NCBI RefSeq assembly: GCF_002797915.1
Contig: NZ_PGTY01000001.1
Span: 248,001-312,000 of the forward strand
Source: Yoonia maricola
GTDB lineage: Bacteria > Pseudomonadota > Alphaproteobacteria > Rhodobacterales > Rhodobacteraceae
DNA length: 64,000 nt
Reading direction: 5' to 3'
Shown: positions 1 through 64,000 of the stretch, piece by piece
Layout: every line of letters starts with the position of its first letter
Position numbering within the stretch: the first letter of the stretch is position 1
Position numbers and translations under genes: made by a program
The notes under the pieces: generated by a model
Seen by the model: only the letters and a program-made list of their open reading frames with translations
The model's database searches: none
What the model was told of the DNA's origin: nothing

Positions 1-435
1 GTAGTTTCGCGCGCCGCCGGTTGTGATGCAGAGGACAGTTTCATCCCGTTCAAGGTTCAGGTCCTGATGCGACACGCCAGGGATATCTGCCATGATGGTC
101 CAGACGGCATCACTCTCTGTCAGCGTATAGGTGAGGGGGTGGGATGACAATGCGTCTGGCTCTGCGGTGGTATCCTCCTCCTGCTTTGTCGCCGCGGGCG
201 CCTGTGGTACCGTCACGTCCATGCCACCCACGCGAAATTGTACGCCTGCATAGGCCCGCACAGGCCCACGTGTTGTTTCAATGACATGGTCACGCGCAAC
301 TTCTCCTTCGGGGCGATCTTTCAGCGCGTCTATGATGTCGCCGATCGCGTCACCTAGCGCTGTGGCTAAGTTGCTGAGCCCATCATCGATGCGTTTGGCA
401 TCGTCTGCGCGTTTGGATTTCTTACGGTCCGTCAT
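1..435 (-). CDS. gvpH: GvpH-like gas vesicle protein (Hsp20 fold), 3' end cut by window edge
   Basis: About 145 codons are visible and the frame stays open to the left edge. The first ~55 residues are charged and helical (starts MTDRKKSKRADD). An acidic linker follows, then a segment (YTLTESDAVWTIMADIPG, then SHQDLNLE) that looks like the start of the alpha-crystallin/Hsp20 domain. GvpH proteins of this kind accompany gas vesicle operons and are thought to act as chaperones for vesicle proteins. The ATG overlaps the stop of the upstream GvpA-family gene in an ATGA, so the two are translationally coupled. The partner genes make GvpH more likely than a general small heat shock protein. The missing C-terminus prevents a check of the whole Hsp20 domain. 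Confidence 0.75.
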   Translation of the reverse strand, partial: MTDRKKSKRADDAKRIDDGLSNLATALGDAIGDIIDALKDRPEGEVARDHVIETTRGPVRAYAGVQFRVGGMDVTVPQAPAATKQEEDTTAEPDALSSHPLTYTLTESDAVWTIMADIPGVSHQDLNLERDETVLCITTGGARNY

Positions 436-752
436 GAAAGCGTGGCCTCTTTGGTTGTTTGAGCGGTCAATGCGGCTTCCAGCTTATCGATACGCTCCAG
501 CAAGGCGGCGTTCTGGGTGGCCAAGGTATCGGCCTGCGCCGAAAGACGCGGGTCATTTTCCCACCAGTTAATGCCCATTTCCTTGGCTTTATCGACGGTC
601 GCGATCAAAAGGCGCAGTCGGATGGTCAGCAGTTCAATCCCGACCAGTGAGATCGAAACATCGCCGGCGATCACCACCCCTTTGTCAAGGATACGTTCCA
701 GCACATCGGCAAGCCCATCGCCTTGCGCGGGACCCTGAATGTCATAGGCCAT
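432..752 (-). CDS. GvpA-family gas vesicle protein (GvpJ/GvpS type)
   Basis: A 106-residue protein. Residues ~17-66 carry the GvpA-family core: LERILDKGVVIAGDVSISL, then a hydrophobic stretch VGIELLTIRLRLLIATVDKA. The core ends in INWWENDP, followed by a coiled-coil-like tail (TLATQNAALLERIDKLEAAL). The major shell protein GvpA is normally about 70-75 residues and lacks such a tail, so this is more likely a minor GvpJ/GvpM/GvpS-type component than the main shell subunit. The gene starts one base into the stop of gvpO (TAATG) and ends in an ATGA overlap with gvpH. No classical short GvpA is seen in the window; it may lie beyond the left edge. Confidence 0.85.
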   Translation of the reverse strand: MAYDIQGPAQGDGLADVLERILDKGVVIAGDVSISLVGIELLTIRLRLLIATVDKAKEMGINWWENDPRLSAQADTLATQNAALLERIDKLEAALTAQTTKEATLS

Positions 753-1060
753 TAGTTTTCCTGATCCTCGCGGTGATAACGCCGCAATCGGTTGAAATTG
801 ACCAGATCGGCGTGCGCATTGATTTGCACCGCATATGTGGTCAGAAGATCATTGTCGCCCATACGCGCAAAGCTTTCGATCACATCAATGGCGACTGTCC
901 AATCCCCGTCATCCGCGCGTGTACACTGCACAATTGCGTCAACCTGCTGGCCGGTCATTGAGCCGATGGCCGCTTTGGCGGCATTGATCGCGCCCAGCAT
1001 TGTCAGTGCCTCTTTGTCCTTTTGGCCTGACTTGAATTGGACCGCTGTGTTATGTGTCAT
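752..1060 (-). CDS. gvpO: gas vesicle protein GvpO
   Basis: A 102-residue protein from the ATG at 1060. An upstream in-frame start at 1150 would overlap the preceding gene, and the chosen ATG has a GAAAGAAC purine-rich stretch in front. The conserved GvpO domain is visible: AINAAKAAIGSMTGQQVDAI near the N-terminus, then DWTVAIDVIESFARMGDND, and the C-terminal pattern LTTYAVQINAHADLVNFNR ending in RYHRED. GvpO is a conserved accessory protein required for vesicle formation in several gas-vesicle operons; its biochemical role is unclear. It sits between a small unknown gene and the GvpA-family gene, in one minus-strand operon. Confidence 0.85.
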   Translation of the reverse strand: MTHNTAVQFKSGQKDKEALTMLGAINAAKAAIGSMTGQQVDAIVQCTRADDGDWTVAIDVIESFARMGDNDLLTTYAVQINAHADLVNFNRLRRYHREDQEN

Positions 1061-1080
1061 CAGTTGTTCTTTCGCTGGGA

Positions 1081-1305
1081 CTAACCATTTAGGATATCCA
1101 TCACCGTCTTGCGTTGCTTTTGATTGTGATCCAGTTCCGCGCGATAGCAATCAGCGCGTCCCTCGGCTTGATCAATGCCCATTTGCAGGCGTGCCGCGTC
1201 AAATTCCAACCGCACCAGTTTAATCGCTGCATCCTTTGGCGTGCGCGCAACAGCACTGCCGGCCATGCGCGGGCGCTTGGGCATTTGGGTTTTGGGGCGC
1301 TTCAT
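1081..1305 (-). CDS. small basic helical protein of the gas vesicle operon, unknown function
   Basis: A 74-residue protein. The N-terminus is very basic (MKRPKTQMPKRPRMAGS). The rest is predicted by eye to be one long charged helix (RLEFDAARLQMGIDQAEGRA, then YRAELDHNQKQRKTVMDIL), suggesting a coiled coil or protein-binding helix. Its ATG overlaps the gvpN stop in an ATGA, and gvpO begins about 20 bases after its TAG, so it is almost certainly a real, coupled gene. I do not recognise it as GvpG, GvpK or another named Gvp family. A structural or assembly role with the vesicle is inferred from position only. Confidence 0.6.
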   Translation of the reverse strand: MKRPKTQMPKRPRMAGSAVARTPKDAAIKLVRLEFDAARLQMGIDQAEGRADCYRAELDHNQKQRKTVMDILNG

Positions 1306-2255
1306 AAGGCCGGCTCCTCTTGTGGGTTCTGTTCAAGATATTTTGCGATTTGTCCGGTGGTCACCACGATGCCCCGGCCAACCAAGACATCAGCCGCAAT
1401 TTGCGCCAAAAGCGCGTCAGATAATACGGATGTGCGCAACCGCATCGCAGCAATTTGTGCGATCAATATGCAGGCGCGCATGGAACAGGACGTGTCGTCG
1501 CGCGCGAGGGTATTGACCAAATGAACGATCCGTTTTGCCAGCGCAGGCGGCGTGCCGGTCCTTGCCGCAACGATGCCGCTTTCGGTTTCGGTGGCATAGC
1601 GTGACATTTGAAATGTCACCATCCGGTCAAGCAAGGCGTCGGGGGATGCATTTACCCCCGCATAATCATGTGGATTGGACGTCAGGATGATGCGGAAATC
1701 GGGATGGGCATGAATGTATTCGGCGGTGGCCAATGGATCTGCAGCAACCAGAATGCCCTCTTCCAGCACGCTGAGCAGTATGCCATTCGCCTTGGGGCTT
1801 GAGCGCGTAAATTCATCGTAAACTAGCGTATGGCCTTGTAACATTGCCTCTGCCAGCATGGCATTTTCCCAATCGTAACGGGTGGTTGCCTCGCTTCGCC
1901 GGACCCGTTGAATGTATTTATCGACAACTGAACGGGTTGATTGCCCGACCTGCTTTCCCACCATATCTTCGATGTTAAGCCAGTCGTTGCCGGTCATGAC
2001 ACTGACAGGGCGCCCGAGCCGGCTTGCAATTTCCAGCGCGACAGCCGTTTTGCCGCGACCCGCCGTGCCTTGAAAGTGGATGGGCACACCTGCGCGTGCG
2101 TAGAACAAGCCGCGTTGTACAAGTGCTGAAATTTCCTCATTTTCGAAGAATTGGTTCTTCTGACGCAATCCCGCCCACGGGTTGTAGGGCGGCGCATCGC
2201 TGTTGAGCGGCGACACCGGTTCTATGTCATTCAGGGATGGTAGGTGTTTTGTCAA
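1302..2255 (-). CDS. gvpN: gas vesicle protein GvpN, MoxR-type AAA+ ATPase
   Basis: A 317-residue AAA+ protein. The Walker A motif GTAGRGKT is at residues 63-70, Walker B LVYDEF near 144-149, and a sensor stretch IILTSNPHDYAG follows. The segment NDWLNIEDMVGKQVG after Walker A is typical of GvpN. GvpN ATPases are needed for gas vesicle growth. The apparent start is a TTG with GAGG almost touching it, which is poor spacing, so the true start may differ by a few codons (a GTG lies a little downstream). It is the first gene of the gas vesicle set, 130 bases after the pcl stop on the same strand, so it may be read from its own promoter or from the PYP operon. Confidence 0.92.
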   Translation of the reverse strand: MTKHLPSLNDIEPVSPLNSDAPPYNPWAGLRQKNQFFENEEISALVQRGLFYARAGVPIHFQGTAGRGKTAVALEIASRLGRPVSVMTGNDWLNIEDMVGKQVGQSTRSVVDKYIQRVRRSEATTRYDWENAMLAEAMLQGHTLVYDEFTRSSPKANGILLSVLEEGILVAADPLATAEYIHAHPDFRIILTSNPHDYAGVNASPDALLDRMVTFQMSRYATETESGIVAARTGTPPALAKRIVHLVNTLARDDTSCSMRACILIAQIAAMRLRTSVLSDALLAQIAADVLVGRGIVVTTGQIAKYLEQNPQEEPAL

Positions 2256-2388
2256 ACCTCAATCCAGTTCTAGGATGTGTCGCGACATGCGATGGAGCCA
2301 AGGTCTGCTATTGAGGTAAATTATTGGTGAATCAGCGTAGAATTAGTGGTTTCACTTTGTTGCGACGTGACTTGGCTGTGCGTGCCTA

Positions 2389-3717
2389 TCAGTCACACCA
2401 TTGCGGTTGATCACCGGTCCAATCCTGCAGCTTGCCCATGTCGTTGCATGGGCGTGTGGCACGAAACGTTAAGGTCGCCGGACGTGCCGGTGGTGCAAGG
2501 TGCTGCAAAAGATGCGCGCGGATGCGCTGCTCTAGCGCGTTTGTAGGATCATCTGGTTTCGACGGGATGATTAAAGCGTGTAATCGACCCGCGCTGACGC
2601 GTATATCGACAGAGTTCACCCCAAAAACCTTGCCGATCTGCTCTGCCACGTGTTGAGGCGCAACATTCACGCCAGCAACCTGCACAACATCATCCCGGCG
2701 ACCTGAAATAGTAAATCTGCGCGGTCCGGTCCAGTTTATTTTATCTTGAATATCAAGGATTTTATCGACTGTGTCTGCATGCCTGATATGCGCATCTGCT
2801 CTTTCAAGATGGGCGAGCAGATGGAATGCATCATCCGATGCCTGCCGAAAACCTATGCCTCCGGTTTCGGTCGCGCCATATACTTCGGTCAATGAAGACA
2901 AACCCGCCATTTCCAACACGGACCAAGTCGTTGTTGTCGTGGGCGCACCCGCGCTGATACCTCTTACGCCAGGCTGGAATTGAAGGCCGCTCTTTATTAA
3001 CCGTTCCCATATATACGGTGTCGCAATCACAAGATCACCGGCCTGCGCAACGGTAAAACCGCGTGTTGGTGTTTGCTGATGAAGATCGATCGTGTCGCAT
3101 CCCGCCATCGTTGGCAAAATACAGGAAAACAAGAAGCCATAGATGTGATGCGGCGGGACCAGCGATAAAACACGCGCAGAAGGTTGCAACATTGGCACGG
3201 GGCCCGCAAGCAGCGTTGTTACCTCTGCTTGCAGCGCCCGCATTTCATGAATGATTGTTTTGGGTGCGCCGGTTGACCCCGACGTCAGAAATGCGATCTG
3301 GGTTGGTGTCTGCAACAACAAAAAATGTTGCATAATGAGTTCAACCCAATCACATACCCGTCTTTTGACGAGCAGATAGTCCTCGACCCCAGTGGTGTGC
3401 AACTGGAAGAACTGGTTCACCCGCAAGACCAGATCTAGCCTAGACAGGCTGTCAAAGCCCAAAGACGTCTCATCGATACTCAAGCGATCAATCTGCGCAT
3501 CCGTCGCGCCAATTGATTGCGCAGTCAGGGCCTTTTCTTGCGCGACGACGCCAGCTTTGATCAGCCTTTCTTGTTCGACGGCAATGAGGCTGAGCAGCAC
3601 GCGCCGAACAGAATCCCTTGCAAGACATGCCTCCATCATATGACCCGACGTGTCCTTCATAGGCCGTTGGTGGCTATCCCTGAGCCAAGTAGCATCATTG
3701 CCCGTGCTCAAGATCAT
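2389..3717 (-). CDS. pcl: p-coumaryl-CoA ligase-like enzyme with an N-terminal ACP-like segment
   Basis: A 442-residue adenylate-forming enzyme. The P-loop LTSGSTGAPK is at residues 144-153, then EVYGATETGG, and the C-terminal hinge GRRDDVVQVAGVNVAP. Position in an operon with PYP argues that it activates p-coumarate, the PYP chromophore, as in Rhodobacter. Usual 4-coumarate ligases have roughly 180 residues before the P-loop. Here the region before it is shorter, and residues ~45-130 look instead like an acyl carrier protein, with LGFDSLSRLDLVLRVNQFF at 86-104 carrying a DSL phosphopantetheine-type motif, followed by VEDYLLVKRRVCDWVELI. The start overlaps the upstream gene by 23 bases; Met20 (3660) is an alternative. 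No tyrosine ammonia-lyase gene is visible nearby. Confidence 0.82.
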   Translation of the reverse strand: MILSTGNDATWLRDSHQRPMKDTSGHMMEACLARDSVRRVLLSLIAVEQERLIKAGVVAQEKALTAQSIGATDAQIDRLSIDETSLGFDSLSRLDLVLRVNQFFQLHTTGVEDYLLVKRRVCDWVELIMQHFLLLQTPTQIAFLTSGSTGAPKTIIHEMRALQAEVTTLLAGPVPMLQPSARVLSLVPPHHIYGFLFSCILPTMAGCDTIDLHQQTPTRGFTVAQAGDLVIATPYIWERLIKSGLQFQPGVRGISAGAPTTTTTWSVLEMAGLSSLTEVYGATETGGIGFRQASDDAFHLLAHLERADAHIRHADTVDKILDIQDKINWTGPRRFTISGRRDDVVQVAGVNVAPQHVAEQIGKVFGVNSVDIRVSAGRLHALIIPSKPDDPTNALEQRIRAHLLQHLAPPARPATLTFRATRPCNDMGKLQDWTGDQPQWCD

Positions 3718-4180
3718 AAAGAAATTCGCCTATGAGACTGCCATAGTGATGTCGGGCATCCGAAATATGGGCCATCAATTGTAATGCCCAAGCGCCCATT
3801 TCGCTGGCGGCCGCTGTATGTACATCAAAGTCAGTGCCTAACGGCACATCATTTGCTGCATCATAGCCGATCAGTTTGTCTATGGCGTCGTCAAGCGTAG
3901 CGGCTTCCCATGCGCGGATCGTGTCTTGCTTATCCTCGGACTGGTGAAAGAGACGGACGGCTGCGACAAAACCTTGCTCTGCGGTGCGGTAGAGGTTGAT
4001 CTCATACCAATAAGGGATAGCCGAAGTGTAACTCATGGCCATTGCAAGTTCAGAACCGTCAAAGCGCAACGGCCGACCGCCGGCGCGTTTGATGTGATAG
4101 GGCATGGCGGTATGCGCAAATTGTGAAACACCGGCCGGAACGGCCTGTTCCGGTTGCGTCACTTCCATCATTGTTGTCAT
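3695..4180 (-). CDS. unknown protein of the PYP operon, GRxPLRF family member 1
   Basis: A 161-residue protein with no recognised domain. The motif GGRPLRFDGSEL is near residues 34-45, followed by WYEINLYRTAEQGFVAAVRL, which looks like two beta strands. A helical C-terminus ends in YGSLIGEFLYDLEHG. The same layout (G-R/K-x-P-L-R-F-x-G motif, strand pair, helical end) recurs in the 204-residue gene just upstream and in the divergent gene at 5816, so three divergent copies of one family sit in this island. It starts in an ATGA overlap with the upstream paralogue and overlaps pcl by 23 bases, so it belongs firmly to the pyp-pcl operon. Function unknown; a role in PYP maturation or signalling is only a guess. 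Confidence 0.7.
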   Translation of the reverse strand: MTTMMEVTQPEQAVPAGVSQFAHTAMPYHIKRAGGRPLRFDGSELAMAMSYTSAIPYWYEINLYRTAEQGFVAAVRLFHQSEDKQDTIRAWEAATLDDAIDKLIGYDAANDVPLGTDFDVHTAAASEMGAWALQLMAHISDARHHYGSLIGEFLYDLEHGQ

Positions 4181-4740
4181 GTTCGTATCCTTTCAATTGG
4201 CAAACGCTCTGACTGGAGACAAAGCGATGTGAGAGACCGAAGGGCGCTGTAAAGTGGTGCGCGGGCATCCGGGCAAGGTGAGGGCGGTGTAAGTTGTTCG
4301 ATGATTTTGCTGGCGCGGTCATACCAATTGGACAAATGCTGTTCGGGGGCCTGAACAGAAATCTTATTGGCATTGAACAGCGAGCGCGCCGGCGCGTCTG
4401 GCGGTATAAGCAAAGCCAAGGACATATAAATATCCCCCGCATTATCGACATAAATCGCCATGTGCTGTTGGAGAACCATGTCATCAACGCGTACTGGAAC
4501 AATGTTCGCCACAACAAGTAGACCTTCAAAACGAAGGGGGCGTTTGCCATCCCGCCGCAGACTTTGCATCTGCGTTGCCGAGCGTGGCACGGACGTCGCT
4601 GTCGGAACAGTGTCGTGGATCATGCGCGCCGGTACTTCGCGCGCACTTTCGCCAGCAGCCGTAACGGATTGACCGGCAAGGAGTGCGCGCAATGCAGGCG
4701 TGATTGTCACGTCAATCTGCGGATTTATGTGCTGTCCCAT
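4177..4740 (-). CDS. unknown protein of the PYP operon, GRxPLRF family member 2
   Basis: I place the start at the ATG at 4740 (MGQHINPQIDVTITP), 23 bases after the pyp stop codon. An earlier ATG at 4791 would run back into the pyp coding end. The product is about 187 residues. A GKRPLRFEGLLVVANI motif lies mid-protein, followed by QHMAIYVDNAGDIYMSLALL, which matches the strand pair of its two paralogues, and then a helical C-terminal third (NWYDRASKIIEQL, LYSALRSLTSLCL). It has an N-terminal extension of ~70 residues that the other two copies lack. It ends in an ATGA overlap with the next paralogue. No domain recognised and no function can be assigned. Confidence 0.65.
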   Translation of the reverse strand: MGQHINPQIDVTITPALRALLAGQSVTAAGESAREVPARMIHDTVPTATSVPRSATQMQSLRRDGKRPLRFEGLLVVANIVPVRVDDMVLQQHMAIYVDNAGDIYMSLALLIPPDAPARSLFNANKISVQAPEQHLSNWYDRASKIIEQLTPPSPCPDARAPLYSALRSLTSLCLQSERLPIERIRT

Positions 4741-4763
4741 GTACTTAGACGCCCAGTGTAATC

Positions 4764-5138
4764 TTAAGTGCGCTTTACAAACATCCAGCAATTCTGCCCG
4801 TCAGGTTGCGCCTTCAGGTGGATTTTGACCCCCACATCAGCCCCTTTGTAGGCAAATTTGTAGTCAAACATGACGTTGATTTGCCCGCTGCGGTGGAATT
4901 TCAGGAATTCGCCGTGAAAGCGTTTGCCTTTCGCGCAAGGTGCGACGTCGTTAAAAAAATCTTTGCCGATCATGTCTTCTGGTGTCCGGCTCGCAATCAG
5001 GCCTTCCGCCTTGTTGTATTTCACAATGCGGCCGTTGCGATCTAACATGACGGCGCCGAAGGGCAGGTATTCTGCGCGCTGCGGCTCACGATTTAGGATG
5101 TTATCCAAGTCTTGGCTGCCGAAGGGAATGATTTCCAT
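4764..5138 (-). CDS. pyp: photoactive yellow protein (PYP)
   Basis: A 124-residue PAS-domain blue-light receptor, almost the same length as Halorhodospira PYP (125). The chromophore-binding cysteine is Cys68 in NDVAPCAKGKRFHGEF. The pocket residues Tyr41 and Glu45 (YNKAEG) and Arg51 (SRTPEDMIGK) are present, offset by one from Halorhodospira numbering. The position of Thr50 in that protein is Ala49 here, and the following Gly is Ser50, so one hydrogen-bonding partner of Tyr42 is missing and the spectrum may differ from the classical 446 nm form. The C-terminus WMFVKRT is canonical. A clear AAGGACAG ribosome site precedes the ATG. Ligand p-coumarate would be supplied by pcl in the same operon. 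Confidence 0.97.
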   Translation of the reverse strand: MEIIPFGSQDLDNILNREPQRAEYLPFGAVMLDRNGRIVKYNKAEGLIASRTPEDMIGKDFFNDVAPCAKGKRFHGEFLKFHRSGQINVMFDYKFAYKGADVGVKIHLKAQPDGQNCWMFVKRT

Positions 5139-5153
5139 GTTACTGTCCTTGCT

Positions 5154-5591
5154 CTAGGCTTGTGTTTTTGGGGTCATGTCATCACCGTTTTCGTTTTTCA
5201 GAAACGAATCTGTGCGGGTCAGTGACATGTCATGAACGCGTTTGAGGGCTTGGTTTCCAAACTCCTCTTGTTTTTTGGCACGGCCTTCGGGGGCGGCCCA
5301 TTTGTAATCCATCTTTCCAACAGTCACGATGCACTGTGGAATAAGGTCAAACCGTTCCTTCATTGCGTATTTTGCCGAATCGACTTCGATCTCTTCAACG
5401 GCTTCGAATTCAACCATGGCATTGAGTTCTTCAATCACGCTTTCAGCTTCAAGCTTCGCGGTGTTTCCGATCACTTCTGCCGCGGCAAGCAAGACCCATT
5501 CGGGATGTTCGCCCCGGATAATCAGGCTACGCGCAGGTTCGCGGAATTCGTATTGCCCATCAGACTCACTCAGGCGTCCAATTTCATTCAT
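5154..5591 (-). CDS. unknown acidic protein, first gene of the PYP operon
   Basis: A 145-residue soluble, acidic protein with no signal peptide or membrane segment. It begins MNEIGRLSESDGQYEFREPA behind a good ribosome site (AAAGGAG). The central part is an acidic helix (AKLEAESVIEELNAMVEFEA, then EEIEVDSAKYAMKERFDLIP) and the end is basic and polar. pyp starts 15 bases after its TAG, so both are expected on one transcript. I recognise no family. Position directly in front of pyp makes it a candidate partner of PYP signalling or of chromophore attachment, but nothing in the sequence proves this. Confidence 0.65.
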   Translation of the reverse strand: MNEIGRLSESDGQYEFREPARSLIIRGEHPEWVLLAAAEVIGNTAKLEAESVIEELNAMVEFEAVEEIEVDSAKYAMKERFDLIPQCIVTVGKMDYKWAAPEGRAKKQEEFGNQALKRVHDMSLTRTDSFLKNENGDDMTPKTQA

Positions 5592-5815
5592 TGACTATGC
5601 TCCTTTCGGCGCCTCGCGGCAGTGGCTGCCGGGATGCATTGCGGATGACGCTTGATCAGGCCGAATCATGAATAATTCGCAAACTCCCCCAAAAAATTGC
5701 GTATTTTCGTGATCGTGTTGATCCGTCAAAAACGGGACGATGAAATTAACTTCAAAGTAACCGCGCCTCTGCTAGGCAATCCTATCCAACCGGATTTTGC
5801 GATAGGAATTTCACT
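5592..5815. promoter_or_regulatory. divergent promoter region between the PYP operon and the 154-residue gene
   Basis: A 224-base gap between two genes pointing away from each other; it must hold the start signals for both. The middle (about 5665-5760) is AT-rich compared with its surroundings. I could not fix a convincing -35/-10 pair on either strand. A TTGAT..TCAA element at 5718-5729 looks like half an FNR site but has the wrong spacing. Confidence 0.45.
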
Positions 5816-6280
5816 GTGCCACAGGCTCACCATCAGGATGATACGCACACGATGATTGATGCGCCCGACCTTTGGGAAATGGCTGTTATCGGGCGCCACG
5901 GCCGGCCGCCATTGCGTTTCAAAGGGCAGCGGCACGCGCGTATGCAACGTAGGGTTTCGGCACAGGATACCTTGAATATTGAACTTTGGGCGCGCCGCAA
6001 GGGCGACTTTGTTCTTGCTTATAGTGACGCAACTGTGAGCCCGACTAAAATACAGGCTGTGGTCGTTGACGGACAATCACAAGCCATGGATCATTTGGAG
6101 GCTTTATGCGCAGCAACAACCGTTCTGACAGCGCATAACGACCTGCCAGTCGCCTTGACGGAAGCGCTGCAAACGCTGCGTCTACAACAAGAATTTGCGA
6201 TTTTGGTGGGCGATTTTCTGGCAGCCCTTGATGCTTTTGATGCGCGTACACCACGCGTTCGACTCACAACGGAGGCTTAG
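5816..6280 (+). CDS. unknown protein, GRxPLRF family member 3
   Basis: A 154-residue protein if it starts at the GTG at 5816; the ATG at 5852 (MIDAPDLWEMAVIG) is an equally likely start. The motif HGRPPLRFKGQRHARMQ is followed by LNIELWARRKGDFVLAYS, which aligns by eye with the strand pairs of the two paralogues in the pyp operon. The C-terminus (LQQEFAILVGDFLAALDAFD) parallels YGSLIGEFLYDLE in member 1. It is transcribed away from the pyp operon and is followed two bases later by the helix-hairpin-helix gene. No known domain; function unknown. Confidence 0.7.
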   Translation: MPQAHHQDDTHTMIDAPDLWEMAVIGRHGRPPLRFKGQRHARMQRRVSAQDTLNIELWARRKGDFVLAYSDATVSPTKIQAVVVDGQSQAMDHLEALCAATTVLTAHNDLPVALTEALQTLRLQQEFAILVGDFLAALDAFDARTPRVRLTTEA

Positions 6281-6282
6281 CA

Positions 6283-7230
6283 ATGGAGCGAGAAAACTAT
6301 CGTAAAAGAGCAGGCGAGGTCAGACGCTCCGCACGGGCCAATTTGCAAGAGATCAGGCGCGCGCGCATGGCGCGTAAGACGGCAATATTACAGGCCGCTG
6401 AAACGACGCAGGACGCAACAAAACCTGAAGAAAACTTGCCAATAGACGAGCAGATTGCCGATGCGGCGCTGCGTTCAGATAACCCATCTGTAAAAGTTCA
6501 GCATGATCACATCGTTGCAGAGGTTGAACCCGTCAGCGAGATGGACGCGCTTGATGAGTTGGCGGTCAAAAACGCGGCACTTGCCGAGATTTCCGAACCT
6601 GTACAATCCGGCCTTATGGACAATGTCAGTGCTGCGCCGTGCGATGTGGCTGTTGAAGAGGGCGCTATGCCGACTGACACTTCCGATGAGGCACGCGACA
6701 TGATGTCTAATGCGCCTCAAGACTTAAATGCCGCATCGTTTGATGTGACCGACGGGGCAGGTGTTGGGCAACAGGCTGTCGCTGATGGAAGTTTCACGGT
6801 GCCACCCGACATTGCCGATCAGCTAAGCGCCACCGAGTCCCGCGCCATTGATGATATCAGCACCACACAGTTCCACTGTCAAAATGAGGACACGGTCGTT
6901 TCAGCAGTCCCTGAAACGGATGCACCTGCGTTGGGGACGGTCAATGCCAGTTCTGAGGTGGAAGAGCCTGCGCCTGACTTCGGCCCTGACATGACTGTCA
7001 AGGCAGCTGTGGGCCCGGTTGCGGATGATGCGTGGTCTGAAAGTGAATTGGCGCAGCTTCCCGGTGCGGGGCCTGGCCTGGTTTGGATGTTGGGGCAATG
7101 TGGTGTTACAACGCTAACACAACTCGCTGAAAGGGATGCATCTGTGCTGTCAAATCAACTGGGGGTGGTGGGACAGATATTAGACGTGTCCCAATGGGTC
7201 AGTTTCGCACAGGAAAACACCGTCGCTTAG
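6283..7230 (+). CDS. acidic protein with a C-terminal helix-hairpin-helix domain, unknown function
   Basis: A 315-residue protein in three parts. Residues 1-40 are strongly basic and helical (NYRKRAGEVRRSARANLQEI). Residues ~45-255 are low-complexity, acidic and Ala/Asp/Glu-rich, probably disordered. Residues ~258-310 form a helix-hairpin-helix-like domain (LAQLPGAGPGLVWMLGQCGV, then TTLTQLAERDASVL) like those found at the tails of some ribosomal L21- and NADH-dehydrogenase-associated proteins. Such domains bind DNA non-specifically or act as protein contacts. The gene follows the third GRxPLRF paralogue after two bases, so the pair is an operon. Similar tail domains occur in proteins of very different roles, so no function is assigned. 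Confidence 0.65.
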   Translation: MERENYRKRAGEVRRSARANLQEIRRARMARKTAILQAAETTQDATKPEENLPIDEQIADAALRSDNPSVKVQHDHIVAEVEPVSEMDALDELAVKNAALAEISEPVQSGLMDNVSAAPCDVAVEEGAMPTDTSDEARDMMSNAPQDLNAASFDVTDGAGVGQQAVADGSFTVPPDIADQLSATESRAIDDISTTQFHCQNEDTVVSAVPETDAPALGTVNASSEVEEPAPDFGPDMTVKAAVGPVADDAWSESELAQLPGAGPGLVWMLGQCGVTTLTQLAERDASVLSNQLGVVGQILDVSQWVSFAQENTVA

Positions 7231-7861
7231 GTTTTTTGCGCGACATCAGGCAATGTTCGAAATGGCCTTGGCGGTGTAAGCTGCGCATATCTTCGGCGGG
7301 GTGCCCCATGATGTATACCATCCGGCGATAGCTGGTATTTGGATAAAAGGCCGTTGTTGCCAATGGGTTCAATTATGCAAGATGCATAGGTGAGATCTGT
7401 GGCCCCGCATCCGCCATTGCCACATTGAAATGCTGGTTTTTCAAGTGAGTGGTGTGTCTACGCAAGATCGCGATCGCGCAGGATGTTGGCCGCTGGGCGC
7501 GCTGATGTCGTGTTTGCTTCTGTCAGCACCACGGTCCAGCTTACAGTATTGAAACAAAAAAGTTGGCGCATAGGCAAAGCGATGCTGGTGTGTTGGCTCT
7601 ATTGTAGCAACTTCACGCCAGTTTCCCGATGTGACGCCCGCTATTTCGCGGCTCGGTTGCGGATCCGCGCTGGTTTATTGGGCGTATGCTGCTTGAGCGA
7701 CTAAAAACCGCGCGTGCGATGGCAATCGACAGCCGACGCCACGTTCGCGGACGTGCGCCCGCTACATAGCAGACCTATACTGGGATCATCTGTTGACGTT
7801 GTTTCCCCAGTATTCGCTTTCGCCTTTTCAACCACTCATCCACATTGACCGGAAGCCAAAC
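7231..7861. other. 631-base stretch without a convincing gene
   Basis: It separates the PYP/gas vesicle island from the exopolysaccharide locus. Short open frames exist but have no ribosome site or recognisable product. Base composition varies, and no inverted repeat, tRNA or insertion-sequence end was seen. It should hold the promoter for exoA near its right end, where a TTGACG lies at 7793-7798 without a good partner. It may be the remains of an insertion or deletion between the two accessory regions. Confidence 0.4.
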
Positions 7862-8878
7862 ATGCATGCAAACATCCCATCACCTGAACCCGCCGCTGAT
7901 CCGCTTGTCGTGGTCCCTTGCCTGAATGAAGCGGCGCATATTGCTGACATATTAACCCAATTGCGCCCGGCGATGGATCGTTTGGGCGGGCGTGTGGTTG
8001 TCGTTGATGGCGGCAGCACTGATGGCACGGTAGATATTGTTGCCAAGTTCGCGGCAGCTGACGCACGCATTTCGCTGCTCCACAACCCTGACAAGATACA
8101 AAGCGCTGCCATCAATCTGGCCGTGGCACAGGACGAAGGGCGGGCGGCTCATTTGATCCGGATAGATGCTCATTGTGCTTATCCTGATGATTTTTGTGAT
8201 GTGCTGATGCAGCAGGTCCAGTCTGTACACGCCGATAGCATCGTTGTCAGCATGACGGCAGAGGGCAGCGCACCGGTTCAGCGTATCAACGCCATGACCC
8301 AGAATTCTTCAATCGGTAACGGCGGATCTGCTCATCGGAATCTGCCCGCCGCGGCCTATGTTGATCACGGGCATCATGCACTGATCAAGATCGCCGCTTT
8401 TCGCGCGATTGGCGGCTATGATCCGAGCTTTGCCCATAACGAAGATGCCGAATTTGACTACCGCCTGCGGGCGGCAGGTTACCGGATCTGGCTGACCGAC
8501 GCGACGGTGATCACTTACTTTCCGCGTGCTTCACTGGGGTTGGTCGCCCGGCAGTATTTCAACTATGGGGCGGGTAGGGCGCGCAATCTGCTGAAACATC
8601 GGGTCACACCGCGGCTGCGGCAGACCAAAGTCATGATGGTGGCACCCGCGCTTTTACTGGCGTTGTTGGCACCGATGCATTGGCTTTTTGCCTTACCGGC
8701 GTGTTTGTGGGCAGCATATTGTATCTTCACCGGTTTGCGTATGGCGGTCACACAACGTGACCCGGCGCTGGCACTTTGTGGTATTGCTGCGATGATCATG
8801 CATTTGTCATGGTCGCTGGGTTTTTGGCAAAAGCTATTGCGCAACGCATTACCCTTCGGTCGGAGGGTTGCACAATGA
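7862..8878 (+). CDS. exoA: glycosyltransferase family 2, ExoA-like
   Basis: A 338-residue inverting GT2 enzyme from the ATG at 7862, which has GGAAG in front. A longer frame back to 7793 lacks a ribosome site. The GT-A fold opens with VVVPCLNEAAHIADIL, then VVVDGGSTDGTVDI, a DxD-like RIDAHCAYP, and GGYDPSFAHNEDAEFDYRL, the acceptor/catalytic region. Two membrane helices are near the C-terminus (MMVAPALLLALLAPMHWLF and following). It resembles Sinorhizobium ExoA, which adds a beta-1,3-linked glucose to the lipid-linked succinoglycan unit. It ends in an ATGA overlap with exoM, so the two are translated together. Confidence 0.8.
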   Translation: MHANIPSPEPAADPLVVVPCLNEAAHIADILTQLRPAMDRLGGRVVVVDGGSTDGTVDIVAKFAAADARISLLHNPDKIQSAAINLAVAQDEGRAAHLIRIDAHCAYPDDFCDVLMQQVQSVHADSIVVSMTAEGSAPVQRINAMTQNSSIGNGGSAHRNLPAAAYVDHGHHALIKIAAFRAIGGYDPSFAHNEDAEFDYRLRAAGYRIWLTDATVITYFPRASLGLVARQYFNYGAGRARNLLKHRVTPRLRQTKVMMVAPALLLALLAPMHWLFALPACLWAAYCIFTGLRMAVTQRDPALALCGIAAMIMHLSWSLGFWQKLLRNALPFGRRVAQ

Positions 8879-9792
8879 ACCAGACGCTTGAAGTGTGCGT
8901 TTGCACCTATCGTCGCCCGCAATTGGCCAAGACGTTGACCTCGCTTTTGGAATTGGTGACGCCAGAGGGTTATGATCTGTCTATTCTGGTGATCGACAAT
9001 GATGACAAGCCCAGTGCTGAACCTATCGTCGCTGAAATTGCGGCCGATGCTGGCAAGCCGTTACGTTACGTGCATTGTCCGCAGGGCAATATCTCGGTCG
9101 CGCGCAATGGGGCGCTGACCCACAGCAAGGCCCGCTATCTTGCGTTTATTGATGATGATGAGGTCGCACCGCCGGATTGGCTGGTGCATCTGACGAAAGA
9201 TATGGGCAAGGATGGCGCGGATGTCGTGCTTGGCCCGGTTGAGGCTGATTATACCGATGGTGCCCCCGCATGGATGCAGCGCAGCCGGATACACGCGACC
9301 ATGCCGGTCTGGGTCGATGATAAGATTATTACGGGGTATACCTGCAATGTCTTGTTTGATCGCCACAGCCCCGCTTTGCGTGATTGCCTTTTTGATCTGT
9401 CATTGGGGCAGTCAGGCGGCGAAGATACAGCATTTTTCGCCAAAGTGGTCGCCAATGGGGGCAAGATCGCGTTTTCGCCTGATGCCGTGCTTCATGAAGC
9501 GATCCCGGCGGATCGGGTTAGCTTCAAGTGGTTGTTACGTCGCCGCTTTCGCATGGGCCAGACGCACGGGCGGCTGGTTGCCGAAAACGGTGCTTCGCCC
9601 CGGCTTTGGGTGATTACCGCGGGCAAGGTGGTTTACTGTGCAGGTATGGCGGTGTTGCAGGTTTTGTCGCCCGCGCGCCGCAACAAGGCAATCCTGCGCG
9701 GCGCACTGCATGTTGGTGCCTTGTCAGGTTTGGCGGGCGGTCGTGAGTTGCAGCAATACGGGCCGGAATTCACGCGGCGGCAAAGTGAATAA
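8875..9792 (+). CDS. exoM: glycosyltransferase family 2, ExoM-like
   Basis: A 305-residue GT2 enzyme. The start at 8875 (MNQTLEVCVCTYRRPQLAKT) overlaps the exoA stop as ATGA, and an earlier in-frame ATG lies inside exoA and is rejected. Motifs: LVIDNDDKPSAEPIV, the ARYLAFIDDDEVAPPDWL metal-binding acidic cluster, SGGEDTAFFAKVV, and a C-terminal membrane-associated part. Sinorhizobium ExoM adds a beta-1,4 glucose in succinoglycan assembly; this is the closest family I recognise. Same transcript as exoA and probably as the BY-kinase downstream (9 bases). Confidence 0.8.
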   Translation: MNQTLEVCVCTYRRPQLAKTLTSLLELVTPEGYDLSILVIDNDDKPSAEPIVAEIAADAGKPLRYVHCPQGNISVARNGALTHSKARYLAFIDDDEVAPPDWLVHLTKDMGKDGADVVLGPVEADYTDGAPAWMQRSRIHATMPVWVDDKIITGYTCNVLFDRHSPALRDCLFDLSLGQSGGEDTAFFAKVVANGGKIAFSPDAVLHEAIPADRVSFKWLLRRRFRMGQTHGRLVAENGASPRLWVITAGKVVYCAGMAVLQVLSPARRNKAILRGALHVGALSGLAGGRELQQYGPEFTRRQSE

Positions 9793-9801
9793 CGCAGGCA
9801 G

Positions 9802-11769
9802 GTGCGCAGTATGAAAGATATCGGATTACGTATCCGCGATGCCGAGCTTCAGGCAGACCGTTTGCAGCAGAGCGCTGCAACGGACGCCACCACGCTTGCC
9901 GACGTCATCGCCGCATTGCGCAGGCAGTATGTGCCGCTTCTTTTATGCGCTTTGCTTGGCGTAATTGCGGGTGCCGTTCATCATGTGACCACGCCCGAGC
10001 AATATTACACCTCTGCAACTGTATTGGTGGATGAACGTCCAAGCGCGTTGGATGAGGAAATCACGGCAAGCATTCCGTTTGCACGCAACGATACGTCACT
10101 GCTGAACGAATTGCAGGTCCTGAAATCCCTGCAACTGGCCACGGAGGTGACGCGCCGCCTTGAGCTGCAGGATAGGGACATTTTCTTGAACCCGCCATCG
10201 TCGCTGGCACGCGATATCGTCTTTGGTGTGAAGGACAGCATTACAGGTTTGATCGGCATTGGCAGTGCATCGGAAGACCCGGTTGAAACTGACCCTGAAC
10301 AGCAACGCGCAGCACAGCTTGTGGCAACAGCATCCAAGTTGCAGCGCGATATCAGCGTGACCCGTATCGGGCTGAGTTTTTCCATTGAGATCAGCTATAT
10401 AGGCCATGATCCCACCTTGGCAGCGCAGATTGTGAACACCTATGCTGACGCCTATCTTGAAGACGGTTTGAACGCCAATGTTGAATCCACAGAACGCACC
10501 GCAGAGTGGATGCGCAACCGGCTGGAAGAGCTTGAACAAAGCTCGGCTGACGTGTTGGCTCAGGCTGCAGCATTGCGTCAGAGCCAACCGGGCAGGGTGG
10601 CTGAACTGCGCGAATTGGCGCAGCGTGCCGCAACCTTGGATGCGCTTTATCAGACGATATCGGCGCGGTATGAGCAGATATCGATCCAAGGGTCTTTTCC
10701 GGTGTCAAACGGGCGTATCCTGAGCCAGTCGATTGTGCCCAAAACGGCGGCACTCCCCAAGCTATGGCAGACTATGGCGGTCACGCTGCTGTTGGGCCTG
10801 ATGATGGGGTTTTGCGTTGCCGTGCTGCGCGAAGCACGTGAAATGTCGTTTCGTGTCAGCACGGATGTGTATGAACATACAGGCCAGACATTTTTGGGTC
10901 ATCTGCCGCGCATTGATTTTAAGGACCTGCGCAACGCACAGCCCCCACCACCCAAGACGAAAGAAATTATGCTGGATGCGCAAATGGCTTCGGCAGAAAA
11001 TGCAACAGAGGCTGACGCCGCCAAAAATGACCCTGTCCGTATCGCATGGGAGCGGGCGATTTCTGGGGATTTGTCACCGCAGTTGTATTGGTCCGTTCTT
11101 ATGCCCCAATCGATGTACAGCGACACATTGCGCAACATCCATACCAGTGTGAACCTGGGTGCGGCAGATGGGATGGGCAAGGTTGTTGCCGTGACATCCA
11201 TGTTGCCTGACGAAGGCAAGACGACACTTGCAGTCAATTACGCAAACATGCTGGCCGCATCGGGGGCCCAGACCTTGTTGATCGACATGGACCTCAATGA
11301 CTTCAGCTTAAGCAAGGCGCTCAATCTACCGCAGGGGCCCGGTATTTTTGAGGTTCTGCGCGGGCTTTCCCCGCTGTCTGACGCGATGCATCATCTGGAT
11401 TATACAGGCCTTGGCGTTTTGCCATCTGGGCCAAGGCAGCAGCAACCCGTAACCGCAGATGTCGTCTATCAACGCAACCTGCACGCGCTGATGGCGGAGT
11501 TGCGCAAGCACTATGATTATGTGGTTCTGGACATGCCAGCCTTGGGCAAGGGGGCGGAAGTGAAGGCAATGATTGATCTTCTGGATAAGATCGTTCTGGT
11601 CTGTGCGTGGGGGAAAACGCCACGATCCTTGGTGGCCCGGTATCTGACCCATGAGCCTGAAATTGCACAAAAGGTTCTTGGTATCGCCCTGAACAAGGTC
11701 AACCTGCGCAAGCTGGACAGATATGCGCGGCCCGGTTGGCCTGAAAGCTATCTGGAAACCGAAGTCTGA
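9802..11769 (+). CDS. exoP: Wzz-type chain-length protein fused to BY-kinase, ExoP-like
   Basis: A 655-residue inner-membrane polysaccharide co-polymerase. It starts at GTG 9802; ATG 9811 is equally good. A first membrane helix at residues ~45-62 (PLLLCALLGVIAGAV) is followed by a periplasmic Wzz domain with a coiled-coil stretch and a second helix at ~325-341. The cytoplasmic ATPase has Walker A MLPDEGKTTLA at ~467-477 and Walker A' TLLIDMDLND at ~491-500. The tyrosine cluster normally used for autophosphorylation is nearly absent at the C-terminus (only two Tyr in the last 20 residues), so control by phosphorylation may be weak. It sets polymer length together with exoF and exoQ. Confidence 0.9.
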   Translation: MRSMKDIGLRIRDAELQADRLQQSAATDATTLADVIAALRRQYVPLLLCALLGVIAGAVHHVTTPEQYYTSATVLVDERPSALDEEITASIPFARNDTSLLNELQVLKSLQLATEVTRRLELQDRDIFLNPPSSLARDIVFGVKDSITGLIGIGSASEDPVETDPEQQRAAQLVATASKLQRDISVTRIGLSFSIEISYIGHDPTLAAQIVNTYADAYLEDGLNANVESTERTAEWMRNRLEELEQSSADVLAQAAALRQSQPGRVAELRELAQRAATLDALYQTISARYEQISIQGSFPVSNGRILSQSIVPKTAALPKLWQTMAVTLLLGLMMGFCVAVLREAREMSFRVSTDVYEHTGQTFLGHLPRIDFKDLRNAQPPPPKTKEIMLDAQMASAENATEADAAKNDPVRIAWERAISGDLSPQLYWSVLMPQSMYSDTLRNIHTSVNLGAADGMGKVVAVTSMLPDEGKTTLAVNYANMLAASGAQTLLIDMDLNDFSLSKALNLPQGPGIFEVLRGLSPLSDAMHHLDYTGLGVLPSGPRQQQPVTADVVYQRNLHALMAELRKHYDYVVLDMPALGKGAEVKAMIDLLDKIVLVCAWGKTPRSLVARYLTHEPEIAQKVLGIALNKVNLRKLDRYARPGWPESYLETEV

Positions 11770-11843
11770 AATGCCGGTTTTGCCCAGTAGCGCGGGACGC
11801 TGAATTCGCGTATGCTTTTACCAATGTGGTTTGGGAGGAGCCG

Positions 11844-12089
11844 TTGCGCCTACAGATATTTGCCTGTTTTATGGGTGTCGTCGCCGCTGCGATGGCTGTG
11901 TTTTCGTATCTGGCGGGCGCTGACGCGGGTACGATTATCCTGCGGGTCGTTGTTGTTTTACTCGTGCTGCAAGTTGCTTATTTTCTGCTTCTTGTTGCAA
12001 TGAGTATGCTGTCACCTGCAAAACCCAAACCTGTCGAAAGTGATCAAAATGCACCGGTTGATGCGCTGGCCAAGACTCAAAAGCAGTAA
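11844..12089 (+). CDS. small membrane protein of the ExoX (exopolysaccharide production repressor) type
   Basis: About 81 residues with two membrane helices (IFACFMGVVAAAMAVFSYLA and LRVVVVLLVLQVAYFLLLVA), then a short polar tail. The pattern, especially LQVAYF at the end of helix 2, is like the small ExoX/Psi proteins that lower exopolysaccharide output in rhizobia, where they act on ExoY. I choose the TTG at 11844 because GGGAGGAG lies just before it; the in-frame GTG at 11826 is an alternative. No ATG is available. It lies directly after the BY-kinase gene. The assignment rests on topology and short similarity. Confidence 0.6.
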   Translation: MRLQIFACFMGVVAAAMAVFSYLAGADAGTIILRVVVVLLVLQVAYFLLLVAMSMLSPAKPKPVESDQNAPVDALAKTQKQ

Positions 12090-13073
12090 CTATCCCAATC
12101 GTGTATGAATGAACGGTGATACCGCCGGTTCCGCTTTGCCCAATAGCCGGATCAAGGTACCCCGCAGCATCAGCCGCACCACTTCCGCCAGCGGCAGTGC
12201 TTTGCCAACACGAAATTGCGTATGTGATTTGACCAACCCGCTGGCCCGCGTTTGTGGCGGGTAGCAAAATACGGGATGGGTGAGATATTTTTGGCGATCC
12301 TCTGGCTTGGCCAAAGACCAAGCTTTGCGTTGCAGAATACCGATGGATCGCTTGAGTGACAGTTCGCGTTTGTAATAGCCGACATTTGCACCGAAGTCGC
12401 GCAATGTGCCCGTTCCATTCTCGGCCCAGACAGCCAATGGTTCCATCGCGACATAGATAGGTTCGCAAATGGCAAAGGTGCGCAGGTATTCTTGCAAGGT
12501 CGCACTACACTCAAGGTGGATTTCAAGGTCGGTTGCCGCGTCGCGCGACCAGAACAGCCCGCCATTTGACACGCCGATATCGGCCATCAGGCACAGCCGA
12601 AAGACATCTGCTGTATAAAGACCGCCGGCAAGCTTATCTTCCAGAATGCCGATTGGCGAAAGGCGCGCGCGCTCCGTACCACTATCAAGTTCAACCAATT
12701 GATTGCGAAAAACGAGGTTCACACCATTCTTTTCGCAAATCGCAATGTTGTCGCTGATAAAGGTCGGCAGCACAAAGTTGTCATCCTCCAGCACAAAGAA
12801 ATATGCCGCATCGTGCGGGTTGTCTTTGCTGAAACATTGATCGATATTTTTGGAGGCAAACCTTTGTGGCCTGTTCTGGTGATACCTGACCCGCGGGTCA
12901 TCAAGCGCTGCGACAACGGCCGCGCCTGATCCGTCTGGGCAATCATCAAAGACATCGCAAACCCAATGTGTCGCCGTTTGTGCCTGCAAGCTTTCTAAAC
13001 AGCGGCGCAAGGCAACGGGGCGTTTGTAGGTCGGTGTGCGTATATGAACAAGAGGTAGGTTTGTTTCCATCAT
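12090..13073 (-). CDS. glycosyltransferase family 2
   Basis: A 327-residue GT2 enzyme beginning MMETNLPLVHIRTPTYKRP. The start overlaps the stop of the upstream GT2 gene (ATGA at 13073-13070). Visible are the nucleotide-sugar strand VHIRTPTYKRPVALRRCL, the acidic FFVLEDDNFVLP metal site, and SNGGLFWSRDAATDLEIHLE. The acceptor sugar cannot be told. By position it probably adds one residue of the exopolysaccharide repeat unit. The coding end abuts the exoX-like gene from the other strand with no gap. Confidence 0.75.
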   Translation of the reverse strand: MMETNLPLVHIRTPTYKRPVALRRCLESLQAQTATHWVCDVFDDCPDGSGAAVVAALDDPRVRYHQNRPQRFASKNIDQCFSKDNPHDAAYFFVLEDDNFVLPTFISDNIAICEKNGVNLVFRNQLVELDSGTERARLSPIGILEDKLAGGLYTADVFRLCLMADIGVSNGGLFWSRDAATDLEIHLECSATLQEYLRTFAICEPIYVAMEPLAVWAENGTGTLRDFGANVGYYKRELSLKRSIGILQRKAWSLAKPEDRQKYLTHPVFCYPPQTRASGLVKSHTQFRVGKALPLAEVVRLMLRGTLIRLLGKAEPAVSPFIHTRLG

Positions 13074-14146
13074 GATACCCTTGAAGCAGATAATTCTGCC
13101 CAGTCCTGAAGCGTCCATTGGCTGGGGTCGGTCGATGTTTTAGGCGGTTGCGTGGTCGCAGGTTTGATCCGGCGGACCAGCCGATCCTTGGCAACTCCGG
13201 CTAGCTGGCCCAGCAGGGCCGGGTGGTGCAAGATATTCGTGATTGCACTGCCCAAACGCCTGCTTTTGATTTGTTGGACAAGGGTTTCGAAGGCCAAAGG
13301 CCTGTGCAATGCGACCCTGCGCGCTAAGAATGCGGCGCGTATGTCCTTTGGCAGGTCAGAGTAGCTGATCAATAAATCATCCTGTACCCTGATCATCGCT
13401 TTGATGTCGTTGGGGTGCAGACGGTGTGACAGCGAATGAACGTTCCTGCGGTAAAGGTAATAAGATTGCGGCAGCAGATGCATGCGCCCGCCGTTCAATA
13501 GAAAACGGACATAAAAATCATGATCTTCACCGATGCGGATATCTTCGCGGTAGCGCAGCCCATGCAAGGCGTCGCGTTTGATGATAGGTTTCAGATAGCC
13601 CATTTTGGGCGCGTAATCGGTGTCTGCGACAAAGGTTTTTGCAGTCACCTCTTGCGGGGTTGTGGGGCAGGCGGCACCTAGCAAGGTCGATCCGTTTTCA
13701 ACCGTATTATCGACCAGATATGTCAGGTCGTCGGCAATAGCATCGGTGCCGCATGCGCGTGCGGCCTCCAGCATACGTTCCAGTCTTTGCGGGTGAATAA
13801 TATCATCGCTATCAACCACCGCCACCCAGTCCCCTGTGGCCAGATCAAGTGCACGATTGCGCGCTGTGGCTGGTCCGGCGTTGCTGTCGCCCTCAATCAC
13901 TTTCAAACGGGGATCTTGTGCCGCGATTTGATGAGCAATGGCGATGCTTGCATCCGTTGAGGCATCGTCTGACAGCAGAACTTCGATCTGTGAAAGCGAT
14001 TGGGCCAGCACTGATTTCAATGCCGCTGCGATATGCTCGGCCGCGTTGTAATTCGCCATGATGACAGAGATTGTAGGTTTGTCCAAAGCAGTCACTTTCA
14101 CCTCAGTTTTCAGCCGCAGCATAGGTGTATCCGCGCGAAAGCGCAT
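13070..14146 (-). CDS. glycosyltransferase family 2, ExoO/ExoW-like
   Basis: A 358-residue GT2 enzyme. The GT-A domain begins near residue 25 (TISVIMANYNAAEHIAAALK), followed by LLSDDASTDASIAIAHQI, the DxD-type DWVAVVDSDDIIHPQRLERM, and the conserved RIGEDHDFYVRFLL. A C-terminal helical part has no membrane segment. It resembles Sinorhizobium ExoO and ExoW, which add later glucose residues to succinoglycan. It is first of a two-gene minus-strand unit, and exoK starts 116 bases away on the other strand, so a shared divergent promoter lies at 14147-14262. Met9 could also be the start. Confidence 0.78.
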   Translation of the reverse strand: MRFRADTPMLRLKTEVKVTALDKPTISVIMANYNAAEHIAAALKSVLAQSLSQIEVLLSDDASTDASIAIAHQIAAQDPRLKVIEGDSNAGPATARNRALDLATGDWVAVVDSDDIIHPQRLERMLEAARACGTDAIADDLTYLVDNTVENGSTLLGAACPTTPQEVTAKTFVADTDYAPKMGYLKPIIKRDALHGLRYREDIRIGEDHDFYVRFLLNGGRMHLLPQSYYLYRRNVHSLSHRLHPNDIKAMIRVQDDLLISYSDLPKDIRAAFLARRVALHRPLAFETLVQQIKSRRLGSAITNILHHPALLGQLAGVAKDRLVRRIKPATTQPPKTSTDPSQWTLQDWAELSASRVS

Positions 14147-14262
14147 TTTGTTTGTCGTGTCGTAACGGGCTTCGGCGACCTTGCGCCGACAACCGCAGGT
14201 TTCCGTGTTCTGATCTCTAAATATATGATAAAATGAAACAAATCAGAGCACATAGGTGATGT

Positions 14263-15072
14263 ATGACTCAGCAACGTTGCAATCATAGCAAGCAAACCAC
14301 CCGCTGCATCGGCCAGATTGCCATCTGTGCCATGCTTTTGGTGCCTGCGCCACTTTTCGCACAGGAATTGCCGAAGGGTGCCAGTTTTTTCGACGATTTT
14401 GAGACGTTTGACGAAAGCCTGTGGGGCCTGTCCGATGGGTGGGTCAATGGCGATTGGCAAAATTGCATGTGGTCAAAGGACAACGTTGCCGTTGATGATG
14501 GTCTTCTGGCTTTGCGTTTTGCGAAGGAAGCCAATGACAAACGTGACTATACCTGCGGCGAAATACAATCACGTCATGTCTATGGCTATGGCACTTATGA
14601 GGCGCGGTTTCGCACCAGTACGGGGTCTGGCCTGAACGCTGCTTTTTTTACGTATATCGGCCCGCATCACGGCAAGCCGCATGATGAAATCGATTTTGAG
14701 GTGCTGACCCGCGATACCACCGCTGTTAGCTTGAACACCTATGTTGGCGGTGAGCCAAATAACGGCAAACGCGTTCCACTGCCGCAACCTGCCGAGGATG
14801 GTTTTATCACCTATTCATTTGTGTGGGACCCGGACGGCATCCGTTGGTATGTCGATGGGGTGTTGATGCATGAAACCGCCGAAAGCTCTCCGTTGCCGGC
14901 CAACGACCAAAAGATTTACGCAAGTTTGTGGGGCAGTGAAAGTTTTCCAAACTGGATGGGTAACTTTGTGGAACCTGACGCAGAGGTTTTGATGGATATC
15001 GACTGGATTGCTTTCACGGCATTGGACGAGGGATGCCAATTCCCCGGATCGCTTGTGTGTCAGGATGGCTGA
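14263..15072 (+). CDS. exoK: secreted family 16 glycoside hydrolase, ExoK-like
   Basis: A 269-residue endo-beta-glucanase. An N-terminal signal peptide (hydrophobic IGQIAICAMLLVPAPLFA, cleavage likely after LFA) is followed by a GH16 domain. The catalytic stretch DEIDFEV has the nucleophile Glu142, Asp144 and acid/base Glu146. GYGTYEARFRTSTGSGLNAA and YSFVWDPDGIRWYVDG are also typical. ExoK cleaves nascent succinoglycan in the periplasm or outside, which fits its place beside exoQ. Two cysteines near the C-terminus (EGCQFPGSLVCQDG) may pair. The last codons overlap the exoQ start. Confidence 0.88.
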   Translation: MTQQRCNHSKQTTRCIGQIAICAMLLVPAPLFAQELPKGASFFDDFETFDESLWGLSDGWVNGDWQNCMWSKDNVAVDDGLLALRFAKEANDKRDYTCGEIQSRHVYGYGTYEARFRTSTGSGLNAAFFTYIGPHHGKPHDEIDFEVLTRDTTAVSLNTYVGGEPNNGKRVPLPQPAEDGFITYSFVWDPDGIRWYVDGVLMHETAESSPLPANDQKIYASLWGSESFPNWMGNFVEPDAEVLMDIDWIAFTALDEGCQFPGSLVCQDG

Positions 15073-16285
15073 AGCGCGGATCAATATTCCGCGTCGTGGC
15101 ATTGATGTCATCACGGTTGAACCGGATGCCATTCTTGCTGTGATGGCTTTGTTTGGTTTGATTTTTGTGCCCTTGCTTGGCGGTCTGGGTGCGTTGCTGT
15201 TTTTGGTTGCTGGATGCGCCTTGCTGGTGCGGCGGTTTCATATGCAGATCGGTCTTTGCCGAAAATATTGGTATATTATCGCCTTGCCCACCTTTTGCCT
15301 TTTGTCCTCTGTCTGGTCGGATTACCCGGCGGTCACATTCCGCTTCGGCCTGCAGTTGGCGGCGACCGTCGTGATCGCGGTGACCATTGCTGCGACAACA
15401 TCGGCACGGGTGTTTTGCCGCAGTTTGTTCGTGCTGTACTCTTTGGCCATGGTGGCGAGTATTCTTTTTGGCAATGTGCGCAATGACACCGGCGCATGGC
15501 TGGGCATTTATGGCAGTAAGAATGCGCTGGCCGGTGCGGCGGTCACCTATGTGATCATCTGCGTGTCGCAAGTGATGGATAGCCACGCGTCCTATCGTTA
15601 TCGGTTGCTTGCTGTCTTGGGGGGCATGGTTGGTATGATGCTGCTTTTGCTGGCGCAATCGGCCAGTGCGCTTATTCTGCTGCCTCCTTCGATCATGATA
15701 TTGTTGCTGCTGCTGGTCCTTTACCGTCTGTCGGTGGTTCAGCGTGTGGCCTTCCTGACCTTTGTGGGCTTGATCAGCGGATTGCTGATTATCCTCGCGA
15801 TTATCTTTTCGGATGCGCTTTTGGCTTTGCTTTTGGATACCACGGGCAAGGATGTCACACTTACTGGCCGAACCGAGCTTTGGCGGATCGCGCTTGAACT
15901 GATTGCCGAACGACCCCTACTTGGGGCAGGGTATCAGGCGTTTTGGGTGAAAGGGCACGGTGCCGCCGAAGCGCTTTGGTTTATGTTCGGCATTGAGGCG
16001 CGGAGCGGTTTCAATTTTCATAACTTCTATCTGTCCAACGCGGTCGAGATCGGTATCGTGGGCGTTTCCTTACAAGTCGTGATCCTTTACGGCGGGGCGA
16101 TCGCCACCGGGCTTTGGTCGCTACGATCACACCGGGCGGAGGCATCGCTTTTGTTCGTTCTGGTCATGATGGTTGTCATGGTCAGCTTTGTCGAAGTGCC
16201 GATATTCTTTCAGTTTTCCCTGCGCAGCGTCATCGTGATTTGCGCGTTCGTCTATGCGATGCGTGGGCTTGCGGCGGCGCGTTAA
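15065..16285 (+). CDS. exoQ: exopolysaccharide polymerase, Wzy/ExoQ-like (O-antigen ligase family)
   Basis: A 406-residue inner-membrane protein with about ten to eleven hydrophobic helices. Start at ATG 15065 (MAEARINIPRRGIDVITVEP), overlapping the exoK stop by eight bases. A long periplasmic loop carries TGRTELWRIALELIAERPLL, then GAGYQAFW and the His-containing FNFHNFYLSNAVEIG, both hallmarks of the WaaL/Wzy/ExoQ family. It would join lipid-linked repeat units. It converges with exoV, the two stops overlapping by four bases. Confidence 0.85.
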   Translation: MAEARINIPRRGIDVITVEPDAILAVMALFGLIFVPLLGGLGALLFLVAGCALLVRRFHMQIGLCRKYWYIIALPTFCLLSSVWSDYPAVTFRFGLQLAATVVIAVTIAATTSARVFCRSLFVLYSLAMVASILFGNVRNDTGAWLGIYGSKNALAGAAVTYVIICVSQVMDSHASYRYRLLAVLGGMVGMMLLLLAQSASALILLPPSIMILLLLLVLYRLSVVQRVAFLTFVGLISGLLIILAIIFSDALLALLLDTTGKDVTLTGRTELWRIALELIAERPLLGAGYQAFWVKGHGAAEALWFMFGIEARSGFNFHNFYLSNAVEIGIVGVSLQVVILYGGAIATGLWSLRSHRAEASLLFVLVMMVVMVSFVEVPIFFQFSLRSVIVICAFVYAMRGLAAAR

Positions 16286-17184
16286 GCGAAAGCGCGGTTT
16301 TGTGCATAACGCTTGATCAGCCCGTCTACGGCTATCATGGCCCGTTCCGTGGCCCGTTCCGTTTCCGCATCTGACGACAGGCTGGGCGTTTGATGCGCCA
16401 GCTTTTGCAAGCTGCGCGCAGCCATATGTGTGCATGCTTTGTTGAATGGGACTGCGGGGCGGCTGGTGCAGACGGCCATGGCGCCCCGCCCAGATCCGCC
16501 GCGACCCGTTGACAGCGCCCAGGCCTCTCGCAGGTTCGACGGGAACAGGAATACCGGGTTGTAATCGATGTTTAGCGCTTCGGCCCAATCATGCCATTTG
16601 AAACGGTGCACGTGATGCATGGATTTAACCCCGATCCACGGGGTGCGTAGCGCATCTGACACGATGGCGCCGTGCATTGCTTCGGTGATAACAAGCTCCG
16701 CACCAAGGATCTGCGCCATTACCTGATCCGTCGGGTGGCTGGGATCGATAAAGGTAACCCCCGCCAGCGCGCAGGCCTCTTTCCAATTCCCCCGCTCAAT
16801 ACTTTCGTAATGCGGCATGAAGCCAACTTTGATGTCCTTTGCAGGCTCTGGCAGGGTTGTTTCACGCAACAGAATCGCGGCATCAGCGATGGCAAGATCA
16901 GGGTTCAACCCAAGCGCATGGGTGGTTTGTGGCCCGCGCACAAAATGAAATTCCCATGTACCGTCATGCACGTCTGGCTTTTTAGTGTAGCCGCCGTAAC
17001 CAGAGCCGACGACGACTTTCTTGGCGTCCTTGGGGTAGTTGTGCTGGATCACTGAGCCGATACCGACAAACAGCTCTGCCGGATCATCATCAAAGAAACC
17101 TTCGGGCAAAAGCTCGGCCCACATTGTCGCGTTCAATTCATCGCCAAAGTTAGGCGGGTCCCCTTGAAAATAGGTCAGTTTCAT
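16282..17184 (-). CDS. exoV: polysaccharide pyruvyl transferase, ExoV-like
   Basis: A 300-residue protein of the pyruvyl transferase family. It opens MKLTYFQGDPPNFGDELNAT, with the NFGDELN motif typical of ExoV, then VGIGSVIQHN, FVRGPQTTHALGLN, and the conserved ELVITEAMHGAIVSDALRTP, in which the MHG histidine is part of the active centre in this family. ExoV adds a ketal-linked pyruvate from phosphoenolpyruvate to the terminal sugar. Pyruvylation gives the polymer negative charge. The ATG overlaps the exoT stop (ATGA). Confidence 0.92.
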   Translation of the reverse strand: MKLTYFQGDPPNFGDELNATMWAELLPEGFFDDDPAELFVGIGSVIQHNYPKDAKKVVVGSGYGGYTKKPDVHDGTWEFHFVRGPQTTHALGLNPDLAIADAAILLRETTLPEPAKDIKVGFMPHYESIERGNWKEACALAGVTFIDPSHPTDQVMAQILGAELVITEAMHGAIVSDALRTPWIGVKSMHHVHRFKWHDWAEALNIDYNPVFLFPSNLREAWALSTGRGGSGRGAMAVCTSRPAVPFNKACTHMAARSLQKLAHQTPSLSSDAETERATERAMIAVDGLIKRYAQNRAFA

Positions 17185-18680
17185 TGGGCTGGTTTTCCTT
17201 TTTTAGGGATGTAACGGCGCAGTTCTGCGATCTGGCTGCGTGACAGGACAAGGATGAAAAGCATATAGACAGCACCACCGATCCCCAGTTGCAAAATGAA
17301 CTGAACAACCGGTGCTGTGTCGGGCATGGCGAATGGCACCGCCAGCATGCCAAGCGACATCGCAATGGTGGCTGCAACAGGATGACCAAATCCTTTGAGA
17401 TAGTGCCACGCGCTGCTGTCAAGCAACTTGGCCGTCATCATGACCGAGATCGGCCAGAGCAAGACTGTTTTTGCCATCAGCGCGATCATCAAAACCGACA
17501 GGCCAAAACGGTAAGTCACTGCGATCACAAGGACAGCGGCCGTTTGCTGCATAAGCTGATACCAGAACCACCATTGGGCCTTGCCTTGCGCCTTGATCAG
17601 GGATGACTGCACCACCCCGATGCTGGCCAGAACACCCGCGACGCAAAACGCCTGTACCGGAAAGACCGCGCCTGCCCATTTGTCATCTAACAAGAGCGCC
17701 AACAGGGTGGGGGCGGTGATGGCCAACGCGCAAAACATCGGCATGCTGACGGCGACTGATACGAAAGACGCCATGCCAAATGCGCGCGCTGTTTTTTCGC
17801 GGTCACCCTGCAATGTCGATAGCAGCGAAAGTGTAACTGCGGATAAGGCCCCGCTCACAAGCTGTGTCAGCATGTGGTAAAATCGCTGGGCAAAGAAGAA
17901 CAGACCAAGGGTCGCCGTGCCTGCAAGAACGCCGAGGATCATGTGATCAAGTTTGATCGTCCCAAGCATCCGGTTGCCGGAAGCAAAGACACCATAGTTG
18001 GCAAGATCGCGCAGAGCAGACCATTTGAACGTGGCACCGGGCCGCCATTTCGCCACCCAAAAGGCCATCGCGCAGGCCACCAGACTGGCCGAAACCTGAC
18101 TGCCCACTAAGGCCCAATAGCCAAAGCCAGCAAAGAGCATCGCAAGGCAGATTGTGACACTGACCATGGTCGCCACGGCGGTGCGCAGAGCGATCAACTT
18201 GAATTGCATAGACCGCGCAATCATCCCATTCGGGACAGCTGCGGCAAGTTCAAGCGGGATGCGCAGGGCCAATATCGGCAGGATCGCCGCGATGGCCGCA
18301 TCGCCCATCAATGTGGCAATCGGGGTGGCCCAGATCAGGAATGGTAGGAAATAGAACACGCCAAAGAGTACGGTTAACCAAAACACGCTATCGGCATGTG
18401 CCTTGGTCAGTAGTTTATGTTGGATCAATGCCTCGCCAAATGCCAATGGTGTAAAGGCAAAAACTGTCATCACCAGACTGGTTGCCAACCCGACAAGGCC
18501 AAAGTCAGAGGGTGACAGAAACATAGCGCTGACAAAGAAGACGACGGCTGAACTAATGGTGGGGATCAGCGTTTGGAGAGACGACCACAACACGCCGGTC
18601 ACGGCCAGAACAGAGCGTCCAGCCGTCAAATGCGGGTGATATTCGTCAATATCCGGCTTGGCTATCGCGGGGCTACTCAT
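17181..18680 (-). CDS. exoT: lipopolysaccharide/exopolysaccharide flippase, Wzx/ExoT-like
   Basis: A 499-residue membrane protein of the MOP superfamily with about twelve hydrophobic helices. The polar N-terminal ~25 residues are followed by VLWSSLQTLIPTISSAVVFF and LSPSDFGLVGLATSLVMTVF, the latter the typical D-[FY]-G-L loop of Wzx proteins, and by AFTPLAFGEALIQ. It would move the finished undecaprenyl-linked repeat across the inner membrane. It lies between exoF (10-base gap) and exoV (four-base overlap) in a minus-strand operon starting at exoY. Confidence 0.88.
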   Translation of the reverse strand: MSSPAIAKPDIDEYHPHLTAGRSVLAVTGVLWSSLQTLIPTISSAVVFFVSAMFLSPSDFGLVGLATSLVMTVFAFTPLAFGEALIQHKLLTKAHADSVFWLTVLFGVFYFLPFLIWATPIATLMGDAAIAAILPILALRIPLELAAAVPNGMIARSMQFKLIALRTAVATMVSVTICLAMLFAGFGYWALVGSQVSASLVACAMAFWVAKWRPGATFKWSALRDLANYGVFASGNRMLGTIKLDHMILGVLAGTATLGLFFFAQRFYHMLTQLVSGALSAVTLSLLSTLQGDREKTARAFGMASFVSVAVSMPMFCALAITAPTLLALLLDDKWAGAVFPVQAFCVAGVLASIGVVQSSLIKAQGKAQWWFWYQLMQQTAAVLVIAVTYRFGLSVLMIALMAKTVLLWPISVMMTAKLLDSSAWHYLKGFGHPVAATIAMSLGMLAVPFAMPDTAPVVQFILQLGIGGAVYMLFILVLSRSQIAELRRYIPKKGKPAQ

Positions 18681-18690
18681 CGCATGACCA

Positions 18691-19914
18691 TCAATTTGAC
18701 GGGGTCGCGGCAGTTAGGTCAAGAGGTGTTACCTCAAGCGCGTCGCCGGGCATCAGCAAGGTCTGCTTGTCGGCATCCAGCGTTGTGGGTTCCCCTCTCA
18801 TACGGGTGATGCTGTAACTGACGGCAGGCGCCGAAGGATCAGTCGCTTGCAACTGCGTAATCTGTCGGCCAGCCGCAGCCGACAACAGATCATACTGTCC
18901 CATCAACTGCGCATCGATCTCGGCGATTTGCGCTTCAACCTCTTGCAGCGACGTTGCATTCTCTTCGTTCCGTACGGCAATAAGCACGCCCTCGGACCGC
19001 TCAAGCTCTTGCGTGTCTTGCTGGGCCAGAACGATGGTTCGTTCGATATCCAACAAGCGGCTTTCGAGTTCATTGACATATGTGGCGCGCTCAAAAACCC
19101 GGATTGGTGCGGCCAAACCGCGTTCGACCAGATCTTCTTCGCGCTCAAGCTCGGTTTGTCCCGCCTCAAGCTGGGTGCGGTTCGTTTCGAGCTTGTCTTG
19201 CAAAACCGCTGTTGCTTCTTCCAGCGTTGCGCGTGCGCGGGCAATTGACTGCAATTCATAGTCGTAGCGCGCGTTACGCGCTTGCAAGATCGCCTCTTCT
19301 GCGGCCCAGGCGGCGGGCGCGATATCTGTTCCGTCAGGGGTGAATTCCGTATTTTGATCAATCTCAGCGATCAAGCGGTCGCGTTTCGCAGTCAAAAAGA
19401 TCAATTCATGTTGTAATACGCTGATGGTGCCGCGGGCTGTCAGAAAATTACGCTCTTCTCCTTCCAGCGTATCAAGCGCCTCTGTGCCGCCAGCAATCGA
19501 CAAGGCTTGTTGTACGGTCAAACCCGGTGTGTATGCGTAGACACCCGGTGTTTTGACCTGCCCGCTGATATATATTGGTGCGTAGCTGTCCACACTCACG
19601 GCGGCACCGGCCGTTTGGCCAATGCCGACGTAAGCTGACAGAGCGGCCTCAATGTCGGCCGCAATCTCGTCCAAGGTCCGATCCACTGCGGGGAAGGATC
19701 CCGCAAGCGGCACAGCAATATTGCCGCCTGTGCCGATGGGATAGCTGCCAGATACGCCGGGCATCTCAGTCACAACAGAATGCAGTTCATCCCAAACAGC
19801 AATTTGGACGTGCAAACGGTCATTGACGCCGACACGGTAGCTTTCTGCCCACATCGCTGTGGGTAGCAAGAACAACAGAACGCAGGTACGAAAACGTGTG
19901 ATCATCATTATCAT
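18691..19914 (-). CDS. exoF: polysaccharide export protein, ExoF-like (Wza/OPX family)
   Basis: About 407 residues from the ATG at 19914; internal ATGs at 19908 and 19905 are alternatives, and longer starts would run into exoY. A signal peptide (FRTCVLLFLLPTAMWA) is followed by the Poly_export domain (YRVGVNDRLHVQIAVWDELH; GNIAVPLAGSFPAVDRTLDE), a SLBB segment (ISGQVKTPGVYAYTPGLTVQ; ALSIAGG), and a long coiled-coil region from ~180 to 340. No lipobox cysteine is seen, as in ExoF and unlike Wza. It probably forms the periplasmic and outer-membrane part of the export path and pairs with the BY-kinase at 9802. Confidence 0.88.
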   Translation of the reverse strand: MIMMITRFRTCVLLFLLPTAMWAESYRVGVNDRLHVQIAVWDELHSVVTEMPGVSGSYPIGTGGNIAVPLAGSFPAVDRTLDEIAADIEAALSAYVGIGQTAGAAVSVDSYAPIYISGQVKTPGVYAYTPGLTVQQALSIAGGTEALDTLEGEERNFLTARGTISVLQHELIFLTAKRDRLIAEIDQNTEFTPDGTDIAPAAWAAEEAILQARNARYDYELQSIARARATLEEATAVLQDKLETNRTQLEAGQTELEREEDLVERGLAAPIRVFERATYVNELESRLLDIERTIVLAQQDTQELERSEGVLIAVRNEENATSLQEVEAQIAEIDAQLMGQYDLLSAAAGRQITQLQATDPSAPAVSYSITRMRGEPTTLDADKQTLLMPGDALEVTPLDLTAATPSN

Positions 19915-19940
19915 CCAGATCAGAGGCGCGGGCAGGGGCC

Positions 19941-20648
19941 TTAATATGATCCCCGTGAGGACACCACGGCAGGAATGGTGCGCAGAATAATCGATATGTC
20001 CGAGACAAGCGACCAACCCTGCACATATGTCGTATCGAAGGACACGCGCTGTTCATAGCTTGTGTCGCTGCGACCGCTGACCTGCCACAGACCTGTGATG
20101 CCCGGACGTGCGCTTAGATAAATCGGTGCTGCCGTGCCGTACATCGCCAGCTCATCATCAACGACGGGGCGGGGGCCGACGATGCTCATATCACCGAAGA
20201 GAACATTGATAAGTTGCGGCAACTCATCAACGCTGTAAGCGCGCAACACGGCACCAATCCGGGTGACCCTTGGGTCATTACGCAGCTTGCGATCACGTTC
20301 CCATGTGTCCCGTTCTTGCGGGTTTTGGGTCAAGTACTCTTGCAATACGCGATCACCATCGGTGACCATTGAGCGAAACTTCCAACAGCGAAACGTACGC
20401 CCCTGATACCCAACACGGCTGTGCCCATAAAGCGCCGGACCGGGGGCGGCGAGTTTGACCGCGATTGCAACCATCACAAACAGAGGTGCAAGCATCAAAA
20501 GGGCAGTGCTTGCGATGATGATATCAACAGCGCGTTTCAAAATGCCCCCAACGGCGTGATCTGACGTTAGCGGGTTTGTATCGTTTAAAGAAACATTCAC
20601 TCGTTTTTCGTCAAAGGCTGCAAAGCCCACACTTTCCATCGTCGGCAT
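19941..20648 (-). CDS. exoY: undecaprenyl-phosphate sugar phosphotransferase, ExoY-like
   Basis: A 235-residue initiating transferase of the WbaP/ExoY family. I start it at the ATG at 20648 ([20 protein letters not shown]) because GGGAG lies eight bases before it. One membrane helix ([20 protein letters not shown]) is followed by the catalytic core: [29 protein letters not shown], and [20 protein letters not shown]. It moves a sugar-1-phosphate, probably galactose, onto the lipid carrier and so starts each repeat unit. First gene of the exoY-F-T-V operon. An exoX-like protein at 11844 may act on it. Confidence 0.93.
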
Positions 20649-21068
20649 TGTCGTACTCCCAATTTTTGAGACAGAACTTACTTGCCGCCAAACTGACAGC
20701 CTATTTTGCGATTGCAGCAATTCATCCAAACCTCGCGTTGAATTGGCGAAAACTCGCCATGGAATTTTGATTTGACAGACAGGTGATGCTTAGATTTTGC
20801 GCAAGATTGAATAAATTTTTGGGTAAAGTAGTGAATTTATCGTTTAATTTCAGTATTTTGTAGGAAGTGCCGGTTTTCCGCGCGCCAAATGTCAAAAATA
20901 CGCCGAGGCGATACAGCAATGTTCTGTACCAATCGGCCAATATATGCTCGATTCTGCGCTGCGGCGTAAAGCAACCACAGCGCCATGCGAACTGGTGTAA
21001 CCTGTCTTTATTGATGGCATTGATTCCGCAGCCACCGATGACAAAACTGAAATCAGAAGGACCTCACC
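20649..21068. promoter_or_regulatory. divergent intergenic region between exoY and the Stf0 sulfotransferase gene
   Basis: A 420-base stretch without a credible gene. The part from about 20760 to 20870 is clearly AT-rich and suits promoters for the outward-facing exoY and sulfotransferase genes. I could not fix a -35/-10 pair with proper spacing and saw no clear operator dyad. Confidence 0.4.
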
Positions 21069-21920
21069 ATGTCTGACACTGTTTCGAAAGTAAGGATAAA
21101 CGACGGGCTCTGGCACCGGCAGTTTGACTCGGAAAACGACTATCCCACTGTGCCGGTCACCAAAAAATTTGCCCTTTGCACCACCCCACGATGCGGCAGC
21201 CATTTTTTGGGTCACAAGCTTCATGATCTTGGCGCTTTTGGCTATCCGCTTGAATATCTGAACCCCGGAAACTGGCAGGTGTGGAACAAACGTGCGGGCG
21301 AGAGGCCAACGCTGGATTTTATCAAGTCGATTCGCACTGGGCCCAATGGTTTGTTCGCTGTGAAATTGCATCATGAGCATCTGACAGCGTTTCTTAAGCA
21401 TGAAGCGGAACCGCTGGATTATAAATTCATTCACTTGCGGCGCCGTGACCTGACCAAACAAGCGATTTCATTTGCCCGTGCGCAACAAACAGGGGCGTGG
21501 ATATCTGACATGCCTGAAACTGCACCTGCCTGTTACGACTGGGCGCTGATCGCGGAAAAGATGGATGCCATTTCGCGCGGGAATGCTGATTGGCAAAGTT
21601 TTTTGCGCAGCGTCGGGGTGCAACCCTTGGAGATGTATTACGAAGATATCGTCGCCGACACGCCGCAGGCCATTGCGCAGATTGCCGACTATCTGGATAT
21701 TGATCTGGCCGAGGTCACGCCGGAAGAGCCTGCCTTTGCACCCAAACGACAAAAAAAGAAGGCGCAGGATGATTGGTTGACCCGGTTTCAGGCAGACAGC
21801 CGCGCCATGTTGAGCAAGGGGGACGCCATTCCGGGCGTGTCATACCCCGATAATGTTGCGGTTTTGCGCCGCCGTACTGTGAAGGTGGCAAAGCGGCTGC
21901 GGGCAAAGGCGGGGTTCTAG
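21069..21920 (+). CDS. Stf0-type sulfotransferase
   Basis: A 283-residue soluble enzyme. The PAPS 5'-phosphosulfate loop FALCTTPRCGSHFLGHKL is at residues ~34-51, and the 3'-phosphate region YKFIHLRRRDLTKQAISFAR follows, as in Stf0 trehalose sulfotransferases. It has a good ribosome site (AGAAGGA). The C-terminus is basic (RRRTVKVAKRLRAKAGF). It would move sulfate from PAPS to a sugar hydroxyl. Its place between exoY and exoL suggests that the exopolysaccharide unit or its lipid precursor is sulfated, but the substrate is not proven. It converges with exoL (four-base overlap of ends). Confidence 0.85.
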   Translation: MSDTVSKVRINDGLWHRQFDSENDYPTVPVTKKFALCTTPRCGSHFLGHKLHDLGAFGYPLEYLNPGNWQVWNKRAGERPTLDFIKSIRTGPNGLFAVKLHHEHLTAFLKHEAEPLDYKFIHLRRRDLTKQAISFARAQQTGAWISDMPETAPACYDWALIAEKMDAISRGNADWQSFLRSVGVQPLEMYYEDIVADTPQAIAQIADYLDIDLAEVTPEEPAFAPKRQKKKAQDDWLTRFQADSRAMLSKGDAIPGVSYPDNVAVLRRRTVKVAKRLRAKAGF

Positions 21921-23050
21921 CGCGTCTGCGGGAGCACCTGATCAAGTGCTTCTTCGATATCTGTTGGACGCAGCATAAAGGTAGTATCATCTGTAGCCAA
22001 CAGGCGGTTGCCAACGGTCATGATCGTTTCACTATTCAGGCCCGCGATCAGCGCGTTGAGCGCAGACACTGATGGTGTATCGATGGTAAAACCCAGCCCG
22101 TCCGCCGCGACTTTGCGCCCGGTTTCCGTGTCGCCAACAGCAATCGACGGGCAGCCAAACCAGCTTGCCTCATAGATGCGGTTGGGCAGCAGCCAATCGG
22201 AATTGGCACCACGTTGCCAAAGATCCTGCGCCCAGACGACATCGCAGGCGGCATAGACGGCGGCCAGACCGTCGGGGTAATCATAGGACCCATAATAGGT
22301 AGTATTAGCATACTGCGCGATCTGGGCATCAAAATCCGGCAGGACATGTCGGTGGACATTGCCATGAATGCGGATGGCGATATCATCACCAAAATGGTGT
22401 GCGACCCCCAGCAACAGATCAAGACTTGGGGCACAGCGGATTGACCCGACCCACCCAATGGTCAGGGGAACGTTCGGCGTTCGGGTGTCAGGGCGCGGGA
22501 TGGGTGCCCCATCAAACCAGAGCTTGTTTTCTATAACCACATAGGGGCCGCTGTATCCTTGAATGGCTTTGAAATACTGGCTGATAAACCCTGGTGATGA
22601 CACGATCAAAAGCTGCACCCGCGCCAAAAGGCGCCGTTCGCACCACCGCATGATAGCACCTGCAATATCGGTTCTGGTGAACAGCCCATGAATATCGAGG
22701 CATTCGTAAACCAAAGGCGTCCGGCGCTTGCCCGACAACATGCGTGTGACCCAGGCGATGATCAGCAGATCAAAGTTGCGCGCGATGATCACATCCGCAT
22801 CTTTCAGCAGATGGCGCTGCCGCATCATACGCCATATCCCGCGCAAAATGCCGATCACGCGCTTGCCATAGCTTTCGTTTGCCACAAAACCCAAGTCCGC
22901 GTTCGGCCAATCGGGGGTGAAATCCGCATTCATATTGCCACGTTGAAACGCCGCCGACTGCACGTCATGCTCCAACATCTGAAGACTTTTGATCCGCCTG
23001 ATCTGCGAGGCTTCGGTCAGATCAAACGCAAAAACAAAGACGCGCGCCAA
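21917..23050 (-). CDS. exoL: glycosyltransferase family 4, ExoL-like
   Basis: A 377-residue GT-B enzyme. N-terminal domain: ARVFVFAFDLTEASQIRRIK, with a conserved Arg-rich RIKSLQMLEHDV; middle: VYECLDIHGLFTRTDIAGAI and IVSSPGFISQYF; C-terminal donor domain: LTIGWVGSIRCAPSLDLLLG, YANTTYYGSYDYPDGLAAVY, and YEASWFGCPSIAVGDTETGR. In Sinorhizobium ExoL adds the second sugar (glucose) to the galactose set by ExoY, which fits exoY nearby. It may also be another GT4 of the same locus. Monocistronic by position. Confidence 0.82.
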   Translation of the reverse strand: MARVFVFAFDLTEASQIRRIKSLQMLEHDVQSAAFQRGNMNADFTPDWPNADLGFVANESYGKRVIGILRGIWRMMRQRHLLKDADVIIARNFDLLIIAWVTRMLSGKRRTPLVYECLDIHGLFTRTDIAGAIMRWCERRLLARVQLLIVSSPGFISQYFKAIQGYSGPYVVIENKLWFDGAPIPRPDTRTPNVPLTIGWVGSIRCAPSLDLLLGVAHHFGDDIAIRIHGNVHRHVLPDFDAQIAQYANTTYYGSYDYPDGLAAVYAACDVVWAQDLWQRGANSDWLLPNRIYEASWFGCPSIAVGDTETGRKVAADGLGFTIDTPSVSALNALIAGLNSETIMTVGNRLLATDDTTFMLRPTDIEEALDQVLPQTR

Positions 23051-23140
23051 TGGGGTATCCTTCGTGTCGGGCGGGGTGGCGTTTGGTAACGCTTTGCCTA
23101 AGTGATAAGGTGCGGGGGTGATGATGCCAATCAGTTACGA

Positions 23141-24433
23141 TCACTGCGCGTCCGCGAGGACAGAACAGGTTGGCACGCCATCGTCAAAAAAGTCTTCTGG
23201 AATGTGACGTGCTTCGGTGATGATCAGATTGTTCGTAGCGTCCCAGACCATGTCACGTGTCCACACAACATTGCCTGCCGGGTCAACTTCAAGCACACGG
23301 CCATGTTCGGCATTGGTCAACAGGATGTTGCCATTTGGCAGATACTGGTGCTTGCCCCGACGCCAGGTGTAGAATGGGACAGCGTCGCTTCCGGCAAAGT
23401 CGATGGACATCTCTCCGGTTTCCGGATCAATCCGCCTGATGAGTGACCGATCCGTGCCAGTTGCATTGTCAAAGACCGTAATCGTTCCGTCAGCGTGAAA
23501 GTCGGGGTCGTGCTGTTTCAGCCAAGGCCCATGTTGCCACCATCGCAGGATACCGGTTTCAGGGTCAACAACAGCAACAAGATTGGGTTCGCGCAGGCTG
23601 AACAACAGATCCCCCGCTTCAAACATGGGAAAGGCATCGGCCATTTCGGGGCGTAGCATTTCGACATCGTTGGGGTGGAAGGGGTCGTAAGCATAGGTGA
23701 GCCCGCCCTGCGCATCTCCGGGCTCTACTGTGCGTATGTCAAAGATCGCGCGCTGTTCGCCATCGTTTGCCGGAACAACATCCCGGACAATACTGACGGT
23801 ATCGGTGTGTTCGCCGGTATCTTCGTCAAGCCGCACCATATTATCGCCTTCCCAGGTCCACAGCCCACCATCGCCGCTGCGTGTGATCGAATGGTGAAAG
23901 CCACCGATCACGCTCCACATTGTTTCACCGCAGGCATCAACCCGTGCGATTGCCTGCCCGGTATCAAAGGTGGTCACCACAGATCCGTCTTCGAACACTT
24001 CCATCCCGTGCAACATCACATTCTGCGGGGGAATATCTGTATCGAATTGGTCGTATTTGATTGGCCAGCGATGTACTTCATCACCTGCGGCATCAAACAT
24101 GCGCACGACATGTTCAGAGGTTTCCTGATCATCGCTCAAACCCGCAACCAAGATGTAGCCGGGTTGCTGAACGGCACCCGGCGCGAGCGCATAACCCCGG
24201 TCGGGCGATGCATCGCCTGTGTCGTTGGGCGGGACAAGATGGCGGGTTGGCTCAAGCCCCAGATCGTTTTTCCAATTGGTCGAGACATCAAGATAGGTGC
24301 GATGCGCAAGCCCTATCTGCGGGGCAGGAAACCATCCCCACCAAGAAGATACGATGCCATAAATCATTGAGATGAAGACGAGCGAAATCAAAAACCCGCC
24401 AAAAAACAGGCGGTCAGCAGATGATTTTTTCAC
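23141..24433 (-). CDS. membrane-anchored arylsulfotransferase (ASST)-like beta-propeller
   Basis: A 430-residue protein. I start it at the GTG at 24433, which overlaps the stop of the upstream sulfotransferase (GTGA); an ATG further upstream would sit deep inside that gene. One N-terminal membrane helix (LFFGGFLISLVFISMIYGIV) puts the rest in the periplasm. Repeated blades follow: NVMLHGMEVFEDGSVVTTFD, ARVDACGETMWSVIGGFHHS, FHADGTITVFDNATGTDRS, and KHQYLPNGNILLTNAEHGRV. This is the arylsulfotransferase-type propeller fold; candidate active histidines are in HGMEV and GGFHHS. Family members move sulfate without PAPS from phenolic sulfate donors, but many homologues have no proven activity. Confidence 0.75.
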   Translation of the reverse strand: MKKSSADRLFFGGFLISLVFISMIYGIVSSWWGWFPAPQIGLAHRTYLDVSTNWKNDLGLEPTRHLVPPNDTGDASPDRGYALAPGAVQQPGYILVAGLSDDQETSEHVVRMFDAAGDEVHRWPIKYDQFDTDIPPQNVMLHGMEVFEDGSVVTTFDTGQAIARVDACGETMWSVIGGFHHSITRSGDGGLWTWEGDNMVRLDEDTGEHTDTVSIVRDVVPANDGEQRAIFDIRTVEPGDAQGGLTYAYDPFHPNDVEMLRPEMADAFPMFEAGDLLFSLREPNLVAVVDPETGILRWWQHGPWLKQHDPDFHADGTITVFDNATGTDRSLIRRIDPETGEMSIDFAGSDAVPFYTWRRGKHQYLPNGNILLTNAEHGRVLEVDPAGNVVWTRDMVWDATNNLIITEARHIPEDFFDDGVPTCSVLADAQ

Positions 24434-25920
24434 GAGATATATCCTTGTTTCGATAAAGCGGCACCGATGGAAAGGCGGCACAGTTCTGCGTGCAGGTTAT
24501 CGGCGCGCTGTAGTTGTGTAGATGTCACCCCGGTCAAATCCGGCACCGGACCAGGCGCACGAAATGTCGCGCCCATCGCGGTGAGTGCTGCCTGGTGGTC
24601 AAGCTGCATGGCCTTGGCCAGTTGCGGCAGAAAGCGTGCTGGTTCAGCGCATAATGCATCATGATCGACAATGACAACAGACGGACCAGCGGTGGCGAGG
24701 ATATGTTCATAAGCGGCAATCCAGTAATCCAGCCAAAATGCCGGGCTGTTTGCCATGTCCGGATCATGCGGGGTGCCATCAAATGCGATGGGGCGCAGCG
24801 CTTCGCCAAACTCAAGATGGCCAATACCTTCCATATAGCGTCGGGCAAATGGTTCTCTTGCATGAAGATCACTGAAACGTTGATGCTGGCGCATTAGCGA
24901 TTGTACCTGCGCGCGTGGATTGCGGACGGGCACGATCACACATGCATCGGGAAACATCCGCTGGATCAGCCCAAGTCGGGCGATATTGGCGTTGTTCTTG
25001 GACAAATAGCGTGCGGCACCCGATTTGGTCGCCACAATCTTGGCCATGTGGGTGCGAAAGAATGTTTCAAACTCAGGTTTTTCGGCGTCGGCTGTCCAAG
25101 GCGTGATCCGGTCCTTGCCATAGTGTTCGGGCCAAAATGCCATCCACAGCATTTCTTCAAAGGCTTCGGGGCTGTCAAACCCGACCTCAATGCCATCACC
25201 ATGCGCGCGCTCTGCCTTTTCGCCGGGTTTGCGGAACGCACCGGAAAAACCGCCCCAGAGCAGCGGCGATAGGGTGAAGGGCATATGTCTGTAAGTGGCC
25301 GAGGCGAACTGCGGCAAGCTTGCAAGCACCTCCAGCATAATCGTGGTTCCGGCGCGGGGCAGTGACGTGACGAAGATCGGTCGCTTAGCCTGTTCAATGT
25401 CTATGCGACGCTTGAAAATTCTACTTTCAAGCTTTCCAAGCGTCCGTTGACGGCGTGGCGAAGCGAAGGCGAAATCATGCAATGCGATATCAAGCTTGTT
25501 ATAGGGCACGTCATCGCGTTCAACGACCTCGGACGCTGGTGTGCGTTTCATACGATCAAGCCCGACCCAAACCGCAATCGCAACAATGCAAGAGCCCAGA
25601 ATAAAGGGCCAGCCCAAGGCAACCTCAATAGCGCGTTCAAGCGAATAGAGACCCAATAGCGACCCACCCCAGACCAGCACTCCGGAGGCTGCCAAAGCCA
25701 TCACACCAATGGACGCAATCCAGAAGAAGCGGCCAAGTAGTTTGATAGAGGCACGACGCATGTGCTTTTCTTTGTCTGCGTCGGTGATGTCCGTATTGGC
25801 CATCATACCGATGGCACCCTGCGTGGTCTCAATAACATCACTCGCGACTTGGGCGGCGTTGAAAACGCGCAGCACCAATATGAATGCAAACAGGCCCAGT
25901 AGCAGGGCCGCAACGCTCAT
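24430..25920 (-). CDS. membrane-anchored sulfotransferase
   Basis: A 496-residue protein. Residues 1-120 hold three hydrophobic helices (VAALLLGLFAFILVLRVF; FFWIASIGVMALAASGVLVW; LGWPFILGSCIVAIAVWVGL). The rest is a cytoplasmic sulfotransferase domain with the PAPS loop IFVTSLPRAGTTIMLEVLA near residue 185, the 3'-phosphate site CVIVPVRNPRAQVQSLMRQH, and a late VIVDHDALCAEPARFL. The membrane anchor suggests a lipid-linked or envelope acceptor. It starts in overlap with the small membrane gene and ends in a GTGA overlap with the ASST-like gene, so the three form one coupled cassette. Confidence 0.8.
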   Translation of the reverse strand: MSVAALLLGLFAFILVLRVFNAAQVASDVIETTQGAIGMMANTDITDADKEKHMRRASIKLLGRFFWIASIGVMALAASGVLVWGGSLLGLYSLERAIEVALGWPFILGSCIVAIAVWVGLDRMKRTPASEVVERDDVPYNKLDIALHDFAFASPRRQRTLGKLESRIFKRRIDIEQAKRPIFVTSLPRAGTTIMLEVLASLPQFASATYRHMPFTLSPLLWGGFSGAFRKPGEKAERAHGDGIEVGFDSPEAFEEMLWMAFWPEHYGKDRITPWTADAEKPEFETFFRTHMAKIVATKSGAARYLSKNNANIARLGLIQRMFPDACVIVPVRNPRAQVQSLMRQHQRFSDLHAREPFARRYMEGIGHLEFGEALRPIAFDGTPHDPDMANSPAFWLDYWIAAYEHILATAGPSVVIVDHDALCAEPARFLPQLAKAMQLDHQAALTAMGATFRAPGPVPDLTGVTSTQLQRADNLHAELCRLSIGAALSKQGYIS

Positions 25921-26156
25921 TTGGGCTGCTCAGAATTGTCGGGGATATCGGCTGGTGCCTTGCTGCGCATCATGCGCTTGATCGGATACCAGACAAATCC
26001 GACAACGGCCAAAACCAGTGCCGCGAGAAGGGCAATCATTGTCCCAATGGCGGTCAGGCCAGCGCCGGGACCGACGTAGGCTTGTGCGGCCATCGGTAGA
26101 ATACCTGCCCAGATGCAAAGTGCCATACCGGTGGCATGTGTTAGTGATAGTCTCAT
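25917..26156 (-). CDS. small membrane protein of the sulfotransferase cassette
   Basis: About 79 residues from the ATG at 26156 (MRLSLTHATGMALCIWAGIL). A signal-peptide-like helix ending AAQA is followed by YVGPGAGLTAIGTMIALLAA, a glycine-rich stretch running into a second helix, and a basic end (YPIKRMMRSK). I know this short YVGPGAG form only as an unnamed small protein that often lies next to sulfotransferase or nucleotide-pyrophosphatase genes in bacteria. The ATG has GGAGCAGGACATG context. Its last codons overlap the sulfotransferase start by four bases. Function unknown; an anchor or partner for the next protein is a guess. Confidence 0.6.
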   Translation of the reverse strand: MRLSLTHATGMALCIWAGILPMAAQAYVGPGAGLTAIGTMIALLAALVLAVVGFVWYPIKRMMRSKAPADIPDNSEQPK

Positions 26157-26669
26157 GTCCTGCTCCTTACGTTTGATGAGCGGGGGGACTTCGATCATGG
26201 GAAAAAGCAATTGCGAGACACCCCCTCTGGCCTTTCAAATTTATGAATTTCGTGGCATGGGGCCAAGCGACCCAGCAGAAAGCGGCGAAAGCCTGCCAGC
26301 AGCAAAACCCGCCAAACCGGGGTTGCCTGTTCCGATTTCTGTCGTGGTGTTCCATCGGCCAAAAAAGGCTTAGTGTGCGTTTCCGAAAACCAAAGTCATC
26401 GGAATGTATCGCACCCAGTGGTGCCCTCCGCGCGGCAACGCTTTGAAATGCAATAAACTAAGGGTGTTAGGCGTCTTGTGTCACGATGCTGACCACCGCG
26501 GATCTTGGTGCGCGCAAGAGCGACAGATCGCCAGCGGTCGGGATAAGACCGCGCCTATCATCAAGATCGAAATGATGCGCAAAACACTGCCGACTGACCG
26601 TCCAATTGGCGCGCATCACTGGTTTGGCAGGATGCGCGCGTGGTTATTGCGACGGATTCAGTGGTAGAG
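26157..26669. other. 513-base gap upstream of the sulfotransferase cassette
   Basis: Short open frames on the plus strand lack ribosome sites and look like chance. The sequence should carry the promoter of the minus-strand small membrane protein-sulfotransferase-ASST cassette and the end of the DUF4185 gene transcript. I see no strong hairpin with a T-run and no repeat. Confidence 0.4.
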
Positions 26670-27812
26670 CTACTCTGTCGCGCGCACCGATATAGCAGGC
26701 GTTTCCGGCTCAATCCGGGCCTTCATAAGGAACACGTTGTAAAGAGGTTTCCACCGCGACATCGTAAAGTAGACTTCACTATCAATGTCGGTCCCCGGTA
26801 CAATGTAGGGCGCATAGAGGCCGGGATAGTCGCGACTGTCGGCAACGATCTGCATGTCGCTCCAGGGGCCGGTCGGGGCAGGGGACTGACGCAGAACAAT
26901 TGCCCGCAGATTTGGCTCATAATACATCATCAACCAGCGCTGATGCGCAGCACTCCATGCCACGGACAATTCACCAATTGAGGGGGGCACAATATCGGCG
27001 GCAGCGCGTATGTTCGACACCCATCGCGTGCCGTTCCAGTACTCATAAGAGGCCGGATTCAACATCGCATCTGGCGCAACCCGGCCCAGCTTTGCCGCCC
27101 CAAAACGCCCCTGCGGAATACCGAAGACATAGATCATATCCCCGTCCGCGACATATGCGACCTGTTCAAATCCGGTGCCTGCGGGCCAGATGGCTGTCTT
27201 TGATCGGGTCCAGGTCTGTCCGTTGTCATCGGACGAAGCGAGCCCCGATCGCCGGACATACCAGCGATCATCCTCACCCCACATCCGCACGGACATATAG
27301 TGCATGACCATTTGTCCTGCCGCAGAAATGGCGTTTGTGGGGATCACTGTCCATTCAAAGCCGGGCACACGGGACGCCGCCACCAACTCTGCCGCTGTAC
27401 CATCGGCCGCTTCGGTCATCGCGGCAAAGGAAAACCCATTGCGTGGATCAGGGTCGGCAATCCGCGCCAGTACATTGCTACGCCAATCGCCGCCATCTGG
27501 CCCATATGTATCGCCAAACATCATGTAAAGGTCGTCATTGTGAACAAACATGTGGCCCAGATCGGTGCCATGCACATTCCATCTGTCAGCGGTTGCATTC
27601 ATCGATGCCGCACCGGTTAACTGGGCGACAACCTCGGCAGGGCTGACCCGCAAATCGGATGTGGCTGGGCTACTTTCATCCATAGGTGGCAACACCATCA
27701 TGCTACTGATCGCAATCTGGCCAGCATCGCGGCTGGAAATCGCGTTCATCTCATTGTCGCATGTGGCGAGTGACATCAACAGTGTCAAAGATATTGCAAA
27801 TTTCTTGAACAT
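26670..27812 (-). CDS. DUF4185-type exported beta-propeller protein
   Basis: About 380 residues from the ATG at 27812 (MFKKFAISLTLLMSLATCDN). The N-terminus is a signal peptide with a possible lipoprotein cysteine, though the residue before it is Thr, not the usual Gly/Ala/Ser. The body matches the DUF4185 pattern: DLGHMFVHNDDLYMMFGDTY near the start, GQTWTRSKTAIWPAGTGFEQ, YVADGDMIYVFGIPQGRFGA, and YEPNLRAIVLRQSPAPTGPW, all five-bladed-propeller repeats as in sugar-active enzymes. Some members are predicted glycan hydrolases, and in mycobacteria DUF4185 enzymes cleave arabinan. A D-arabinose type pathway lies 4 kb away, which makes this worth noting, but activity is not shown. Confidence 0.72.
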   Translation of the reverse strand: MFKKFAISLTLLMSLATCDNEMNAISSRDAGQIAISSMMVLPPMDESSPATSDLRVSPAEVVAQLTGAASMNATADRWNVHGTDLGHMFVHNDDLYMMFGDTYGPDGGDWRSNVLARIADPDPRNGFSFAAMTEAADGTAAELVAASRVPGFEWTVIPTNAISAAGQMVMHYMSVRMWGEDDRWYVRRSGLASSDDNGQTWTRSKTAIWPAGTGFEQVAYVADGDMIYVFGIPQGRFGAAKLGRVAPDAMLNPASYEYWNGTRWVSNIRAAADIVPPSIGELSVAWSAAHQRWLMMYYEPNLRAIVLRQSPAPTGPWSDMQIVADSRDYPGLYAPYIVPGTDIDSEVYFTMSRWKPLYNVFLMKARIEPETPAISVRATE

Positions 27813-27990
27813 CGGGGGACTGCCCTCCCATAACGGGGTTCCAACGGGTGCGCGGATCCGTGGTTTTATGCGCAAACCACGGCGCCGACATGAGCAGTAA
27901 TTGACCGATATTCGGGCAACAATAAGGCGATTTACCGCCTATTTGTGATAGTTTTGGAATTTTTAGTGGATCAGCCGATGGCCTGCCGAA

Positions 27991-29610
27991 TCAGTCGCTT
28001 TCACCAGGCGCACTGGGCGGCGTCGAAGCAACACGGTCTTCACACAAAAAGGCGTAGGCGGGCCAAGGAGTTCCGGCCAATTGTTCAACTGGCATGGTTC
28101 GGCAAATCAGCTCAGGATGCCGATGTTCGATCCATTGCAGGAACTGTTCCCCATCGGTGGGTACGACAAGGCCGCCCACCGGGTCGCGCTTTGCAATTTC
28201 GTCCTGTGTACGCCATGTCACGCGGTAACTGGCCGGTTTTGGGACCTCATCCAGCAGTTCATGATAGAGTGTAGCCATACGCACATCATAGGTCATTGAG
28301 ACGACGGGATCGGGTACGGGCGATTGCGGGACGATCACTTCAAGCGTTTCGACGAGACCCTCGAAAAGCGGGGTACGGGCAGAAAGATAGCCTGCCATCT
28401 CGACCGTGCGCACCACGCCGAACATGATAAGGATCACGCCAGCCCAAAGACGCACACGCGGCCAGCGTGCGACCCACCAGCCAATCGCAGCAATGGATCC
28501 GACCAGCATCGGTCCAAGAACCGGCAGATGAAATGCGCGGATGTCATAGGCGCCGTACCAAAGGGTAAAGGGCATAAAGGCCAACCCAATCCCCAGTATC
28601 AATGCCAGCCCTCGCCACGCCGTATCGCGCTGCCGCCATCCCAACGCAAAAACAGCCAAGCCAGCGACAATCATCGGTGCCGAAAGACGAGGATGCGCAA
28701 ACTCCAGGGTATTCAACAGGATTTCTGCGGTCTGGGTCGAGGCCAGACCAGCACCGTAAAGATCGCCGAAGTAGGTCCCTGCGATATACTGTATCAGCTC
28801 CGTCGTTGTCGGCGGCAGCGGCATATATTCGGAATAGGCCGTGGTTGGTGCATGGGTCACCCAGGCCAGATAAAGATACTGACTGGCACCCGCCATAACG
28901 AGCAGCAGAACGCTGATGATGATTTTTGGGCGTAACAGGATGCGGTAATGTGCGGCCGTGATCCAAAAAAACACTGGCACAAGCATAATCATCATAAGGT
29001 GATTACCAAACGACAGCGCATAGACCCCGCAAGCGGCGATGAAATACCCCGGCCATTTCGTTTCAATGAACCGCAGCAACAAAAAGCCCGTTGAAAGTAT
29101 GAAGGCCAAGGCAAGCGGATAGACCTCTGCCTCGGTCGATTGCACGGCCATCAGCCCCGCACTGCCCAAAAGCAACGCAGCCGCCAAACCAAAGATCACG
29201 GTTTGCGTCAGCCTGCGGACGATCAGGAACGCCATTGTATTGGCGATTGCGCCCGGCACAGAGGCCATCAGGAAGGTCATGATCCACCACGGCTCTAACG
29301 GTAGCGCCAACCAGCGCACAAACGTCCCTAACATCAGGATCAGCGGGTAACCCGGCCCATGCACCAGAATTGACGTATGGCCCAGGGTCTGAAACTTGGC
29401 TGAATCTCCCGCATTCAGCATCCCGCCCAGCCCCGGAAAAAGACAGTAGCCGTAAAGCACCAACCAGAAAAACAGAACACCCGTTGCCATCAGTCGGTTG
29501 GGCCAGACTGCATGACCGGCTGCGGCGCCCGGCACATGTGATGAGCCGCCCTGTGCGGTCCCCAGTTGTGTCAAAACTGCGCGTGAGGCGCCATTATCGA
29601 TCGTCAGCAT
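27991..29610 (-). CDS. DUF2723-type membrane glycosyltransferase
   Basis: About 539 residues from the ATG at 29610, which overlaps the end of the AsmA-like gene by 17 bases; a much longer frame to 29763 would overlap far more. Around ten hydrophobic helices. The first periplasmic loop holds MLNAGDSAKFQTLGHTSIL and then LVHGPGYPLILMLGTFVRWL, the Asp and His-x-Pro-Gly pattern of the DUF2723 (TMEM260-like) GT-C family. A soluble C-terminal tail of ~100 residues follows. Members use lipid-linked sugars to glycosylate proteins or glycans. Substrate unknown. The last codons are Pro/Ser-rich. Confidence 0.72.
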   Translation of the reverse strand: MLTIDNGASRAVLTQLGTAQGGSSHVPGAAAGHAVWPNRLMATGVLFFWLVLYGYCLFPGLGGMLNAGDSAKFQTLGHTSILVHGPGYPLILMLGTFVRWLALPLEPWWIMTFLMASVPGAIANTMAFLIVRRLTQTVIFGLAAALLLGSAGLMAVQSTEAEVYPLALAFILSTGFLLLRFIETKWPGYFIAACGVYALSFGNHLMMIMLVPVFFWITAAHYRILLRPKIIISVLLLVMAGASQYLYLAWVTHAPTTAYSEYMPLPPTTTELIQYIAGTYFGDLYGAGLASTQTAEILLNTLEFAHPRLSAPMIVAGLAVFALGWRQRDTAWRGLALILGIGLAFMPFTLWYGAYDIRAFHLPVLGPMLVGSIAAIGWWVARWPRVRLWAGVILIMFGVVRTVEMAGYLSARTPLFEGLVETLEVIVPQSPVPDPVVSMTYDVRMATLYHELLDEVPKPASYRVTWRTQDEIAKRDPVGGLVVPTDGEQFLQWIEHRHPELICRTMPVEQLAGTPWPAYAFLCEDRVASTPPSAPGESD

Positions 29611-31450
29611 ACGCATCAATCCGTTCGGCAGTGACCACCGGGACGCCCGGCGCGACCACAGGTGCAAAGAGCGTGCCGCCGACGCCAAATGGCAAATCGA
29701 CAATCGCATCGCTGGGGCTCGCAACTGTTTCGGGTGCTGACAGCAGTACCGCATTTCCCCCAATGTTCATTGTGCCTTCTGACATCAGAACCTCGCCCAA
29801 CATATTGATACCGAAATGTTCACCAGTGATCTCCACCTCAGACAGGCTGGCCACACCCGATGCGAAATCGATGCGTGCGTCCAGCTGATCAAACTGCGTT
29901 CGCCCCGCCGCGGGGATCAGCGGTCCGTACTCTTGTGTCATAAACTTGCGACCCGCGTGCAGCGTCTCCAGCGTTGTGACCAGATCGGTGCCGACCAAAC
30001 TGCCATCTGTCAGCTGCGCTGTGACCGATCCCTTCAAACTGTTGAGTAATTGGCCAAGTGTTTCGCCATCAGCGCCCACGTTGAAAAGACCGTTCATCGT
30101 GCCTTCGGGCAATTGTGCCGTGCCGATCAGTGGTGGTGGCCCCATCGCTGCCAGAAACTGCGTGACCTCGCCAGCCGACATATTTTCGACCCCTCCGGTG
30201 GCCATTAATCTGACCCCGTCGCTGGGCACCTGTTCAAGCGCGACTTGTGCTTCTATCTGGCCAATTCCTTCTGCGGCTCCAGAAAGATCAAGCGACATGG
30301 CCCTATCGCCAACTGCGACTGATAATGCGGCTGTATCAACTGTTAGCCCGCCAACCGCCAAATCCTCACCTGCTAATGCGATGTCCAAATCAAGGTCATC
30401 AAGCCATGCCATCTTCACCGGTATATCGGTCCAGCGGCGATCATCCATTTGTGTTGCATGCGCGACGAAAGCATTCACCGTGACAGGCAGAGACAGCAGC
30501 TTTGCAATCACGGTTTGGTCTTCAGTTTCAGCGCGCAGATGGCCATCAATGTCCACGCCACCCACCGAAAAGGTCGCGTCGGAAATAGCGACCGTGTGTG
30601 GGGTCACGGAGAACGTGCCTTCAATAGTCACCGCGCCGAAACCCCCGCGGGATAGGCCCAATCTGCCGGCTGCCTGCCAAAGCTTATCGGCGATCTCGTA
30701 AGGAGGTGCCGGATTGGGTGTTATGTCCTCGCCCGGTTCGCTCTGATGGCGCGGACCGACGCGGACGTTCATCCTGGCTTGCGTTCCCAGGTCTGAAACC
30801 AACGCGCGTAAATTATCCAGTTGCAGATCAAAACGCAGGTGCTGTGGCCCAATGAAGGCGTCACCACGCATCACAACGGCCTCTGTCAGCGCATCCGCGC
30901 CCAAACGCATATTGAGGCCAGAGATGTTTTGGTCTCCTACCGCATCTGTGAGGCGCAACGCGCCGTCGACAAATATCACCTCGCCAAGCTGTGGCATCTG
31001 GTCTTTTGAGGTTTCGCCCTCAACCTGCTGCTGTGCGGGTGCTGCAAAAGGCCGCCCGGACATGCGCAGGTCAATTTCGGGGCGCAACAACACAAGCTCC
31101 GCAATTTCGACCCGTCCCATCAGCAGTGGAACTATCTTGAGCGGTGCGATGATAGTGTCGGTGGTAAGGACAGGCGCAGCATCAACATTAGTGCGCGATA
31201 CAAACGCCGGATTGGATACAACCACGCGAAAGCCCGGTTCGACGGTGATGTCGGCATCATCGCGCAATGTGAATGCGCCACCGCTCCAGCGCTCTATCTG
31301 TTTGTTGATTTGTGCCTGCACCAGCCTGTCTGGAACCAAAGCGGGTACGACAAAATATGCGCCAGCGCTGATGGCACAGACGGCAATGATCCAGACAATC
31401 CACCGCCTTGATCCTGATACCAAGCCGTTTACTCCCATGCGCGACTGCAT
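29594..31450 (-). CDS. AsmA-family envelope protein
   Basis: A 618-residue protein. One N-terminal membrane helix (WIVWIIAVCAISAGAYFVVP) is followed by a long periplasmic beta-rich region. The N-terminal AsmA domain is visible as VEPGFRVVVSNPAFVSRTNV and KIVPLLMGRVEIAELVLLRP, with a typical LRLTDAVGDQNISGLNMRL. The C-terminal AsmA_2 part has NGLFNVGADGETLGQLLNSL, KGSVTAQLTDGSLVGTDLV and FDQLDARIDFASGVASLSEV. AsmA proteins are thought to move phospholipids across the periplasm. The ATG has AAGGAAAC before it. The next gene overlaps its 3' end. Confidence 0.85.
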   Translation of the reverse strand: MQSRMGVNGLVSGSRRWIVWIIAVCAISAGAYFVVPALVPDRLVQAQINKQIERWSGGAFTLRDDADITVEPGFRVVVSNPAFVSRTNVDAAPVLTTDTIIAPLKIVPLLMGRVEIAELVLLRPEIDLRMSGRPFAAPAQQQVEGETSKDQMPQLGEVIFVDGALRLTDAVGDQNISGLNMRLGADALTEAVVMRGDAFIGPQHLRFDLQLDNLRALVSDLGTQARMNVRVGPRHQSEPGEDITPNPAPPYEIADKLWQAAGRLGLSRGGFGAVTIEGTFSVTPHTVAISDATFSVGGVDIDGHLRAETEDQTVIAKLLSLPVTVNAFVAHATQMDDRRWTDIPVKMAWLDDLDLDIALAGEDLAVGGLTVDTAALSVAVGDRAMSLDLSGAAEGIGQIEAQVALEQVPSDGVRLMATGGVENMSAGEVTQFLAAMGPPPLIGTAQLPEGTMNGLFNVGADGETLGQLLNSLKGSVTAQLTDGSLVGTDLVTTLETLHAGRKFMTQEYGPLIPAAGRTQFDQLDARIDFASGVASLSEVEITGEHFGINMLGEVLMSEGTMNIGGNAVLLSAPETVASPSDAIVDLPFGVGGTLFAPVVAPGVPVVTAERIDAYADDR

Positions 31451-31475
31451 TTTGTTTCCTTATCTTTCATGATGC

Positions 31476-31500
31476 ACGGCGGCGGATGTGGTGCCGCCGT
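31476..31500. other. 8-bp inverted repeat (hairpin) in the leader of the AsmA-like gene
   Basis: ACGGCGGC at 31476-31483 pairs with GCCGCCGT at 31493-31500 around a nine-base loop. It sits 26 bases before the start codon of the AsmA-like gene. There is no T-run, so it is more likely a leader structure or an operator than a terminator. Confidence 0.3.
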
Positions 31501-32010
31501 AGCTGACCGGAACAGACCGTTAAAATCGCCCTATAGTAATGGGCCTGCTTGCAATCCTTTATTGAACGTAAGGGGGCAATCACCCCGCAACACCCATGCG
31601 ACCCCGATTTGACGCCAACATCCACAAATGGTGCACCAGACCCCGAAAATTTACCATTTTCCGCCGGTGGATCGCCGAATTTGGCGTTTTTCTGCCAGAG
31701 CGGATGCTGCACGAGAAACACCCTCGTAACCCATCGATTGTGTCGCCAATTTGGGTTGAGCGTCACGACTGATGGTCTGAATGCTGTCGCAAAAGGGTGT
31801 CTGAAACATACGCGATGCGCCCTTCAAAAGACCGGCTTGCAGTGCTGGTAAAACCGCTAACCAAGAAAGGAACATGATATCACTTTCAAAGCAAATATCA
31901 GTTCCGTACCGGGGGCATCTGCTGGTGTCATGGGGGCAGGTCTCGGTGCAGGCAGATTGCAAGGCAAGTCTGTCTCTCACATAGATTATGTCACCGCGGA
32001 TGATCTGGAT
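31501..32010. other. 510-base divergent gap between the AsmA-like gene and the HAD-UbiA gene
   Basis: Short frames on both strands look random. The region must carry promoters for the two outward genes. From 31930 the plus-strand frame of the HAD-UbiA gene is already open, so the end of this stretch could be coding if translation starts there. Confidence 0.35.
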
Positions 32011-33432
32011 ATGGATATCAGCGTCCCGCTGGTCGTTGATCTGGACGGGACACTTATAAGGTCCGACCTTTTGATCGAGACCGCATTTCGCCGGGTAGGA
32101 GGTGATCCCGCTGCAGTCTTTGGTATGATGCGCGCGCTCAAAGCTGGCAAAGCCGCTTTGAAGCATTTTCTTTGCAGTAACGCAGATTGTGTACCTGCGA
32201 CCTTGCCATATGACGAAACCGTTCTTGGCATCGTGCGCAAGGCCCGCGATGCGGGGCGTCCGGTTTATCTGGCGTCCGCGTCACATGAAAGTTTTGTCAG
32301 CGCGATTGCCGAACATTTGGGCGTGTTTGACGGGTTTTTCGCAACAACGGCTGGGGTCAATCTATCAGGGCAGAAGAAGGCCCAGTGCCTGATCGACAAC
32401 TTTGGCCTGGGTGAGTTCGATTATATCGGTAATGATGCTGCCGATTTACCCGTTTGGAAGGTGGCGCGCCAGCCCATTGCGATCCGCACGTCACGGTCTG
32501 TGACAGCCAAACTGCGTGATATCGCCCCTGGCGCGTTGTTTCTGGATCATGAGCGCACATCGTCGAAAAGCTGGCGCAAGCAATTGCGTGTGCATCAATA
32601 CGCGAAGAATGCATTGGTGTTCTTGCCGATGCTTGCGGCGCATATGTTTGATTTTGTCAGCCTGCTTACGGCCACGCTCGCGGCGGTGTCGTTCTGCTTC
32701 GCAGCTTCTGCCTGTTACATACTGAATGATCTGGTGGATCTGGTTGATGACCGGGCGCACCGCAGCAAGAAAAACCGCCCACTTGCAAAGGGTGATATCC
32801 CGTTGATCCATGCGGTTATCGCAGTGCCGATATTGCTGGCATTGGCGACGATTGTATCGCTCTCCATCTCATGGGCGTTTGCCGGGGTGCTTGCGATCTA
32901 CTTCATATTGACGACCTTTTACACGTTGCATCTTAAGCGCATCCTGCTTGTCGATGTGCTGACCTTGTCTGGCCTCTACACTATTCGCATGATTGGTGGT
33001 GCGGTCGCGCTTGGGATTGGTTTGTCGTCATGGTTGGTTGTGTTTTCCTTGTCGATCTTTGTCTCGTTGGCACTGATGAAACGTTTTGTGGAATTGGCAG
33101 CACGCGTCGATTCCAGACTGCCTTCCCCAGCAAATCGCGATTATGAGAACGCCGATTTGACGATGTTGGCGGCATTGTCAGCAGCGGCTGGTTTCAACGC
33201 TGTCACGGTATTGGCGCTCTACGTATCTGGGTATGCTGTCAGCTCTCTTTACACATCTCCTGACTTGTTGCTTCTGGCTTGCCCGATCCTGACATATTGG
33301 ATTGGTCGCGCGCTCATCCTTGCCCAACGCCGCCAGATGCAGGACGACCCGGTGGTCTTTGCAATCAAAGATCCCATGAGCCGGTTAAGTGGTCTTGCCA
33401 TGCTGGCCGTCTTTGTGGCCGCTTCATGGTAG
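32011..33432 (+). CDS. HAD phosphatase-UbiA prenyltransferase fusion (DPPR synthase-like)
   Basis: 473 residues from the ATG at 32011 (MDISVPLVVDLDGTLIRSDL); the frame is open to an ATG at 31930, which lacks a ribosome site. Residues 1-200 are a HAD domain with motif I VVDLDGTL (Asp10) and motif IV YIGNDAADLPVW. Residues ~205-473 are a UbiA membrane domain with about eight helices and the signature NDLVDLVDDRAHRSKKNRPL. That motif is close to DPPR synthase (Rv3806c) of Mycobacterium, which puts phosphoribose on polyprenyl phosphate; the HAD part could remove the 5-phosphate afterwards. The two epimerase-type genes downstream support this reading. Confidence 0.82.
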   Translation: MDISVPLVVDLDGTLIRSDLLIETAFRRVGGDPAAVFGMMRALKAGKAALKHFLCSNADCVPATLPYDETVLGIVRKARDAGRPVYLASASHESFVSAIAEHLGVFDGFFATTAGVNLSGQKKAQCLIDNFGLGEFDYIGNDAADLPVWKVARQPIAIRTSRSVTAKLRDIAPGALFLDHERTSSKSWRKQLRVHQYAKNALVFLPMLAAHMFDFVSLLTATLAAVSFCFAASACYILNDLVDLVDDRAHRSKKNRPLAKGDIPLIHAVIAVPILLALATIVSLSISWAFAGVLAIYFILTTFYTLHLKRILLVDVLTLSGLYTIRMIGGAVALGIGLSSWLVVFSLSIFVSLALMKRFVELAARVDSRLPSPANRDYENADLTMLAALSAAAGFNAVTVLALYVSGYAVSSLYTSPDLLLLACPILTYWIGRALILAQRRQMQDDPVVFAIKDPMSRLSGLAMLAVFVAASW

Positions 33433-33866
33433 CGGTGCCGCGATCCATGAAGGCGGGTATCTCTGACGGCCATCCTTTTGTGCGCTATGCAATCTCGGCA
33501 GTCGTGTCGGTTGTGGCCAACTTGGTGGCGCAGCAGTTCACCGTTGTAGGGATGCCCGCCGCACCATTGATGGCCTCGATCATTGTGGGGACCATCGTGG
33601 GCTTCATTGTCAAATACGTGATCGACAAGACCTGGACCTTCCGCGAGGCCTATACCACCCACAAGGGAGAAGCGCGCCGCATTACGCTGTCAGGCCTTTT
33701 CAGCGTGCTGACGACACTCATATTCTGGGCTTTCGAACTGGGCTTTTATGCGGTCTGGCAAACCGATTTCGCAAAATATACTGGCGCGGTTGTAGGATTA
33801 AGCATCGGCTATATCATAAAATTCTGGCTGGATCGGCGCCACGTCTTTCGAGAGGCGACGGTGTGA
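33426..33866 (+). CDS. GtrA-like membrane protein
   Basis: A 146-residue protein with four membrane helices; starts at ATG 33426, overlapping the HAD-UbiA stop by seven bases. GtrA pattern: FVRYAISAVVSVVANLVAQQ, VGTIVGFIVKYVIDKTWTF, and the last FLDRR-type YIIKFWLDRRHVF. GtrA proteins help to move or retain lipid-linked sugars at the membrane; Rv3789, the mycobacterial relative, lies next to dprE1 and dprE2, exactly the arrangement seen here. Ends in a GTGA overlap with the DprE1-like gene. Confidence 0.85.
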   Translation: MVAVPRSMKAGISDGHPFVRYAISAVVSVVANLVAQQFTVVGMPAAPLMASIIVGTIVGFIVKYVIDKTWTFREAYTTHKGEARRITLSGLFSVLTTLIFWAFELGFYAVWQTDFAKYTGAVVGLSIGYIIKFWLDRRHVFREATV

Positions 33867-35188
33867 AAGATCTGAGCGGTTGGGGCCGATATCCCCGTCA
33901 AATCGGTGCGCTGACAACAGCGACGAGCCCTGATACAGCGCAGACCGCCACGACGCGCGGCGCGGGTTTGATTGCGCGTGGTCTGGGCCGGTCTTACGGA
34001 GACGCGGCTATCGGGCGTGAAACGACGCTATCCATGACCGGGCTGAACCGAATGCAGTCTTTCGATCCCGAAACCTGTTTGCTGACCACCGAAGCTGGTG
34101 TGTCACTGGCAGAGATCATTGCCTGCTTTTTGCCACGTGGTTATTTTCCGACCGTCGTGCCGGGTACGAAATTTGTCACTGTCGGCGGCATGATCGCATC
34201 TGATGTGCACGGCAAAAATCAACATAATGATGGTACGTTCGGGCATCATGTTGCGTGGTTGACGCTGGCGTTGCCGAATGGTCAGATCCTGCGCTGCGCG
34301 CCTGAAGAGAACGCGGAACTCTTTCACGCCACCATCGGTGGCATGGGGTTGACCGGCACTATCCTTACCGCCGCCTTTAGACTTAAGCCCGTGGAAAGCG
34401 GATGGATCCGTCAAACCACCCACGCTGCAAAAAATCTGGCAGAGGCGATTGCTTTGCTACGCCAGACCGAAAGGGCAACCTACACTGTCGCATGGATCGA
34501 CGTTCTTGCGCGGGGGGCATCGTTGGGGCGGTCGCTGATCCTTGCTGGCGAACACGCCAAACAGGATGATTTGCCGGGGGGGTACCGGCAATTCCCACCA
34601 GTAAGCGCGGGACGGCTGGGTGTGCCGATCGAATTGCCGGGCTGGGTTCTGAATACTGCGTCGGTTTCGGCCTTCAACGCGCTTTATTATCGGCGGGGCG
34701 CCCAAAAATCCGGTCAGACGACGCTGGTACCCTTTGATAGCTACTTTTTCCCGCTCGACGGCATTTCGAACTGGAACCGCATCTATGGTGTCCGTGGATT
34801 TGTGCAGCATCAATGCGTCGTCCCCAACGAAAATGCGGAAGAGGTGATGACCGCAATTCTGGATATCCTGTCATCACGTGGCGAAGGTTCATTTCTTGCG
34901 GTGTTGAAATGCCTAGGCCCCGGTGCCGGGCTGATGTCATTTCCACGCGACGGCCTGACGCTAGCGCTTGATCTGCCAGTGAGCGAAAAGCGGTTGGCTC
35001 TGCTGGCCGAAATTGATGTGCTTGTCGCTAAGGCGGGGGGGCGGATCTATTTGGCAAAAGACGCCTGCCAATCACGCGCCACGCTGAATGCGGGCTATCC
35101 GAACGCCGCGGTGTTTCGTCAGATCCGGCGCGAGATGGGATGCGCTGACCTGATGGCATCCAAACTGTCCGAAAGGCTTGATTTATGA
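33863..35188 (+). CDS. FAD-dependent oxidoreductase, DprE1-like
   Basis: A 441-residue VAO/PCMH-type flavoenzyme starting at a GTG that overlaps the GtrA stop. WGRYPRQ opens the protein, then RGLGRSYGDAAIG, and VPGTKFVTVGGMIASDVHGK, the FAD-binding block typical of DprE1. The C-terminal part has FLAVLKCLGPG, GLTLALDLPVS and GGRIYLAKDACQSRATLNAG, in which Lys matches the catalytic Lys418 of the mycobacterial enzyme. At the position of its Cys387 (covalent target of benzothiazinones) this protein has Ala. DprE1 oxidises decaprenylphosphoryl-ribose at C2'. It overlaps the SDR gene by four bases. Confidence 0.85.
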   Translation: MKDLSGWGRYPRQIGALTTATSPDTAQTATTRGAGLIARGLGRSYGDAAIGRETTLSMTGLNRMQSFDPETCLLTTEAGVSLAEIIACFLPRGYFPTVVPGTKFVTVGGMIASDVHGKNQHNDGTFGHHVAWLTLALPNGQILRCAPEENAELFHATIGGMGLTGTILTAAFRLKPVESGWIRQTTHAAKNLAEAIALLRQTERATYTVAWIDVLARGASLGRSLILAGEHAKQDDLPGGYRQFPPVSAGRLGVPIELPGWVLNTASVSAFNALYYRRGAQKSGQTTLVPFDSYFFPLDGISNWNRIYGVRGFVQHQCVVPNENAEEVMTAILDILSSRGEGSFLAVLKCLGPGAGLMSFPRDGLTLALDLPVSEKRLALLAEIDVLVAKAGGRIYLAKDACQSRATLNAGYPNAAVFRQIRREMGCADLMASKLSERLDL

Positions 35189-35955
35189 GTAATATGCACA
35201 AACCGGCACCACGTGTTGCAGGCAAGAGGCTCTTGGTTGTCGGTGGTACCTCTGACATTGGGCGGGCTGTCGCAGATGCTTATGCGGCTAAGGGATGGGG
35301 CATCGACCTTGCCGCCCGCGATGTGCGAGGCGCTGCGCGAAATGCGGGCGACATTCAGACCCGCCACGGCATAGATCACGTTGCTGTCCACCCTATCGAT
35401 ATTCTTGACACTGGCAGTTTTGAGGCCTTTATCGATGGTCTGGGTGATCTGCCCGACACCGTGGTCTGCGTCGTAGGCATGTTGGGCGATCAGCCACGTG
35501 CGCAAACCGATCCTGACCATGCCACAGCCATCATGAGAACCAACTTTGAAGGGCCTGCGCTGCTGCTTGAGGCGCTGGCAGGTCGCTTTGCCGCACGTGG
35601 GCGTGGCCTGATCGTGGGCATCAGTTCGGTCGCAGGCGACCGCGGGCGCGCCTCAAACTATGTCTACGGCGCAAGCAAGGCGGGGTTTTCGGCCTATTTG
35701 TCGGGTTTGCGCAACCGATTTGGGCAAACAAACATACGGATCGTGACCGTCAAACCGGGCTTTGTGCGCACCTCAATGACCGAAGGCATGGACCTGCCCG
35801 GAGTATTGACAGCAACCCCCGAGGCGGTTGCACAACGCATTCTCGCGCTCGAAGCGGGGCAAACGAATGTGGTTTATGTCCTGCGTGCCTGGCGGTTGAT
35901 CATGGGCATCATTCGTAGCCTGCCTGAGCCAATCTTTAAACGTTTGAAACTCTAA
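35185..35955 (+). CDS. short-chain dehydrogenase, DprE2-like
   Basis: A 256-residue SDR. It has the cofactor loop LLVVGGTSDIGRAVADAYAA and the catalytic Tyr-Lys in ASNYVYGASKAGFSAYLSGL, preceded by LIVGISSVAGDRGRA with the active Ser. The end GIIRSLPEPIFKRLKL is like that of DprE2, which often carries a membrane-associated tail. DprE2 reduces the 2-keto sugar made by DprE1, giving the arabino form. Coupled to the DprE1-like gene by ATGA. The neighbourhood, not the sequence alone, makes DprE2 the best guess among SDRs. Confidence 0.8.
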   Translation: MSNMHKPAPRVAGKRLLVVGGTSDIGRAVADAYAAKGWGIDLAARDVRGAARNAGDIQTRHGIDHVAVHPIDILDTGSFEAFIDGLGDLPDTVVCVVGMLGDQPRAQTDPDHATAIMRTNFEGPALLLEALAGRFAARGRGLIVGISSVAGDRGRASNYVYGASKAGFSAYLSGLRNRFGQTNIRIVTVKPGFVRTSMTEGMDLPGVLTATPEAVAQRILALEAGQTNVVYVLRAWRLIMGIIRSLPEPIFKRLKL

Positions 35956-35965
35956 GGGTTCGGCT

Positions 35966-37576
35966 ATGCCAAGCAACCTAAACATGCGCTCACCTATCGT
36001 TTTGACTGTCGTTTTGACAATTGTGGTCTGTAGCGCGCTGCTTATTCTACCGGGGGCAACGGCGACATCACGCTACTTCAACGATCTGCTGATATTCCTT
36101 GATGGCGGTTACCGGGTGGTTGAAGGCCAAGTTCCGAACCGCGATTTTCACACCGCTTTGGGGCCGTTGTCGTTCTATATTCCGGGTTTTGGATATTGGG
36201 TTACCGGCAATCTGGGCACGGCGATGCCTGTCGGATTGGTTGCGTTAATGATCGTGACAGCACCACTCATGATCCATGTGCTGTACACACGGGTGCGGCC
36301 GTTGATAGCTGTGCCATGGGCCGTTTTCCTGCTCTTGCTGATGATCACGCCGATGAATACCGGGGAAATCGTCATGAACATCTCATTCGCGATGTTTTAC
36401 AACCGCATTGGTTGGGCACTGATCGGCCTGTTATTGATCATGCATTTGCGACCGGAACGGCCCGTGCGCAATCAGTTCGCGCTTGACACTTTGGTCGCGA
36501 CTGCCCTGACGCTTATGATGCTGTATACAAAGGCAACCTATGGCGTCGTTGCTCTTGGCTTTCTTTGCCTCACATTATTGCAACCTGTGCAAAGACGCTG
36601 GGCCGCTGCCACGCTCCTGATCGTCGGCTTATCAGGTGCTATCATTGAAGTGTTCTGGGGTGGCACACGTATGCACATTGCGGATTTGATGGTCGCATCA
36701 AATGTGAGCGGTGTGCTGCCATTACGCGACTATGTCGTGTCACTGATGGAGACATCGGGTGAGTACATCATGTTTGGTTGTCTTGCAGCGCTGGCCCTTT
36801 GGCAAAAGGGTCGGTTTACGGATTTCCTGTTCTACGGGTTTTGCGCCTGCGCAGGATATGCGTTGCTGATCCAGAATTTTCAAATCCGTGGCATCATCAC
36901 CTTGCTTGCGGGTGGTGTCGTCGCTGCCGAACACCTGTCGCGGCAATGGCGACCCAATCTGCACTACGGCGTTGATATGATAACACGTGGTGCTGCGTTG
37001 GTGGTGATTGTCCTTATGATCCCAATCGGGGTGTCATCGACTTTGGCCTTGGGATTGCATGTTGCCATGGTTACCTCGGGCGCTGGCATTAGCTTGAACA
37101 CACCAAACGGGCAGGACATACGGGTGGTCAATACCCTCGATCAGGGGCAGTTCAAGTTCTACGCCAATTACGCCGAGTCATTGGAAAAGGGCGCAGACCT
37201 GCTTGCATCACTCAACCCGCCACCCGCCAAGGTGCTGGTCATGGACTTTGTCAGCCCACTTACATCGCTTGCCGGGCTGGAGCCACCACAAGGCGGAACG
37301 GCCTGGATGCATGATGGGCGCAACTTTGATGCGGACTTCCATTTTACGCCGGATGAGCTTTTGCAGGGTGTTGATGTGATCATGATCCCCAAAAGGCCGA
37401 TTGCGGGATCAACGACCGAGCTGATGGAAGAGCTTTACGGCCCTTACATCGACAAACACTTCAAGGCAGTCCGGCACACGGGGTTGTGGCGGGTTTACCG
37501 ACGGGACAATGTCACCCCTGCGCCAGTGGCTGATGCCGGTGAGGCGCAAGAGAGCCTGATTGGCCAATTTTACTGA
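35966..37576 (+). CDS. polytopic membrane protein, candidate GT-C glycosyltransferase
   Basis: A 536-residue protein with about ten to eleven hydrophobic helices and a soluble C-terminal domain of ~150 residues. The first large periplasmic loop (FNDLLIFLDGGYRVVEGQVP, then NRDFHTALGPLSFYIPGFGY) holds the acidic Asp and His residues expected at the start of GT-C enzymes. The C-terminal half has LVMDFVSPLTSLAGLEPPQG and DVIMIPKRPIAG. I do not recognise a named family. It begins 10 bases after the DprE2-like gene, so it is the natural candidate for the enzyme that uses the polyprenyl-phosphate sugar produced upstream. This is inference from context. Confidence 0.65.
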   Translation: MPSNLNMRSPIVLTVVLTIVVCSALLILPGATATSRYFNDLLIFLDGGYRVVEGQVPNRDFHTALGPLSFYIPGFGYWVTGNLGTAMPVGLVALMIVTAPLMIHVLYTRVRPLIAVPWAVFLLLLMITPMNTGEIVMNISFAMFYNRIGWALIGLLLIMHLRPERPVRNQFALDTLVATALTLMMLYTKATYGVVALGFLCLTLLQPVQRRWAAATLLIVGLSGAIIEVFWGGTRMHIADLMVASNVSGVLPLRDYVVSLMETSGEYIMFGCLAALALWQKGRFTDFLFYGFCACAGYALLIQNFQIRGIITLLAGGVVAAEHLSRQWRPNLHYGVDMITRGAALVVIVLMIPIGVSSTLALGLHVAMVTSGAGISLNTPNGQDIRVVNTLDQGQFKFYANYAESLEKGADLLASLNPPPAKVLVMDFVSPLTSLAGLEPPQGGTAWMHDGRNFDADFHFTPDELLQGVDVIMIPKRPIAGSTTELMEELYGPYIDKHFKAVRHTGLWRVYRRDNVTPAPVADAGEAQESLIGQFY

Positions 37577-38056
37577 AAGGAACGGTCCTTGGCGCGGCCT
37601 TGTGGTTAATCGTTAGGCAGATCGGGTGGTCGGTTAGCAAGATCTCGCTGCCTGTCTTCTGGACAAAAACCGGCGCAAAAAATGGCTTGGATGACGTTTA
37701 AAACATGACGCCTGCGGCTGCACCAAAACCGGGTCTCATGAGCCCCGACACCTTCATTTACTTGATGTTTCAGATTGTAACCATGTTGGTTTGCCCCTCT
37801 GATGGGGCATCGCGATAGCAAGATAGCATATGCGATTTGGCGCCCGACATAAGGGGTGATAGCCAATATAGGTCAGCAATTCCTCGCCGTTTTAGAGCCG
37901 ACCGCTTTGTTACATCTGCAGGTGTTACTTATGCTCACGTCAACGCGCCTACCTTCTAACACAACATCTAAACCTCACCGGCTCTGGGCTGTTTATTTAC
38001 ATAGCTGACGCCGTCGGAGCCCTCAGATACCAACCGAAAAGAAAGTTGACCTCGTT
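37577..38056. other. 480-base gap between the membrane glycosyltransferase candidate and the glucan gene
   Basis: No convincing coding region on either strand; one 86-codon frame on the minus strand has neither ribosome site nor family. Should hold the terminator of the preceding operon and the promoter of the opgG-like gene, yet no strong hairpin with T-run is visible. The last ~60 bases before the ATG are AT-rich. Confidence 0.4.
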
Positions 38057-39571
38057 ATGATGATTTCACGACGCGCCCTCTTAGCTGGCATGGCAGCATC
38101 AACAGCGACCACGGCATGGCCCGCGGTAGAAATGATCGCAGCCCAGGCACCGTTCAGCACGGACTGGCTTTGGGAACACGCGCGCGAACTGGCGCGGCAG
38201 GACTATGAACCAAAGCCGTTGATTCCGGCCCCATGGCAAGAACTGTCGTTTGAAGACTTCAACAAAATACAGTTTGACCCTGAACATGGCATCTGGGTCG
38301 ATGAAGACAGTCCGCTCCAAATGGATCTGTTTACAGCCGGGCTTTATGCGACACGACCTGCCACAATCAATATCGTTGAAGACGGCATCGCCAAAACGCT
38401 GGGCTATGATCTGTCACTGTTCGAAATCAGGGGTGAATTGCCCGACTTGCCCGTGGATGAGACGATGGGCTATTCCGGGTTCCGATTGCGGACCACGGTG
38501 AACAGGCCGGACTATTTTGACGAGTTCATCGTGTTTCAAGGTGCCAGCTACTTCCGGGCTGTCGCCAAGGGGCAGGGTTACGGGCTGTCTGCGCGCGGGC
38601 TGGCATTGCGGACCGGGGATCCCGATGGCGAAGAATTTCCTGATTTCACCGATTTCTGGGTTGAGGCCGCAGCACCGGGCGACACGGTATTCACCGTTCA
38701 CGCGCTTCTCAATTCCCCATCAACCACCGGGGCGTACACCTTCAAGATTACGGCCGGTGATCCGACCCGCGTTGATGTGACCGCGACGCTATTTCCAAGG
38801 GTCGATCTGACCCACGTGGGGCTGGGCGCGATGACGTCGATGTTCCTTTTCGACGAAACCAATCGGCATCGTTTCGATGATTTCCGCCCCGGGGTGCATG
38901 ACAGCGACGGCCTGCTGATGTTGAACGGCGAGGGCGAGCAGATATGGCGACCATTGGCAAACCCCAAAGAGCTTGAAATCAGTTCATTCATTGACGAAAA
39001 CCCACGTGGTTTCGGCCTGATGCAACGCAGCCGTGATCCGGAAAAATTTGCGGATTTGCAGGCGTTCTATGAAAGGCGCCCCTCTCTTTGGATCACCCCG
39101 GACGGGGACTGGGGGGCAGGCGGCGTGGAACTGGTCGAAATCCCATCCGATCAGGAAATCTATGACAATACGGTTGCTTACTGGCGTCCGTCGGTACCAA
39201 TGCTGGCCGGGTCCGAATACAGCTTTGGTTATGCGATGGCATGGGGCAATCGGGCAACTGGCCTGCTTGATCTGCCGTGGGTGTTGGAAACACGCATTGG
39301 CGGGGCCTTCAATCAAGTTGATACGACCGTGGCCATCGATTTTGCGCCTCATGCCCTTTTTGGTGATGACCTGTCTGAAATCCAGACAGTCATCACTGCC
39401 GATACTGGCACTGTGACAGACGGTATTTTGCAGCACAATCCAGGCACGGGCGGCGTGCGGTTGGCGTTCCATCTGTTACCCCAGGGTGCGACCAGCATTG
39501 AATTGCGCGCGCAACTGGTGAAAGGCGACATCCCAATGAGTGAGGTTTGGCTTTATCGCTGGACGGCGTAA
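38057..39571 (+). CDS. opgG: periplasmic glucan biosynthesis protein, OpgG/OpgD family
   Basis: A 504-residue exported protein. A twin-arginine signal (MMISRRALLAGMAASTATTA) precedes the MdoG domain. Landmarks are LSFEDFNKIQFDPEHGIWVD, FSIG-type stretches such as YSGFRLRTTVNRPDYFDEFI, FQGASYFRAVAKGQGYGLSA, and the C-terminal immunoglobulin-like part. OpgG and OpgD act on osmoregulated periplasmic glucans; recent work on E. coli OpgG/OpgD shows beta-1,2-glucanase activity. A Tat signal is more typical of OpgD, so the exact paralogue is open. No opgH synthase is visible nearby. Confidence 0.88.
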   Translation: MMISRRALLAGMAASTATTAWPAVEMIAAQAPFSTDWLWEHARELARQDYEPKPLIPAPWQELSFEDFNKIQFDPEHGIWVDEDSPLQMDLFTAGLYATRPATINIVEDGIAKTLGYDLSLFEIRGELPDLPVDETMGYSGFRLRTTVNRPDYFDEFIVFQGASYFRAVAKGQGYGLSARGLALRTGDPDGEEFPDFTDFWVEAAAPGDTVFTVHALLNSPSTTGAYTFKITAGDPTRVDVTATLFPRVDLTHVGLGAMTSMFLFDETNRHRFDDFRPGVHDSDGLLMLNGEGEQIWRPLANPKELEISSFIDENPRGFGLMQRSRDPEKFADLQAFYERRPSLWITPDGDWGAGGVELVEIPSDQEIYDNTVAYWRPSVPMLAGSEYSFGYAMAWGNRATGLLDLPWVLETRIGGAFNQVDTTVAIDFAPHALFGDDLSEIQTVITADTGTVTDGILQHNPGTGGVRLAFHLLPQGATSIELRAQLVKGDIPMSEVWLYRWTA

Positions 39572-39721
39572 GTAACATAGCCGCATTTGACGCAGGGCTT
39601 TTTATCACCATACGAGGGTTATGATACGCGGCGCTTGCATTGCCGAAGTGTGTCTTAAGGGATATTCCAGTCTAATCTGGCGTTAATTGCCTGCCGTCCA
39701 ATAGTGTGAAGATCTGATAAA

Positions 39722-40708
39722 ATGCATATAAACCAGCATGCTAGACTTTCCGTTGCGCCCATGATGGATTGGACAGACCAGCATTGCCGCTATCTGCATC
39801 GCCTGATGTCGCGTCATACGCTGCTGTATACGGAAATGGTCACGGCACCTGCTATCATTCATGGTGACAGGGATCGCCTGCTTGGGTTTCATGCGGATGA
39901 ACAGCCTGTCGCTCTACAATTGGGCGGGTCCGATCCGGCGCAGTTGGCCGCGGCAGCGCGCGTTGCAGAAGACTATGGGTATGCCGAGATTAACCTGAAT
40001 TGCGGCTGTCCGTCGGACCGCGTGCAGTCGGGCAGCTTTGGCGCCATCTTGATGGAGAGCCCCGCTTTGGTTGCTGATTGTGTGGCTGCGATGATAGCAG
40101 CTGTGGCTGTGCCAGTGACTGTGAAATGCCGTATCGGCGTCGATGATCAGGACCCGCAAACGGTGCTGCCTGATTTTCTGGCACAGGTATCAGCGGCTGG
40201 TGTTGACCGATTTTCAGTACATGCGCGCAAAGCATGGTTACAGGGGCTGTCCCCAAAAGAGAACCGTGATGTACCCCCATTAGACTATGATTTAGGCATG
40301 GAAATGAAAGGGTTGTTCCCGCATCTTCATGTATCCATAAACGGTGGGATCGGGTCATTGGATCAGGCCGAGGGTTTTCTGGCCAGCGGTTTTGATGGCG
40401 TAATGATCGGACGCGCTGCCTATCATACACCGGCTGATGTTCTGCTTGATGCAGATGCTCGCATTTATGATGATCCAACCGGCCGCACCGCAGAAGAGGT
40501 GGTACATCTGATGTTACCCTATATTGCCGATCACATTGCGGCAGGTGGGCGTTTGGGTCAGGTCACGCGCCATATGTTGGGGCTGTTTCAAGGGCGGCCG
40601 GGTGCCCGTGGCTGGCGCAGGCATCTGTCTGAAAATGCCCATGCTGATGGGGCCGGGCCGCAAGTTGTGCTCGCGGCGCTGGATCATGTCACGCGGCTGG
40701 CGGCCTAG
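39722..40708 (+). CDS. dusA: tRNA-dihydrouridine(20/20a) synthase DusA
   Basis: A 328-residue FMN-dependent TIM barrel. SVAPMMDWTDQHCRYLHRLM opens the barrel, then TEMVTAPAIIHGDRDRLLGF; the catalytic cysteine is in NLNCGCPSDRVQSGSFGA. VTVKCRIGVDDQDPQ and DRFSVHARKAWLQGLSPKEN bind FMN and tRNA, and HVSINGGIGSLDQAEGFLAS the phosphate. It reduces uridine 20/20a in the D-loop. The next gene begins at the very next base after the TAG. Confidence 0.95.
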   Translation: MHINQHARLSVAPMMDWTDQHCRYLHRLMSRHTLLYTEMVTAPAIIHGDRDRLLGFHADEQPVALQLGGSDPAQLAAAARVAEDYGYAEINLNCGCPSDRVQSGSFGAILMESPALVADCVAAMIAAVAVPVTVKCRIGVDDQDPQTVLPDFLAQVSAAGVDRFSVHARKAWLQGLSPKENRDVPPLDYDLGMEMKGLFPHLHVSINGGIGSLDQAEGFLASGFDGVMIGRAAYHTPADVLLDADARIYDDPTGRTAEEVVHLMLPYIADHIAAGGRLGQVTRHMLGLFQGRPGARGWRRHLSENAHADGAGPQVVLAALDHVTRLAA

Positions 40709-41437
40709 GTGCTGGCGCATGATGGGTATGTGGTCTTTCCTCATGATCCTAAAGTATTGGCTTGGGTAAAGGCTGCGCGTCGCATCGGCCTGAAGGTCTT
40801 GGCCAATGGCGGCGCGCGTCGTCATGGTAACACATGGTTTGTCGGTGTGGATGCCTTACCAAATGCGCCTGACGGCAGTGTGGAAGACGTGCCTTTGGCA
40901 GGCGCTTGGCGTAGATATGTGGATGCGCCCTTGCAATGGCATCCTGCGCAACTGTCTGTCGTCTTTCCTGGCTACCCGCAGCAGGACCCGGATGAAAGCG
41001 ATGCAGCACATCGGTTTCGCCGCAATCGGGATGCGGCCCATGTCGATGGGTTGTTGCCTGAAGGACCTGACAAACGCAGGCATTTGCGCGAACCGCACGG
41101 GTTCATTCTGGGCTTGCCACTGGATGATAGCTCCGCCAGCCCGCTGGTTGTCTGGCGGGGCAGTCACAAGATCATGCGCGCCGCGTTTCGCGATGCCTAT
41201 GCGGGGTTGAAACCAGAGCATTGGGGCGATGTAGATGTCACGGATGTGTACCAAACGACCCGGCGGGCGGTTCTTGAAACCTGTGAAAGGATCGCGGTTT
41301 CAGCTGCACCGGGGCAGGCGATCTTACTGGATCGGCATCTATTGCATGGTGTGGCCCCTTGGGCGCAAAATGCGCCGGGCGACATGCGCATGATGGCCTA
41401 TTTCCGGCCCTTGGTTGCCCCGGCGGCGTGGCTTTGA
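40709..41437 (+). CDS. phytanoyl-CoA dioxygenase-like Fe(II)/2-oxoglutarate protein
   Basis: A 242-residue protein starting at GTG 40709, immediately after the dusA stop. The iron-binding His-x-Asp is probably in RDAAHVDGLLP, with the distal His in LLDRHLLHGVAPW and an Arg shortly after (GDMRMMAYF) for 2-oxoglutarate. HGFILGLPLDDSSASPLVVW and WRGSHKIMR are typical of PhyH-like folds. The substrate is unknown. The position directly against dusA suggests co-expression. The true start could be slightly downstream, since no strong ribosome site is seen. Confidence 0.7.
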   Translation: MLAHDGYVVFPHDPKVLAWVKAARRIGLKVLANGGARRHGNTWFVGVDALPNAPDGSVEDVPLAGAWRRYVDAPLQWHPAQLSVVFPGYPQQDPDESDAAHRFRRNRDAAHVDGLLPEGPDKRRHLREPHGFILGLPLDDSSASPLVVWRGSHKIMRAAFRDAYAGLKPEHWGDVDVTDVYQTTRRAVLETCERIAVSAAPGQAILLDRHLLHGVAPWAQNAPGDMRMMAYFRPLVAPAAWL

Positions 41438-42093
41438 CCTTTTAGCCGGTTATAGTCTGCCAATCCCTTGCCCTCTTCTTCGACAAACAGGCTGGGCAAA
41501 ATCCGTTGGTCCGTGATTTGATCAACACGGATGTTATCAAACTGATGTGTCGTTTCGCACCAGACAACGCAGGTCCACAGCCTGCCCCAGTAATCCAGTT
41601 GCAAGGGGCGCACCGTGCGTTTGGTGTCTTGTATCACGAGTTCCAGCTTTTGCCGGGTGCGGACGGCCTGCCGCAGCATGGGCAGATGCTGAAATCCGCG
41701 TGCCGCATCGGCGAAAGGATAAATCGCAAAGCCTGAACGACTGGGTGCGCGGCTGCGATCCTCTGGCATGACGGCATCCAGCTTCTCCGAAAGCGTGCGG
41801 GCGGCAGCGGACAGTTCAGCGTCGTCGCTATGGCGGACGGCACTGAGCCCCAGATGCAGTGCCTCCATCTCGGTCATGGTCAGGTTGAGCGGGGGCAGGG
41901 TGATTGCGGCGGTGACGCGGTATCCAATACCGCGTTCGCCCTCAATCGGGACGCCAGAGGCGGCAAGCGTTTCCATGTCGCGATAGATAGTGCGAAGCGA
42001 TACATCAGTCGCTGCGGCCAGATCAGAGGCACGGTGGAGCGAGCCATCGCGCAGGATTTGGACAAGCTGCATCAGACGGTCAGCGCGGCGCAT
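41398..42093 (-). CDS. YafY-type transcriptional regulator with HTH and WYL domains
   Basis: About 231 residues from the ATG at 42093 (MRRADRLMQLVQILRDGSLH). An N-terminal DeoR-like helix-turn-helix (ASDLAAATDVSLRTIYRDME; TLAASGVPIEGERGIGYRV) is followed by a WYL domain (RTVRPLQLDYWGRLWTCVVW). Such regulators bind DNA as dimers and sense ligands through the WYL fold. Its end overlaps the 3' end of the PhyH-like gene by 40 bases on the opposite strand. A set of TGACA/TGTCA half-sites just upstream (42121-42154) is a good candidate operator for autoregulation. Confidence 0.88.
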   Translation of the reverse strand: MRRADRLMQLVQILRDGSLHRASDLAAATDVSLRTIYRDMETLAASGVPIEGERGIGYRVTAAITLPPLNLTMTEMEALHLGLSAVRHSDDAELSAAARTLSEKLDAVMPEDRSRAPSRSGFAIYPFADAARGFQHLPMLRQAVRTRQKLELVIQDTKRTVRPLQLDYWGRLWTCVVWCETTHQFDNIRVDQITDQRILPSLFVEEEGKGLADYNRLKGQSHAAGATKGRK

Positions 42094-42120
42094 GGTTTCC
42101 CCTTCGATTCGGGCTAGTTT

Positions 42121-42154
42121 TGTCATTTTTCTGACAACTGACAAGTATTTGTCA
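42121..42154. promoter_or_regulatory. array of TGTCA/TGACA half-sites between yafY-like gene and tatA
   Basis: TGTCA at 42121-42125, TGACA at 42132-42136, and the perfect inverted repeat TGACAAGTATTTGTCA at 42139-42154. Four half-sites in 34 bases lie 28 bases upstream of the regulator start and about 145 bases before tatA. Likely operator of the YafY-like regulator; not tested. Confidence 0.5.
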
Positions 42155-42299
42155 CTAAATCATAAAAACCCTTGCAAAAAAGGGGGTTGCAGCGGTGTAA
42201 TTGCGCAGTTCGTGCTTTCCTTGGCGCGCATCCGGGCCTATTGGTCAAGGCAAGAGATAAAACGACGCGAGGCCGCGCGCCCGCCAGAGGAGAAAAGAC

Positions 42300-42512
42300 A
42301 TGCTGAATAATATTGGCCTTCCCGGCCTTCTGCTGATCGCTGTTGTGGTTCTGGTCCTGTTTGGCCGGGGCAAGATTTCCAGCCTGATGGGTGAAGTCGG
42401 CAAAGGCATCACGGCCTTCAAGAAGGGCGTCGATGACGGCAAGCAAGAGATCGAGGACAGCATGGCCGAGGCCAAAGACGTGACCCCCGAAGAAGAAAAA
42501 GACAAAGTCTGA
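42300..42512 (+). CDS. tatA: Sec-independent translocase subunit TatA
   Basis: A 70-residue protein: short N-terminal membrane helix ([20 protein letters not shown]) with the FGRGK hinge, an amphipathic helix ([20 protein letters not shown]), then an acidic tail. TatA forms the variable-size pore for folded proteins with twin-arginine signals, of which the OpgG-like protein here is a probable client. First of four close plus-strand genes (tatA, tatB, tatC, DUF815 ATPase). AGGAGAAAAGACA ribosome site. Confidence 0.95.
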
Positions 42513-42543
42513 TCGCTTTGCCTGACGGAAAGGACCGCGCCTG

Positions 42544-42960
42544 ATGTTTGGCCTTGGTTGGAGCGAAATGCTGGTCGTCGGCATTGTGGCGCTGATTGTG
42601 ATCGGCCCAAAGGATTTGCCGGGTCTGTTCCGGACGGTGGGGCAATTCACCGGCAAGGCCCGCATGATGGCGCGCGAATTTACCAATGCGATGAATCAGG
42701 CCGCAGACGAGTCTGGCATGAAAGACGTGCAAAAGACCCTCAATGCCGCCGCTAATCCCAAGAAATTCGGGGCCGATAAGCTGAAAGAAGCAACCGGCAT
42801 GACCAAAGGCCCTGCGACGGCTGAATTATCCGCCGAACGGCAAGCGGCCAAAGAAAAGATGAGCAAGGCGATGGGTGATGCCGCAATTGAACGCAAAGCG
42901 CGTGAAGCGGCAGCAGAGGCGGCAGAGGCCGAGCCCCCCGCGCCAGAGGCAAAATCATGA
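42544..42960 (+). CDS. tatB: Sec-independent translocase subunit TatB
   Basis: A 138-residue protein with [20 protein letters not shown] at the N-terminus, including the conserved Glu in the membrane helix, then [20 protein letters not shown], which is the TatB amphipathic helix. The tail is Ala/Glu/Lys-rich with probable coiled coil. TatB and TatC form the signal-peptide receptor. It lies 31 bases after tatA and ends in a four-base overlap with tatC. Confidence 0.95.
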
Positions 42961-43949
42961 GCACGCAAGACGAGATTGAAGACAGCGCTGCCCCGCTGCT
43001 GGAGCATCTGGCAGAACTGCGGTCGCGCCTGATCTATTCTGTCATGGCGTTTTTGGTGGGCATGATCATCTGTTTTTCATTCGGTGGGATGTTGCTGGAT
43101 TTTCTATTGGGCCCGATTGAGAAAACCATGCGTGATCTGGGCAACCCCAATCCGGTCATGCAGTATACCGCGCCGCAGGAATACTTCTTCACACTTATTC
43201 GTATCTCTGTTGTGGGTGGCCTCACAATCTCTTTCCCTGTCATTGCCTATCAGCTTTGGCGCTTTGTCGCGCCGGGTCTTTACCGCAATGAAAAGAACGC
43301 GTTTTTGCCCTTTATCGTGGCGTCGCCCGTATTGTTCGTGATCGGGGCCGCTTTTGCACATTATATCGTTGTGCCGCTGGCTATGGCATTTTTCCTTGGC
43401 TTTGCGGATTTGCCATCCTTTGTCTCGGCCATCATGGCGGGGGCTATGCCGCCGCCACCGGGGACTGATCTGTTGCCGGGTGCCACAGGTGGTCTGAGCT
43501 TGCCAAGCGTAGCACCTGCCACCTCTGAGGGTGTTGACATTGTCTTTAATGGCAAGGTGAATGAGACGCTTGATATCACGCTCAAGATGATCGTGGCCTT
43601 TGGTGTGTGTTTTCAACTGCCCGTACTGCTGACGCTGATGGGGTCGGCCGGGCTGGCCAGTTCGCGTGGTTTGCGCGGGACACGGAAATACGCTGTTGTG
43701 GGTATTTTGATTGTTGCGGCCCTTGTGACGCCACCGGATGTCACAACCCAGTTGATCTTGTTCGTGGTGGTTTATGGTCTTTATGAAATTTCGATCCACC
43801 TTGTTGCTGCGGTTGAGCGTAAGAAAGATCGCGCTGCGCGTGCCGAAGGGATCATCGGCGAAGGCGAAAGCCTGTTTGATATCGACGAGGATGATATTAG
43901 CGCAGGTGAAGCCGCAGCTGACGCCGATGCGGAGGAACCAAAGGCGTGA
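42957..43949 (+). CDS. tatC: Sec-independent translocase subunit TatC
   Basis: A 330-residue, six-helix membrane protein. The conserved N-terminal [12 protein letters not shown] and the first periplasmic loop [20 protein letters not shown] are present. Compared with the ~258-residue E. coli protein there is a Pro/Gly-rich insertion ([20 protein letters not shown]) of ~50 residues in the second periplasmic loop and an acidic C-terminal tail ([19 protein letters not shown]). Both extras are, to my knowledge, common in Rhodobacterales TatC. The start overlaps tatB. Confidence 0.95.
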
Positions 43950-44788
43950 GCAAGAAGAACTTGCAGCGCATCGCAGCAGCTTTGGAGCGTCTGAGCCCTG
44001 CGCCGGGTGATGCGCCGGATTTTGCGGCGGCTTCAGCATTCGTTTGGCATGCCGATCCTGATCGATTGGAACCCGTCGTAAAGGTGAACCGTGTAGATGT
44101 GGCGCTGCTGGTTGGCGTTGACCGGTCGCGAGATACGCTGATGGCCAATACTGTGCAATTTGCAGCTGGTCTCCCTGCCAATAACGCCCTTTTGTGGGGT
44201 GCGCGGGGGATGGGGAAATCAAGCCTTGTCAAGGCCATACATGGCGCAGTCAATGCAGATCATACGTGCCTCAAGATCGTTGAAGTACAGCGCGAGGACC
44301 TGCCGACCATTGGGCGCTGCCTCAACCTGTTGCGCGGCGCGTCAGAGCGGTTCATCCTGTTTTGCGATGATCTGTCCTTTGGCCACGATGATGCGCATTA
44401 CAAATCGCTCAAGGCCGTGCTGGATGGCGGGATCGAAGGGCGACCCGAGAATGTCGTGCTTTATGCCACGTCTAATCGTCGCCATCTGATGCCCCGCGAT
44501 ATGATCGAAAACGAACGCTCTTCGGCGATTTCACCGTCAGAAGCGGTGGAAGAGAAAGTGTCGCTGTCGGATCGTTTTGGCCTGTGGCTGGGCTTTCATC
44601 CCTGCGATCAAGATGAATATCTGGCGATGATCCGTGGCTATTGTGACGCTTATGGTGTCGCAATTGATGATGCGACCCTGCGCGCGGAAGCCATTGAATG
44701 GCAGGCCACACGTGGCAGCCGGTCTGGCCGGGTGGCGTGGCAATACTTTACGGATCTTGCTGGCAGGCGCGGTGTGCGCCCGACGTAA
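43946..44788 (+). CDS. DUF815 family AAA+ ATPase
   Basis: A 280-residue ATPase. The Walker A motif WGARGMGKSSLVKAIHG is near residue 91, Walker B FILFCDDLSF near 137, and ATSNRRHLMPRDM is a sensor/arginine region. DUF815 ATPases are widely conserved in proteobacteria and have no settled role. It begins in an ATGA-type overlap with tatC, which places it firmly in the tat operon. Its stop codon lies inside a perfect 28-base palindrome that may end transcription. Confidence 0.88.
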   Translation: MSKKNLQRIAAALERLSPAPGDAPDFAAASAFVWHADPDRLEPVVKVNRVDVALLVGVDRSRDTLMANTVQFAAGLPANNALLWGARGMGKSSLVKAIHGAVNADHTCLKIVEVQREDLPTIGRCLNLLRGASERFILFCDDLSFGHDDAHYKSLKAVLDGGIEGRPENVVLYATSNRRHLMPRDMIENERSSAISPSEAVEEKVSLSDRFGLWLGFHPCDQDEYLAMIRGYCDAYGVAIDDATLRAEAIEWQATRGSRSGRVAWQYFTDLAGRRGVRPT

Positions 44789-44811
44789 GGTGGATCATGA
44801 TCCACCTTACG
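44784..44811. terminator. perfect 28-bp palindrome at the convergent ends of the DUF815 and LysM/M23 genes
   Basis: CGTAAGGTGGATCATGATCCACCTTACG reads the same on both strands; the first half is CGTAAGGTGGATCA. The TAA of the DUF815 gene is inside it and the M23 gene ends 12 bases further on. It has no T-run on either side, so it would be a hairpin barrier or a two-way 3'-end protector rather than a classical intrinsic terminator. Confidence 0.55.
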
Positions 44812-44822
44812 CGCAACCCCAC

Positions 44823-46028
44823 TTAAGGCAGGAAATCAGCCGGATCGAGGCTTTGCAGACCGCGCCGCACCTCAAAGTGCAGGAAGCTTGGGTCAGCGTT
44901 GCGCACCTTACCAATCACCTGCCCACGCGTGACGTTTTCGTTCTTGTCCACCGTCAGTGCGTCCATCTGGGTATATACCGTCAGCAAACCGTCGCTGTGC
45001 TTGATCACAACAATCGAACCGCCGCTGGTGTCTGTGGTCACGGCAGCTACTGAGCCAGAGCCTGCGGCCTGTACGTCGCTACCCGAAGGCGCAGCGATAT
45101 CGATGCCTTCGTTGGTTCCCGGTGCATAGGCGCGGATGATCGCGCCTTGGATCGGCATCAGGAAACGCGCGCCGCTGCTGGCGGGTTGTGCTGCATTCGT
45201 GCCAAGATCAGGTGCCGCTGGTACCGCTGCCGCCGCGACGGGCGCGGCTGGGGTTTCAGCAGGCAAGGGGAGCGCTGCACTTGGTGGGACCGGCGTCGCC
45301 GTGCCAGCACCAGGTGCTGTCACATCTGTGGTCTCTGCGGGTGCAGGTGCCGTGCCGCCTTGCGGGATCAGCAGGAATTGACCTTCACGGATTGTAAATG
45401 CGGCATCCAGACCGTTCCATTCCGCGATATCTGCCACCGGCACGTTATACAGACGCGAGATTGAGAAGGCTGTCTCGCCGCGTTTGACTTGGTGGCGGAT
45501 CGGTTCATCGCCACGGACTACCGGGGTCGCAGGTGTTGCAACAGGGGCCGCTGTGGGTTCAATCGGCGTCGCAGTTACCGGTGTTCCTGCGGCATCAACC
45601 CGGTCCAGCGCCGTGGTGGCAACGGTTGTCACGTCAAATGGTTGAATCGGGCCCGTCGCCACAGCGCCCGTAGCAGGCGACGGTTCTGTCACGCGCGAGG
45701 GCAGGGCGATAATCTCATCCCGGCGCAGGATCACATCGGGTTCGATCCCGTTGTACTCGGCCAGTTCATTCGCATTCAGTCCAAGGCGGATTGCAATCCC
45801 CCGAATAGTGTCATCGCGCTGCGCGACAACGACCTGATAGTTCGGATAAGAGATGACCCCACGATCATCGGGGCTTGGGCGTCCCGGCAAAGATTGCACC
45901 GCAGAGGTGGTGTCAAATCCGTTGCCCACATCCCGAAAATCGGGATCAAAACCTTCGCATGCCACAAGTGTTGCCATCGCCGCACCCGTGATCAAAACCC
46001 GCTTCACTGGCATATGCCCGTTCGCCAT
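44823..46028 (-). CDS. lipoprotein with two LysM domains and an M23-like domain, NlpD-like
   Basis: A 401-residue protein. The signal ends MATLVACEGFDPDF, with a lipobox LVAC. LysM domain 1 (YQVVVAQRDDTIRGIAIRLG) and LysM domain 2 (HQVKRGETAFSISRLYNVPV) flank a long Pro/Ala/Thr-rich linker; a second linker leads to a C-terminal M23 fold (ASSGARFLMPIQGAIIRAYA). The first metal-binding His of H-x(3)-D is replaced by Asn/Glu (GTNEGIDIAAPSG) and the last motif is FLHFEVRRG instead of H-x-H. So it probably does not hydrolyse peptidoglycan itself but, like NlpD/EnvC, activates amidases. Followed by pcm. Confidence 0.85.
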   Translation of the reverse strand: MANGHMPVKRVLITGAAMATLVACEGFDPDFRDVGNGFDTTSAVQSLPGRPSPDDRGVISYPNYQVVVAQRDDTIRGIAIRLGLNANELAEYNGIEPDVILRRDEIIALPSRVTEPSPATGAVATGPIQPFDVTTVATTALDRVDAAGTPVTATPIEPTAAPVATPATPVVRGDEPIRHQVKRGETAFSISRLYNVPVADIAEWNGLDAAFTIREGQFLLIPQGGTAPAPAETTDVTAPGAGTATPVPPSAALPLPAETPAAPVAAAAVPAAPDLGTNAAQPASSGARFLMPIQGAIIRAYAPGTNEGIDIAAPSGSDVQAAGSGSVAAVTTDTSGGSIVVIKHSDGLLTVYTQMDALTVDKNENVTRGQVIGKVRNADPSFLHFEVRRGLQSLDPADFLP

Positions 46029-46089
46029 CCTACCGCTCCTCTAAAAAGTCGCCCCTTATCTATGGGGTCGTACTATATTTTGCGGTAGC

Positions 46090-46731
46090 TTACTCTTGTC
46101 CGAGCCCTTCTAGCAAGGGGACAAAGCGTACAGCGCGCAATTCATCGTATTCAAACCCGCTTTCGCTACGTGTCACGCGGATCAAGCTTTGCACCGCGTC
46201 CGACTGGCCGACCGGCAAAACCATGATCCCGCCCACGCGCAGTTGGGCAAGTAACGGCCCCGGCGGGTCTTCTGCTGCGGCTGTGACCAAGATGCGGTCA
46301 AATGGGGCCTGTTCTTCGAAACCGCGACTGCCATCAGCCGTAAACGTGGTGATGTTGGTGATATCATTCGCCTCGAACGCCGCCCGTGCGGCATGGACCA
46401 GCCTCCGATACCGATCAACGGTATAGACCCGGCGCGCCAGTTTGCTCAGGATCGCGGCCTGATAGCCAGAGCCCGTGCCGATCTCAAGCACCTTGTCGCG
46501 CGGGTTGATTTGCAGTGCCTGCGTCATTAACCCCACAACCGAAGGCTGGCTGATCGTTTGCCCGCAGGCAATTGGCAGAGGCATGTCTTCATAAGCGCGG
46601 TCCGCGAAGGTGCCTTTGACGTATTCGGCACGGTCAACCTGCTCCATCGCGGTCAGCACGCGCGCGTCGGTCACGCCTTTGCTGCGCAATGCATAAAGAA
46701 ACTGCATCTTGGTGGCCGCATCGAATGTCAC
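46090..46731 (-). CDS. pcm: protein-L-isoaspartate O-methyltransferase
   Basis: A 213-residue SAM-dependent methyltransferase for repair of damaged aspartyl residues. The [20 protein letters not shown] block is the Pcm substrate loop and [20 protein letters not shown] the SAM site, followed by [19 protein letters not shown]. It starts in an overlap with surE (stop of surE at 46728), a classical surE-pcm-nlpD arrangement. Confidence 0.95.
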
Positions 46732-47513
46732 TTGAGCGCATCCTTCAGCGTATCGACCAAGGCATAATCTGTCAGGTCTGCCCGCATCGGCGTGATTGAG
46801 ATATAGCCATCAAGGTTTGCGGCAGCATCTGTACCGGGGGCTGTGGGTTCATGTTGTGGACCGCCACGCACCCAAAGAAACTTGCGCCCGGTGGGTGATG
46901 TTTGTGCCTCGGCCCGGAACCGTGTGTTCAGGCGGAAGCCTTGGGTCGTGGCCGCCATGCCCTTGACGGCAGATGCCGGGACGGGGGGGAAATTCACGTT
47001 GTAGAAAACCTTATAATCTGCATCATCCCAGAGCTTTTCATTTAGCAAGGCGCGGACCGTTGCGGCACCGTGTGCGGCTGCCGCCTCAAACGGGTTCTCA
47101 AGGTCTTTGTTATCGGGGCCGTAAAACTGTGACATCGCAATCGACCGGACGCCCTGCAATGCGCCTTCAATACAAGCGCCAATCGTGCCGGAATAGAGCG
47201 TATTCTCAGCCGCGTTATTGCCCCGGTTCACGCCAGAGAGGATCAGATCAGGCGGATTGTCCTTGAGCACATCGTAAAGCCCCGCAATCACACAATCGGC
47301 AGGTGACCCTTCGGCGGCAAAACGGCGTGGTCCTAACGCGGCGATCATCGTGGGGTGGGTGTAGCTGATGCAGTGCCCGACGCCCGATTGCTCGAACGCA
47401 GGCGCGACGGTCCATACCTCGCCATCAGGTCCAGCCACATCTTTTGCGATATCGGTCAGGACGCGCAAACCGGGTGCGTTGATGCCATCGTCATTGGTGA
47501 TCAGAATGCGCAT
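46728..47513 (-). CDS. surE: 5'/3'-nucleotidase SurE
   Basis: A 261-residue metal-dependent nucleotidase. The N-terminus [19 protein letters not shown] has the DD metal site, then [20 protein letters not shown], and [20 protein letters not shown], the second metal motif; [14 protein letters not shown] near the end is also typical. SurE acts on nucleoside monophosphates in stress survival. First gene of the surE-pcm-nlpD-like group. Confidence 0.96.
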
Positions 47514-47599
47514 GAAGTGACCCTTTTGCTGATAGGTTGTTCCTATGCGCAGATGCGTTGGGCGGCAAGTCGGACGGTGCGGTGCGCCAGCACAGGAGA

Positions 47600-48241
47600 C
47601 TAGGCGAGGACCATTGGCAACAGTCGTGCGGCCTCTGTCGCCGGATCAGCCAGTGCTGTGCGGTCTTCACCAGGGTAGAACCGGGCGCGGGTGGCGGTTG
47701 GCATCGGTGCAGGCGTCAGGATTTGCACCTTTGGACCGGTCTTGGCAGTTTCAGCGGCCCAACTGCGGGCCAGCGCGATTTGTGCGGCTTTCGTTGCACC
47801 ATAGGCACCAAAGAATTGATCACCGCCGCGTGGATCATCAAAGAACACCGCTTGCCCTGTTTGGCACAATAGCGGGCTGACATAGGCGATGAGGCGTGAC
47901 GTGGCCTCGATATTAATGGTCATCGATTTGGCAAGGTCTTTGGGGCCGATGTGTCCGGCGGGAGCAAGAGGGGCTGCATGGATGGCCGTGTGCAGCCACA
48001 GATCAAGGCTGCCCCAGCGGTCGTATATCCCACGGCACAGTTGCTGCATCGCCTCATCCACCGCGATATCCATCGGGGCCAGCGTGGCTTGACCGCCTGC
48101 GGCCTGAATGGTGTCGTCCAGTTCTTCCAATGCGCCGACGGTTTTGCCGACAGCGATAATATGATGTGTGGGTGCGAGGGCTGCGGCCAAGGCGGCCCCA
48201 AGGCCGCGCGATGCGCCGGTGATGAGTGCTGTTTTTGTCAT
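47600..48241 (-). CDS. short-chain dehydrogenase/reductase, unknown substrate
   Basis: About 213 residues from the ATG at 48241 (MTKTALITGASRGLGAALAA). Cofactor loop TGASRGLGAALAAALAP and catalytic FGAYGATKAAQIALARSWA are clear, but the usual active Ser before the Tyr is not obvious (AVFFDDPRGGDQFFG), so activity may be altered. No pathway is suggested by its neighbours; in related bacteria an SDR lies beside purF and cvpA. Confidence 0.8.
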   Translation of the reverse strand: MTKTALITGASRGLGAALAAALAPTHHIIAVGKTVGALEELDDTIQAAGGQATLAPMDIAVDEAMQQLCRGIYDRWGSLDLWLHTAIHAAPLAPAGHIGPKDLAKSMTINIEATSRLIAYVSPLLCQTGQAVFFDDPRGGDQFFGAYGATKAAQIALARSWAAETAKTGPKVQILTPAPMPTATRARFYPGEDRTALADPATEAARLLPMVLA

Positions 48242-48280
48242 GGGCCGCGTGATGTGCTGAACAGCGCGCAAGGTCAAGCA

Positions 48281-48547
48281 TTAGCTGCGAGGCAGCTGCA
48301 GTGATTTGGTCTGTCCCCAACGGTCAGTCAGCAGAACCTGGGTGTCGCCAATCGCTGTCACGCGGACACCAAATGCCCGATCACCCACGGTGACACGCGC
48401 AATCTGCCCTCGTGCAGAGCGCAGTAGCGCGGCTGTGCCGTCGTATGCATCCATGACACCAATCACCGCCAGCTGATTAAGCGCCAGTGCATCAGGCATC
48501 GTTGCTGCCGTCCCGGCAACCGCCGAGGTGTTTGTATCATTAGACAT
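48281..48547 (-). CDS. short conserved protein, PilP-like
   Basis: About 88 residues, starting at the ATG at 48547 (MSNDTNTSAVAGTAATMPDA). The C-terminal half is a compact beta domain: LAVIGVMDAYDGTAALLRSA, then GQIARVTVGDRAFGVRVTAI and GDTQVLLTDRWGQTKSLQLP. This looks like the PilP-type domain of type IV pilus/type II secretion proteins, but there is no signal peptide and no other pilus gene nearby. The name is a weak family guess. Confidence 0.55.
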   Translation of the reverse strand: MSNDTNTSAVAGTAATMPDALALNQLAVIGVMDAYDGTAALLRSARGQIARVTVGDRAFGVRVTAIGDTQVLLTDRWGQTKSLQLPRS

Positions 48548-48676
48548 TGTAAGGACTGCGCCGATTTTTATCTTTGCCACGCTCGTGCCATGGAAGTTGG
48601 TCCGCGAAAAGGGTGCAAGGACCTAGCTGACGTTGCGTTTGCACGCCTTGGGGCGCACAAACTGATCACAAACGCG

Positions 48677-49081
48677 TTAGGGGGCTGCGATCAATGTACC
48701 GTCTTCTTTGTAGACAGGCTCTGTCAGCGGATTTTCCAGGATTGGCAGCACTGCCTCAGACGGGCGGCAGAGTGCGACACCCTTGGGGGTGCAAACGATG
48801 GGACGATTGACAAGGACGGGATGGGCCAGCATCGCATCGATCAATGCGTCGTCGCTGACGGCCTGATCTAACAGGCCCAATTCCTCTGCCGGTGATTTGG
48901 ATGTGCGCAACGCCGCGCGCGGGGTCAAATCGGCAGCGGCAAAAAGGGCCAACAATTGCGGACGCGTCCAACCGGTTTGCAGGTAGGCAATGACGGTCGG
49001 TTCTGTGCCTGAGGCGCGGATCACAGCCAATACATTGCGCGAGGTCCCGCAATCGGGGTTATGGTGGATGACGGTGGTCAT
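48677..49081 (-). CDS. arsC: arsenate reductase, glutaredoxin type
   Basis: A 134-residue thioredoxin-fold protein. The catalytic cysteine is in HHNPDCGTSRNVLAVIRAS, and the Arg residues of the active site are seen in LTPRAALRTS, NRPIVCTPKG and LCRPSE. It reduces arsenate with glutathione and glutaredoxin. No arsB, acr3 or arsR gene is beside it, so it may be a housekeeping copy. It lies six bases after the end of purF on the same strand. Confidence 0.92.
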   Translation of the reverse strand: MTTVIHHNPDCGTSRNVLAVIRASGTEPTVIAYLQTGWTRPQLLALFAAADLTPRAALRTSKSPAEELGLLDQAVSDDALIDAMLAHPVLVNRPIVCTPKGVALCRPSEAVLPILENPLTEPVYKEDGTLIAAP

Positions 49082-49086
49082 CAGCG

Positions 49087-50544
49087 CTACTCCGCCGCTG
49101 TTTTCGCCTGAAACCCTTGCTCGATCATATCGGATGGTGCCACCGGATATTCACCCGAAAAACAGGCATCGCAATAAGCGGGCGCATTCGGATCGCGACC
49201 CTTGGTCTCGCCCACAGCGCGGTAGAGACCATTGAGCGAGATAAACTTAAGGCTATCGACACCCAGATGGTCGCGCATCTCGTCCTCTGTCATCGTCGCC
49301 GCCAGCAGTTTTTCACGCTGCGGTGTATCGACGCCATAAAAGCAGGGCCATTGCGTTGGTGGTGATGCGATGCGGAAATGAACCTCGGCGGCACCGGCAT
49401 CAAGGATCATTTCCTTGATTTTGCGGCTGGTTGTCCCGCGTACAACGCTGTCATCCACCAAGATCACGCGTTTGCCTTTGATCAGAGCACGGTTCACATT
49501 CAGTTTCAGGCGGACACCCATGTTGCGGATGCTTTCTGTCGGCTCAATGAATGTGCGGCCCATATATTGGTTGCGGATGATCCCCATCGCATAGGGAATG
49601 CCGGACTCAAGTGAATACCCAATCGCTGCTGGCGTGCCACTGTCAGGAACGGGACAAACCAGATCCGCATCGACCGGGTTCTCTTTCGCCAGCTCACGCC
49701 CAATGTTTTCACGGGTCTCATAGACGGAACGACCACCAAGAATACTGTCAGGGCGGCTGAAATAGACATGTTCAAAAATACAGAACCGGGCGCGGTTCGG
49801 ACGGAAGGGGAAATGGCTTGCGACACCTTTTTCGGTCACGACAACCAGTTCGCCCGGTTCAATCTCGCGGACAAACTCGGCCCCGATAATATCAAGCGCG
49901 CAGGTTTCAGATGCCAGCGCCCAGCCGTCGCCAACTTTGCCGAGCACGAGCGGGCGTACGCCAAGCGGGTCGCGACAACCGATCAGTTTGGTCCGTGTCA
50001 TCGCGACAATCGAGAACGCGCCTTCAACCTTGCGCAGCGCCTCTTCCATGCGGTCAGGAATGTTGCGGCCCATGGAGCGTGCCATCAGGTGAATGATGCA
50101 TTCGCTGTCGGATGAGCTTTGAAAGATTGAACCGCGTTCGATCAGTTCGCGGCGCAAGGACATTGCGTTTGTGATATTGCCGTTATGGGCGATGGCGGCC
50201 CCACCCATCGAAAACTCACCAAAGAAGGGCTGCACGTCGCGCATCGCCGTCTGGCCTTTGGACCCGGCGGTGGAGTAACGGACATGACCGATGCCGATTG
50301 TGCCGGGCAGGCGCTCCATCATCGCAGCAGAGGTAAAGTTATCGCGCACCAGCCCCATGCGGCGTTGCTGGTTAAAGCCGGTATCGGGATCATGGGTGAC
50401 AATCCCGCCCGCCTCTTGTCCGCGGTGTTGCAGGGCGTGCAGGCCAAGGGCTACGAAATTTGATGCGTCAGTCACACCGACAACGCCAAAAACGCCACAT
50501 TCCTCCCGCAGTTTATCATCGTCAAAGGGATGGGCGGCGGGCAT
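49087..50544 (-). CDS. purF: amidophosphoribosyltransferase
   Basis: About 485 residues from the ATG at 50544 (MPAAHPFDDDKLREECGVFG); the frame is open upstream, but the Cys of EECGVFG is the N-terminal nucleophile freed by propeptide removal and a short leader is normal. SKGQTAMRDVQPFFGEFSMG and GGAAIAHNGNITNAMSLRRE are from the glutaminase half; VILVDDSVVRGTTSRKIKEM is the PRPP site. It carries out the first step of purine synthesis. A strong terminator separates it from cvpA upstream. Confidence 0.96.
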   Translation of the reverse strand: MPAAHPFDDDKLREECGVFGVVGVTDASNFVALGLHALQHRGQEAGGIVTHDPDTGFNQQRRMGLVRDNFTSAAMMERLPGTIGIGHVRYSTAGSKGQTAMRDVQPFFGEFSMGGAAIAHNGNITNAMSLRRELIERGSIFQSSSDSECIIHLMARSMGRNIPDRMEEALRKVEGAFSIVAMTRTKLIGCRDPLGVRPLVLGKVGDGWALASETCALDIIGAEFVREIEPGELVVVTEKGVASHFPFRPNRARFCIFEHVYFSRPDSILGGRSVYETRENIGRELAKENPVDADLVCPVPDSGTPAAIGYSLESGIPYAMGIIRNQYMGRTFIEPTESIRNMGVRLKLNVNRALIKGKRVILVDDSVVRGTTSRKIKEMILDAGAAEVHFRIASPPTQWPCFYGVDTPQREKLLAATMTEDEMRDHLGVDSLKFISLNGLYRAVGETKGRDPNAPAYCDACFSGEYPVAPSDMIEQGFQAKTAAE

Positions 50545-50686
50545 CGCGGTGGACAAGGGGACAGCTCCGAATCCGTTAGATTTGTCGTATCCCCCTCTTA
50601 GAGGGTCAGGGACCATCTGTCACGAAACGATCATGGTTCCGTATGGGGAAAGACTGTTTTCTGTTAGGTTCTGGCAATATAAGATG

Positions 50687-50722
50687 AAAAAGGCCGCTAT
50701 GCTTTGGCATAGCGGCCTTTTT
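50687..50722 (-). terminator. rho-independent terminator after cvpA
   Basis: AAAAAGGCCGCTATGC pairs with GCATAGCGGCCTTTTT around a TTTG loop (minus strand CAAA), giving a 16-base stem and a T-run at its end. It ends the cvpA transcript on the minus strand, 17 bases after the cvpA stop codon, and is nearly as good on the plus strand. Confidence 0.88.
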
Positions 50723-50739
50723 GTAGTCCATTTTGATGA

Positions 50740-51303
50740 TTACTCTGCAGGCGCGCCGCAGGTGCCAACCAATTGCTGATATTGTTCTGTGATCCAGCCC
50801 AAAGCCTGCTCTGGGTTTTGTTCTTCGATCTGGCCTGTCAGCTGGGCAAAGACCTCGGCCGCGCGGCTGTCTTCGACCATGGCGAATTGCTGTCCAGCAA
50901 AGATCGTGTCGTAGACAAAGAACGCCACTGCAACCAGAAGGATGCCGCGCAGAACGCCGAAGAAGAAGCCAAGACCCTGATCAAGGCCGCCCAGAGCGGA
51001 GCGCTGGATGACGCTCGAAAAGAGCGGGGTGAAGATGGACACGACCACAAGAGCCACTGCGAAAACCGCAGCAAAGGCTGCAATAATCGCCAATTCGCAG
51101 CTATCGCCGATAAAATCACCGATGACAGGAATCTGGCGCACCAGCGGTTCAACCTGATCGGCAAAGATGAAAGCAATGATTGTTGCGCCGATCCAGCCGG
51201 CAATCGCCATAGCCTCGCGCACGAAACCGCGGCTGTAGGCGAGTACGCCTGACAGCAAGATAATGATCGCGACGCCTGCGTCGACGAGTGTGAAACCTTC
51301 CAT
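50740..51303 (-). CDS. cvpA: CvpA family membrane protein
   Basis: A 187-residue protein with four membrane helices (VDAGVAIIILLSGVLAYSRG; MAIAGWIGATIIAFIFADQV; LAIIAAFAAVFAVALVVVSI; GLGFFFGVLRGILLVAVAFF). The C-terminal ~50 residues are soluble and acidic. CvpA was found as a colicin V production factor and is more generally tied to envelope homeostasis. It lies between radA (22 bases upstream) and purF, a common order. Confidence 0.9.
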   Translation of the reverse strand: MEGFTLVDAGVAIIILLSGVLAYSRGFVREAMAIAGWIGATIIAFIFADQVEPLVRQIPVIGDFIGDSCELAIIAAFAAVFAVALVVVSIFTPLFSSVIQRSALGGLDQGLGFFFGVLRGILLVAVAFFVYDTIFAGQQFAMVEDSRAAEVFAQLTGQIEEQNPEQALGWITEQYQQLVGTCGAPAE

Positions 51304-51325
51304 GGTCCGTCTCCTGCGATCGACG

Positions 51326-52690
51326 CTATCTTGCGCCGAATACCTCTTCTACAAAACCGGCCAGGTCGGTGGCATGCCGCAGACCCAAACCCTCCACGCT
51401 GGGCTGTTTGGCCTGTTGCGGGAGTATCGCAGTTGTAAAACCAAGTTTTTGCGCCTCTTTCAATCTATTTTCCGATTGCACCACAGGACGCAGCGCGCCG
51501 GACAAACTGATTTCGCCGAAAACAACGGCCTCGGCGGGCAAGGCTGCGTCTTCGCGCGCTGACACCAAAGCCGCCGCCACAGCAAGGTCTGCGCCTGGTT
51601 CAGAGATGCGCAAACCCCCTGCTACGTTGAGGTATACGTCCAATCCGGTGAAGGGCACACCGCAGCGCGATTCCAGCACGGCCATGATCATCGCGAGCCT
51701 GCCGCCGTCCCATCCGACGACAGATCGGCGTGGTTGGCTGTGTGGCGAAGGTGCCACAAGTGCCTGTATCTCGCACAGCATCGGCCGCGACCCTTCGATG
51801 CCCGCAAATACAACTGATCCGGGGGCAGGGGGGCCGCGTTCAGAGAGGAAAAGGGCCGAAGGATTCTTCACTTCCGCCAGTCCTTTGCCGGTCATTTCAA
51901 AGACGCCGATTTCATCGGCAGGGCCAAAACGGTTCTTGACCGACCTTAAGATGCGGAACTGGTGACCACGCTCGCCTTCGAAATAAAGAACCGTATCGAC
52001 CATATGTTCAACGACGCGGGGGCCAGCGATGGCGCCTTCTTTGGTGACATGCCCCACCATGATCACGGCCATACCGTTACGTTTGGCAAATGTCGTTAGC
52101 TCATGCGCGGATGACCGGACCTGAGATACACTGCCCGGCGCGCTATCGACGTTGTCGGCCCACATTGTCTGGATTGAATCGATGATTGCCAGATCGGGCT
52201 TCTCTTCCTCAAGCGTGGTCAGAATATCACGCAGGTTCGTTTCAGAGGCGAGCATGACCGGGCTTTTCTCTAGCCCCAAACGGCGGGCGCGCATTTGCAC
52301 TTGTGCGTTCGATTCTTCGCCAGAGATATAGATGACTTTCAAACCGTTACGGGCAAATCTTGCAGCAGCTTGAAGCAATAGAGTGGACTTACCGATCCCC
52401 GGATCACCGCCGACCAAGAGAGCAGATGCCTTGACCAGTCCTCCGCCTAAAACGCGGTCCAACTCGCCGACGCCTGCTTCAGTACGCGGCGGCTCTTGTT
52501 CTTGCGTATCCAGATCGGTCAGGGGGATTGCATTGCCCCGGATTGCACCGAGCGATTTACCCTTGGGGCCGCTGGACAATGCCTTGGATTCACTGATCGT
52601 GTTCCACGACTGACAGGCATCACATTGCCCCGACCACTTGCGAAAGGCAGCACCACATTCAGAGCAGGAGAAATTCAAATCTTTTGCCAT
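51326..52690 (-). CDS. radA: DNA repair protein RadA/Sms
   Basis: 454 residues from the ATG at 52690 (MAKDLNFSCSECGAAFRKWS). A C4 zinc finger (CSECGAAF and CDACQSW) is followed by the ATPase core with Walker A GGDPGIGKSTLLLQAAARFA, the RadA-specific RSVKNRFGPADEIG, and a Lon-like C-terminal domain. RadA drives branch migration in recombination repair. A 27-base inverted repeat at 52691-52717 covers the ribosome site (AAAAGGTGAAC) right against the ATG, so translation may be controlled by structure. The upstream TTG at 52708 lies in that repeat. Confidence 0.96.
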   Translation of the reverse strand: MAKDLNFSCSECGAAFRKWSGQCDACQSWNTISESKALSSGPKGKSLGAIRGNAIPLTDLDTQEQEPPRTEAGVGELDRVLGGGLVKASALLVGGDPGIGKSTLLLQAAARFARNGLKVIYISGEESNAQVQMRARRLGLEKSPVMLASETNLRDILTTLEEEKPDLAIIDSIQTMWADNVDSAPGSVSQVRSSAHELTTFAKRNGMAVIMVGHVTKEGAIAGPRVVEHMVDTVLYFEGERGHQFRILRSVKNRFGPADEIGVFEMTGKGLAEVKNPSALFLSERGPPAPGSVVFAGIEGSRPMLCEIQALVAPSPHSQPRRSVVGWDGGRLAMIMAVLESRCGVPFTGLDVYLNVAGGLRISEPGADLAVAAALVSAREDAALPAEAVVFGEISLSGALRPVVQSENRLKEAQKLGFTTAILPQQAKQPSVEGLGLRHATDLAGFVEEVFGAR

Positions 52691-52717
52691 GTTCACCTTT
52701 TGGACCAAAAGGTGAAC
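52691..52717 (-). promoter_or_regulatory. inverted repeat covering the radA ribosome site
   Basis: On the coding strand GTTCACCTTTTGG pairs perfectly with CCAAAAGGTGAAC around one base. The second arm contains the AAAAGGTGA ribosome site and ends at the ATG. It could lower radA translation or mark the end of the pqiA transcript; there is no T-run, which argues against a simple terminator. Confidence 0.55.
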
Positions 52718-52732
52718 GTTGGCAATGATCGG

Positions 52733-53179
52733 TTAGGCTTTTGCCTTGGACTGTGGGGTCAGGGCAGAGATCACGATAGATGCGAGGATGCAGGCTGTGA
52801 ACATATAAAGCCCCCAACCCGTTTCGACCTTGCCGATGCCAACGCCTTTGAAAACAACGATGTAGAGGGCGATCAGGAACACATCGGCCATTGCCAGCTT
52901 GCCAATCCATGACAGAACGGGAAGCGTTTTGTCTTTGAGCAGGTTGAAGTGCACCAGCGCGAGGCCAATCGTCTTAAGATAAGGCGCAAACAATGCAAAG
53001 GCGGTAACAAGTAGCGCCAGCGCCACATCGCTGTCCCACAGCGCCTGCATGCCGGAGATCACACTGATCTCGCTCAGCCCAAAAATCGGGAGCAAGCCCG
53101 CCCGCATGAGCGGCGCAAACCAAGCGATTGGGAAAAGGATCAGAAGAGCAAGATTGGCGATGCGCAGAACGTTTAACAT
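52733..53179 (-). CDS. pqiA: paraquat-inducible protein A-like membrane protein
   Basis: A 148-residue, four-helix membrane protein (IANLALLILFPIAWFAPLM; VALALLVTAFALFAPYLKTI; ADVFLIALYIVVFKGVGIG; YMFTACILASIVISALTPQ) with the PqiA loop KDKTLPVLSWIGKLAMADVF. It is a single PqiA domain, shorter than E. coli PqiA, which has two. The partner PqiB (MCE) gene is not visible. PqiA-PqiB proteins are tied to lipid transport in the envelope. Located between alr and radA. Confidence 0.85.
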   Translation of the reverse strand: MLNVLRIANLALLILFPIAWFAPLMRAGLLPIFGLSEISVISGMQALWDSDVALALLVTAFALFAPYLKTIGLALVHFNLLKDKTLPVLSWIGKLAMADVFLIALYIVVFKGVGIGKVETGWGLYMFTACILASIVISALTPQSKAKA

Positions 53180-53236
53180 AAGAAACCCGTTTAAATTCTG
53201 ATGTTTAGATAGGGAAGTTCAGATCAGATGACAAGA

Positions 53237-54274
53237 TTACTTGCCAAATGTCTTGCGATTATAGCGCGCGCCAAGCTGGGTGAGCACCTCGTATCCGATT
53301 GTGTTCGCCACCCTTGCCAGATCATCCACGTTTTGCTGTGGGCCGATCAGGGTCAGCTTCTTTGGCGTCTCAGTCAGCTCGGTGACATCAATCGTCAGCA
53401 GGTCCATAGACACACGCCCCACCAACGGGCACGGTGTGTCACCGTGATAGAGCGTCGCCTTGTCCGATAGAATGCGCGTGATCCCATCGGCATAGCCTGC
53501 CGATACCGTTGCAATACGGGATGCGCGGTTTGCCTGCCATACGTTGCCATAGCCTACGACTTCGCCCTCCGCCACGTCACGCACCTGCACGACAGGCAAG
53601 TCCAGTTCGATCACCGGGCTGGCCTGATCAAAAGGAAGACCGCCATAAAGACCAATGCCGGGGCGGGTCAGGTCAAAGTGATACTCAGGACCCAAAAGCA
53701 CACCACCGGTCGCGGCCAGTGAACGTGGTACCTGAATACCATCGGTCATCTTTTTAAACTGCGCGAGTTGATAAGGGTTCATCGGGTGATCCGGTTCATC
53801 CGCACAAGCCAGATGCGACATGACCAAACGCGGTTTTTGCGCCAGTGCCAGTTCGGCCACCGCAGCCCATTCGTCAATTTCCATGCCGAGACGGTTCATG
53901 CCGGTATCAAGCTGGATGCCAAAGGGATGGCCCGGCAACGTCTCAAGATGATGGGTCAACTGTTCAACCGAGTTGAGCATCGGCGTCAGACCCAATTCGC
54001 GGATCAGATCGGTATCGCCTTGCATATGCCCCGAAAACACACTGATTTCAGGCTTTGGTCCCAGTTCTTCGCGGATCGCGGCGGCCTCTTCGGCCATCGC
54101 GACAAAGAACTGCCGCACACCGGCTTTGAACAGGGCCTTGGCCACATTCGCGGCCCCCAAGCCATAGCCATTGGCCTTTACAACCGCGGCAGTCTTGCAA
54201 TCGGTCATGGCATCCAATGCGCGCCAGTTGGCGACGACAGCATCAAGGTCAATAATCAGGCGTCCGGTACTCAT
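53237..54274 (-). CDS. alr: alanine racemase
   Basis: 345 residues starting at ATG 54274 ([20 protein letters not shown]). The PLP lysine is in [39 protein letters not shown] and [19 protein letters not shown] belong to the barrel; the C-terminal domain shows [20 protein letters not shown], and the catalytic Tyr is in [10 protein letters not shown]. It makes D-alanine for peptidoglycan. The longer frame to 54322 has no ribosome site. Confidence 0.95.
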
Positions 54275-54392
54275 GCCGACCTTTTGGCAGGGGCGATGAG
54301 GCGGGGCAAGAGTTTTGCGCATGCATTGCCATCAAGACGGTTATTCCAGCGAGTAGGGATTGTGTTCCAGATGTGATCCGCGACGCTGATCT

Positions 54393-55385
54393 CTAGTGCG
54401 GTTTTGAGTTTCCTTCTTCCGACCGCTCAAGGATCGTTTCAATCTCGGTCATCTGTGCCGGTGTGAGTGCCCCATGATCTAATGCACCACATAAATCATG
54501 CACTTGTTCTGGCGTTCGAAAGCCCGGAATAGGCATTGCATTTGGTGTACGTGCCCAAAGCCACGCAATCGCCCCTTGCGCGAGGCTCCGCCCGTCGGAC
54601 ATGAGTGTTTCGCGCACAGCGTTAAGCTGCGCGATGTATGCGTCCGTAATTTTACCGTCCTTGAAATAGTCCTGCCATCCGGGGTTGCTGCCGCGAATTT
54701 CATCTTTGCTGAACGTGGTATTGGCATCGTATCTGCCGCCCAAAACACCCATCGCAAGGGGGGAGCGGATGAGGGAGAGTTGATTGGTCTCTTCCACAGT
54801 CCTGACCATTTGTGTGGCGGGCAGAAAGACGTTCATCGCATGTTCAACGGTTGTAAAGCCGGGGTGATCAGCAAAGGCACGCAGGCTGTCCGAGAAATCG
54901 GTGGACCATCCATAAGCGCCAATGATCCCATCGTCATAAAGCCCGGCCAGCATATCAAAGGTCGGCCGCGCGTCCTCGACAGCCAATTCGTTGTTATGGT
55001 GCAGCACCATATCAATCCGGTCGCGGCCCAGCCGCTTGCGCGATGCATCAATGGATTTTCGAATGATTTCGGGATCGTTGATTTGGGCGATAAGCTGTTT
55101 TGTTTCAGTGTCGATGTCCCACCCGATCTTTGTCGCGATGGCGATGTTCGGATGGGCTTTCAGTGCCGCACCCAACACGACCTCTGAATGTCCACAGCCG
55201 TAGGCTTGCGCCGTGTCGAAATGCTTGATGCCATGCTCAAGTGCTGCGGCAACAGCCGCTTTGGAAACATTGTCGTCAACCTCGCCCCAGCCAACGGCGC
55301 GGTCTTCCATGAAGAAAGGCCCGCCAATAGCCCAGCAGCCAAGGCCGAGGGTTGGTTTTGTTGGGATATGTTTGAAATCAGCCAT
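54393..55385 (-). CDS. aldo/keto reductase
   Basis: A 330-residue NADPH-dependent oxidoreductase of the AKR fold. The catalytic tetrad is visible: Asp and Tyr in HFDTAQAYGCGHSEVVLGAA, Lys in IAIATKIGWD, His in IDMVLHHNNELA; the cofactor region has SLIRSPLAMGVLGGRYD and AIAWLWARTPNAMPIPGFRT. The substrate is not known. Its start overlaps the stop of the MerR-type regulator by eight bases, so the regulator likely controls both. One or two C-terminal codons lie past the domain. Confidence 0.88.
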   Translation of the reverse strand: MADFKHIPTKPTLGLGCWAIGGPFFMEDRAVGWGEVDDNVSKAAVAAALEHGIKHFDTAQAYGCGHSEVVLGAALKAHPNIAIATKIGWDIDTETKQLIAQINDPEIIRKSIDASRKRLGRDRIDMVLHHNNELAVEDARPTFDMLAGLYDDGIIGAYGWSTDFSDSLRAFADHPGFTTVEHAMNVFLPATQMVRTVEETNQLSLIRSPLAMGVLGGRYDANTTFSKDEIRGSNPGWQDYFKDGKITDAYIAQLNAVRETLMSDGRSLAQGAIAWLWARTPNAMPIPGFRTPEQVHDLCGALDHGALTPAQMTEIETILERSEEGNSKPH

Positions 55386-55755
55386 CTGAGACCTCCAATG
55401 ATGTGCGATACATACTGATTTTGTGGTCGAGGAAATGCTTGCAGGCTTTCAGTTCTGCTTCGCGATGGGCAAGGGTAACGGCATGCCGTTCAAGTACACC
55501 CAAACGCAAGGCACGTTGGTCAGGTTCATTGCAGTCGGGCGCATGGGCCGACACTGCAAAGCGTTTGACTTCGTCTAGCGGCATCCCCGTGGCGCGTAGC
55601 CTTTCAAGGGTGGTGAGCCAGTTGATGTCATCGCCGCTGAACACGCGCCATCCGCGCGCGTCCCGCTGGATGGGGGCCAACATGCCCGACTTCTCGTAGA
55701 ACCGAATGGTGTCCTGAGTCAGCCCTGACCGGGCGGCAGCTTCTTTGATTCGCAT
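55378..55755 (-). CDS. MerR family transcriptional regulator
   Basis: 125 residues from the ATG at 55755 (MRIKEAAARSGLTQDTIRFY), which has GGAGGA in front. The MerR helix-turn-helix and wing are TQDTIRFYEKSGMLAPIQRD and GWRVFSGDDINWLTTLERLR. The helical dimer region HAPDCNEPDQRALRLGVLER follows. It has one Cys (DCNE) and another in LKACKHF, so metal sensing is possible but not the usual Cys pattern. A MerR-type promoter lies directly upstream. It controls probably itself and the aldo/keto reductase. Confidence 0.88.
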   Translation of the reverse strand: MRIKEAAARSGLTQDTIRFYEKSGMLAPIQRDARGWRVFSGDDINWLTTLERLRATGMPLDEVKRFAVSAHAPDCNEPDQRALRLGVLERHAVTLAHREAELKACKHFLDHKISMYRTSLEVSDG

Positions 55756-55778
55756 CGCGCATTCCTCCGATGGCCAAC

Positions 55779-55809
55779 GAGTTAGCCTATTGGAGTCACT
55801 CCAAGTCAA
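55779..55809 (-). promoter_or_regulatory. MerR-type promoter with 19-bp spacer and dyad
   Basis: On the minus strand TTGACT (55809-55804) and TAACTC (55784-55779) are 19 bases apart, longer than the standard 17. Between them is the perfect dyad TTGGAGTCACTCCAA (55790-55804). Both traits are typical for MerR-family targets. It lies 24 bases before the regulator start codon, so autoregulation is likely. Confidence 0.75.
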
Positions 55810-55818
55810 GCAATGGTT

Positions 55819-57306
55819 TTAGAATTGCTGCTCGTCGCCTTGCTGCCACGGCTTTACCAGATTGCCGAAGCGGGTGAATTCGGCCACGAAGGACAACTCC
55901 ACCGTCCCGATTGGGCCGTGACGCTGTTTGCCCACAATGACTTCGGCCTTGCCATGCAGGCTCGACATCTTTTCCTGCCATGCAGCGATGGCTTCCATGT
56001 TGTGATCTTCAGGCTTTTCGCGCTCCACGTAGTATTCGCCACGATAAACGAACATGACCACATCAGCGTCTTGCTCGATCGACCCGGATTCGCGCAGGTC
56101 TGATAGCTGCGGACGCTTATCTTCACGGTTTTCGACCTGACGCGAAAGCTGCGACAGTGCGATGACCGGTATGTTCAACTCTTTCGCAATAGCCTTGAGC
56201 CCCATCGAAATTTCACCGATCTCCTGCACCCGGTTCTCTGAGGTGCCGCGCACAAGCTGCAAATAGTCCACGATCAGCACATCCAACCCATGCGTCCGTT
56301 TCAGGCGGCGGGCGCGGGCGGCCAGTTGCGAGATCGGAATTGCGGCAGTGTCGTCAATGTAGAGCGGGCAGGACTCAAGCTGCTTCGCGGCATCGACAAA
56401 GCGGCGGAATTCGCTTTCGGTCATGTCGCCTTGGCGGATTTTGTGGGACGAAATCTCGGAAGCTTCTGCGAGGATACGGCCCGCCAACTGCTCCGCACTC
56501 ATCTCAAGCGAGAAGAAACCAACCACGCCGCCATCAACGGCGCCTTCGCTGCCGTCCTGCAACTGCCCTTTGCGGTAGGCCTTGGCGATATTGAACGCAA
56601 TGTTCGTCGCAAGCGAGGTTTTTCCCATCGACGGACGCCCCGCAAGGATCAGAAGGTCGGACTTATGCAAACCACCCAGTTTCTTATCCATATCCGTCAG
56701 GCCAGTGGAAATCCCGGCCAGCCCACCATCGCGCTGATAGGCGGTGTTGGCGACGTTAACGGCCTCGGTCACGGCAGCGAGGAAGGATTGGAACCCTTTC
56801 TCGGACACACCCTGTTCAGCTAGCGTGTAAAGCGCCTGTTCGGCCTCTACGATCTGTTCCTTCGGTTCATGTTCGACATCGACCTTGCCCGCCTTGTCGG
56901 TGATGTCGCGGCCCAGTTTGATTAGTTCGCGCCGCGTCGCCAGATCATAGATCATCTGGGCATAATCACGGGCGGCAAAAGCTGAAATCGCCGCACCGGC
57001 AAGGCGGGCGAGGTAGGGTGGACCGCCCAGTTCTTTCAGACCTTCATCGTCTTCCATAAAGGTCTTCAGCGTGACCGGGCTAGCCAGCATGTTGCGCCCG
57101 ATCCGGCTGGCCGCTGTCTCAAAGATGCGCGCATGTACGGGGTCGTAGAAATGCTTTGGGCCAATGATCGAGGCCACCCGATCAAACACATCGTTATTCG
57201 TCAGAATGGCACCCAAAAGCTGCTGCTCAGCTTCAATAGAATGCGGCATCAGATCGGCGTCGGCCTCTTCGACGCCGGTCGCGTTAAAAGTTGTTAGTTC
57301 GTTCAT
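55819..57306 (-). CDS. dnaB: replicative DNA helicase
   Basis: A 495-residue hexameric helicase. The N-terminal primase-binding domain (PHSIEAEQQLLGAILTNNDV), linker, and RecA-like core with Walker A LLILAGRPSMGKTSLATNIA, VDYLQLVRG, VIALSQLSRQVENREDKRPQ and LSDLRESGSIEQDADVVMFV are all present. It unwinds DNA at the replication fork. The MerR/AKR genes lie downstream with separate control, as their promoter begins ten bases past the dnaB end. Confidence 0.97.
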   Translation of the reverse strand: MNELTTFNATGVEEADADLMPHSIEAEQQLLGAILTNNDVFDRVASIIGPKHFYDPVHARIFETAASRIGRNMLASPVTLKTFMEDDEGLKELGGPPYLARLAGAAISAFAARDYAQMIYDLATRRELIKLGRDITDKAGKVDVEHEPKEQIVEAEQALYTLAEQGVSEKGFQSFLAAVTEAVNVANTAYQRDGGLAGISTGLTDMDKKLGGLHKSDLLILAGRPSMGKTSLATNIAFNIAKAYRKGQLQDGSEGAVDGGVVGFFSLEMSAEQLAGRILAEASEISSHKIRQGDMTESEFRRFVDAAKQLESCPLYIDDTAAIPISQLAARARRLKRTHGLDVLIVDYLQLVRGTSENRVQEIGEISMGLKAIAKELNIPVIALSQLSRQVENREDKRPQLSDLRESGSIEQDADVVMFVYRGEYYVEREKPEDHNMEAIAAWQEKMSSLHGKAEVIVGKQRHGPIGTVELSFVAEFTRFGNLVKPWQQGDEQQF

Positions 57307-57519
57307 TTTTGCTCACCTGTTCCCCGTGTCGTCCTATCAGTCGCCCTGCGGCTGTGGCCATCTGGAAATGATCGGGGATACCCTGCGGGATAAACCTGTG
57401 GACAACATGCGATAGATTTTAAACATACCGTAAATAGTGCCGTAACGCAAAAAGAACACAATATGCGCGATTGTTTGGCGATTCTCAGCAAGTGTTCTCT
57501 GAAAGACCGTGGATAAGTT

Positions 57520-58188
57520 TTATGCTGGCGCCCATCCGGCGGGATCATGCAGGTAAGCTTCAACCGCGCTGAGCGTCGCCGTATCATATGCGCCACGCGC
57601 CTTGGCCTCGGCCAGAACGTCCCACCATGTGCACAGGCTGATCAATTGCACACCATGATCGCTCAGCGTCTTTTCCACGCCATCAAAAATGCCGTAGTAG
57701 AAAATCACCGCCGTTGCTGAACAGGTCGCCCCGGTTTCGCGGATCGCGTCGACGAAGGATAGTTTAGAGCCGCCGTCGGTGGTCAGGTCTTCCACCAAAA
57801 TCACGCGTTGGCCTTCGGTCATCACCCCTTCGATGCGGGCATTGCGGCCATAACCTTTGGGTTTTTTGCGCACATAGGTCATTGGCAGTGCAAGCCGCTC
57901 TGCGATCATTGCGCCAAAGGGTATGCCTGCCGTCTCACCACCTGCGACATTGTCAAATGCCTCAAACCCTGCCTCGCGCATGATGGACACGGCCATGAAG
58001 TCCATCAGGGTGGCGCGGATACGTGGGAAGGAAATCAGCTTGCGGCAATCCACATAGGTAGGTGCCTGCTTGCCAGAGGCATGGGTGAAGGGCTCGGTCG
58101 CATTAAAGTCAATCGCGCCGATTTCAATCAGCATACCAGCGGTCAGGCGGGATATCTCTTCTTTGGTTGGGAATGAGGTAGGGATCAT
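57520..58188 (-). CDS. pyrE: orotate phosphoribosyltransferase
   Basis: 222 residues from the ATG at 58188 ([20 protein letters not shown]); the frame is open further upstream but would come near pyrC. The PRPP-binding motif is [20 protein letters not shown]; the substrate loop is [40 protein letters not shown] is the N-terminal hood. It makes orotidine monophosphate in pyrimidine synthesis. Lies 49 bases after pyrC on the same strand. Confidence 0.96.
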
Positions 58189-58237
58189 AGCAGGGGCCTT
58201 TATCTTCTTATGTTCCAAAATATCTCCGCCGGGTGCA

Positions 58238-59290
58238 TCACTCCTCGACACGCCAATGCAGATCAAACCCCGGATCAAACACAGTGACTGGGCCATCCCC
58301 GGTTTCTATTTGCTCAGGATATGTGACAGGGGCGCCTTTGGTCAGCGTGATCGTCTCTTCGTTCGGAGGTAGACCATAGAAGCGTGGCCCATTGAGAGAT
58401 GTGAAATCTTCCAGTTTGGTTATTCGGCCTGCGGCGTCAAACACCTCAGCGAGGCAGGACATGGTATTGGGCGCCGTAAAGATCCCCGCACAGCCGCAGG
58501 CCTGCAGTTTCAAAGGGTCCGTATGTGGCGCACTGTCTGTCCCAAGAAAGAACCGCTTATCGCCAGAGACAGCGGCTTGTACCAAGGCCACCCGGTGCGC
58601 TTCGCGTTTTGCGACAGGCAGGCAATAGAAATGCGGCTTGATCCCACCAGCCAGTATATGATTGCGGTTGATGATCAGGTGATGGGTCGTGATCGTTGCG
58701 GCCATATTTTTATGGCTGTCGCGAACGTAATCAACCGCATTCTGGGTTGTGACATGTTCCATCACGATTTTCAGATCAGGGACTTTCTTGCGCAGCGGCT
58801 TGAGGACCTTCTCAATAAAGACGGCTTCGCGATCGAAGATATCAATCTGACTATCCGTGACCTCACCGTGCACACAAAGCGGCATCCCGATCTCGGCCAT
58901 GACTTCAAGGACCGGACGCACCTTTTCGAAGTCGCGCACACCTGAGGCCGAATTCGTCGTAGCCCCGGCAGGGTAAAGCTTAACCGCAGTCGCAATCGCG
59001 TCCGCATGGGCGGCGCGCACGTCTTCGGGGTCGGTCGCCTCGGTCAGGTAGAGCGTCATCAAGGGGGTGAAACGGGCACCCTCAGGCACCGCCGCCATGA
59101 TCCGCGTGCGATAGGCTACGGCCTGTTCAGCCGTCACAACCGGCGGCACCAGATTGGGCATGATGATGGCGCGGGCGAAATGGCGTGTTGTTTCTGGCAG
59201 CACAGCCTTTAACATTTCGCCATCACGCAGATGTAAATGCCAATCATCAGGGCGGCGTATGGTCAGGCTGGTCAAATGTTTATCAGGCAT
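58238..59290 (-). CDS. pyrC: dihydroorotase
   Basis: A 350-residue zinc hydrolase of the class II (short) type. The metal-binding H-x-H is in [20 protein letters not shown], the carboxylated Lys in [17 protein letters not shown], and later His residues in [14 protein letters not shown] and [32 protein letters not shown] carries the catalytic Asp. It closes the dihydroorotate ring. Forms a pyrC-pyrE unit. Confidence 0.96.
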
Positions 59291-59410
59291 GACGCCGGAT
59301 TACACCGTTGCGCAGATAGACGCCATAGGGCTTTGATAATTCTCCTTGTGGATAAAGGCGCATTTCTTGATATTTTGGACCAAGCCGATGGACTTAAGGA
59401 GTAACATCAC

Positions 59411-59698
59411 ATGCTGGGATTTTTAATCGCTGCTGCCGCTGGTTTTTTGACACCACAGCTTGAAGGGCCAGTGGCAGGGCCGATTGCGAAAGCGCTTGAG
59501 GGGTATTTCCCCATTGCCGCGCATGAACGCCGCGTGATCGCTTTCATGGTGGCCTTACTTGCCGCAGCCATTCTGGCAGCCGCTTTTGACAGCGGGTCGG
59601 TCTTTGGGATCATTATCGGCGCAATCCTGGGGTATTTTGGTAAGCGCATCTTTGATGTGCTAAAAAAGGCGATCGACGGCAAGCGCGACGCAAGCTGA
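59411..59698 (+). CDS. small membrane protein, unknown function
   Basis: A 95-residue protein with TAAGGAG as ribosome site. Hydrophobic stretches are MLGFLIAAAAGFLTPQLEGP, VIAFMVALLAAAILAAAFDS and VFGIIIGAILGYFGKRIFDV; the end is basic. Conserved form in Rhodobacterales as far as I recall, without a known role. Alone in its transcript with a DUF1127 gene 110 bases on. Confidence 0.65.
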   Translation: MLGFLIAAAAGFLTPQLEGPVAGPIAKALEGYFPIAAHERRVIAFMVALLAAAILAAAFDSGSVFGIIIGAILGYFGKRIFDVLKKAIDGKRDAS

Positions 59699-59713
59699 CC
59701 TAGGCCATGCATT

Positions 59714-59736
59714 TGCTGCATCGCGGCAATGCAGCA
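59714..59736. other. 8-bp hairpin after the small membrane gene
   Basis: TGCTGCAT at 59714-59721 pairs with ATGCAGCA at 59729-59736 around a seven-base loop. It lies 16 bases after the small membrane gene. There is no T-run directly after, so a terminator role is uncertain. Confidence 0.35.
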
Positions 59737-59808
59737 TTGGTGGTTTTCGTTACGGGTCGGGTGGTTAAATCTTGGGTCAGTAAACCGAAAACTGACAGGA
59801 CCGCCAAA

Positions 59809-60018
59809 ATGGCCTTTTACACTGATACTATTGATTTTACCGCCAGGCCTGCGTTTAGCAACGCTATCCGGGGCTTTTTTACCCGCATCATCGCAGCACA
59901 AAACCGATCCATTGATGTGGAGCGGATGCAAGACCTCAGCGACGCTGAACTCGCGCAGATGGGCCTGACACGCGATGGGATCGTGCGCCACGTATACCGC
60001 GACATCTATTACGTGTGA
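59809..60018 (+). CDS. DUF1127 (YjiS-like) protein
   Basis: A 69-residue protein from the ATG at 59809 (MAFYTDTIDFTARPAFSNAI), preceded by ACAGGA. The DUF1127 pattern is seen in RSIDVERMQDLSDAELAQMG and LTRDGIVRHVYRDIYYV. These small Arg-rich proteins are abundant in alphaproteobacteria and affect stress, RNA turnover or phosphate responses in some. A longer frame back to 59707 has no ribosome site. It converges with the next gene and the ends overlap by ten bases. Confidence 0.82.
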   Translation: MAFYTDTIDFTARPAFSNAIRGFFTRIIAAQNRSIDVERMQDLSDAELAQMGLTRDGIVRHVYRDIYYV

Positions 60019-60947
60019 ATGTCCTGGGTGGGGCTCAGTTCTTCATACTTGTCGACGAAGAACGCCTTATGGCCCCGCTTGATCATATATGCGCAGATAA
60101 TGCGCGCCAAACGCGGGTGGCCGGTGATAATAAGCCGTCGCACCAGTGCCCGCACATAGGTCGGATCATAGCGCCGCGCGCGCAAAAGCTGTAGGAACCG
60201 ACGCCGATCCAGCGTGCCGTCCATCGCCAGCTTGATCAAGACGTCATGGATACCCATCCGGTCAAAGGCCTGATCCAGATCATCCCCCAAAAGCGGGCAG
60301 GGTAAGGCTGTTACATGCGACTTGCGGAACAAAGCTGCATGGCAGGCATCAAGCCGCTCAATCGGATCAAAGGCGATAAAGACCCGGTTTGCTCCATCAA
60401 TCATCTCTGGCGCATAGCCATAGCGGTCATTGAAGTTCGTCTTGCGCATCGGTTTGAACCGTCCATCCCAACCGGCCATTTGCGCATCAAGCGTGGCTTG
60501 CGGACGCAAAGCGATGACGGTCGCTCCAGGTGCCACGACAGAGTAAGCGGCAGCAGCATAAGACGCGCCATCACCGCCGCCATGAAAGATAATCCGTTCA
60601 AAGTTGTCAAAAAAACCTTCATCAACCATGCGGTCAAAGAAGTCATAGACATACTGATCGCGAAACCAGCTTTGCTTGAACGAAAACAATGCCAAATGAG
60701 ACCAACCATCGTGGCGCGCATAGGGAAAACCGCGCGGCTCGGCGTCGATGTTGTTCTCACGCACCGATTGGACGTTCTCGAAGGTCACCAAAAGCGCGTT
60801 GCCTGCCTCAAGAAACCCCGCACAGTGTTCCCGCCCAAGCTGTTCAAAAAAACCGTAGTCTTCGCAAACGTCATCAACCTTGGCCAGCCAGGCATTAGCG
60901 CCAAGATCCCTGAAGTTCGCATCAATGGCGAGTTGCCGGTCTTCCAT
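60009..60947 (-). CDS. conserved alpha/beta-hydrolase-like protein of Rhodobacterales
   Basis: About 312 residues from the ATG at 60947 (MEDRQLAIDANFRDLGANAW). The centre has RIIFHGGGDGASYAAAAYSV, a G-x-G-x-S-type nucleophile elbow variant, then VIALRPQATLDAQMAGWDGR and VFIAFDPIERLDACHAALF. This family is often labelled phosphoadenosine phosphosulfate reductase, but I see no PAPS-reductase Cys motif (ECGLH) or PP-loop, so that name seems wrong. The basic C-terminus (RRRFLQLLRARRYDPTYVRA) is helical. Function unknown. Confidence 0.68.
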   Translation of the reverse strand: MEDRQLAIDANFRDLGANAWLAKVDDVCEDYGFFEQLGREHCAGFLEAGNALLVTFENVQSVRENNIDAEPRGFPYARHDGWSHLALFSFKQSWFRDQYVYDFFDRMVDEGFFDNFERIIFHGGGDGASYAAAAYSVVAPGATVIALRPQATLDAQMAGWDGRFKPMRKTNFNDRYGYAPEMIDGANRVFIAFDPIERLDACHAALFRKSHVTALPCPLLGDDLDQAFDRMGIHDVLIKLAMDGTLDRRRFLQLLRARRYDPTYVRALVRRLIITGHPRLARIICAYMIKRGHKAFFVDKYEELSPTQDIHT

Positions 60948-61053
60948 ACTCTGTACTCCAAGGCCAAAGATATCTTGGCCATGTCCGAGGGAATACATAA
61001 CTTTTGAGGCAGTAACGAGGCACGAATGCCGTGTTCAATGTTGCCGATATACT

Positions 61054-62292
61054 CTAAAAGAAGGCTTGAAGCCCTGTTTGTGCACGCCCAAGGATCAATG
61101 CATGCACGTCATGCGTGCCTTCATAGGTATTCACCGTCTCAAGGTTGATCATATGGCGCATGATCTGGAAATCTTCGCTGATTCCATTGCCACCATGCAT
61201 GTCGCGTGAGCTGCGTGCGATCTCAAGCGCTTTGCCACAGTTATTCCGCTTCATAAGACTGATCATTTCAGGCGCTGCTTTGCCCTGCTCCATCAGGCGA
61301 CCCAGTTGCAGGGCTGATTGTGTGCCAAGCGCAATTTCAGTTTGCATATCCGCCAGTTTCTTTTGGAAAAGCTGGGTTTGGGCCAAAGGCTTGCCGAATT
61401 GCTTGCGATCCAATCCATATTGCCGGGCGGCGTGCCAACAGGCCTCTGCCGCACCCATCACCCCCCAACAAATGCCATAGCGTGCGCGGTTCAAGCACCC
61501 AAATGGGCCTTTCAACCCCTGCACATCCGGCAAAAGGGCATCCTCAGACACGGTGACATTGTCCATCACAATTTCACCCGTCACGGATGCGCGCAGGCTC
61601 AGCTTGCCGCCAACCTTGGGCGCGGAAAGCCCCTGCGCGCCCTTGTCGAGGATAAAGCCACGAATCTTGCCATCATGCGCGTCTGACTTGGCCCAGATGA
61701 TAAATACATCCGCAATGGGCGCATTGCTGATCCACATCTTTGATCCGTTGATCACATAGCCATCGGCGGTCTTCTTGGCCGTCGTTTTCATTCCCGCAGG
61801 GTCACTACCGGCATCAGGTTCTGTCAGGCCAAAGCAGCCGATCAGCGTACCAGCCGCTAGTCCGGGCAGGTACTTTGCGCGCTGGGCCTCACTGCCATAG
61901 GCATGGATGGGATACATCACCAAGGACGATTGCACAGACATCATTGAGCGATAACCACTGTCCACCCGCTCAATTTCGCGGGCGACAAGGCCGTAGGTGA
62001 CATAGCCTGCGCCCAGCCCGCCGTATTCTTCGGGAATGGTCAGGCCTAACAGGCCCGCAGCACCCATCTGCGCAAAAATGCCCGGATCAACGGTTTCTTC
62101 GCGGTAGGCATCAGTGACGCGGGGCTGCAAGACCTCTTGTGCAAAGGTATTGGCGGCATCACGCAGCATCCGTTCATCCTCGGAAAGCTGGTCCTCTAAC
62201 CGCAAAGGATCGGCCCAATCGAACGGCCCTAAATCCGGGCCAAAACCAGTTGCTGTGATCGGTGTCGGTGCGTTCACGGTGCTTACTCCCAT
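61054..62292 (-). CDS. gcdH: glutaryl-CoA dehydrogenase (acyl-CoA dehydrogenase family)
   Basis: A 412-residue FAD enzyme. Start at ATG 62292 ([20 protein letters not shown]). [20 protein letters not shown] and [20 protein letters not shown] are the acyl-CoA dehydrogenase signatures; the catalytic Glu is in [40 protein letters not shown] near the start is typical of GcdH rather than other family members. It turns glutaryl-CoA into crotonyl-CoA in lysine and tryptophan breakdown. No CoA-transferase neighbour is visible. Divergent from xdhC. Confidence 0.93.
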
Positions 62293-62425
62293 GCTTTGTA
62301 TTCGAAACTAGGCCTTCTGCCGCATAGGGGCAATGGATGGCACATGAAATGCGTGACTTACGACTACGGTGCAAGCCGCAAAAAGATATGCTAGATTTAA
62401 TTTATTCACAGCAAGATGCCTTACC

Positions 62426-63400
62426 ATGACAGATAACATCACTGACCTTCCGCAACTGGCCCTTGATTGGCATCGCGCGGGGCGCGGTGTTGCAATTGCA
62501 ACCGTGGTCGCAACCTGGGGGTCCGCCCCGCGCCCTGTTGGCAGTCAGCTCGTGATTGATGCTGACGGTGCGATGGAAGGCTCTGTTTCGGGGGGATGCG
62601 TTGAAGGTGCGGTCGTGACCGACGCGATTGATGCCATTACCGCAGGGGAACAACGCTTGTTGAGCTTCGGCGTGAGTGATGATGAAGCTTTCGCCGTGGG
62701 TCTTGCTTGTGGGGGTGAGATCAAAGTGCTGATCGAACCCGTAGGCTCGGTCATGCCGGTCGAAATTCTGGAACGGCTGACGGACGCGCGCAGCCAGTCG
62801 GAACCTGTCGTCTATGTGACGGATATCGAGAAGAGCCAGCCGCGTTTGCACCCGGCGGCGGCCTACCCGGACCGACAGCGGTCCGATACATCCGGGATCG
62901 AGGCGGATGGGCGCACCTTCGTGGCCGTTCATAATCCACCTTTGCGCATGATCATCGTGGGTGCCGTGCATATCGCGCAGCACTTGGTGGGGATGGCGCG
63001 AGCCTGCGGATACAAGCCTATTCTGGTCGATCCGCGCCCCGCCTTTGGGTCACAAGCACGCTTTCCCGGCGAAGCGATACAGGATGATTGGCCGGACGCC
63101 GCCTTGCGCGCGCTGAAGATTGATGCGCGCACAGCGGTTGTCACTCTGACGCATGATCCCAAGTTGGACGATCCCGCGATAGTTACAGCCTTGGAATCGG
63201 AAGCTTTCTATCTGGGCTGTCTGGGGTCCACGCGCACCCATGCAAAAAGGGTGATACGGCTGAAAGAAGTTGGGTTCACCGATGACGAAATTGGGCGCAT
63301 CCACGCGCCGGTGGGGCTGGATATTGGGGGGCGGCAGCCCGCCGAGATTGCGGTGAGCATCATGGCTGAAGTCACACAGACACTCCGCAAGACCATCTAA
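62426..63400 (+). CDS. XdhC family protein
   Basis: 324 residues from the ATG at 62426 (MTDNITDLPQLALDWHRAGR). The N-terminal XdhC/CoxI domain is seen in ATVVATWGSAPRPVGSQLVI and GSVSGGCVEGAVVTDAIDAI, and the C-terminal Rossmann domain in MIIVGAVHIAQHLVGMARAC, ILVDPRPAFGSQARFPGEAI and YLGCLGSTRTHAKRVIRLKE. XdhC proteins bind and load the sulfurated molybdenum cofactor into xanthine dehydrogenase or CO-dehydrogenase-type enzymes. No molybdoenzyme is beside it, so its client is elsewhere. It converges with infC at a strong terminator. Confidence 0.9.
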   Translation: MTDNITDLPQLALDWHRAGRGVAIATVVATWGSAPRPVGSQLVIDADGAMEGSVSGGCVEGAVVTDAIDAITAGEQRLLSFGVSDDEAFAVGLACGGEIKVLIEPVGSVMPVEILERLTDARSQSEPVVYVTDIEKSQPRLHPAAAYPDRQRSDTSGIEADGRTFVAVHNPPLRMIIVGAVHIAQHLVGMARACGYKPILVDPRPAFGSQARFPGEAIQDDWPDAALRALKIDARTAVVTLTHDPKLDDPAIVTALESEAFYLGCLGSTRTHAKRVIRLKEVGFTDDEIGRIHAPVGLDIGGRQPAEIAVSIMAEVTQTLRKTI

Positions 63401-63424
63401 GAGGTCTCGCAGAGAGTGAAATTA

Positions 63425-63452
63425 AAAGGCCTTCACACGTGTGAAGGCCTTT
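63425..63452. terminator. bidirectional rho-independent terminator between xdhC and infC
   Basis: A perfect palindrome whose first arm is AAAGGCCTTCACAC. A T-run follows on the minus strand (CTTTTAAT) and TTTGCATTTT on the plus strand. It lies 24 bases after the xdhC stop and 25 after the infC stop, serving both convergent genes. Confidence 0.88.
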
Positions 63453-63476
63453 GCATTTTCGAAAAAAGGGTAGTGC

Positions 63477-64000
63477 CTACTTCGGCAGTGGCCCAATCAG
63501 CATCACCATCTGGCGACCTTCCATCTTGGGGAAGTTTTCCACCTTGCCGGCCTCTTTGGTGTCTTCCGCGACACGTTCAAGCAGCTCACGGCCCAATTGC
63601 TGGTGCGCCATCTCACGCCCACGGAAGCGCAGTGTGATCTTTACCTTGTCGCCATTTTCCAGAAACTTGAACACGTTGCGCATTTTCACATCGTAATCAT
63701 GGTTGTCCGTGTTGGGGCGGAACTTCACCTCTTTGATTTCAATGATCTTTTGCTTCTTGCGCGCTTCGGCTTCTTTCTTCTGCGTCTCGTATTTGAACTT
63801 GCCATAGTCCATGATCTTGCAGACCGGCGGGTTGGCATTTGGTGAGATTTCCACCAGATCAAGCCCGGCATCATCTGCCATCACCATCGCGCGTTCAGGT
63901 GTCACAACACCGACGTTTTCGCCTTCTGCGCCAATCAGGCGGATTTCCGAAGCCCGGATACGATCGTTGATCCGTGGGCCTGTGTCACGTTGTGGTGGCG
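63477..64000 (-). CDS. infC: translation initiation factor IF-3, start beyond window edge
   Basis: About 174 codons are visible, from [20 protein letters not shown] at the right edge to VMLIGPLPK at the end, so only a few N-terminal residues are missing. The N-terminal domain ([20 protein letters not shown]) and [16 protein letters not shown]-type linker ([20 protein letters not shown]), and the C-terminal domain ([40 protein letters not shown]) are all clear. IF-3 keeps the small ribosomal subunit free and checks start-codon choice; infC itself often uses a rare start codon, which lies outside the window. Confidence 0.97.

Follow-up and report, generated by a model that had tools for sequence, protein, structure and literature searches.

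A Gene Family Accompanying Photoactive Yellow Protein and Gas-Vesicle Genes in Yoonia maricola

Gene Content of the Locus

The window, i.e., the whole 64-kb stretch of Yoonia maricola DNA that was analyzed, carries a gene for photoactive yellow protein (PYP) next to gas-vesicle (gvp) genes. Around pyp lie three genes, here termed P1, P2, and P3, whose open frames were all present at the lengths given in a preliminary description of this DNA (Table 1). The start of P1 and the stop of P2 overlap by 4 bases, and P2 would comprise 204 aa if read from an upstream TTG. The longest frame of the 4-coumarate:CoA ligase gene pCL overlaps the end of P1; the true pCL start may be later. The remaining gas-vesicle genes lie to the left of the window.

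Table 1. Features of the pyp–gvp locus, with positions in the window.
Feature	Position	Strand	Remarks
gvpJ/A-like gene	432-752		after gvpO; Gas_vesicle Pfam above cut-off
gvpO	752-1150		after gvpN; GvpO Pfam above cut-off
gvpN	1302..2255	-	first downstream gas-vesicle gene; TIGR02640 253.4 bits, slightly below 266.8 cut-off
pCL, 4-coumarate:CoA ligase	2389..3717	-	TIGR02372 386.4 bits, from residue 32
P1	3695..4180	-	161 aa; pyp-tracking, best-conserved member; open frame present
P2	4177..4740	-	187 aa from ATG; fast-diverging member
pyp, photoactive yellow protein	4764..5138	-	TIGR02373 176.6 bits vs 143.05 cut-off (above)
Q145, protein of no assigned family	5154..5591	-	adjoins pyp
CtrA-like site TTAAC-N5-AGTAAC	5746..5761	+	54 nt before P3
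P3	5816..6280	+	154 aa, GTG start; divergently transcribed
R315, 315 aa	6283..7230	+	P3 neighbor; C-terminus helix-hairpin-helix-like (weak, sub-threshold)

The CtrA-like site before P3, within the intergenic DNA at 5592-5815, is the sole match to TTAA-N8-TAAC in the window. Such a site precedes P3 in 6 of 14 regions and is missing from the other 8, with 0.008 expected per region, given a background that includes the P3 sites themselves and duplicated regions, and a set of 14 that includes related loci. Gas vesicles of R. sphaeroides are described as CtrA-dependent in the available text of PMC9430884. An Rfam search of positions 1-12000 gave no match, and a promoter/terminator scan returned counts close to those of shuffles.

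Relationship of P1, P2, and P3

P1, P2, and P3 contain the motifs GGRPLRFDG, GKRPLRFEG, and GRPPLRFKG, respectively. The pattern originally proposed for them, G-[RK]-x-P-L-R-F-x-G, describes P2 and P3; P1 departs from it by having G in the second place, and G-x-x-P-L-x-F-x-G covers all three. Local scores of single sequences were reached by 0/500 shuffles for P1–P2, 4/500 for P1–P3, and 11/500 for P2–P3, which lends modest support to homology at this level. Profile–profile comparison by hhalign, the check that had been asked for, yielded 97.1% for P1–P3 (E 7e-11, for a single comparison, as for all hhalign E-values here; 119 columns), 92.5% for P1–P2 (53 columns), and 92.9% for P2–P3 (83 columns). 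After realignment of the three pairs, values in both directions ranged from 90.0 to 97.2%, whereas 54 controls, run against 18 further families from this locus, reached ≤3.0%; some of these families have few rows (TAL 4, a 765-aa protein 5). Furthermore, the P3 model, from which P1 was absent, retrieved the P1 frame of the window from a small set of six-frame translations (E 3.1e-10). The profile comparison with its controls rules out a chance motif as the source of the likeness, and by this evidence P1, P2, and P3 are clearly homologous members of one family. The values of ≤3.0% to the gvp families of the locus also rule out that P1–P3 are degenerate gvp genes; Pfam and NCBIfam searches likewise matched the P proteins to no Gvp family.

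In a tree, which omits P2_L013 (no motif match) and the HLUCCA09 rows, P1, P2, and P3 form three anciently split copies. Mean pairwise identity is 29% for P2, 32% for P3, 50% for P1, and 86% for PYP, and P1 contains the near-invariant stretch LAMAMS[FY]....PYWYEIN. The fast divergence of P2 and P3 would fit loose constraint and co-evolution equally well. In Rubrimonas, a single open frame covers P2 and P1 and is matched by both models, which suggests, from one draft genome, that P2 and P1 act together. A long frame alone is little proof, as the P1 frame of L018 likewise reads back across pyp.

AlphaFold models of P1 and P3 (mean pLDDT 84) display the same order of strands and helices, and both proteins are predicted to consist of a series of beta-strands followed by a long C-terminal helix (residues 125-158 in P1 and 110-144 in P3). 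The alignments modeled were A6 for P1 and A5 for P3; in the fusion alignment (A4), MAFFT had put P2 rows onto the P1 half. Of the helical end first ascribed to all three proteins, the part concerning P1 and P3 agrees with these model helices, but the match of P2 stops before it. Profile searches against solved structures yielded no convincing match (best E 0.45 and 0.04), and fold comparison of the models, with the viral structure library left out, gave no match above background. That the P proteins bind nucleic acid in a PUR- or WGR-like manner and regulate gvp expression, modulated by PYP, we consider very unlikely.

Pfam searches of P1, P2, and P3 gave no match, in line with the earlier view that they belong to no known family; this view has to be qualified by an apparent remote relation to EXLDI (NCBIfam TIGR04342), the nearest named family, itself without assigned function. 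All scores are below its 32-bit cut-off: weak matches were obtained for 7 of 34 P-family rows (best E 6.6e-4) and, in a separate search, for the P gene of G883, a genome from another alphaproteobacterial family (E 5.8e-4, 20.2 bits); P1 of L023 reached 20.0 bits, and an NCBIfam search with the window's own P1, P2, and P3 gave no EXLDI match. We also identified three gammaproteobacterial plasmid proteins, the best of which matches EXLDI at 3e-5 (24.3 bits, below cut-off), and whose profile reached 97.4% with P1, 90.3% with P3, and 74.3% with P2 in hhalign (18 controls ≤3.5%). In the tree, the G883 P gene and these plasmid domains form a group that falls within the P1 clade and has long branches. 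The long C-terminal helix distinguishes P1 and P3 from EXLDI, and whereas P1 and P3 sit with pyp or gvp, the plasmid relatives are without either in the 8-12 kb shown; the P family as such would therefore imply no light role. EXLDI was not found among 142 genomes from the class, a result that is uninformative, since the controls were silent as well. No relatives of the Ahniella protein were found in viral contigs, and tblastn of P1, P3, and Q145 against plasmids gave no match. PHROGs searches reached at best 0.062 (G883 gene) and 0.21-0.34 (P1, P3), with no match for P2; a single PADLOC match of P1 (0.018) was treated as noise.

Distribution and Gene Order

P1 and pyp were found in identical sets of 3 of 198 genera and 4 of 56 congeners (Fisher P 8e-7 and 3e-6, respectively, taking genomes as independent), which bears out a tight association. 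A joint profile (A8) matched in 7/198 genera, one of the seven weakly and with an internal stop, and among 337 genomes of the class, with ≤10 candidates scored per genome, only G883 was found besides Y. maricola itself. Wide occurrence of the family without pyp and gvp, which the preliminary description had named as an argument against its proposal, was therefore not seen. Weak profile matches with an internal stop in G049 (3.2e-4) and G217 (3.6e-4) were taken as chance. As a GvpN search by E-value was unspecific (197/198 genera), only its four matches with E <1e-60 were counted.

The order Q145-PYP-(P2)-P1-pCL was found in all 14 genomes of the group with pyp in view; Q145 adjoins pyp in each of them and lies near pyp in the distant G883. 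There, a P gene, Q145, pyp, pCL, gvpA, an R315-like gene (its product with a weak HHH_5 match), and gvpN are gathered within 7.4 kb. The next gene found after P1 is pCL in 15/15 genomes, close by in 14 and with ~1 kb between the matches in L020, and P1 moves together with pyp and pCL. This arrangement would suit a role of P1 as a maturation partner that helps pCL to load p-coumarate onto apo-PYP. However, plasmids of Caballeronia and Indioceanicola carry pyp-pCL (with an ammonia-lyase gene in Indioceanicola) and no P match, the Halorhodospira operon comprises pyp, pCL, and TAL according to the available text of PMC12826048, and P2 and P3 are left unexplained; we regard such a role as improbable. 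No P match was obtained in the complete records of three plasmids that carry pyp and lack a GvpN match.

The genes separate in genomes where pyp or gvp has been relocated or lost. In Rhodovulum 12E13, P1 stays with Q145-PYP-pCL, with no gvp within 10 kb, and P2, P3, R315, and a P1-like copy sit with gvp about 150 kb from the pyp set. In its relative HLUCCA09, P1 is likewise with pyp, and gvp is accompanied by P2, P3, and another P1-like gene. Only about 1.8 kb of the HLUCCA09 pyp contig remain beyond P1, too little to tell the distance to gvp, which leaves Rhodovulum 12E13 as the sole example of gvp apart from pyp. P3 persists with R315 in three pyp-negative genomes (G051, G140, and G206). The gvp-positive G051 has no P1 or P2 match, and its P3-R315 pair lies about 185 kb from gvp; P3 therefore need not serve PYP. 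In a pyp-negative MAG of 82% completeness (G008), a P2-like gene lies on a contig beside gvp genes. In Rubrimonas, P3 and R315 are some 17 kb apart, which shows that their linkage is not strict. The initial idea of the trio as one partner system is hence retained in part: the three belong to one family, P1 is tightly associated with pyp, and P2 and P1 share a frame in Rubrimonas, but they do not form one unit, as P3-R315 persists without pyp and the set is split in Rhodovulum 12E13 and HLUCCA09.

This segregation also bears on whether the P proteins serve gas vesicles in an accessory role, as minor shell, assembly, or clustering factors, and merely share their location with pyp. The gvp clusters of Rhodovulum 12E13 and HLUCCA09, the P2-like gene of G008, and the survival of P3-R315 in G051 all speak for such a function. 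On the other hand, G051 has gvp without P1 or P2, P1 remains beside pyp where gvp lies at another site, the P proteins have no profile match to the gvp families of the locus, and four gvp regions without pyp (Octadecabacter, Methylosinus, Methylocella, and Spartinivicinus) contained no P, Q145, or R315. We rate this explanation as rather unlikely.

Discussion

We tentatively propose, at somewhat less than even confidence, that P1, P2, and P3 together with Q145 and R315 constitute an accessory set linking PYP to gas vesicles, with P1 facing PYP and P3/R315 the vesicle side. This proposal draws on homology and the matching strand-helix order, on linkage and co-occurrence, on the P2-P1 frame, and on the segregation of the parts. 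The set would occur where a gas-vesicle cluster includes, or once included, a gene for the PYP photoreceptor. Blue light would be absorbed by PYP, and P1, whose gene lies between pyp or P2 and pCL and which accompanied every PYP found in the group, may be the direct protein partner of PYP. P2 would work in one complex with P1, and P3 and R315 would act on the vesicle side, affecting either assembly or expression, and would be controlled by the CtrA system. As an outcome, vesicle formation and buoyancy would be adjusted by light. Physical binding, the direction of the signal, the effect on vesicles, and control by CtrA are what the proposal would add to the observations.

A dedicated photoreceptor-to-organelle coupling module of the same five components, in which PYP physically gates vesicle assembly via P1 and thereby brings buoyancy under light control, appears doubtful. 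Such a module would be older than the Rhodobacteraceae copies, because a one-P version exists in another alphaproteobacterial family.

The pyp–gvp neighborhood itself is already in print and not new: gvp genes near pyp are described for Rhodobacter capsulatus SB1003 and Loktanella sp. SE-62 (PMC3646047, which cites Kyndt et al. 2004), and the Y. maricola locus is of the same kind. That description, in its available text, names no P1–P3 family. Table 1 of PMC6273459 also seems to connect Burkholderia, Curvibacter, and Haliangium with gas vesicles. The available text of PMC12826048 describes the signaling steps that follow PYP as an important gap, and Table 1 of that paper lists the PYPs of R. 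capsulatus and R. sphaeroides as being of unknown function. The partners proposed for PYP so far (GGDEF/EAL proteins, a histidine kinase, and a chemoreceptor) rest partly on gene neighborhood or predicted operons, as our proposal for the P genes does. Pfam and NCBIfam searches found none of these domains in the P proteins, and the proposals in section 8 and Table 2 of PMC12826048 include no P-like family, the words "gvp" and "vesicle" being absent from the available main text. To these proposals, the locus would add a small, testable gene set that tracks pyp in those loci that connect it with gas vesicles and names output candidates, P1 first, with P1–P3 as candidates for a connection through which light might regulate the buoyancy of the cell.

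Homology of P1, P2, and P3

The three small genes around pyp, P1, P2, and P3, had been described as divergent copies of one unknown family. Their reading frames proved to be real, and profile–profile comparison with hhalign (13 sequences for P1, 11 for P2, and 10 for P3) bore out the relationship, with probabilities of 97.1% for P1–P3, 92.5% for P1–P2, and 92.9% for P2–P3. Eighteen other families of the locus served as controls and reached at most 3.0% in 54 comparisons. Similarity between the single sequences was suggestive (equalled by 0 of 500 shuffles for P1–P2, 4 for P1–P3, and 11 for P2–P3). In a tree of 44 rows, each of P1, P2, and P3 forms a clade of its own (support 99/91, 97/98, and 98/89, respectively), and the copies therefore split before the genera sampled here, while long branches make finer points of this tree unsafe. 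The P1 clade includes the gene of G883, a member of another alphaproteobacterial family, and plasmid relatives; the P2 clade includes a gene of the metagenome-assembled genome (MAG) G008. In Rubrimonas, P2 and P1 form one open frame, which is matched by both the P1 and the P2 model and whose halves are alike (score 95 vs. 33 ± 5 for shuffles).

The preliminary description had also placed these proteins outside any known family. Pfam yielded scattered single-row matches only (best 0.0019; 13 P1 rows and 10 P3 rows). Weak matches to the nearest named family, EXLDI (TIGR04342), came from 7 of 34 rows (the strongest at 6.6e-4), the relative in G883 (5.8e-4), and a plasmid protein of Ahniella (3e-5), none of which reaches the cut-off. 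A profile of three plasmid proteins from Ahniella, Halomonas, and Shewanella, two of them trimmed to the last 130 residues, matched P1 with 97.4%, P3 with 90.3%, and P2 with 74.3% (18 controls ≤ 3.5%), and the single G883 gene gave 96.2% with P1, 55.7% with P2, and 26.6% with P3 (nine controls ≤ 0.9%). No paper on the function of EXLDI was found in the part of the full-text literature that was searched.

Gene Order and Conservation of the Locus

On the 3.8 Mb genome, the window (positions 248,001–312,000 of its contig) and the DNA to its left carry, in this order, a putative TAL, gvp genes, gvpJ, gvpO, gvpN, pCL, P1, P2, PYP, and Q145; P3 and R315 are read in the opposite direction. PYP, pCL, GvpO, and a gas-vesicle protein scored above their own cut-offs in the family search of the window, and GvpN slightly below. 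We read the gene at the far end as a putative TAL, based on 55–60% identity with copies at three other such loci. Coordinates are compiled below; by our reading, the genes behind R315 form an exopolysaccharide cluster.

Features of the locus and of two related regions
Feature	Position	Strand	Remark
Chemoreceptor with many PAS-like repeats (by reading), 946 aa	L004 730-3570	-	left of window; borders the TAL-like gene, at the opposite end of the cluster
Repetitive coiled-coil-like protein, 765 aa	L004 5651-7948	-	flanked by gvpA and gvpK; four further loci of the group have related frames
Q145, 145 aa	window 5154-5591	-	adjoins pyp in 14/14 genomes with pyp in view
CtrA-like site (candidate)	window 5746-5761		inside the 224-bp Q145–P3 gap
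R315	window 6283-7230	+	basic N-terminus, weak helix-hairpin-helix-like C-terminus
Glycosyltransferase-like genes and 655-aa polysaccharide-chain kinase-like protein	window 7793-11769	+	shortly after R315
G140 R315–P3–Q145 fragment	L060 8641-10430		
G883 pyp–gvp cluster	L062 9361-19600		one stretch

P1 loci were collected from 15 genomes (13 from the contig scan, the window, and G198), with pyp in view in 14, the remaining locus being on a short contig. The order Q145–PYP–(P2)–P1–pCL was invariable in these 14. P2 intervenes between PYP and P1 in all but L018 and L019 (12 of the 14), and gvpN lies within 10 kb in 12, with none there in L018 and the contig of L019 too short to tell. Mean pairwise identity over 10 loci was 86% for PYP, 63% for Q145, 54% for GvpN, 50% for P1, 42% for pCL, 36% for R315, 32% for P3, and 29% for P2. 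P1 is the most strongly constrained of the three copies, and Q145 is conserved above it. The P1 of Yoonia sp. F2084L is 68% identical to that of the window. Q145 matched no Pfam or NCBIfam family, and we regard it as a second candidate PYP partner; its G883 counterpart (33% identity) is separated from pyp by one small gene. R315 adjoins P3 in 16 of the 17 genomes with both in view, including those lacking pyp; the exception is Rubrimonas (~17 kb apart).

Association with pyp and gvp

P1 and over-cut-off PYP occurred in the identical three of 198 genera of the family and the identical four of 56 congeners. The joint P profile matched at least 7 of the 198 genera, at least 6 of the 56 congeners, and at least 1 of the 337 genomes of the class sample besides the genome of the window, among the best 18, 64, and 10 candidates scored per genome, respectively; two of these matches were weak and contained an internal stop. 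P3–R315 occurs in the pyp-negative genomes G051, G140, and G206 (at the end of a contig in the last).

G051 has gvp and a TAL-like gene, and keeps P3–R315 ~185 kb from gvp; no PYP (at E 1e-3), P1, or P2 was detected, and Q145 was absent from the three stretches inspected. G140 lacks pyp and gave no strong GvpN match; its R315 and P3 open frames adjoin a truncated Q145 comprising residues 1-64, and the frame after this fragment is chemoreceptor-like. This looks like the scar of a lost pyp–gvp cluster, as if the remainder had been deleted. In the pyp-negative MAG G008 (82% complete), an 8.5 kb contig carries a P2-like gene beside genes resembling gvp. In Rhodovulum 12E13, Q145–PYP–P1–pCL form an isolated group, and P2, P3, R315, and a P1-like copy adjoin gvpA and other gvp genes ~150 kb away on the same contig; its close relative HLUCCA09, a MAG, has the same two groups on two short contigs. 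In the G883 stretch, the P gene is accompanied by genes for a 514-aa protein, Q145, PYP (41% identical), and pCL, and by gvpA, an R315 relative, gvpN, gvpO, gvpJ, gvpF, and gvpG, with the R315 relative lying between gvpA and gvpN. Its pyp is accompanied by the unknown 514-aa protein and two 88-aa proteins.

A profile search of four pyp-free gvp regions (Octadecabacter, Methylosinus, Methylocella, and Spartinivicinus) yielded no P, Q145, or R315, and the entire records of the pyp plasmids of Caballeronia, Indioceanicola, and Niveispirillum yielded no P match and no GvpN match at 1e-30. Altogether, P1 tracks pyp, P3–R315 tracks gvp or survives alone, and P2 tracks either. The simplest account, judged from the genes only, is that a light sensor would be linked to the vesicle genes, with P1 at the sensor end. 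The rival explanations are that the P proteins serve the vesicles only, that P1 has a maturation role, and that the P proteins bind nucleic acid.

Comparison with Known Systems

The pyp–gvp neighbourhood has been published (PMC3646047) and also appears in a table of PMC6273459. The P family was unmentioned in the openly readable full-text literature searched on PYP and gas vesicles, and likewise in the accessible text of PMC9664959 and the operon section of PMC12826048. Upstream of P3, TTAACTTCAAAGTAAC is the sole TTAA-N8-TAAC of the window and a candidate CtrA-like site; PMC7232146 gives the CtrA motif as TTAAC-N5-GTTAAC. Such sites recur upstream of P3 in 6 of 14 regions (background 0.008 per region), four of the six being congeners; five lie 43–71 nt before P3, and the sixth, a perfect TTAAC-N5-GTTAAC, is 208 nt away. 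Gas vesicles are affected by CtrA in both R. capsulatus (PMC7232146) and R. sphaeroides (PMC9430884), and photosynthetic growth lowers gas-vesicle transcripts of R. capsulatus by a mean of 65% (PMC5643017).
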